From Deltaproteobacteria bacterium (GTDB lineage: Bacteria > Desulfobacterota > Desulfobaccia > Desulfobaccales > Desulfobaccaceae): a stretch of DNA of 34,140 bases. The notes beneath the pieces are model-generated. The model made no database searches. It was given only the letters and a program-made list of their open reading frames with translations, and was not told the DNA's origin. The stretch covers positions 1-34,140 of the forward strand of contig VGSX01000003.1 of assembly GCA_016874895.1 (NCBI GenBank). The letters run 5' to 3'. Below are positions 1 through 34,140 of this stretch, piece after piece (positions within the stretch are counted from its first letter, which is position 1; each line of letters begins with the position of its first letter). The position numbers and the translations under genes were made by a program.

Positions 1-46
1 CTGGGCTCCTCCTAATGTCTGGTTCCGTGTTATGAAAGGTTGTCCT

Positions 47-274
47 ATGACCGAACCCACTGCCAACGTCACCCTGAAGATCGGCGGGATGCACTGCCCC
101 ACCTGCTCGAATCGCGTCCTGAAGGCCCTCACCGCCGTTCCCGGCGTTAAAAAGGCCGAGGTTTCACTGGATCCGGGGCAGGCCGACGTGTCTTATGACC
201 CTGGGGAAACTACCCTGGCAGAGCTGCGGCAGGCCGTCAGCGAGGCGGGTTATACCTGTGAAGGCGTGGCCTAA
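47..274 (+). CDS. copZ: Heavy-metal-associated (HMA) domain protein, CopZ-like copper chaperone
   Basis: [15 protein letters not shown] metal-binding motif; whole protein is one HMA domain; directly upstream of a copper ATPase. ORF opens at 32; MTEPTANV start at 47 preferred. Confidence 0.85.
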
Positions 275-285
275 AAAGAAGAAAA

Positions 286-2553
286 GTGCCTATGATGACC
301 CAAAATGCTCCTGATCCGGTAGAAGGGCGGCTGGACGAGGCCATTATTCATGTGGGGGGCATGCACTGTGCCGCCTGTGTCGCCCGGGTGGAAAAAACCT
401 TGCAGGCTTTGCCAGGAGTGCAGGAGGCCGTGGTTAATTTAGCCACCCGGGAGGCCCAGCTCAGGTTTGATCCGGCCCGAGTTGACACCGGCCGCTTCGC
501 CCAGGCCCTGGAAGAGGCCGGCTACGTTTTCGAAGGGATGGCGTCCCTGGAAACTCCCGGAAGTATGGAGGTGCGCGTCGATCCCGAGATCCGGTTTTTC
601 AAAAACCGTTTCATCGTTGCCCTTATTCTGAACATCCCGATTTTTCTGGGCTCCATGGTGCACCCCCTGCCCCACTGGCTGGGTTTGTCTCCCCAGGTAA
701 CCAACTATCTCCTGCTCATCCTGACCACGCCGGTGATGTTTTACTGCGGGGCGCCGTTCTTTAAGGGGGCCTGGCAGGCAGCCCGCCGTAAAACTGCGGA
801 TATGAACTCTCTCATCGCCCTGGGCACCGCCGCGGCTTACGTCTATTCCCTGGTTGCCACCGTCCGGCCCCAGGCCTTCGACGCCCTGGCGGCCGCAGCC
901 GACGTCTATTACGACACCAGCGCCATGATCATCGGTTTTATTCTGTTGGGGCGCTGGCTGGAGGCCAGGGCCCGGGGCCGCGCCTCGGAGGCCATTCAAC
1001 GTCTCATGGCCCTGGCGCCGCCCACGGCCCGGGTGCGCCTTAACGGCCAGGAGCAGGACATTCCCCTGGAGCGGGTCCGGGTGGGGGATGTCATCGTGGT
1101 GCGCCCCGGGGAGAAGATCGCGGTGGACGGGGTGGTTTTGGAGGGGGCCAGCAGCGTGGATGAGTCCATGCTCACCGGGGAAAGCCTGCCGGTGGCCAAG
1201 GCTCCCGTTGATGAAGTCTGGGGCGCTACCCTCAACACCACCGGCTCCTTAGTCTTTCGGGCCACCCGGGTGGGGCGGGACATGGTACTGTCCCAGATCA
1301 TCCGGCTGGTGCGGGAAGCCCAGGGCTCCAAGGCACCCATCCAGCGCCTGGCCGACAGGGTGGCCTCGGTCTTTGTCCCTATTGTCATGGCCATAGCCGG
1401 GGTGACCTTTATTGTCTGGTTTGCCGTGGGGCCTCCTCCTGTCCTTTCCCAGGCCTTGATGAACATGGTGGCAGTGCTCATCATCGCCTGCCCCTGCGCC
1501 CTGGGTCTGGCCACCCCCACCGCGGTCATGGTGGGCACGGGGCGGGGCGCCGAAATGGGGATCATCATCCGGGGGGGCGAACCCCTGGAGCGGGCCTATG
1601 CCCTCACCGACGTGGTGTTTGACAAGACCGGCACTCTGACCCAGGGGAAACCGGCCGTCACCGAGGTCGTGGCCTATAATCCCTGGACCGAAGCCGAGGT
1701 CCTGGCCCAGGTGGCGGCCCTGGAAAAAAACTCGGAGCATCCCCTGGCCGCGGCCATTGTCCGCCAAGCCGAGGAGCTGCAACTCTCTCTTCCCCAGGTC
1801 ACGGATTTTGAGGCCCGACCCGGGCTCGGGGTCAGGGCCAGGATGGCTGACCAGGAGATCCTGGCCGGCAACCCCCGGTTTCTGGAGCAGGCCCAGATTC
1901 CCATATTTTACGCCCAACCTGCCCTGCAGCGGCTCACCCAGGCCGGGCGCTCGGTGATTCTCCTGGCGGTGGGCGGCCACCTGGCCGGTACCATTGCCGT
2001 GGCCGACACCATTAAACCTCAGGCCCCGGAGATGATAAAGACCCTGAAAAGAATGGGGCTGCGGGTCTGGATGCTCAGTGGCGATAATACCCGCACTGCC
2101 CTGGCCGTGGCCCAGCAGCTGGAGATCAAGGAAGTGCTGGCTGAGGTGCTGCCGGCGGATAAGGCCGCCAAGGTGGCCGACCTGCAGCGGCAGGGGCGGG
2201 TGGTGGCCATGGTGGGGGACGGCATTAATGACGCTCCGGCCCTGGCCCAGGCCGATGTGGGCCTGGCAGTGGGCACCGGCACGGACGTGGCCCTGGCCGC
2301 GGCGGATATCACCCTGATCCGGGACGATCTCACCCTCATCCCCCAGGCCGTGATCCTGGCCCGCAAGATGATGCGGGTCATCCGGCAGAACCTCTTCTGG
2401 GCCTTTTTTTACAACGTGGTGGCCATCCCGGTGGCCGCCGGGGTGTTCTATCCCTTTACCGGCTGGTTGTTGAGTCCGGCCTTGGCCGCCATCGCCATGG
2501 CCCTGAGCTCCGTAACGGTGGTGTCTAATTCCCTGCGTCTGCGGCGGCTGTAA
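286..2553 (+). CDS. copA: Copper-translocating P1B-type ATPase
   Basis: N-terminal GMHCAAC HMA domain, TGES, CPC in [34 protein letters not shown]. Start may be 292. Confidence 0.95.
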
Positions 2554-2580
2554 GTGAAAAGAAAAGGATAACTTATTATT

Positions 2581-3981
2581 ATGATTAACCCTCAGGTGCT
2601 TCAGAAGGTGCAGGACGTGGTGGGTGCGCCGCATCTCTTGACCTCCCAGGAGGATCGGCTGTGCTATGCCTATGACGCCGCTAACCTGCTGCATGTCCCG
2701 GAAGCAGTGGCATTTCCGGGGAGCACCGAGGAAGTTGCCTCTCTCCTGAGGCTGGCCAATGAATATCGCTTCCCGGTGGTCCCCCGGGGGGCGGGCACCG
2801 GCACCACCGGCGGGGCCGTGGCGGTGCAGGGGGGCCTGGTGGTGGTCACCACCCGGTTGAACCGCATCCTGGAGATCGATACCGACAACTTCCTGGCCGT
2901 GGTGGAGCCTGGAGTTATTACCGGACACCTCAAGGCCGCGGCGGCCAAAGAGGGCCTTTATTATCCCCCGGACCCCTCCAGCGCCAGTTTTTGCACCATC
3001 GGGGGCAACGTCGCGGAAAACGCCGGGGGGAGCGCCGCGGTGAAATACGGCGTTACCCGGGATTACGTCCTGGGCCTCAAAGTGGTCCTGCCCACCGGCC
3101 AGATCATCGACACGGGCGTGAAAACCGCCAAGGGGGTGGTGGGTTATGACCTGACCCGCCTTCTGGTGGGCTCCGAGGGTACTTTGGGGATCATTACCCG
3201 GATAATCCTGCGCCTGGTAACGCAGCCGGCTGCCCGGCAGACTCTGCTGGCCGGGTTTAGCGATATATCCCGGGCCACCCAGACCGTGGGCCGCATCCTG
3301 AAGGCCAGGCTGGGGCCCTGCGCCCTGGAATTCCTGGACCGGGCCTCCCTGGAGTGCGTCCGGGACCTGCTGCCTTTTGATATTCCGCCCCAGACCCAGG
3401 CCCTGCTGCTCCTGGAGGTGGACGGCCATCCCCACGATGTCCGGGACCGGGTCGAGTCCATGGATTCTTTCTGCCGGGGGCAAGAGGCGGCTTTTGTCCT
3501 GGCGGCGGCTTCAGCCCCGGAAGCGGAAAAACTCTGGCAGGCCCGGAAACTCCTGTCGCCGGCCTCCTTTAAGCTCAAACCCCACAAACTCAGCGAGGAC
3601 GTGGTGGTCCCCATCAGCCTCATCCCCGACCTGGTGGCCAGCATAGAAATCCTCAGCCGGGAGCTGGACCTGCCCATCATGTGTTTCGGCCATGCCGGGG
3701 ACGGCAACATCCATGTTAATGTTATGTATGATCAGCAGCAAGACCGGGAGCGCCAGGCCGCCGGGCAGGCCGTGGAAAAAATCTTCACCGTGGTGCGGGA
3801 GTTGGGAGGCACCCTGTCCGGGGAACATGGGGTGGGGCTCACCAAATCCCCGTACATCGGCATGGAGTTATCGGAGGCAGCCATCGCCCTGAGCCTGCGC
3901 CTGAAAAAGGCCTTTGACCCCAATAATATTATGAACCCCGGCAAGATCTTTTCCCCGCCGGCGCCCCCTCCGAGTCCATGA
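2581..3981 (+). CDS. glcD: FAD-binding oxidase, GlcD-like glycolate/D-lactate dehydrogenase subunit
   Basis: PRGAGTGTTGGAV FAD-binding motif, GGNVAENAGG, C-terminal HAGDGNIHVN and GEHGVG motifs. Confidence 0.9.
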   Translation: MINPQVLQKVQDVVGAPHLLTSQEDRLCYAYDAANLLHVPEAVAFPGSTEEVASLLRLANEYRFPVVPRGAGTGTTGGAVAVQGGLVVVTTRLNRILEIDTDNFLAVVEPGVITGHLKAAAAKEGLYYPPDPSSASFCTIGGNVAENAGGSAAVKYGVTRDYVLGLKVVLPTGQIIDTGVKTAKGVVGYDLTRLLVGSEGTLGIITRIILRLVTQPAARQTLLAGFSDISRATQTVGRILKARLGPCALEFLDRASLECVRDLLPFDIPPQTQALLLLEVDGHPHDVRDRVESMDSFCRGQEAAFVLAAASAPEAEKLWQARKLLSPASFKLKPHKLSEDVVVPISLIPDLVASIEILSRELDLPIMCFGHAGDGNIHVNVMYDQQQDRERQAAGQAVEKIFTVVRELGGTLSGEHGVGLTKSPYIGMELSEAAIALSLRLKKAFDPNNIMNPGKIFSPPAPPPSP

Positions 3982-5231
3982 TCCTTGACCCGCAACAGGT
4001 TTTCTCCGAGGCTGGCGCCTGTATCCGCTGCGGCGCCTGCATGGAGGTCTGTCCGCTTTATCAGCTGACGGGCCAGGAAACCACCGTGGCCCGGGGCAAA
4101 CTCAGCCTGTTGCAGGCCCTGAACCGGCATGAGCTTCCCCCCAGCCAACGCCTCCAGGAAATTTTGGAATTTTGCCTGTTGTGCGGCGCCTGTACTGAGA
4201 AGTGCACAGCCAGGGTGTCCACTCCCGAACTGGTGAAATCCGGACGGGCTGCCATGCGCCAGCGTCGGGGCCGGAGCTGGAGTCCGGCTTTAGTCCTGAC
4301 TGCCTTAAGTTTGCAGGCGGAGAGGGTCTTGCCGAACCTAAGCGCAGCGGGGCCCCTGGTTAAGCGGCTGAAATCCTGGGTGGGCGGCAACAGCGGGCTG
4401 CTGTGGCGGTTATGGCCGGCTTTGACGGGTCTGGTGGGGCGGCTGCCCTCGCTGGCTCCCCGACCTTTTTCCCGGTCGGCCCCCCACCTGCTTCCGGGCC
4501 GGGGCCGGCGGAAAATTGCTTTTTTCGTGGGTTGCGGCCTGGAAGCCCTCTTCCCCCAGGCGGGCTTGGCTTTTTTACAGCTCTGCCAGCGTTTGGCAAT
4601 CGAAGTAATTATTCCCCCAAGGCAGGGCTGCTGCGGCCTACTGGCCCACAGCGCCGGAGAGGTGGAAACGGCCCGGGAGCTGGCCCGGCGTTTCCTCAAA
4701 CAATTCGAGACCCTGCCGGTGGACTGCATTGTCACCGCCTGCGCTTCGTGCAGCTATCACTTAAAAAACCTGGCCAGGCTTTTTCCCAGCGGCCGGGAAG
4801 GAGAAAGTGCCTTTCGCCTGGCGGCTAAGATCAGGGAGGCCAGCGAATACCTGGTTGAAACGGAAACAATCAACAACCTTAATTTTCTCCCCGGGTTCCG
4901 GTCCCAATCCCTGGTTTTCCATGACCCCTGCCATCTGCGCCGGGGCCAGCGCATTGTGGAGCCCCCCCGCCGCCTGCTGGCCGCGGCGCCAGGGGTGGAA
5001 GTGCTGGAACCGGAGTCGGTTGTCACGTGCTGCGGCCAAGGCGGTATCTTTGGCATCTGTCACCCGGAGACAGCCGGGCTCATCGGCCGCGAGGCTGTCA
5101 CGACCTATTGCGGGATGGGGGCCACGGCTTTGGTGACAGCCTGCAGCGGTTGTCTGGCACAGCTCACCGGTCTGGCCCCACCGGAATTGCGGGTGCGTCA
5201 TTTTTTGGAAATATTGGCGGAATCTTTATAA
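3978..5231 (+). CDS. glcF: Fe-S protein, GlcF-like glycolate oxidase iron-sulfur subunit
   Basis: Two ferredoxin motifs (CIRCGACMEVCP, CLLCGACTEKC) and two CCG-type regions; ATGA overlap with glcD stop. Confidence 0.88.
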   Translation: MILDPQQVFSEAGACIRCGACMEVCPLYQLTGQETTVARGKLSLLQALNRHELPPSQRLQEILEFCLLCGACTEKCTARVSTPELVKSGRAAMRQRRGRSWSPALVLTALSLQAERVLPNLSAAGPLVKRLKSWVGGNSGLLWRLWPALTGLVGRLPSLAPRPFSRSAPHLLPGRGRRKIAFFVGCGLEALFPQAGLAFLQLCQRLAIEVIIPPRQGCCGLLAHSAGEVETARELARRFLKQFETLPVDCIVTACASCSYHLKNLARLFPSGREGESAFRLAAKIREASEYLVETETINNLNFLPGFRSQSLVFHDPCHLRRGQRIVEPPRRLLAAAPGVEVLEPESVVTCCGQGGIFGICHPETAGLIGREAVTTYCGMGATALVTACSGCLAQLTGLAPPELRVRHFLEILAESL

Positions 5232-5375
5232 CCCGGATGAATACTTAAAAATAACGACCTACAAGCAAAATATTGGCAATTTTCCTTATTGACAAGGATT
5301 GCAAGCTATAGTACAAAAAATCACATGGCCCTGACCAAAAATCGTATAGATTAAAAATAAGTGAGGAGGATATGT

Positions 5376-5693
5376 ATGGCCACTGTAGAATTCAAAGGAA
5401 AAACCTTTGATGTAGATGAAGACGGCTTCCTGGAAAACCTGGACCAATGGTGCATGGAGTGGGTCGATTACGTAAAGGAATCGGAAGGCATCAAAGAATT
5501 GAACGATGACCATTGGAAAGTCATCAACATGCTGCAGGATTATTATAAGAAAAACGGCATCGCCCCCATGGTGCGGATTCTTTCCAAGGTCACCGGTTTT
5601 AAACTGAAATACATCTACGAATTGTTCCCCTCCGGACCTGGGAAAGGCGCCTGTAAGATGGCCGGCCTGGCCAAGCCCACCGGTTGCGTCTAA
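5376..5693 (+). CDS. dsrC: DsrC-type sulfur carrier
   Basis: TusE/DsrC fold sequence with C-terminal CKMAGLAKPTGCV, two cysteines separated by 10 residues (CX10C). ATG at 5376 preceded by GAGGAGGA ribosome-binding site. Confidence 0.9.
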   Translation: MATVEFKGKTFDVDEDGFLENLDQWCMEWVDYVKESEGIKELNDDHWKVINMLQDYYKKNGIAPMVRILSKVTGFKLKYIYELFPSGPGKGACKMAGLAKPTGCV

Positions 5694-5767
5694 TGTTGAC
5701 CTCAGGGCAGGGCTGAACTCGGTTTCAGGGCATTACCCTTCCACCCCGGCGGCTGCCCCCACATACT

Positions 5768-5814
5768 TTTTGAAGCAGATTCCCACCACCTCAAGGTAGG
5801 ATTCTGCTTCAAAA
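5768..5814. terminator. Long inverted repeat downstream of dsrC, possible terminator
   Basis: TTTTGAAGCAGA...TCTGCTTCAAAA, 12-bp arms with further imperfect pairing inside; lies between dsrC and the next gene. Confidence 0.5.
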
Positions 5815-5955
5815 TTATCTTAGGCGCTGACCTCTTCAATCCGCCAACGCTCCCTTATTTTCGAAAAATTTGACATTTTCAGATAATTAAGTTTAAACTG
5901 AAATGGTCAAAACATGCCTCTGATAACAGGGTCACTGGGGCAGGGAGGGAGTATT

Positions 5956-7830
5956 ATGGGCCGGCCGATCCGTAAGGTCTTATTCATTGAACCCAGGAAC
6001 CCCCGTCCTCATATCTTCTCACGGGTGGCGATCCCCCGCCTGGGTAGCGTATTACTGGGCACTATTTTGCGGCAGCAAGGCTTTGAGGTCAAGGTCATCG
6101 TGGAAGAGATTTCTCAGCCCGACCTCACTACCCTGGATTTTCATCCCGATCTGGTCTGCATTTCCTCCATAACCCCCACCACGCCCCGGGCCTTTCAGTT
6201 GGGAGATTATTACCGGCAGCAGGGCCTACCGGTGGCCATGGGGGGCCCCCATCCCAGCTTCACGCCGGAAGAAAGCCTGAAACATGCCGATTTTGTCATC
6301 TGCGGGGAAGGGGAGGAAGCCTTGCCGGAGTTGATCGCGGCCATGAATGGGCAAGGAAGTTTTGAGACCATCGGCAACCTCTGTTACCACCGCCAGGGGA
6401 AGGTGCAGCAGAATCCCTGGCGGCCATTCCTTAAAGACCTGGACACCCTGCCCATCCCGGATTATCGCCTGATCCACGGCTGGCGTCCCGGCAAGCAGGC
6501 GGTGGTTGCCATCGCCACCTCCCGGGGGTGTCCCTTCGGCTGCCGCTTCTGCTCGGTTATTCTCTTGTTCGGCCGACAATTCCGCTATAACTCCATTGAC
6601 CGGGTCATTGCCGAAATCCGGCAGAACGGTTCCCAGGCGGCGCATATCTTTTTCTGCGACGATAATTTTACTGCCGACCGGCAACGCAGCAAGCATTTGA
6701 TGGAACGGATGATCGCCGAAGGTCTGCGGGTGGAATGGAGCGCCCAGGTGAGGGTGGAGGCCGCCAGAGACCCGGAACTCCTCTCCCTGATGGCCCAAAG
6801 CGGCTGTTACATGGTCTTCATCGGCCTGGAATCCATCAATCCGGCCACCCTGAAGTCCTTCAAAAAAAACCAGACAGTGGAGGATATCCGGGAATCCGTC
6901 AGAATTTTCCATCGCTACGGCATCGCCGTGCACGGCATGTTCGTCTTCGGTTCCGAGGCCGACACCATTCAAGTCCTACGGGATACGGTGAACTTTTCCC
7001 ACGAGATCGACATAGACTCCCTGCAGTATCTCATCCTGACACCCATTCCGGGCACACCCATTTATGACGAACTGTTAAGCCAGAATCGCCTGCTGCACCA
7101 GGACTGGCAGTACTATGACGGTCATCATGCCGTATTTTTTCCCCGTTATATGACGCCCTTTGAACTGCAGATGGAAACCCTGCGGGCCATGAAGCGATTC
7201 TATACCTGGCCTTCGGTGTTCAAGCGCCTCTGGCGTCGGGACTGGTTTTTTGCCCGACTCAAGGCCCACGGTCGTCTCCACCTGCGGCGTTCCTTTAGAG
7301 AAGTAAAACAGGGGTATTTTCAACAACTCAAAGAGCAGCTGTTCAGCAAGGCCAGGCTGCGGCGCGATCTATCGCCGCGCCGTCGCATCAAGAAAGTAGG
7401 CATCCCCAGCGATATCTGGGGCCTGACGGCCTGGGAAAGCGGTCCCCGGGAATTTCTCCTGACGTTTCTGGAAAAGTTGGGTGTGGAGGTTGTTCAGGAA
7501 GGACAGGAAAACGTCAATTCCGTTGGATCACAGGCAGAAAAGAGTCGAACCGAGCTGTTAATGGCCGAAATGGCCCGTCTTCAAGAAAAATCGGATATTA
7601 TCCTGCTCCCCTTCTGGGAGGGACTGGAGAATGTCCGTCAGAAGGCTCGGGAGACACAGCAGGAATTGGGGGAGTTGCTGGCGACCTACCGGCAGGCGCT
7701 GCCCCTGAATTTTACTCCGTACCTGTTTTATAACGTCTGCATGCAACTCGGCCTGATGTTTAAATCCCGGCCTGGTCTGATACGCCGGATTTATTTTCAG
7801 ATCCTGGGGGAGATCGGGGCCACAGTATAG
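5956..7830 (+). CDS. B12-binding domain radical SAM protein
   Basis: N-terminal cobalamin-binding-like domain, CPFGCRFC (CxxxCxxC) radical SAM motif, GLES motif. ORF opens at 5914; MGRPIRK at 5956 has a better ribosome-binding site. Confidence 0.88.
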   Translation: MGRPIRKVLFIEPRNPRPHIFSRVAIPRLGSVLLGTILRQQGFEVKVIVEEISQPDLTTLDFHPDLVCISSITPTTPRAFQLGDYYRQQGLPVAMGGPHPSFTPEESLKHADFVICGEGEEALPELIAAMNGQGSFETIGNLCYHRQGKVQQNPWRPFLKDLDTLPIPDYRLIHGWRPGKQAVVAIATSRGCPFGCRFCSVILLFGRQFRYNSIDRVIAEIRQNGSQAAHIFFCDDNFTADRQRSKHLMERMIAEGLRVEWSAQVRVEAARDPELLSLMAQSGCYMVFIGLESINPATLKSFKKNQTVEDIRESVRIFHRYGIAVHGMFVFGSEADTIQVLRDTVNFSHEIDIDSLQYLILTPIPGTPIYDELLSQNRLLHQDWQYYDGHHAVFFPRYMTPFELQMETLRAMKRFYTWPSVFKRLWRRDWFFARLKAHGRLHLRRSFREVKQGYFQQLKEQLFSKARLRRDLSPRRRIKKVGIPSDIWGLTAWESGPREFLLTFLEKLGVEVVQEGQENVNSVGSQAEKSRTELLMAEMARLQEKSDIILLPFWEGLENVRQKARETQQELGELLATYRQALPLNFTPYLFYNVCMQLGLMFKSRPGLIRRIYFQILGEIGATV

Positions 7831-7834
7831 GGCA

Positions 7835-8038
7835 TCAGACCTCCTCCCGGCGCTTAGTGCCACCCCGCCCCTTAAAAAAATGGCGCAGGAGGCAGTCTGC
7901 CAGGGTGCGGTCGTCCACCCGATATGCGCCCGCAGCCACGGCTTGTTTTATGGCCTCCACCCTCTCCTCCCGGGTCAGCGCAGATGGCCCCTTTTCATCA
8001 TCAATCAACGGCAGAACCGGACAGGAATTTTTCTTCAT
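7835..8038 (-). CDS. Small FlgM-like (anti-sigma-28 type) protein
   Basis: 67 aa; ALTREERVEAIKQAVAAGAYRVDDRTLADCLLRHFFK matches the FlgM C-terminal pattern (I..G.Y.VD...iA..ll). Confidence 0.6.
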   Translation of the reverse strand: MKKNSCPVLPLIDDEKGPSALTREERVEAIKQAVAAGAYRVDDRTLADCLLRHFFKGRGGTKRREEV

Positions 8039-8133
8039 GGCAGTCCTTCATGGGTTATTGGCCCAGGATATCCCATCTGGGCAAAACCTTGTTGAACGGA
8101 AATAACGTGCAATGTACTGCATGAAAAAACCGC

Positions 8134-8149
8134 GTTCAGATATCTGAAC
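8134..8149. promoter_or_regulatory. Perfect 16-bp palindrome, candidate operator
   Basis: GTTCAGATATCTGAAC; degenerate second copy GTTCAGATTTTTAAAC at 8264-8279 (13/16). Confidence 0.4.
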
Positions 8150-8659
8150 CCAGCTTTTATAAATAAACACTGGAGTCTTATCCCTAATTAGTATTCACAT
8201 TTCATGCCAGATTTAATAATTCAATATTATTATTAAGTTAATGTTTTAAGACGCTGGCTGTTTGTTCAGATTTTTAAACCTATGTTGCATTTAGTGAACA
8301 TAATGCACCTGGTCCCACTCGCAGTTTGACATTCTCAGCCCACGCCTCGTCTCCTGCCGCTTTAGAGCCCGCTTCATCGGCGGGCTTCCCCTTAGCCCAC
8401 TAATAGACGACACCGTCAGCATACCTGCAGGAGAATAAATTGACAGAACAAGGTGAACGGATGTCACAGCAAAAACAGGGAAAAATGCTGAAGCGGCCAA
8501 AACCACCGGTGCAGAACCCGGCAGGGACCTTCTTGGGAGGACTTTAAAATATGTCCCCCCGGACCACGGGTGTTTGATTTTTTCCGGTTCTTTGGTATAT
8601 TTTTTTAGAGGAATTCGGTAAGGGGAAGAAGTTAACTCCCACATGGATAACTTTTTTGG

Positions 8660-8805
8660 AGCGTTCGGCGATTAGCTTTCCGGCGTCAGAGGAAGTATTA
8701 AATTCAGCTAGTTAGCCCGACAGGACTGATTCCCGAGTTTTCGATGGGTCGAAAAAACCCTTAGTTGTCGCTGAAAGTTGCTTGCTGATGGCTGACCAGC
8801 GACAA
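8660..8805. repeat. Diverged MITE copy D
   Basis: GCGTTCGGCGATTAGCTTTCCGGCGTCAG...AGTATTAAATTCA and AACCCTTAGTTGTCGCTGAAAGTTGCTTGCTGATGGCTGA align with both ends of the 18741-18887 element. Confidence 0.55.
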
Positions 8806-8810
8806 TTTTT
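8765..8810 (+). promoter_or_regulatory. Terminator-like leader hairpin before the PEP-synthase-like gene
   Basis: TTGTCGCTG ... CAGCGACAA perfect 9-bp arms followed by TTTTT, about 25 nt before ATG 8836. Confidence 0.5.
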
Positions 8811-8835
8811 CTAACCATCAAATCGAGTAATCATC

Positions 8836-11800
8836 ATGGCTTTCCGAGATTTTTTTTCCAAAAAAAAGACCTGTGATTTCGTGGTCAACGTCGATGGCGG
8901 GGTTGTTAAGAAATACAACCATTTCCGGGAGTTTTTGGAATTCAACCGGGATTCACTCCATCTGATGGCCGAATTGGAGCAGTTGTATTACGGCAGCCGT
9001 ATCAATATCCTGGCGGTGAGGAAACAAGTTGACGAGTTGCTGTGGTCGATCCGGAAGTTAGTCCATTCCCTCATTGGGATGGGGGGAGGTCGGTATCGCG
9101 ATTTAACCGCGGCCGTCAGCCGCGTCGAGCAGGATCTGGCCCTCTTGTTTCACTCCGGACCGGTGTGCCTCATCGGCGATCTGGTGCTCCCCCTGGAGGC
9201 GCTGCGGCCGGAAACCATGCAGGAAGCGGGGGGCAAGGCCACCAACCTGGCCACCATCGCCAGATTCGTCAAGCTGCCCATCCCCCCCGGGTTCGCCATT
9301 ACCTCTTATGCCTTTGAACGTTTCCTGGAAGAAAACAAGCTGGCGGTACCCATCGAAATGATCATGACCTCCTTAAATCCCGATAATCTGGCCGATCTGG
9401 AGGAGCAGAGCGCCATTATCCAGGAGAGCATCCGCAGGGCCCCCGTGCCCGGTTTCCTGGCGGATAAAATTTTCCAGGCCTATGAGGTCCTGGAGGGCAA
9501 GACCCAGAAGAATGTCCGAATCGCCATGCGCAGCAGCGCCGTAGGGGAAGACACCGAAGCCTCTTTTGCCGGCCAGCACCTTACGGTGTTAAACGTCACC
9601 AGAGAGAATCTCCTGGAAGCCTATAAGGCGGTGTTGGCCAGTAAATATTCCCCCCGGGCTATCCTGTACCGGCAGAATTTCGGTTTGGACGACCGGGAGA
9701 CGCCTATGTGCGTGGCCGGCATCGCCATGATCGATTCTGTGGCCAGCGGCGTCATGTACTCCGTAGACCCCACCCAGCCGGATTCGGGACTCTTAAAAAT
9801 CAGCTCCATCTGGGGTCTGGGGGAGCACCTGGTGAGCGGCGAGGCCTCGCCGGATGAATTTTACGTGGATAAGAGAGCCGGGGACATCAGCCAACAGGTT
9901 ATTGGCCGTAAAAAAGAAAAACTCGTCAATCTGCCCGACGGCGGCACCGAATTAGTGGAGGTGCCGGAAGAGGAGGACTCCCTTTCCTCCCTCACCGAGG
10001 CTCAGGTTCAGACCCTGGCCAAATACGGCATGAAGCTGGAAGATTATTTTCAGACTCCCCAGGACGTGGAATGGGCCGTGGACCGGGAGGGAAAACTATT
10101 TATCCTGCAAAGCCGGCCCCTGGGACTGGTGCAGAGCAAACCGGAAAAAACCGCCATCGACATTGACCTAGAGGCTTATCCCATTCTTATTGCCCAGGGA
10201 AAAACTGCCTCGCCGGGGATCGCGGTGGGAACCGTCTGTCTGGCGGCCAGCAGGAGTGCCAACAAACTGCCGGAGAATGCCATTTTAGTGGCCAGGACCG
10301 CCTCACCCGATCATGCCGCGCTCATGAGCCGCCTCAAAGGGGTAATCACTGATATCGGCAGCGTCACCAGTCATCTGGCCTCGGTGGCCCGGGAGTACGG
10401 GGTGCCCACCATCGTGGATTCCGGCCAGGCCACTGCCATATTGCAAAACGGCCAGGAAATCACCCTGGTGGCCGAGCGTGCCACGGTATATCAGGGGATC
10501 GTCCCGGAACTGGCCGCACACGTCCGACCGCATAAAAAGCCCATGTTCAACAGCCCGGTGCACCAGCGCCTGCGGGCCGTTTTGGACCGCCTCTCGCCTC
10601 TTAACCTCACCGATCCCAAGGGTGACAATTTTAACCCCGACGGCTGCCGCACGGCCCACGACATCATCCGCTTTGCCCATGAAAAAGCCATGCGGGAGAT
10701 GTTCGGCCTGTCCCAGAGCGGCACCGGTGGGGTCGCCACGGTGCGGCTCAGCGCCAACATCCCCCTGGTGCTGTATCTCGTCGACCTGGGGGGCGGCTTA
10801 AAGGCCGGGCTTACCACCTGTGACGCCGTCACCCCGGAGGACATGGAATCCATTCCCATGAAGGCCCTCTGGCGGGGCTTCTCCCACCCCGGCATCACCT
10901 GGAAAGGTGCCATCAGTTTTGACGTCCAGAACTTTTTATCCCTGATGGCCGAGGGGGCCATGAAGGGGCCCCAGGAAATGCCCGGAGGGGATAGTTATGC
11001 CATTCTGGCCCACGATTATCTCAATCTTAGCGCCAAGTTCGGGTACCACTTCGCCAATCTGGACACCTTTGACAGCGAGGATCCGGACCAGAATTATATT
11101 CACCTGCAATTCGCCGGCGGGGTGGGCAGTTTTGTGGGCCGCTCCCTGCGCCTGACATTTCTGAGCGAAATCCTGTTTCAGCTCGGGTTTCAGATCAAGG
11201 TCACCGGCGATCTGTTGGAGGCCACGGTGTCGGGCCTGGACCGTCCGTCCATGGATCATACCCTGGACCAGGTGGGCCGCTTGCTGGCCTCCAGCCGCCT
11301 GCTAGACATGGCCATAACCGGCGAAACCGACATCCAACCCATGGTGGCGGCATTTTTCCGGGGTGACTATGATTTCTTGAACCAGTCCGAGAACCGCCAC
11401 CTTGCTGGTTTCTACACCCATACCGGCAACTGGCAGCGCCTGCCGGGAGAGGGTAAAAATTTCCTGCTCCAGGATGGCTCCCACTACGTAACTAGATTTT
11501 CCGCGGGACTGGCCAATATGATGAACACCATGATCGGCACTACCTATTTTGAAATATTGGACAATATTGAGGCCTATTTTTACTTCCCCCTGGCCATTCT
11601 TAAGGAAAGCTACATGAAAAAGGGGATTGTGAGGGTGCGGGTCAAATCCGTGGCCGGGAGCATCGATCAGGCCGGGGGGGTGGCCTTTGGCATCCGAAAC
11701 ATAGGAAACTACTTCGTGTTTCGGGTTAATACCCTGGAAGACAATGTCATTCTCTTCGAGTTCGTGAATAACAAACGCCTCAAACGTATGACATATCCGG

Positions 11801-12012
11801 TCACTCTGGTACAGGGTCGCTGGTATCACCTCAAGGTGGAAATCTCGGGGGATGGGTGCCGCTGTTTCCTGGATGGGGAACCGGTCATCGACTACAGCGC
11901 CGACCGGCCTCTGGACGGTTACGTGGGACTCTGGACCAAGGCCGATTCCGTGACCCATTTCGATGAGCTGATTATTGAGTCCCAGGGCCGGCGCCGGGAA
12001 GTGGATTTTTAG
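8836..12012 (+). CDS. PEP-synthase/PPDK-like protein with C-terminal LamG-like module
   Basis: PPDK N-terminal signature (GGKATNLATIARFVKLPIPPGFAITSYAF; RSSAVGEDTEASFAGQ), phosphohistidine swivelling domain (ASPDHAALMSRLKGVITDIGSVTSHLASVAREYGVPTIV), no recognisable PEP-binding TIM barrel, C-terminal LamG/ConA-like beta segment. Confidence 0.8.
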   Translation: MAFRDFFSKKKTCDFVVNVDGGVVKKYNHFREFLEFNRDSLHLMAELEQLYYGSRINILAVRKQVDELLWSIRKLVHSLIGMGGGRYRDLTAAVSRVEQDLALLFHSGPVCLIGDLVLPLEALRPETMQEAGGKATNLATIARFVKLPIPPGFAITSYAFERFLEENKLAVPIEMIMTSLNPDNLADLEEQSAIIQESIRRAPVPGFLADKIFQAYEVLEGKTQKNVRIAMRSSAVGEDTEASFAGQHLTVLNVTRENLLEAYKAVLASKYSPRAILYRQNFGLDDRETPMCVAGIAMIDSVASGVMYSVDPTQPDSGLLKISSIWGLGEHLVSGEASPDEFYVDKRAGDISQQVIGRKKEKLVNLPDGGTELVEVPEEEDSLSSLTEAQVQTLAKYGMKLEDYFQTPQDVEWAVDREGKLFILQSRPLGLVQSKPEKTAIDIDLEAYPILIAQGKTASPGIAVGTVCLAASRSANKLPENAILVARTASPDHAALMSRLKGVITDIGSVTSHLASVAREYGVPTIVDSGQATAILQNGQEITLVAERATVYQGIVPELAAHVRPHKKPMFNSPVHQRLRAVLDRLSPLNLTDPKGDNFNPDGCRTAHDIIRFAHEKAMREMFGLSQSGTGGVATVRLSANIPLVLYLVDLGGGLKAGLTTCDAVTPEDMESIPMKALWRGFSHPGITWKGAISFDVQNFLSLMAEGAMKGPQEMPGGDSYAILAHDYLNLSAKFGYHFANLDTFDSEDPDQNYIHLQFAGGVGSFVGRSLRLTFLSEILFQLGFQIKVTGDLLEATVSGLDRPSMDHTLDQVGRLLASSRLLDMAITGETDIQPMVAAFFRGDYDFLNQSENRHLAGFYTHTGNWQRLPGEGKNFLLQDGSHYVTRFSAGLANMMNTMIGTTYFEILDNIEAYFYFPLAILKESYMKKGIVRVRVKSVAGSIDQAGGVAFGIRNIGNYFVFRVNTLEDNVILFEFVNNKRLKRMTYPVTLVQGRWYHLKVEISGDGCRCFLDGEPVIDYSADRPLDGYVGLWTKADSVTHFDELIIESQGRRREVDF

Positions 12013-12039
12013 AAGGCATTAGGCCAAGATTCATAACTT

Positions 12040-12065
12040 GGTGGGGCTGACCTCCGTGCCCGCCC
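12040..12065. repeat. GC-rich palindromic dispersed repeat, partial copy
   Basis: GGTGGGGCTGACCTCCGTGCCCGCCC, related to copies at 13840, 19036 and 33971. Confidence 0.55.
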
Positions 12066-12105
12066 TCTAACAGTCTCCGTATAGTCCCGCAATTACGCCA
12101 CCTGT

Positions 12106-12513
12106 ATGAAGCCAACCATCGCCTTCATATGCCTGGGAAACTCCTGCCGCAGCATCATGGCAGAGGCCCTGGCCCGGCACTCTTATGGATATGAATTAAC
12201 ATCGGTGTCGGCCGGCCTTAGCCCCCTGGGCTGGGTGGCGCCGGAGACCCTGGAGGTCCTGGCCGAAATGAGTATCCCCACCCACGGCCTTAGGTCCAAA
12301 GGCCTCTGGGAGATCGACTTGCCGGGATGCCGGGTGGTGGTCAATCTGACTGAACAGGAACTGAGGCCAGGCCTGCGGTCTCGCTTCCCCGGACGGGTTT
12401 TCAACCGCCATATTACAGACCCCTTCGGCTTCAGCCTGGATGCCTACCGGCGGACCAGGGATGCCATTATCCGGCTTCTGGAACAGGAGGTCAGCTTGTG
12501 GCTGAAAAGTTGA
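12106..12513 (+). CDS. Low molecular weight protein-tyrosine-phosphatase/ArsC-like protein
   Basis: N-terminal CLGNSCRS (CX5R) P-loop; C-terminal DPFG. Confidence 0.85.
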   Translation: MKPTIAFICLGNSCRSIMAEALARHSYGYELTSVSAGLSPLGWVAPETLEVLAEMSIPTHGLRSKGLWEIDLPGCRVVVNLTEQELRPGLRSRFPGRVFNRHITDPFGFSLDAYRRTRDAIIRLLEQEVSLWLKS

Positions 12514-13793
12514 GATACTCCCAGGCCATTACAACCCTTCACATGATCTCAATGGTGTGCTTGACCCTGTGCTTAGTTATACTCCAGGGGTGCGCCGCGC
12601 TCCGGCCCCGCAACCCTTTGCCCCAGAACATTGAATCCAAGGTCGAGATCCCCGGTATGATGGGTGTTCGGGCCTGGGGGGATGAGGCCAGCGAAGTCTT
12701 CACCCAGTTTGCCATCAAGGCGGCCAGACAGGAACTGGTCTATTACGGTGAAGAGGCCACCAAAAGGCCGGTCCACTTCCTGGCCCTGTCAGGCGGCGGC
12801 GACGACGGCGCCTTTGGGGCCGGGCTGTTGTGCGGCTGGACGGCCCACGGCAGCCGCCCCCGCTTTAAATTAGTCACGGGGATCAGCACCGGCGCTCTGA
12901 TAGCCCCCTTTGCCTTTCTGGGCTCAGAATACGATTACATTTTGCGACAGCTTTACACCGGGGTTACCAGCCGGGATATCTTCAGGAAAAAAAGTCTGCT
13001 CACGGTACTCTGGCGGGAGTCGGTGGTGGATACCTGGCCCCTGGCCCGGATGCTGGAAATTTACGTGGATGAGTCCATGTTAGCCGCGGTGGCTGCCGAA
13101 CACAACAAGGGCCGGCGCCTGATCATCGGCACCACCCAACTGGACGCCCAGCGCCTGGTACTCTGGGATATGGGGGCCATTGCCGCCAGCGGGGAGCGGG
13201 ATGCCATAAAATTGTTCCGCAAGGTCATGCTGGCTTCCGCCTCCATCCCCGGGGCTTTCCCGCCCCAGTATATCACCGTGGCGGCCGCCGGCCGCCAGTA
13301 TGAAGAAATGCACGTGGATGGGGGCACCACCGCCCAGGTGATTCTCTATGAAGCCTCCCTGGATCCCATGACCATTTTTGCCGAATTGGAGCACTTATCC
13401 CTGGGCAGGGAGCGCATTCTCTATATTATCCGCAATTCCCAGATCAAGCCGGAATGGGAAAATGTCAGGCCGAGAGTGGGGGCCATCGCCGCCCGGGCCA
13501 TTTCCACCCTCATCAAGACCCAGGGCGTGGGTGATCTCTACCGCCTCTACGCCTTTGCCCGCCGGGATATTATTGACTATAACCTGGCGGCCATCCCCCC
13601 GGACCTGGCCCCGGAACGGCCCCGGGAACCCTTTAACCAGGTCTATATGAACCAGCTCTTCGACTTGGGTTATGAGATGGCCTCCAACGGCTTTCCCTGG
13701 CTGAAAAAACCGCCGGGATTTGATCCCACTCCCGTCTTTTTGAAGCCTTCCCCGAGGGTTCCAGGCCCCCTGGAGACCGAGGAGAAGCAGTAA
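12498..13793 (+). CDS. Patatin-like phospholipase, predicted lipoprotein
   Basis: Lipobox-like LVILQGC; GGGDDGAFGAGLL, GISTGAL (GxSxG), DGG. Overlaps the phosphatase ORF; alternative starts 12543 or 12552. Confidence 0.85.
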   Translation: MAEKLRYSQAITTLHMISMVCLTLCLVILQGCAALRPRNPLPQNIESKVEIPGMMGVRAWGDEASEVFTQFAIKAARQELVYYGEEATKRPVHFLALSGGGDDGAFGAGLLCGWTAHGSRPRFKLVTGISTGALIAPFAFLGSEYDYILRQLYTGVTSRDIFRKKSLLTVLWRESVVDTWPLARMLEIYVDESMLAAVAAEHNKGRRLIIGTTQLDAQRLVLWDMGAIAASGERDAIKLFRKVMLASASIPGAFPPQYITVAAAGRQYEEMHVDGGTTAQVILYEASLDPMTIFAELEHLSLGRERILYIIRNSQIKPEWENVRPRVGAIAARAISTLIKTQGVGDLYRLYAFARRDIIDYNLAAIPPDLAPERPREPFNQVYMNQLFDLGYEMASNGFPWLKKPPGFDPTPVFLKPSPRVPGPLETEEKQ

Positions 13794-13839
13794 GGCATTG
13801 TTCGGTTTACGGTTATACCGTGAAAATACCCCGGCTGTA

Positions 13840-13862
13840 GGGGCGGGCCCCCGTGCCCGCCC
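13840..13862. repeat. GC-rich palindromic dispersed repeat (REP-like)
   Basis: GGGGCGGGCCCCCGTGCCCGCCC. Confidence 0.6.
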
Positions 13863-14068
13863 GAAAATGGTAACCTCATGTGCGAGAAAATATGCCGCCG
13901 GGGAGAAATTGCCACAGGTGGCGAAACCGAAGCTGGGCCAAAAAAGGAGTGCCCAAGCAAGAGCTTAGGCACGCAAATGAGCACAGGCGGGGAAGCCTGT
14001 ACCACCGATCTGATTTCTGGGTATGACACAGGCTTATGCAAGGCCGGCAGAGGAATATAAAAAATGCA

Positions 14069-14863
14069 TCAGCCTTTAGAGCCCAACCTGAGGCCGCCGT
14101 GGATGAAGAAGACATCCCCGGCCAGGGCCTCGTTGCGGTAGAGTTCGCCCACGAAGGAGGCTACTTCTGCGGGTTCGATGAGGCGGCCGATGGGCACCTG
14201 GGTCAAAATGCCTTCCAGGGCCTTCTGGTTCATGCCCTTGACCATGGGGGTACCCACGTAGCCGGGGGCGATGGCCACGCAGCGGATTTTGTCGGCCAGA
14301 CCCCGGCGGAAAAACTCCCCCGTGATCACCTTGGGCATGACACTCATGGCCGCCTTGGTGGAGGAATAATTGAGCTGGCCGGCCGTGCCCAGGGAGCCGG
14401 TGGAAGAAAACAGGCAGATCAGCCCCCGACAGCCGTGGTTGATCATCCGTTCGGCGCACTCCCGCACGGTGAGGAAAACCCCGGTGAGGTTAATGTCGAT
14501 GACGGCCTGGAAGTTGCCCAGGGACATTTTTTTGGTGACTTTGCCGGTTTCTTTATCGGGGGCTACCATAAGGCCGTCCCGGATGATGCCGGCGGCCGGG
14601 GCCACCAGGTTAAGGCAGCCGAATTTCTCGATGGCCAGATCCGCCAGCCGGCCGCAGTCTTCCTCTCTGGTGGTGTCGCAGACCATGGTGGCCACCTGGC
14701 CGCCCATGGCCGTGATCTCGGCCTCCACCCGGCTCAAACCCTCGGCGCTGATATCCCCCAGCACCACCTTGCCGCCCTGCTGCACCCAATATTTCGCCAG
14801 TTCCTCGCCGATGCCGCCGGCGCCGCCGGTAATTACCGCCACTGCGTCTTTTATCTCCAGCAT
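14069..14863 (-). CDS. SDR family oxidoreductase, likely acetoacetyl-CoA reductase type in the PHA locus
   Basis: GGAGGIGEELA cofactor loop, NYSSTK (YxxxK) catalytic motif; downstream of phaC/phaE-like genes on the same strand. Confidence 0.82.
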   Translation of the reverse strand: MLEIKDAVAVITGGAGGIGEELAKYWVQQGGKVVLGDISAEGLSRVEAEITAMGGQVATMVCDTTREEDCGRLADLAIEKFGCLNLVAPAAGIIRDGLMVAPDKETGKVTKKMSLGNFQAVIDINLTGVFLTVRECAERMINHGCRGLICLFSSTGSLGTAGQLNYSSTKAAMSVMPKVITGEFFRRGLADKIRCVAIAPGYVGTPMVKGMNQKALEGILTQVPIGRLIEPAEVASFVGELYRNEALAGDVFFIHGGLRLGSKG

Positions 14864-14903
14864 GAAGTTTTCCTTTAGTATGTCAGAATAAGATGTAAGC
14901 TGT

Positions 14904-15383
14904 TTAAGGGGTATCGGTTTGCATGGCCTCTCCCAGTCCCTGGATGAATTTTTGGAACTGGTCCCCCTGTTTTTCGATGAGTTTCTGGAACTCCACAGAG
15001 GTGGCGGCCAAACCCAGGCCCTTTTCTTCCAAGAGATGGCGCAGCAGTTGAATGGTTTCTTCCTGTTCCGCCACCTTGGCTTTTAATTCCTCACATTCCC
15101 TGGCCAGAGCGGCATAATCATCCTTGGGCACCATTCCCCAGATGCTCAGGTATTCCCGGAAAGACTGCCGGAAATTCTCTTGCGCTTTTTCCCAGAGAGA
15201 AAAATAATCGGGAGTGTCCTCGCTCACCTCGTCCAGGCCGTAGGAAACCTTGAAGAGTTTTTGAAGATCAGGAAAACTGAAGATGTTCCGTTGCCACCAG
15301 CCCATCATCTCCTCCATCTGCTTCTGGCTCTGGGCTGCCTGAAGGAGGGCCCGCCCCCAAAATTCCAAAAACTGGCGGTCCAT
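14904..15383 (-). CDS. PhaE-like/PHA synthase-associated coiled-coil protein
   Basis: 159 aa, aromatic-rich N-terminal segment then coiled coil; immediately downstream of phaC. Confidence 0.6.
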   Translation of the reverse strand: MDRQFLEFWGRALLQAAQSQKQMEEMMGWWQRNIFSFPDLQKLFKVSYGLDEVSEDTPDYFSLWEKAQENFRQSFREYLSIWGMVPKDDYAALARECEELKAKVAEQEETIQLLRHLLEEKGLGLAATSVEFQKLIEKQGDQFQKFIQGLGEAMQTDTP

Positions 15384-17288
15384 TTAGATTTCCTCCTTGG
15401 GGGGTGGGGGGGAAAGAGCCTCATCCGGGGCGGTCTCCGGCGTCGGGGCCGGGGGGATCACTGCCACGGGCGCGGGCTGGCTGGGTTCCACCACTGGGGC
15501 GGTGTGATTCGGTTCCCCGGGAAGGGTTTGAGGTTCATCCGGAACGGTCTGGCTCTCTTCAAGCGAGGCGGTTTCACGAGCTTCCGCCTGGTCCACTGGC
15601 GCGGCTTCGGCCGTTTCCGGTTGCTGCTCTTCTTCTGCCGGAGCTGACTGCGGTTCTGCTTTACTTTCCATGGCCTTGGCAGGCGCGGCGGCGCGGGTTC
15701 TTTTCCGGGGAGGGGCTGGGGTTTTCTCTGCTTCGGCTTCAACATCCAGGTGGAAGCGCACCGGCCCCCGGTAGTGCAGGAAACACCGGTCCAGGGAACA
15801 TTCCGTATCAGGGAGCGACCAACTGGTGGCAATGGCCACGTGGCCCTTGGGAAAGACGGCTACCTCGGCGTCTACCCAATCAGAAGGGGCCAGAGCGGAC
15901 TCAGCTTCCACCAGGTCATCCTTTTCGGCAATGCAGATGAGCCATTTCAGGCCCTTTTCCTTGACCCGGGTGAAATTCAAGGGCCGGTCGAAAAGGCGGA
16001 CCGGGAGGGTCCCGTCCGGAGCCACCGGGATGGTGTAGGAGTCGAAACTCAACCGGATGATTTCCAAGGGTAGATCGGTCTGGTCATAGAGCAGCCAGTA
16101 GTTGATGGCCGCAGCCGTCTTGTTGATCTTCAGGTTCCGTTCGAACAGCTTCAGGTCCCGGACAAAAGCCACGAGGGGATTATCTTTTTCCATGCTCTTG
16201 AGCTTGTAGACCCAGCTCATGAGTTTGCCGTTCACCACCCGGTTGCCGTTGGGCAAGGTCTTGATGGCGAAGTTGATGTCGTCAAAACGCTTGGGAATCT
16301 GCGCTAAAAAATCCACCAACCCCTTGCTTTTGGTGCCATCCATGGGGGCCACGCTGGAAATCAGGGCATCCACCAGGCCGTCCAATTCCCCGGAAAGGTA
16401 GTTAATGATGGCGGTGAACCCGCCCTGGCAATAACCGCACAGCGTCGCGGGCCGGCCGTGCGCGGCTTTTATCTTCTGGAGGAAAAGCTTGGTGTCCAGA
16501 CAGTCCTCTTCTCCGGTCATGGTCTGCACCGCCGGATGGGCGTAGATATCCTTGACGATGCGGATATACGTGGGTATGCCCTGGTTGGCGAAGCAATGCA
16601 CGAAACTCTTGCCCTCCCCCGGCAGGAAGGCCAGAATGTTGGCTCCCAGCACAAAGGGAGGAATAATCAGGATGGGCTTGCCCTTTTCCCGGACCTGGAC
16701 GGACTTGTCCCAGGGGAGCACCTGGTAAAGGACAAAGCGCTGGGTTTCGGCCACCTGGATATAGTTGCCGTCCTCGAAATGGAACCCGTACTCCGGTTCG
16801 ATGGCCTTAATGGCCTGGGGGTATTCGTGCACCACCAGCTCCAGCAGGCGGGCCTGTTTGGCCATGAAGGCGGCGATGTCCTCACCCTTTTGGTGATACA
16901 GGGTATTGTGCCAGGCCTTATGAAGCTGCTCCAGCTGGTGGGCCTGGAAGTCTGCCAGCGCTTTGAGGCCATGGGTCAGGCCTTTTTCCGCCAGCCGCAG
17001 GTTAAATTCCAACAGACTGGCGTAATCACAGATATTTTCACTATGGGAGTATTGCTTGATTTTATCGTTCTCCACGCTCACGAAGGATTCCAGGGCCGAG
17101 AAGGCCGGGGCCATGAAATCCAGGGCATAACGGCTCAACCCGAGCCAGTAGGTCTGCAGCAGGCGGGCCTGGTCCAGGGCCGCGGAGATAACCTTGGCTT
17201 CCAGGTGCAGGATGTTCTCCGGGGTCATTTCCATGGGGCATGAGGCCGTTTCGCTCACAGGGCGAGTCGCAGCTTTCGACTCAGACAT
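15384..17288 (-). CDS. phaC: Polyhydroxyalkanoate synthase PhaC with extended C-terminal tail
   Basis: GYCQGG lipase-like box, catalytic Asp region AEKDDLV, catalytic His region FPKGHVAI; about 119-aa A/P/E-rich tail. Confidence 0.9.
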   Translation of the reverse strand: MSESKAATRPVSETASCPMEMTPENILHLEAKVISAALDQARLLQTYWLGLSRYALDFMAPAFSALESFVSVENDKIKQYSHSENICDYASLLEFNLRLAEKGLTHGLKALADFQAHQLEQLHKAWHNTLYHQKGEDIAAFMAKQARLLELVVHEYPQAIKAIEPEYGFHFEDGNYIQVAETQRFVLYQVLPWDKSVQVREKGKPILIIPPFVLGANILAFLPGEGKSFVHCFANQGIPTYIRIVKDIYAHPAVQTMTGEEDCLDTKLFLQKIKAAHGRPATLCGYCQGGFTAIINYLSGELDGLVDALISSVAPMDGTKSKGLVDFLAQIPKRFDDINFAIKTLPNGNRVVNGKLMSWVYKLKSMEKDNPLVAFVRDLKLFERNLKINKTAAAINYWLLYDQTDLPLEIIRLSFDSYTIPVAPDGTLPVRLFDRPLNFTRVKEKGLKWLICIAEKDDLVEAESALAPSDWVDAEVAVFPKGHVAIATSWSLPDTECSLDRCFLHYRGPVRFHLDVEAEAEKTPAPPRKRTRAAAPAKAMESKAEPQSAPAEEEQQPETAEAAPVDQAEARETASLEESQTVPDEPQTLPGEPNHTAPVVEPSQPAPVAVIPPAPTPETAPDEALSPPPPKEEI

Positions 17289-17413
17289 GTTTCACTCCTG
17301 AAACTCCGGGAACCCAATCCGGCCCCAGAAGGTCCGGCACATTTACTAGCGTCCCGGGCGGTGCAAAGATGGTGCGCCGCGGAATGCCGGTGGCCCAGCA
17401 TTCCGCCGAGCCT

Positions 17414-17704
17414 TTAAGACGACTTGCTCTTTTCGGCCTTTTCCGCTTCCACAAAAAAAGCTTCCAGCTTTTTGAAGCTGTCGTCCATGACTTTTTTGAA
17501 TTCTTCGCAATTCTTCTTGTAGGATTTGGTCCACTCGTTCAGACCCTTTTTGGTCTCCTCCGGCAGATTCACCATCTGCCCCATGAACATGGCCCCCATG
17601 CGGTCCATCTGCTCCTGCAGCATCATCATGGCGCTGTAGGAATTATCGAAGGAAGTCTTATAGAAATCCAACATCTGCTTACCCATTTTTTTTACATCCA
17701 TCAT
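17414..17704 (-). CDS. Small phasin-like protein (paralog 2)
   Basis: 96 aa, helical; clear paralog of the neighbour (KTxFDxSYxxMM, GQMVxxPEExKKxLxEWTxxYKKNC, MDDxF); between phaC and phaR. Confidence 0.65.
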   Translation of the reverse strand: MMDVKKMGKQMLDFYKTSFDNSYSAMMMLQEQMDRMGAMFMGQMVNLPEETKKGLNEWTKSYKKNCEEFKKVMDDSFKKLEAFFVEAEKAEKSKSS

Positions 17705-17739
17705 AGCCTGTCTCCTTTCCGTCGGACAGAAAATTTTTC

Positions 17740-17997
17740 TTAGGCAATAAAAGATTCCATCTGGGTGAAACCGTCATCCATGGCCTTTTTGATATCCTGG
17801 CAGTTCTTCTTGTAGCAGTTAGTCCATTCGGCCAGGTCCTTTTTCATTTCTTCCGGGAAACCCACCATCTGCCCGTAACACATAGTACCGAAGCGGACCA
17901 TCTGGTCCTGGAACAGCATCATGGTGTTGTAGGAAACGTCAAAAGCGGTTTTGGACAGTCTGATCATGTCTTGTCCCATCTGTTTGGCATCCATCAT
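17740..17997 (-). CDS. Small phasin-like protein (paralog 1)
   Basis: 85 aa; paralog of 17414-17704; AAGGAGAAAAAAC ribosome-binding region upstream. Confidence 0.65.
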   Translation of the reverse strand: MMDAKQMGQDMIRLSKTAFDVSYNTMMLFQDQMVRFGTMCYGQMVGFPEEMKKDLAEWTNCYKKNCQDIKKAMDDGFTQMESFIA

Positions 17998-18038
17998 GTT
18001 TTTTCTCCTTGCGGCTGCGTCAGCCTGAATTTTCTTAT

Positions 18039-18067
18039 ACTATAAATGCTGGGAAGCGGCTTGTCAA
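18039..18067 (-). promoter_or_regulatory. Sigma70 promoter for phasin/phaC/phaE/SDR genes
   Basis: Minus strand TTGACA (18062-18067), 17-nt spacer, TATAGT (18039-18044). Confidence 0.75.
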
Positions 18068-18075
18068 GAAAATTT

Positions 18076-18092
18076 TTTGCGCTGCAAAATAT
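18076..18092. promoter_or_regulatory. Candidate PhaR operator, box 1
   Basis: TTTGCGCTGCAAAATAT, containing palindrome TTTTGC-GCT-GCAAAA (18075-18089), 8 nt upstream of the -35. Confidence 0.55.
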
Positions 18093-18183
18093 CCCGCAAC
18101 CACAACCAAGACTATCTTATCGTTTTGATATATAATGAAATAAATTATTCAGAACCAATTATTGACTTACCTATAACATTAAA

Positions 18184-18198
18184 TTTGCGAAATGCAAA
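18184..18198. promoter_or_regulatory. Candidate PhaR operator, box 2 (phaR autoregulation)
   Basis: TTTGC-GAAAT-GCAAA palindrome, 36 nt upstream of the phaR ATG. Confidence 0.5.
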
Positions 18199-18234
18199 AA
18201 GATATTATACAGTATGTCGCCAAAGGAGAGTTTC

Positions 18235-18702
18235 ATGACCGACAAAGTGGTGCTGAAAAAATACGCCAACCGGCGCCTCTATGATACTGAGACGAGATCA
18301 TTTGTGAGCTTGGCCCAAGTGGCTGAACTAGTGAAGCAGGGGCGGGAGCTGGAGATCAGGGATGACAAAACCGGGGAGGACGTCACGGCCTTCATCCTCA
18401 CCCAGATCGTCCTCGAGGAAGCCAAAAAGAAAAGCCTGCTGCTGCCGGTCTCCCTGCTGTATCTGCTCATCCGCTACGGTGACAGCGTCCTGAGCGAGTT
18501 CTTTGACAATTACCTGGAACAGACCCTGAAAACCTATCTGTCCTACAAGAGCGCCATGGATACCCAATTCCGCACCTGGCTGGAAATGGGCCAGAATTTT
18601 ACCGACCTGACCCAGAAGGCCATGGCCGATTTGGCGCCGGCATCGTCGTGGAAAGATTTTTTCCCCCAGAACGACCCCAAAAAGGATGCGGGGCAGGAAT
18701 AG
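18235..18702 (+). CDS. phaR: Polyhydroxyalkanoate synthesis regulator PhaR
   Basis: KKYANRRLYDTETRSFVSLAQVAELVKQGRELEIRDDKTGEDVTAFILTQI, the PHB/PHA accumulation regulator DNA-binding domain. ORF opens at 18214; ATG 18235 has AAAGGAGAG upstream. Confidence 0.92.
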   Translation: MTDKVVLKKYANRRLYDTETRSFVSLAQVAELVKQGRELEIRDDKTGEDVTAFILTQIVLEEAKKKSLLLPVSLLYLLIRYGDSVLSEFFDNYLEQTLKTYLSYKSAMDTQFRTWLEMGQNFTDLTQKAMADLAPASSWKDFFPQNDPKKDAGQE

Positions 18703-18740
18703 TATTGTTTCCGGTTTCCCGTTTCTGGCAAAAAACTTTC

Positions 18741-18887
18741 GTAAGCGTTCAGCGGTCAGCTTACAGCCGTCAGCTAATGCTTTAAATTCAAATAGTTATT
18801 CCAAGATGGCGGATCACTGGTTTTTCGCTTAGTTTCCCTAACCCATTGTTTTTGCTGAAAGCTGATTGCTGATAGCTGAACGCCTAC
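18741..18887. mobile_element. MITE copy A (147 bp, IS66-like ends) with 8-bp target duplication
   Basis: Ends GTAAGCGTTCAGC... and reverse complement GTAGGCGTTCAGC...; flanked by AAACTTTC at 18733-18740 and 18888-18895. Confidence 0.8.
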
Positions 18888-19035
18888 AAACTTTCTATTG
18901 TTTATTAGATAAGGTAGCAGACGGTTGCATTCCAGACGGAACTTGGTTGAAGCGAAGGTTGCCTTTAATGATTTTTTCAAGCATCAAGCTGTCATCTTAT
19001 GCCAGACGCAGAGCAATGCCTCTCAACCAACAGCT

Positions 19036-19062
19036 GGTGGGGCGGGCCTCCGTGCCCGCCCC
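19036..19062. repeat. GC-rich palindromic dispersed repeat (REP-like)
   Basis: GGTGGGGCGGGCCTCCGTGCCCGCCCC. Confidence 0.65.
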
Positions 19063-19091
19063 ATAAATTCTCTCGGGTGTTCATCGGTTTT

Positions 19092-20543
19092 TCAGAACGA
19101 CCCGAACAGGGTGCCTAAAATAATTACCACCACCAGGGAAATAACCGGCGCCACAATCCCCACCATGAAAATGTCGGCATAGGAATCCCGATGCGTCAGG
19201 TTGCAGATGGCCAGCAGGGTAATCACCGCCCCGTTCTGGGGCAGGACGTCGAGACTGCCGGCGGCAATGGCGGTGACCCGGTGCATCAGGTCCAGGGAAA
19301 TGCCGTAGACCGCGGCCATCTCCGCAAAGGTGGCTCCCATGGCTTGCAGGGCGATGCTCATGCCCCCGGAGGCCGAACCCGTGATCCCGGCCAGGATGCT
19401 CACTGACAGGGCCAGGGAAACCAAGGGATTGTCGCCGCCCAGATTAAGCACGCCGGAGCTGATAATTTCAAAGGAGGCCAGGGAGGCGACAACCGCCCCG
19501 AACCCCACCAGACTGGCGGTATTAAAGATCGGCAGGACCGAGGCGTTGGCCCCGGAATCCAAACTCTCGGTAAAATTGGAGTATCGCCGGAAATTGAGCG
19601 CCGTCACCACCAGGATGGAGATGACCAGGGCGGCGATGATGGACCAGATGCCCCCCACCGCTTTAATATTAGTTTCCCCGAATTGGGGCAGGGCCAGAAA
19701 CGAGGTATCCAGGGCTGGAATGATGATTTTGCTGAAGAGGTAGTTCAGGGCGATAACCAGAATAATGGGGAATAGAGCCAAGAAGAAACCCGGCTGGCCC
19801 GCGGGGGTTGGCTTATCACTGAGCTCCATGATGTCAAAACCCTCCCCCTCGGCGCATTCCCGCAACCGCTTGTCCGGTTTGGGCGCCACATCCTCATGCT
19901 CCCCATAGCCTTCTCCTCTGGACACGGCCGTGGACAACCGCCAGTTAAGCCACAGCATGCCCAACGCCAGCATAATCAGGGCGGCAATGATCCCCAGGAA
20001 AGGCGCGGCAAAAGGAGTTGTCCCAAAGAACGGCATGGGAATGGCGTTCTGGATGGCCGGGGTGCCCGGCAGGGCGGTCATGGTGAAGGAAAAGGCCCCC
20101 AGGGCCACCGCGCCCGGGATGAGCCTCTTGGGGAGGCCGTTTTCCCGGAAGAGATTCTCGGCAATCGGGTAAATGGCAAAAGCCACCACGAACAGCGACA
20201 CCCCGCCATAGGTGAGCACCGCACAGGACAGCACCACCACCAGGATAGCCCGCGCATGGCCGAACTTCTTCACGGTCCACTGGGCAATGGCCTGGGCCGA
20301 GCCGCTGTCGTCCATGAGTTTGCCAAAAATCGCTCCCAGCAGGAAAAGCGGAAAATACAGGATGATGAAATTGCCGGTGGCCTGCATGAAGATCTGGGTG
20401 TAGCTCCCCATAATAGGCATATCCCCGGCGGCCAGGGCGGCCAGGGCAGCCATGAGCGGCGCGGCAATGAGCACGCTGACCCCCCGGTAGGCCAGATACA
20501 TCAGCAGCAACAGGGCTATGAGGATCCCTAACATACCTAACAT
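19092..20543 (-). CDS. GntP family permease
   Basis: Multi-spanning hydrophobic protein; GntP-type segments such as LTYGGVSLFVVAFAIYPIAENLF, PGTPAIQNAIP, GITGSASGGMSIAL. Confidence 0.82.
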   Translation of the reverse strand: MLGMLGILIALLLLMYLAYRGVSVLIAAPLMAALAALAAGDMPIMGSYTQIFMQATGNFIILYFPLFLLGAIFGKLMDDSGSAQAIAQWTVKKFGHARAILVVVLSCAVLTYGGVSLFVVAFAIYPIAENLFRENGLPKRLIPGAVALGAFSFTMTALPGTPAIQNAIPMPFFGTTPFAAPFLGIIAALIMLALGMLWLNWRLSTAVSRGEGYGEHEDVAPKPDKRLRECAEGEGFDIMELSDKPTPAGQPGFFLALFPIILVIALNYLFSKIIIPALDTSFLALPQFGETNIKAVGGIWSIIAALVISILVVTALNFRRYSNFTESLDSGANASVLPIFNTASLVGFGAVVASLASFEIISSGVLNLGGDNPLVSLALSVSILAGITGSASGGMSIALQAMGATFAEMAAVYGISLDLMHRVTAIAAGSLDVLPQNGAVITLLAICNLTHRDSYADIFMVGIVAPVISLVVVIILGTLFGSF

Positions 20544-21622
20544 AGATTGCTTTCCTTCCAGGCAAGGTAAACGGCTTCATAGTCCAGGGTGGAGCGCTTG
20601 CCCAGATCGTTATAGTGCCTGTCAAGCCAGTCAGAAGCGGCCCGGTAGCCGACATCGTGCAGATGTATAAAGAAATCCCATTCCGTGTTGAATTTGCTGG
20701 AGACGCTCAAAGATTTGAGTTCGGCATCACCGTCAATGCGGTGAAACAAGGCATCCCGGAAGCGCTGATTTTCCAGGTTCGCCACTTTGATGAGCTCTTT
20801 TAAAATGGCGATGGCCCGGACCTCTTTGATCAGGCTGGCATTAAAGGTGATCTCGTTGATGCGGTTGAAAATGTCCTGGGCCGTGCGGGGAATCTCCTCC
20901 CGGTGGATGGGATTGATCTGCACGATGACGATGTCCCGGGACTGGCAATTATCCACCAGCGGAAAGAGGGCCGGATTGCCCATGTAGCCGCCGTCCCAGT
21001 AGGCCTCCCCATCTATCTCCACGGCCTGATAGATATAAGGCAGGCAGCAGGAGGCCATCACCATGTCCGCAGTCATCTCCTCCCGGCGGAAGATCTTCTG
21101 CATGCCGGTGCGCACGTTGGTGGCCACCACGAAAAGTTTGATGCCCTCGGCATGCCTGACATGTTCGAAATCTATCAGGGAGGTAATGAGATCGCGCAAC
21201 GGGTTGAGATCAAAGGGATTCATCTGGTAAGGCGATACCATGCGGACAAGGGCATCAAAAAAAATATAGCCGGGCGAGAAGTCCAAGGTCCAGCGGCCCA
21301 GCAACCGGTCCAGCCAGGTCCGCTTGAAGGGCGAGAATTGCCCGGCCTGGTGCACTCCGTACCAAAACTTCCGCAGCGCTTCCCGGGCGCCCTCTTTGCC
21401 GCCGGTGTCCAGGCCATCCGCCACCACCACGGCGTTCATGGCCCCGGCGCTGGTGCCGCTGATGCCCTCAATGGCAATCCGGTCATCTTCTAAAAGGCGG
21501 TCCAAAACACCCCAGGTGAAGGCGCCGTGCGCCCCGCCGCCCTGGAGGGCCAGTTCGATCATTTTCGGTTGTGCCAATGCTCTACCTCCATTGTTCAGGT
21601 CAATCTTTCCCTGAGAGGCCAC
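20537..21622 (-). CDS. Patatin-like phospholipase family protein
   Basis: LQGGGAHGAFTWGVLDRLL, GTSAGAMNA (GxSxG), WDGGYMGNPALFPL; start region overlaps none, 3' end overlaps the GntP start by 7 nt. Confidence 0.88.
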   Translation of the reverse strand: MASQGKIDLNNGGRALAQPKMIELALQGGGAHGAFTWGVLDRLLEDDRIAIEGISGTSAGAMNAVVVADGLDTGGKEGAREALRKFWYGVHQAGQFSPFKRTWLDRLLGRWTLDFSPGYIFFDALVRMVSPYQMNPFDLNPLRDLITSLIDFEHVRHAEGIKLFVVATNVRTGMQKIFRREEMTADMVMASCCLPYIYQAVEIDGEAYWDGGYMGNPALFPLVDNCQSRDIVIVQINPIHREEIPRTAQDIFNRINEITFNASLIKEVRAIAILKELIKVANLENQRFRDALFHRIDGDAELKSLSVSSKFNTEWDFFIHLHDVGYRAASDWLDRHYNDLGKRSTLDYEAVYLAWKESNLC

Positions 21623-21689
21623 AGAAAGACCGCTGCGTGCTTTTTTTACTGCAGAATATTTTGCGAAGCGTCAACGATAAGTATCCCTA

Positions 21690-21718
21690 AATATAATGGC
21701 AGAGCCTTAGGTTGTCAA
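21690..21718 (-). promoter_or_regulatory. Sigma70 promoter for patatin/GntP genes
   Basis: Minus strand TTGACA (21713-21718), 17-nt spacer, TATATT (21690-21695). Confidence 0.7.
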
Positions 21719-21725
21719 TAAGTAT

Positions 21726-21742
21726 TATGCAATGCAAAATAT
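21726..21742. promoter_or_regulatory. Candidate PhaR operator, box 3
   Basis: TATGCAATGCAAAATAT, 14/17 identical to box 1 and 7 nt upstream of the -35. Confidence 0.5.
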
Positions 21743-21844
21743 TGAAGTGATCCTTGCCGGTCCATCCATTAATAATGCCTGAGTGAACCGGAAACCGAAG
21801 ATTGAACCCCGAAAACTGTATTACTGATAACTAAACGCCTCCCA

Positions 21845-21884
21845 AAAGACCAGAAACGGCCCTGAAGCGATGCTTCAGGGCCGT
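21845..21884 (-). terminator. Rho-independent terminator after the GNAT gene
   Basis: Perfect 13-bp stem ACGGCCCTGAAGC-GAT-GCTTCAGGGCCGT (21856-21884); minus strand continues TTTCTGGTCTTTT. Confidence 0.75.
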
Positions 21885-21914
21885 CCTGGTCAGGTCGGGT
21901 GGATGTTTATTGTG

Positions 21915-22478
21915 TTATTCCTGCAGATACTTGACCATCAGGACCAGATCGGATTCCGCGCCCTCCAGGTCTCTCACGAAACCCTGCAGGTTGGCCACTT
22001 CCTTGAATCCCATCTTCTCAAAAAGGTAAAACGCTTTATCGAGACGAGGCGGGATCTCGATGTGGATCTGCTCCAGGCCCAGGCGGGTGGCGATATCGAT
22101 GAGGTTATGGAGCAGGGTGGTCCCCAGGCCCCGCACCCGGAACTGGGTGGAGGTGGTCAGACGCAATTCCGCCTGATGCCTGGTCCAGCCGATGGGATTG
22201 AAGTGCAGGGTGGCATCTCCCACAATCTGCCCGTTATGCAGGGCAACGAGAGGGAGAATAGTGTCATAATTTAAATCGTAGATCCAATTCTCTATGACCT
22301 TGGGGTTGGTGACGTCTTCCTTGAGACAGAGCCGGTCCTCTGGCGGTAAATTCTTGAAATACTCCACCAGGCCGGCCTCATCCGACTTCAACAGGGGCCG
22401 CAAGGTGACGGGCGTGCCGTCGTCCAAGGAGATGTTTTTGGGATAGGTGTTAATGAGTATCTCTGACAGCTTGTCCAT
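21915..22478 (-). CDS. GNAT family N-acetyltransferase
   Basis: GNAT acetyl-CoA loop region FRVRGLGTTLLHNLIDIA; paralog of 23742-24296. Confidence 0.8.
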   Translation of the reverse strand: MDKLSEILINTYPKNISLDDGTPVTLRPLLKSDEAGLVEYFKNLPPEDRLCLKEDVTNPKVIENWIYDLNYDTILPLVALHNGQIVGDATLHFNPIGWTRHQAELRLTTSTQFRVRGLGTTLLHNLIDIATRLGLEQIHIEIPPRLDKAFYLFEKMGFKEVANLQGFVRDLEGAESDLVLMVKYLQE

Positions 22479-22526
22479 AATTATCTCCCCCTCAGCTTAT
22501 CCGGCGGGCGGTTCGGAAGCCTGACA

Positions 22527-23720
22527 TTAGAAATACCACCCGCGCTCCACGATCACCGCATAGCCCATGCCGCCGCCGACGCACAGACTGGCCAGCCCCA
22601 CCTCGACGTTGCGTTTTTGCATCTCATGGACCAGGGTTACCAGAATTCTGGCGCCGCTGCAGCCGATGGGGTGACCCAGGGCGATGGCGCCGCCGTTGAC
22701 ATTGACGATTTCCGGGGGAAGTTTAAGTTCCTTGAGGCAGGCCAGGGACTGGGCCGCAAAGGCTTCATTGAGTTCCACCAGTTCGATTTTCTTGCCCCTC
22801 TCCAGGCTGACCTTTTCGATGGCATGGCGCACCGCGTAAATGGGGCCGGTACCCATGAGCTCGGGTTCGCAGCCGGCGCAGGCGTAACTGTCGATCTTGG
22901 CCAGGGGGCGGATGCCCATTTTCAGGGCTTTCTCCGCGGTCATGAGCAGGAGTGCCGCCGCCCCGTCATTAATTCCGGAGGAGTTCCCGGCGGTAATGGT
23001 GCCCTGCTTGGCAAAAGCGGGTTTGAGTTTACTTAATTTTTCCGCCGTAGTGCCGAAGCGGGGGAATTCATCGGTGTCGAAGATGATGGGATCGCCCTTG
23101 CGCTGGGGGATTTCCACCGGCACGATCTCATCCTGGAACCGGCCGGACTTAATAGCCGCCTCGGCCTTCTGCTGGCTCTGGGCCGCGAACTCGTCCTGCT
23201 CCTCCCGGCTGAGGTGAAACCGTTCGGCAATGTTCTCCGCCGTGATGCCCATGTGGGTATCCCCGAAGGAACACCAGAGCCCGTCGTGAATCATGGTGTC
23301 CAAGACCTGCACGTGCCCCATGCGGGCCCCCCACCTGGCCTGGGGCAGCACAAAAGGGGCTGCGCTCATGCACTCCATGCCTCCGGCGATGACAATCTCC
23401 GCGGCCCCCACCTGGATCTTCTGGGTGGCGGTGATCACGGCCTCCATCCCGGAGCCGCACACGGCGTTGACGGTCATGGCCGGCGTGTATTGCGAAATAT
23501 CCGCCAGCAGGGCTGCCTGCCGGGCGGGGTTCTGACCTTCACCCGCCTGGAGCACATTCCCCATAATAACCAGGTCCACATTGTCATGCCTGACTTTGGC
23601 CCGGCGTAAAACTTCCTTTATAACAATGCCGCCCAGTTCCACGGCGGGTGTTTCCCGCAGGGCGCCCCCGAAGGTGCCGATGGCGGTCCTGGCGGCGCTG
23701 GCAATCACGATGTCCTGCAT
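22527..23720 (-). CDS. phaA: Acetyl-CoA C-acetyltransferase (thiolase)
   Basis: [11 protein letters not shown] active-site Cys, [33 protein letters not shown]. Confidence 0.93.
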
Positions 23721-23741
23721 AAGTCTCCTCCCTCCCCCGCA

Positions 23742-24296
23742 TTAAGAAGTCGCGGGTTGCAGTTCCTTAACCAGAAGGGCGATATCGGCATACTGCTGGT
23801 TTTGGAGATCCTTGACATAGTTTTTCAGCACCGTCAATTGGCTGAATCCGGCCCTCTTAAAAGCAGTAATAACTCCCTCCCGGTTGGTGACAATCCTGGC
23901 CAGGAGTTTCTTGACGTTGTGTTTGGCGGCCAAGGTGGTGAGTTCCTCGATGAGGGCCGCCCCCAGCCGGCGGCCCTGAAACTCCGGGGCCACCGTGACC
24001 CGGATCTCGGCCACATGACGCCCCCAGCCGAAGGTCTGGTAGTGTAAAGTAGCATTTGCCACGATATTATCCTGATATTCCGCCAAAATGGGCAACACCT
24101 TATCATAATTGAGATTGCGGGCCCACTTCTCTATGAGCTTCCGGTCGGTTACCACGTTGCGCAGGAAACGCCGATCCTCTTCCCCCAGATCGACGAAAAA
24201 ACTGTACAGGGCATACTGGTCATCACGCGTCATCGGTCTCAGGGTTACGCTGAGACCGTCTGGAAGAGTTATCTTCTTGGGATAATCTTCAAACAT
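23742..24296 (-). CDS. GNAT family N-acetyltransferase
   Basis: EFQGRRLGAALIEELTTLA; homologous along its length to 21915-22478. Confidence 0.8.
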   Translation of the reverse strand: MFEDYPKKITLPDGLSVTLRPMTRDDQYALYSFFVDLGEEDRRFLRNVVTDRKLIEKWARNLNYDKVLPILAEYQDNIVANATLHYQTFGWGRHVAEIRVTVAPEFQGRRLGAALIEELTTLAAKHNVKKLLARIVTNREGVITAFKRAGFSQLTVLKNYVKDLQNQQYADIALLVKELQPATS

Positions 24297-24707
24297 GGGA
24301 GGCTCCTTTCCGGGCGGCTGTTATTCCAGCCCACCAAATGATTTCCTGTCTTATCAGCGGATTACGACCTCCGGGCCGCGAATCGTACCCTTCAGGGTAA
24401 TTTTTATAGCTCACCGAACTATTTACAAAAACAATTATTACTATATCATTAAGCCTGGTTTTTGCAACCTCTGGAGACAGCTAATGGCTGAGAAGAGATA
24501 CTCCCAGGCCGATACACGCCTTCAGCCGTGAGCCATCATTTTACCGTGAAAATCCCCCGCAACCCGGGTCATCCCGGAAGTGAAACGCCGGGGAGAGTTG
24601 GGCTCTGCTACCGAAAACGTCATTTGGGAAATCGCCCGGCGGGCCGTACCCATGCCCGTAGTGCTTCCTTGCCGGTCTCTGCCCTCAGGTGAGGAGCAAT
24701 AAAAAAT

Positions 24708-24735
24708 TTGACATTTTTTATTTTTATAGTACATT
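24708..24735 (+). promoter_or_regulatory. Putative promoter of pabAB
   Basis: TTGACA at 24708-24713, 16-nt spacer, TACATT at 24730-24735. Confidence 0.5.
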
Positions 24736-24759
24736 AATGGGTGAGTTATGTCTAGGCGC

Positions 24760-24790
24760 AAGCCACCCAGACTCATTCTGGGTGGCTTTT
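24760..24790 (+). promoter_or_regulatory. Terminator/attenuator-like hairpin in the pabA leader
   Basis: Perfect 12-bp stem AAGCCACCCAGA-CTCAT-TCTGGGTGGCTT plus T-run, ending 18 nt before ATG 24809. Confidence 0.65.
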
Positions 24791-24808
24791 GTCTTTTCGG
24801 AGGGTCCC

Positions 24809-25471
24809 ATGCGGCTGGTAATGATCGATAACTATGATTCCTTTACATATAACCTGGTGCACCTCTTTTATGCCTTCGACCTGGAAGTGGTGGTCCGGCG
24901 GCACGACGAAGTGAGTCTGGCCGGCATTGAGGCCCTGCGCCCGGACTGGCTCTGCATCTCTCCCGGCCCCAGGGCCCCGGCGGACGCGGGGATAAGCAAG
25001 GCCGCCATAGCAAATTTCTATAAGAATATTCCCATATTAGGGGTCTGTTTGGGTATGCAGGCCATCAACGAGGTCTTCGGCGGCCGCACGGTGCTGGCCC
25101 CGGTGCCGGTACATGGGAAACGCCACCAGGTATTCCATGCCGGTGGGGCTGTATTTGCGGGGTTGCCCAGCCCCCTGGCCGCGGCCCGGTATCATTCTCT
25201 CATGGTGCAGCCGGGAAGCCGGGAACTGGAGATCACGGCCCGCAGCGCCGACGGGGTCATTATGGGCCTGAGCCACCGCCGTTACCCCGTGCACGGCGTC
25301 CAGTTTCACCCGGAGTCCTTTCTGACGGAATACGGCCGGGAGCTGGCGGCCAATTTCCTCCGGCTGGCTCCTGGATTTGCGGGGGTGACCGCCGCTCCAG
25401 CCAAGATTCCGCCGCCGAAAACTGATTTTTTCCACTGCCCACCGCTTGCCGCCGGGACCGGACTGATTTAG
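24809..25471 (+). CDS. pabA: Aminodeoxychorismate synthase glutamine amidotransferase (PabA/TrpG type)
   Basis: MIDNYDSFTYNLVH, GVCLGMQAI, VQFHPESFLTEYG. GGAGGG upstream of ATG 24809; ORF opens at 24689. Confidence 0.85.
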   Translation: MRLVMIDNYDSFTYNLVHLFYAFDLEVVVRRHDEVSLAGIEALRPDWLCISPGPRAPADAGISKAAIANFYKNIPILGVCLGMQAINEVFGGRTVLAPVPVHGKRHQVFHAGGAVFAGLPSPLAAARYHSLMVQPGSRELEITARSADGVIMGLSHRRYPVHGVQFHPESFLTEYGRELAANFLRLAPGFAGVTAAPAKIPPPKTDFFHCPPLAAGTGLI

Positions 25472-26941
25472 ATGCAGTGGGGACGCATAACCGACCTGCA
25501 CATCAGTCCCCTGGACCTGCCCGGGGCTATCACCGGGCTGTCTGAATTGTTTGCGGGTCTGCGTTACCTCCCCTATGCCATGCTTCTCCTGAGCGGCGGC
25601 AGCCTCGATTCCGCCCGCTATTCCCTCATGGGCTGGGACCCTTTCCTGGTCATGCGCGCCACAGGACGGCAGGTGGAGATACAGGTGGGGGAATGCCTCA
25701 AAACCTTGGAGGGAAATCCCTTTGATATTTTGGAGGAAGCCCTGGAGGCCCTGAGCCTGCCTGGACAGACGCCGCTGCCGCCCTTTAGCGCCGGCGGCCT
25801 GGGTTTTCTGGCTTACGAGCTGAAAAATCACCTGGAGCGGCTACCGGCCACCGCGGTGGATGATCTGGGCCTGCCGGAGATGGTCTGGGCCTTCCCCCGC
25901 CGGATCGTGGTGCAGGACCGCTGGGAGGGGCGCTGCTGGCAGGTATGGGTGGAGTACGAACCCCCGGCCGGTTCTGTCTCCAAGGCGGATTCAGGTGCCC
26001 CTTTCCCATGTGACCGCATAAAACCGCCCGGAGCCTATCAGGTGGGCCAGCTCACCAGCACCTTTTCCCGGGAACGCTATCTGGCCGCGGTGCGCCGGGC
26101 CCGGGAGTACATCCGCCAGGGGGATATCTATCAGGTCAATCTCTCGCAACGCTTCAGTTTTCCCTTCCGGGGCGATTTTTACCGGCTCTTCGGTCAGCTT
26201 TTCGCCCGCAATCCGGCCCCGTTTTACGCCTACCTCAACTGCAACGATTTCCAGATCCTGTCCACCTCCATGGAACGTTTTCTCCTGCGGCAGGGGGACG
26301 TTCTGGAGACGCGGCCCATCAAAGGGACCCGCCCCCGGGGACGCACCCCGGAGGAAGACGAGGCCATGCAGCAGGAACTGACCGCCAGCCTGAAGGAAGA
26401 TGCCGAACTGTCCATGATCGTGGATCTGCTGCGCAACGATATCAGCCGGGTCTGTGTCGGCGGCAGCGTCCGGGTCAGGGAGCACAAACGACTGGAGGCC
26501 TACGAAAATGTCTACCACCTGGTGTCCATTGTCACCGGGCGGTTGCGACCGGAGTGCAGCCAGGTGGATATCCTCCGGGCCACCTTTCCCGGCGGCTCCG
26601 TCACCGGCTGCCCCAAAATCCGGGCCATGGAGATCATCGACGAGCTGGAGCCGGTGGTGCGCCATGTCTACTGCGGCTCCATCGGTTATCTGGGGCTGCA
26701 CCGCAACCTGGACCTGAACATCGCCATCCGCACGGCCATCCGTCAACAGGACCAGGTCCACTTTGCCGTGGGCGGGGGCATTGTCTATGATTCCGAAGAG
26801 GTGGCGGAGTATGAAGAAACGCTCCACAAGGGGATGACGTTATTCAAGGTCATCGGCCAGGGAGGCCTGGCCCCGGAAAGAGACGCGGCAGATTTGGAAG
26901 CAAGCTCTAAGTTGACGGCTCACCGTGGTACTGGCCGATGA
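25472..26941 (+). CDS. pabB: Aminodeoxychorismate synthase component I (chorismate-binding)
   Basis: PIKGTRPRG: the Lys is characteristic of PabB (TrpE has PIAGTRPRG); GDIYQVNLSQRF; PGGSVTGCPKIRAMEII. Confidence 0.88.
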   Translation: MQWGRITDLHISPLDLPGAITGLSELFAGLRYLPYAMLLLSGGSLDSARYSLMGWDPFLVMRATGRQVEIQVGECLKTLEGNPFDILEEALEALSLPGQTPLPPFSAGGLGFLAYELKNHLERLPATAVDDLGLPEMVWAFPRRIVVQDRWEGRCWQVWVEYEPPAGSVSKADSGAPFPCDRIKPPGAYQVGQLTSTFSRERYLAAVRRAREYIRQGDIYQVNLSQRFSFPFRGDFYRLFGQLFARNPAPFYAYLNCNDFQILSTSMERFLLRQGDVLETRPIKGTRPRGRTPEEDEAMQQELTASLKEDAELSMIVDLLRNDISRVCVGGSVRVREHKRLEAYENVYHLVSIVTGRLRPECSQVDILRATFPGGSVTGCPKIRAMEIIDELEPVVRHVYCGSIGYLGLHRNLDLNIAIRTAIRQQDQVHFAVGGGIVYDSEEVAEYEETLHKGMTLFKVIGQGGLAPERDAADLEASSKLTAHRGTGR

Positions 26942-27284
26942 TGGCCAGCCAGTCGGCCAGTGCCAGGTGGCAGGCCAAATAATCTTCTTCAGGATAGGGC
27001 GGGCTGCACTCGTCGATGACTTCTTCAGGGGTGACCAGGCACACCGGCCAGCCCGGGGCACCCCGGGAGGCGCCGGACAGGGACAACAGGCGGTAGACCA
27101 GAAAGGCCCTATCGTCACAGATAAACCCATAGATGTCCCCTTCATGCTCCAAGGTCAGCCTCTGGTTGTAGATGCCCCATTTTTTAAAAAGCTTCTGGAC
27201 CTGCTCCAAGATCATCCGAGGGGGCAATTGCTGCAGCGCCGCCTCCGAAAAATCGAAAATTTCTTCTCTCAGGGGGCCGGTCAT
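26907..27284 (-). CDS. Conserved-looking hypothetical protein (125 aa)
   Basis: Complete ORF 28 nt upstream of nothing else on the strand but following pfkB-like gene in the same orientation; 3' end overlaps pabB antisense by 35 nt. Confidence 0.55.
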   Translation of the reverse strand: MTGPLREEIFDFSEAALQQLPPRMILEQVQKLFKKWGIYNQRLTLEHEGDIYGFICDDRAFLVYRLLSLSGASRGAPGWPVCLVTPEEVIDECSPPYPEEDYLACHLALADWLAIIGQYHGEPST

Positions 27285-27311
27285 GACGCTTTTGTCCCTC
27301 CCATATCGGAT

Positions 27312-28250
27312 TCACTCTTCTCCCTGGCCGAAATGCGCCCGGTGCCTGGCCCAGAATTCCTCCTGGGTGAAAAAGTGTTCCTGGGTGCCGTAGCATTCCA
27401 CGGCGTAAGCGGCGCAGACGGCGCCGATCTGAGCCGCTTCCACCAGGCCCTTACCCATGATGAGCCCCTTGATGAGACCGGCCCGGTAACCGTCCCCGGC
27501 CCCGGTGGGGTCCACCACCTGGCTGAGGGGAATGGCGTCAACAGGGTAATCCCCGTCCAGGGTATGAATCACCGAGCCCCTTTCTCCCAGCGTGGTAATA
27601 AGGACGTTGGTGCGCTGCACCAGGTCAGAGGTGCTTAAACCGGTTTTATTCAGAATCATCTCCAGTTCATAATCGTTGGAAATGGTAATGCTGGCGCCGG
27701 TGAGCATTTCCAGGAGCCGCTCCCCGGACCACATGGGAATGGACTGTCCGGGATCGAAAATATAGGGGATGTTTTTCTCCCGGTAGATCTGGCAATAAAT
27801 CAGCATATCGTCCAGATTGCCGGGGGCCACGATGGCAATGGCCTGTTGGGGATTAACGCTGTCAAAGGTATAAAGGGACCGGTATTTCATGGCCCCGGGA
27901 TTAAATCCGGTGATCTGGTTGTCTGACTGATCGGTGGTGATATAGGCGCTGGCGGTAAATTCCTCGGGAATCAAACGGATGCCGTCCAGGGGGATGATAT
28001 GCCGCTGCAGCCACTCCCGGTAACGGCTAAAATCCTTGCCGGCAGTTGCCAGGATAAGGGGCTGCTCGCCCAACAGAGCCAGGTTATAAGCGATATTACC
28101 GGCGGTGCCGCCGAATTTTTCCGTTAAGCCGTTGACCATAAAACAGACATTGAGGATATGGATTTTGTCAGGCAGGATATGGTCAGCGAATTTACCCGGA
28201 AAATCCATGATCCGATCATACGCCAATGACCCGGAAATATATATCTCCAT
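27312..28250 (-). CDS. PfkB family carbohydrate/adenosine kinase
   Basis: FGGTAGNIAYNLALLG and DPTGAGDGYRAGLIKGL signatures. Confidence 0.88.
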   Translation of the reverse strand: MEIYISGSLAYDRIMDFPGKFADHILPDKIHILNVCFMVNGLTEKFGGTAGNIAYNLALLGEQPLILATAGKDFSRYREWLQRHIIPLDGIRLIPEEFTASAYITTDQSDNQITGFNPGAMKYRSLYTFDSVNPQQAIAIVAPGNLDDMLIYCQIYREKNIPYIFDPGQSIPMWSGERLLEMLTGASITISNDYELEMILNKTGLSTSDLVQRTNVLITTLGERGSVIHTLDGDYPVDAIPLSQVVDPTGAGDGYRAGLIKGLIMGKGLVEAAQIGAVCAAYAVECYGTQEHFFTQEEFWARHRAHFGQGEE

Positions 28251-28500
28251 ACCGTGATTCCTTCAAGGCCCAAGGGAAATGCTGGGATTTTCGGCCATTG
28301 TATCGCAAGCCACCTGCCTGGGCAACCCATTTTTCTCCAAACCGAGGCATCGTCCCGGGAAAAATTTTTTTGGTTCTTTCGACTTTTCCATGGGTCGGAA
28401 GGTGACAGAAAGAATCCCCGAGAGGGGGCATGAGGCATGACACCGAGCTTGAGAAGTTTTTAGGCAATCCCCTCCTTTTGATATTATGAATTAATTAAAA

Positions 28501-28848
28501 TTAGCCGGCCGTTTTCTTACTGGGTACACATATCGTTTCGGGGGGCTTGATTGACAATACCTGTATAATTTCAGATTGGGCGGCCGTAGGCTGGGGCAGG
28601 CGGGAGATCCGCACGTCATCGGCCAGCCACTGGTACTGAAGGCAGAGGCGATCCAGGTCGTGCATCAGTTCTGACACAGTAATGTCTAAGTGGGTTATGA
28701 ATCGTTCCATCTCCCTGGTCAATAAAAATGACAGCATCACCATAAAAACATGCCCGCGTGTGTGATCGGCGCGGCGCAGAAATAACGGTCTGATCTCCAA
28801 CGATTCAATTATATTACTGCCATCAGTAAATCGTAATGATCGTATCAA
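28501..28848 (-). pseudogene. Transposase remnant, C-terminal part, IS4/IS1634-like
   Basis: LEIRPLFLRRADHTRGHVFMVMLSFLLTREMER...LDITVSELMHDLDRLC resembles the transposase C-terminus; N-terminal catalytic part absent, truncated next to MITE copy B. Confidence 0.65.
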
Positions 28849-28858
28849 TAAGATAAAA

Positions 28859-29110
28859 GTAGGCTATCAGCTATCAGCAAAAACAATGGGTTAGGTAAAC
28901 TAAGTACAGCAGTTCATAAGTTCGCTAACGTATTTTCCCTCTCCCCCCGCTTGCGGGGGGAGAGAGTCAGGGTGAGGGGGGTGTTTTTTTAACGTTACCG
29001 TATTTACGAAATCTTGGAATAATCGAGAAACCAGCGATCTGCCATCTTAGAATAACTATTTTAATTTAAAGCATTAGCTGACGGCTGTAAGCTGACCGCT
29101 GAACGCTTAC
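28859..29110. mobile_element. MITE copy B, inverted relative to A, with a 119-bp nested insertion
   Basis: GTAGGCTATCAGC...CAATGGGTTAGGTAAACTAAG | insert 28905-29023 | CGAGAAACCAG...GCTGACCGCTGAACGCTTAC. Confidence 0.75.
28939..28964. repeat. Perfect 26-nt palindrome inside the nested insert
   Basis: CTCTCCCCCCGC-TT-GCGGGGGGAGAG. Confidence 0.7.
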
Positions 29111-29306
29111 TAGGAGGATTTTATGCCAAGGAGAGCAAGCCGGGCAAACTCAAGCCATGAGGCTTAACTGCGCACGCCTGCGAGCGGCAAAGCAGCAGAA
29201 CGACGGTAGCCCCGGGATGCGGTCCGCCTTGAAGAAACCGGGAAAATTGTGGTAAGCTAACCAGGAGCACACTTCCCAACGGTTCAGGCCGGAGCGAGGA
29301 GAAGGT

Positions 29307-29552
29307 ATGGAAAGCTGCGACATCCTGAATGAGTTAAAAAAATTGGCGCCCCCGGAGCGCCTGGCGGTCCTGGAGGCCGCCGTGCAGCAGCTTCGGGAGG
29401 AAATAGCCGGGACGCCCCCCCCTAAATCTAAGGCCGAGAAGAGAGGGGAGATGGCCGCTGCGGCTGAGGCCCTGCGGGCGGATTATGCCCCTGGTGGAGA
29501 GTTGACCGCCTTCACCTCTTTGGACGGCGAGGATTTTCATGCGGCGGGGTGA
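29307..29552 (+). CDS. Putative antitoxin of a MazF-type pair
   Basis: 81 aa with ELTAFTSLDGEDFHAAG C-terminus typical of such antitoxins; overlaps the toxin start by 14 nt. Confidence 0.65.
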   Translation: MESCDILNELKKLAPPERLAVLEAAVQQLREEIAGTPPPKSKAEKRGEMAAAAEALRADYAPGGELTAFTSLDGEDFHAAG

Positions 29553-29883
29553 AGTCTGGCTCATCAATCTCGACCCCACCATTGGCGCCGAATTAAAAAA
29601 AATCCGCCCTGCCGTTATTATCAACGATGACGCTCTGGGTATGTTGCCCCTCAAGGTAATAGTGCCTCTCACGGCATGGAAACAGCATTACCGACAAGCT
29701 CCCTGGCTGGTGTATATCGCCCCCACTGAGGCCAACGGTCTGGATAATCCCTCTGCCGCCGACACTTTTCAGGTGCGTTCGCTCTCCCAGGAGCGATTGG
29801 TGCGGTGCCTGGGCAGGCTGACTGAAAGCGACCTAAAAAATATTTCCTCGGCCCTGGCGCTCGTGTTAAGTATCGAACTCTAA
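29539..29883 (+). CDS. mazF: MazF/PemK-family endoribonuclease toxin
   Basis: MRRGEVWLINLDPTIGAELKKIRPAVII N-terminus; VRSLSQERLVRCLGRL. Confidence 0.88.
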   Translation: MRRGEVWLINLDPTIGAELKKIRPAVIINDDALGMLPLKVIVPLTAWKQHYRQAPWLVYIAPTEANGLDNPSAADTFQVRSLSQERLVRCLGRLTESDLKNISSALALVLSIEL

Positions 29884-29901
29884 ACCGCCAAGGGTGTTGC
29901 T

Positions 29902-30078
29902 ATGACCGATGATGCTGCCACGCTGGTGCAGAAGTTTTGGGATTTCTGTAATGTCCTGCGGGGTGATGGAGTAAGCTACGGCGACTATGTTGAGCAGTTG
30001 ACCTATCTCCTGGTCCTCAAGATAGCCGATGAAAAGCTCGAGTATCTCTCTGGCCAAACACCGCATTGCCTCACCTAA
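29902..30078 (+). pseudogene. hsdM: Truncated N-terminus of type I restriction-modification methyltransferase (HsdM)
   Basis: MTDDAATLVQKFWDFCNVLRGDGVSYGDYVEQLTYLLVLKIADEKLEYLSGQTPHCLT*; 58 aa, absent from the ORF track because of its length. Confidence 0.75.
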
Positions 30079-30375
30079 CATCTTACTTTGAAAGATGTTT
30101 TGCCTCGCGCATAATGTTACCCAAGGCTAATTAGTTCCCATCCGGAAACGGGCTATTTTAAATTCATCCGGCGTTCATTGGGTGGTGGTGTGAGCCTGCC
30201 CCCATGGCCAAAGAGACTTTGCCAGAAAAATTTATGCTGATTTCTTTTTCTTTACACGATGTAGCCTGTTTTGGCGCAAACTACTCCCTGAAGTCAGGGA
30301 AGCGCGGGTTCTTGGATCCAGTCGGCAGCTTTATACAGGTCCCCGAAAAACGCTGGGTTCCAACAAAGGTTTCCA

Positions 30376-30508
30376 GTAGGCGTTCAGCTTTCAGCAGAAA
30401 CAATGGGTTAAGAAAACTAAGCGAGAAACCAGTGATCCGCCACCTTAGAATAACTATTTTAATTTAAAGCATTAGCTGACGGCTGCAAGCTGACCGCTGA
30501 ACGCTTAC
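30376..30508. mobile_element. MITE copy C, inverted relative to A (133 bp)
   Basis: Reverse complement aligns to copy A almost end to end with a 14-bp deletion at one end. Confidence 0.78.
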
Positions 30509-30718
30509 CCAGTGTCCAGTGATAGAGGATGTTAAAAAAAACATCTTCCATGATCAGGTCTATGTTTGAGGCTATTTCAACCAATTACCGGATTAACCGA
30601 ATATTTACGAGGCATGGATAAGGTTTACAATAATTTCCCAATATTAGCGTATGAATAGTCCCTCCCCGGAATAATCTGCCGAACCTGGCCGCGGGCTTCA
30701 TTTTTCCGATTTTTTTTG

Positions 30719-30747
30719 TTGACAAAATCTGGCCGTTGGCCTATATT
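30719..30747 (+). promoter_or_regulatory. Sigma70 promoter of the porin gene
   Basis: TTGACA (30719-30724), 17-nt spacer, TATATT (30742-30747). Confidence 0.75.
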
Positions 30748-30902
30748 AGCGCCAAGCAACGGATATTTCTGCAGAAGGAGTGATACGGCAAAGAAGGGGG
30801 GGATCGGTTAAATCTCGTTAAAACAATCAGTTAGGTTGTATCGGCTTAGTGCTAACCTGTAAGGGGAAAAAGGTTAACCATTAACACTTTAAGGGGGGAA
30901 TA

Positions 30903-32492
30903 ATGAAAAAGATATGTTTACTCACCCTGGCGGTGGCCATGCTCTTCTGCGTGCCCTTAACCGCCCATGGGAAGGCGGACTTCGAACTCGGCGGCTACAT
31001 CCGGATGGACGCCATCTGGAACTCCCACGCCGGTGCGGGCCACGCCTTGGCCACCTTCCTGGGAAGGGATAATGTAGCTAACAATAACCACGGCCGGTTT
31101 GCCATGAACGCCAACGCCACCCGGTTCAACCTGACCATGAAAGGTCCGGAGGTCTGGGGCGGCAAAGTCACCGGCTTCATCGAAGTGGATTTTGACGGTG
31201 GCGATCCTGCCTTTGCCCAGGCCCGGAATGCTGCCGGGGATGTAACCAGTTATATCAGGGCGGACGGCTCTTCCTTTAACCAGGCCAAACTACGCCTGCG
31301 TCACGCCATGTTCAAAATGGCCTGGCCCGACCGGGAAATCATCCTGGGGCAGTTCTGGTCCGTGAACAGCGAGCTGATCCCGGAAACCGCGGACAGCGGC
31401 GGCTACTGCCTCTACGGGGCCACCCAGCTCAGGAACCCGCAGGTGCGCTACACCCAGAAATTCCTGGATTACTTCAGTACCTCTTTAGCCATTTCCCATC
31501 CGATCAGCGGCCGCTGGGGTTTGAACCTCGATGCCACCAACCCGCTGGAAGGTGAAACCAGCGAAACCCCCATGCTGGAAGCCAAATTCCGCTATGAGCA
31601 GGACCTCTATGGCAAGGCCGCCTGGTACGGCAAACCCAGGCCGTTCTATGTCGGTATCGGCATGGGTTACCTCCGGACCCGCAACACGCCGCAGCGGTTT
31701 GTTAACAGCCGGAGCCAGAATTACATAGTTGATCCTACCATCCCGACGCCTCCGGGAACCCAGGCCATGGTCCCGGTGGCCGGTACTGCTGTGGCTACCA
31801 ACAACTTTAACACCTTGGGCAACAGCAATTTCCAGAATCCCAACATTGCTACTCCGGGGGCTTTTCTGGCTCCTGTCGGCCCTCTGGCCCAAAACATCAC
31901 CAACAACCTGACCATGAATGCCCGGAATATGCGCTATCATGACCATTGGTTGTTCCTGATCGAGAACTTCACCCCCATCATCCCCACGGTCACTCAGAAC
32001 CTGGCCGGTTCTCTGGGTCTGGCGCACCAGTGGTGGGTGGGCCAGGGCCTGTCCGCCTGGCGGCTGGATATGCCCGGGGCTGACCGCTACTTCAACTTTG
32101 CCCAACTTACTCCTGGGGTCGCCAACAGCTTTGACTATGACATGACCTTCATCAAACGGTACGGCGGTTGGGCCCAGTTGCAGTATTACTTCACCAATGA
32201 AATTTTCACCAACGTCAACTTCGGTTTCGAAAAGGCCTTCGGCTTTGATGGCAGCCGGAACATCGCAGCCCCCGGCGGCTTCAATTATGCCAACCCCGTG
32301 GGCAATGATCCCGTCAGCAGCACCTGGCGAGTGGGCGTGACCCAATGGTATCGTCCCGTGGCCGCCCTTAAGTTCGGTCTGCAGTATACTTACCTGCAAA
32401 CCAGATACTTCCAGTATACGACGGTGGGCACCACCAGAACCAACTCCGGCGGCAACCACTCTCTGATGGCCACCGGCTACTTCTTCTTCTAG
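30903..32492 (+). CDS. Outer-membrane porin-like beta-barrel protein
   Basis: Signal peptide MKKICLLTLAVAMLFCVPLTAHGKA; alternating beta strands; terminal aromatic FFF; AGGGG upstream. Confidence 0.75.
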   Translation: MKKICLLTLAVAMLFCVPLTAHGKADFELGGYIRMDAIWNSHAGAGHALATFLGRDNVANNNHGRFAMNANATRFNLTMKGPEVWGGKVTGFIEVDFDGGDPAFAQARNAAGDVTSYIRADGSSFNQAKLRLRHAMFKMAWPDREIILGQFWSVNSELIPETADSGGYCLYGATQLRNPQVRYTQKFLDYFSTSLAISHPISGRWGLNLDATNPLEGETSETPMLEAKFRYEQDLYGKAAWYGKPRPFYVGIGMGYLRTRNTPQRFVNSRSQNYIVDPTIPTPPGTQAMVPVAGTAVATNNFNTLGNSNFQNPNIATPGAFLAPVGPLAQNITNNLTMNARNMRYHDHWLFLIENFTPIIPTVTQNLAGSLGLAHQWWVGQGLSAWRLDMPGADRYFNFAQLTPGVANSFDYDMTFIKRYGGWAQLQYYFTNEIFTNVNFGFEKAFGFDGSRNIAAPGGFNYANPVGNDPVSSTWRVGVTQWYRPVAALKFGLQYTYLQTRYFQYTTVGTTRTNSGGNHSLMATGYFFF

Positions 32493-32517
32493 AATCACAA
32501 GGCATTGACTTAATTGA

Positions 32518-32550
32518 GCCCACAGGGTATGATCCCTGTGGGCTTTTTTT
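32518..32550 (+). terminator. Rho-independent terminator after porin
   Basis: GCCCACAGGG-TATGAT-CCCTGTGGGC-TTTTTTT. Confidence 0.92.
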
Positions 32551-32727
32551 ATCTATGTGTTACCGCAAGCCTCATTATTTTATGCTCCCTCCCTAGTGAT
32601 CAGATCTGTAATTCATGAGGCGGATGGCGGAGAAAGAAAGAGATCACCCTGCTGATGACAAAAATCAGGATAGTTGGTATAGTTATAAAAAATTACCGCA
32701 AAAGAAATCATTTTTGAGGAGCAGAGG

Positions 32728-33885
32728 ATGAAGGCTTCCTTGCTACGGATGTCAATCGTCTGGTTGGTGGTAGTTTTGAGCGCCGTATTATTGGCTTCAG
32801 GGTGCACCACTGTGAAAAAATGGACCGGGCTGACCACCCCGGATGACGAAGAGGTGGCCCGGGAGGCCAAAGAAGCCATGCACCCGCAGGTAGGCGAAAC
32901 CGTGGTAATCGACGGGAAGACCTACGTGCGCAGCCGCAACCCCTATTATTTAACCTACCCGGAAGAACCGGAATACATCTATGCGGAACCGGGCAAGGAG
33001 TTCACCGGGCTGGGCGGCACCATGGCCAAATTACGGGAAAAGTATTTCGGCCGGGAGGAAAAAGCTGCGGCCGGCGTGCCCCCGGAAAAGGTCCAGGAAC
33101 TGGTGCGCCAGGAGGTGGAGCGCATCCTGCGGGAGCAGGGCCGGGGCGGGGAACTCTATCTGTCCCAGGTTAAAAGCACCAGTCCGTACAGCGGCCGGGC
33201 CTTGGCGGTGATCCCGGCTTTGCAGGAGACGCCCCGGGGCTATGACGGCCTGAACCTGAGCCTGGCCAACGGCTTGCGGGCGGAATTGCAGCGGCAGAAA
33301 GATTTGGTAGTCATCCCCGAAGCCGCCAGCAAAGAGGCCCTGCTAAAACTCACCGGCCGGAAGTTCACCAGCCGGCAGAATATCCAGGCCCTAGGAGACG
33401 CTCTCGGGGTGCAGGGCATCATCGTGACCCAGGTCATCCCGCCGGGTCAGAAGGACAGTTTCGGCTACCTGGTGATGGAGGTGTACGAAACCTTTAACGG
33501 CGCCCAGGTAAAAACCGTCCTGGAACCCTTCGACAGCGCCGCCCTGAGAACCGATGCGGCCCAGACCGCGATCCGAAAGAATGCCACCCTGTTGGCCAAC
33601 GAAGTGCGCGGCCTGGATTGGTTCGGCCGCATCGAATTCCTGAAAGGGGAGAAGGTTTTTTTAAACGTGGGCAACAACACCGGCCTCAAGCCGGGAAAAC
33701 TCCTGCAGGTGGTAGAGCCCGGCAAGGAAGTCATCAATCCCAATAACCAGGCGATTCTGGGTTACACGGCCGACGTGCCCCGGGGCGAACTGCGGGTCAC
33801 CGATGTTTTGGGCACGAATGCCGCCGCCGCAGTGGTGGTGAGCGGCGGGCCGTTCCAGCCCAACGAGAAGATCAAGGCCCGGTAG
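32728..33885 (+). CDS. Predicted lipoprotein
   Basis: Signal peptide with lipobox LASGC; C-terminal glycine-rich beta domain (VFLNVGNNTGLKPGKLLQVVEPG). Confidence 0.75.
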   Translation: MKASLLRMSIVWLVVVLSAVLLASGCTTVKKWTGLTTPDDEEVAREAKEAMHPQVGETVVIDGKTYVRSRNPYYLTYPEEPEYIYAEPGKEFTGLGGTMAKLREKYFGREEKAAAGVPPEKVQELVRQEVERILREQGRGGELYLSQVKSTSPYSGRALAVIPALQETPRGYDGLNLSLANGLRAELQRQKDLVVIPEAASKEALLKLTGRKFTSRQNIQALGDALGVQGIIVTQVIPPGQKDSFGYLVMEVYETFNGAQVKTVLEPFDSAALRTDAAQTAIRKNATLLANEVRGLDWFGRIEFLKGEKVFLNVGNNTGLKPGKLLQVVEPGKEVINPNNQAILGYTADVPRGELRVTDVLGTNAAAAVVVSGGPFQPNEKIKAR

Positions 33886-33942
33886 GGGCGGTTTTCAGTT
33901 CCTGGTTTCCGGTTTTCGGTTGCCAGCTTAATAAAATCCGGT

Positions 33943-33969
33943 AGCGCCGATCTCCCGATCGGCGCTTTT
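33943..33969 (+). terminator. Rho-independent terminator after lipoprotein gene
   Basis: AGCGCCGATC-TCCC-GATCGGCGCT-TTT. Confidence 0.8.
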
Positions 33970-33970
33970 G

Positions 33971-33996
33971 GGCCGGGCACGGAGGCCCGCCCCACC
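33971..33996. repeat. GC-rich palindromic dispersed repeat (REP-like), inverted
   Basis: GGCCGGGCACGGAGGCCCGCCCCACC, reverse complement of the 19036 copy with small changes. Confidence 0.6.
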
Positions 33997-34013
33997 CATA
34001 ACAAAATTACCTT

Positions 34014-34139
34014 CTAGTGTAGTGTCTCGCAATTAGCTTTGATAACATTTTTGGCATAAAGCGGTGCCAGTTTATCCAGGATATTATCAGCGGTTTTGGT
34101 CCAGACAAAGGGTTTCGGATTTTCGTTTACGGTTTCTAT
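34014..34139 (-). mobile_element. C-terminal end of an IS630-like transposase, cut by the window edge
   Basis: Minus-strand translation IETVNENPKPFVWTKTADNILDKLAPLYAKNVIKANCETLH*, with the NPKPFVWTKTAD motif of IS630 transposases. Confidence 0.8.
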
Positions 34140-34140
34140 A

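Follow-up and report, generated by a model that had tools for sequence, protein, structure and literature searches.

Two palindromes of the same type lie upstream of two transcription units in a Desulfobacterota PHA locus, a phasin-phaC operon and a patatin-gntP gene pair, and the gene for PhaR lies between them. We consider it highly probable that both are PhaR operators and that both units are under PhaR control, as a first-pass annotation of this DNA had proposed. The window, meaning the whole stretch of DNA that was analysed (34,140 nucleotides), is an entire 34-kb contig of a draft genome of 3.75 Mb that is 98.9% complete (Table 1). For comparison, phaR loci of Desulfobacterota relatives were gathered; the named genomes among those detected by PhaR similarity belong to this phylum.

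Table 1 Features of the PHA locus in the window.
Feature	Position	Strand	Remarks
phaC-like PHA synthase	15384..17288	-	weak TIGR01836 match
phaP2, second phasin-like protein, 96 aa	17414..17704	-	no Pfam match
phaP1, phasin-like, 85 aa	17740..17997	-	no Pfam match; named by position and likeness to the second copy
Phasin/phaC operon promoter, TTGACA-N17-TATAGT	18039..18067	-	promoter scan; relatives keep the spacing between TGTCAA (-35) and box
Box 1, candidate PhaR operator, TTTGC-GCT-GCAAA, TTTGCGCTGCAAAATAT	18076..18092	-	AT-rich arms; directly 5' of the phasin-operon -35
Box 2, TTTGC-N5-GCAAA	18184..18198	+	overlaps the apparent phaR -35
phaR, 155 aa	18235..18702	+	PF07879 PHB_acc_N
GntP/CitMHS-type transporter	19092..20543	-	overlaps the patatin end; Pfam matches both slightly under their cut-offs
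Patatin-like esterase (PF01734)	20537..21577	-	probable start TTG 21577 behind GGAGGT, not GTG 21622
patatin-gntP promoter, TTGACA-N17-TATATT	21690..21718	-	promoter scan
Box 3, candidate PhaR operator, TATGC-AAT-GCAAA, TATGCAATGCAAAATAT	21726..21742	-	5' of the patatin -35
Strong intrinsic terminator, 15-pair stem	21854..21886	-	separates the GNAT/thiolase genes from the patatin promoter

The product of phaR matches PF07879 with 88 bits, far above the cut-off, scores slightly below the cut-off of the PHA_reg_PhaR equivalog model TIGR01848 (99.6 against 109.45 bits), and is encoded in a PHA context. At 21915-24296 the thiolase gene phaA stands between two GNAT acetyltransferase genes, a block which is kept beside phaR in several relatives with 64-85% identity. 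Between phaR and gntP there is an imperfect inverted repeat (18738-18890) with 40-nt arms that are 75% complementary.

Boxes 1 and 3 each contain the palindrome TGCRNYGCA exactly, and at each of them all eight flanking bases are A or T. The first-pass annotation had placed the two boxes at these positions with 14 of 17 bases identical, each 7-8 nt from a minus-strand TTGACA-N17-TATA(G/T)T promoter. Coordinates and identity were exact when re-checked, and a promoter scan found both promoters: the -35 lies 8 nt from the end of box 1 and 7 nt from the end of box 3, and the gap between TGTCAA and TGC is 10 and 9 nt, respectively. Both promoters score 11/12 and are the top two of the nine detected between 17200 and 22600, where 3.7 were expected. 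Within the patatin leader, 21662-21670 (TGCGAAGCG) has AATATTTTGC in common with box 3 and was considered as a fourth box, but it was discarded on its matrix score of 1.4; searches of the leaders for an RNA element returned no Rfam match.

The claim that PhaR proteins bind TGC...GCA type sites agrees with published work, as the Ralstonia and Sinorhizobium consensuses both fit boxes 1 and 3. PhaR sites of Ralstonia eutropha have the form YTKNTGCRNYGCANMAR; at phaP1, BS1 lies directly upstream of the -35 and BS2 at the transcription start site (PMC12849132). The Sinorhizobium meliloti PhaR consensus is WNWD2NYGCRNYGCRNH2WNW, with AT-rich arms, and the regulon of this PhaR (AniA) includes phasins, phaZ, the SMa1961 depolymerase and mmgR; phasin and depolymerase promoters are bound, and phaR itself has weak sites only (PMC12542648). 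When scored with a 21-column Desulfobacterota matrix, five sites that S. meliloti carries in promoters described as efficiently bound reach 14.6-18.0, and boxes 1 and 3 reach 26.5 and 23.9. The window thus shares with R. eutropha H16 the TGCRNYGCA core, the T/A-leaning arms and the adjoining phasin -35, but it belongs to another phylum, lacks a convincing second box at the start site and has patatin-gntP as a predicted target. Its likeness to the S. meliloti regulon extends to a near-identical motif with AT-rich arms, to weak sites at phaR itself and, by prediction, to phasin and depolymerase genes as direct targets; the depolymerases of S. meliloti, however, are annotated PHB depolymerases, whereas here there is a patatin-type candidate with a GntP-type carrier. 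From their sequence, boxes 1 and 3 are very likely PhaR binding sites.

A motif scan of the regions upstream of relatives' phasin and phaR genes indicates that the box 1 type is conserved across the phylum. TGCRNYGCA precedes phaR or a phasin gene in about 40 of 52 Desulfobacterota phaR loci, the window among them. In these loci TGC-RNY-GCA has 46 copies in the 21.7 kb that precede phaR and phasin genes, compared with 37 in the other 577 kb, and the runner-up among the 64 palindromes of the form XYZ-RNY-zyx has 13 upstream copies. The placement is also maintained: in 37 relatives' sites the distance from the phasin -35 (TGTCAA) to the core, read from phaR, is 9-12 nt. In G023 the box is retained with one mismatch in the core.

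The specificity of the sites was assessed by pattern searches and by searches with sequence models. The exact 17-mer of box 1 occurs once in the genome, and the loose consensus WWTGCRNYGCAWW gives 10 sites in 3.75 Mb, boxes 1 and 3 included; the other eight are mostly within ORFs, and none of them coincides with a recognised PHA gene. The first-pass annotation had regarded random occurrence throughout the genome as an outcome that would speak against its proposal, but the full architecture, TGTCAA-N9..12-TGCRNYGCA, matches boxes 1 and 3 alone, with no match for the reversed pattern used as a control. Matches to it were detected in 42/43 genomes with PhaR and in 4/23 without. Model R1, which was built from the boxes of 32 relatives with the window excluded, scores box 1 at 16.8 bits, box 3 at 15.8 bits and the third-ranked place in this genome at 11.8 bits; it matches 17/18 genomes with PhaR and 0/10 relatives without. 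Because the architecture is confined to boxes 1 and 3 in this genome, and because R1 ranks both of them first and finds nothing in the PhaR-less relatives, it is very probable that box 3 is a genuine PhaR operator, which makes patatin-gntP a predicted PhaR-controlled unit in this genome.

In relatives, matches unlinked to phaR precede phasins or phaC in G184, G208 (two), G130 and G381, with a further phasin in G184; some of the other unlinked matches fall inside ORFs and look like chance. Contig C81 of the window's own genome carries a sequence resembling box 1 (L068 1176-1188, TTTGCGCTGCATA) in a short ORF near an apparent CRISPR array, and this too is probably due to chance.

The terminator upstream of the patatin promoter separates the GNAT/thiolase genes from it and thereby marks patatin-gntP as a unit of its own. 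The patatin start given in Table 1 is the probable one, judging from the ribosome-binding site and the starts of homologs. In relatives (L054, L055, L056 and L057), phaR and the GNAT gene that adjoins phaA are convergent and separated by about 50-115 bp. The window has patatin and gntP between these two genes, along with box 3 and a separate promoter for the pair. In this lineage the pair appears to have entered the locus between phaR and the thiolase block, with a PhaR box of its own. No convincing direct repeats were found bounding a patatin-gntP cassette. We also considered an assembly chimera that put the pair into the PHA locus, and set it aside, as it leaves the PhaR box before the pair unexplained.

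The extension of the PhaR regulon to patatin-GntP, predicted here from box 3, is not conserved among relatives. G002, of the same genus, has an orthologous pair (75% and 68% identical) on another contig without a full box, its patatin gene being preceded by a partial TGCATTGCC only. Among the nine other Desulfobacterota genomes which carry this patatin, seven have no box within 400 bp upstream of it, so the gene pair is not conserved together with the box; in G093 the upstream region scores a weak 1.2. We infer that the box in front of patatin-gntP was acquired in this lineage, and the arrangement resembles a recruitment of the two genes into the regulon that is specific to it. In G180 a patatin-gntP pair on contig C20 (L240 4442-5545) has a PhaR-like site, TGCACCGCA (11.9), shortly before the patatin start. 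This contig is GC-rich and may be foreign; its site suggests that PhaR may control patatin-gntP in other genomes as well.

The missing boxes in those seven genomes are what one would expect if box 1 were a true PhaR operator and box 3 a chance look-alike in an AT-rich promoter, with patatin-gntP outside PhaR control. We regard this as unlikely. With a symmetric matrix, for which the window's scores were held out and the relatives' were not, box 3 reaches 26.9 and box 1 26.6, close to the relatives' median of 27.6, and nothing else in the stretches of this genome that were scored exceeds 11.5. Given how rare the geometry of box and -35 is, with two occurrences in 3.75 Mb here and four matches in all across the 23 PhaR-less genomes, the probability that chance would put a copy within 4 kb of phaR is of the order of 1e-4. 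More improbable still is that the palindrome serves a different transcription factor whose gene lies near the PHA locus: TGC/GCA palindromes are simple, but the sites track phaR, as the R1 counts in genomes with and without it illustrate, and their consensus equals that of experimentally studied PhaR sites.

By analogy with other bacteria, PhaR would occupy the TGC-N3-GCA palindrome in the absence of PHA and, from this position immediately 5' of the -35, would repress the neighbouring sigma-70-type promoter; nascent PHA granules would then titrate PhaR away and release the promoter. Through box 1 it would control the phasin-phaC operon, which is the standard arrangement, and through box 3 patatin-gntP, most likely a PHA-mobilising unit in which the patatin-type esterase would act on PHA or its oligomers and the carrier would move a short hydroxy-acid. 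We infer PhaR binding and repression here, and likewise the direction in which the genes moved and what the enzymes do. PhaR could instead bind both boxes as an activator, from a class I/II-like position near -50. The box centres do lie near -50, a position that would also suit an activator, and Ralstonia PhaR, which represses phaP1, activates phaP3 (PMC12849132). Both promoters, however, match at 11/12 with a 17-nt spacing and should need no activator, and the Ralstonia site that adjoins a -35, phaP1 BS1, is that of the repressed promoter (PMC12849132). Activation is therefore improbable, if a little less so than a chance origin of box 3. Repression relieved by granule titration of PhaR, by analogy with the model for Ralstonia phaP1, is favoured because the promoters are near consensus and the site abuts the -35.

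Box 2 had been described as a third palindrome in the phaR leader or promoter. It is present there, but it is a site of another type: its N5 spacing puts it outside the PhaR-box definition, and it is specific to one order. TTGC-N5-GCAA occurs in exactly four of the loci, those of the window, G002, G023 and G026, all of this order, and in all four genomes it sits 68-72 nt before the phaR KKYANRR codons. In some other families an N3 box is found 59-62 nt before these codons. The apparent phaR promoter consists of TTGCGA (18185-18190) and TACAGT (18208-18213) with N17 between them, and box 2 appears to overlap a -35 (TTGCNN) with TANANT 17 nt further on in all four genomes. It is probably a phaR-proximal autoregulatory element, putatively a diverged form.

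In a survey of 395 genomes of the phylum, this patatin was detected in 10, all of which are among the 46 with PhaR, and the transporter in 6, all PhaR-bearing. The hypergeometric probability of the co-occurrence of patatin and PhaR is 2e-10 by genome and 3e-6 by genus, values that are uncorrected for shared ancestry. The patatin translation displays GTSAG, a GxSxG serine motif, and DGG. No match to the PF06850 depolymerase family was found in this genome. The idea of a complementary distribution of patatin and PF06850 depolymerases was dropped, as most other patatin genomes carry both; among those others, only G000 and G002 lack a PF06850 match. A patatin-like, granule-associated PHA depolymerase, PhaZh1, is described for Haloferax mediterranei (Liu et al. 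2015, cited in PMC4823750). It is likewise a patatin-type protein tied to PHA; unlike the patatin here it is archaeal, and it is likened by its description in the citing paper rather than by sequence. Since patatin is found only in PhaR-bearing genomes, PF06850 has no match here and a patatin-like PHA depolymerase is described in Haloferax, PHA mobilisation is the likely candidate function. The substrates of patatin and transporter are guesses, with matches that reach broad families only.

The kind of system is already known; what is new here is the phylum-wide architecture and the recruitment of patatin-gntP. The PhaR operator, so far studied in alpha- and betaproteobacteria, is extended to Desulfobacterota, and its sharply defined arrangement of box, 9-12 nt and TTGACA offers a means of locating PHA genes in genomes. 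Within a limited collection of papers, we found none on PhaR regulons in Desulfobacterota and none on GntP-family hydroxybutyrate carriers beside PHA genes. Confined to PhaR-bearing genomes, the patatin-GntP pair is a candidate for the missing depolymerase and its product carrier. Tentatively, and with the balance somewhat against it, the pair may represent an undescribed Desulfobacterota PHA-mobilisation module, with an intracellular depolymerase and a hydroxybutyrate carrier, that was recently captured by the PhaR regulon with a box placed as at the phasin promoter.

The window has another patatin-family gene (PF01734; 12498-13793, plus strand), which adjoins the PHA operon and has no PhaR box nearby. 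In G155 a PHB_depo_C-family gene is preceded at 90 nt by a PhaR box (L139 7681-7705), which makes it a second boxed candidate mobilisation gene, and in G208 a strong PhaR box (L251 1499-1523) lies about 170 nt upstream of the gene for a 442-aa protein, a possible further PhaR target.
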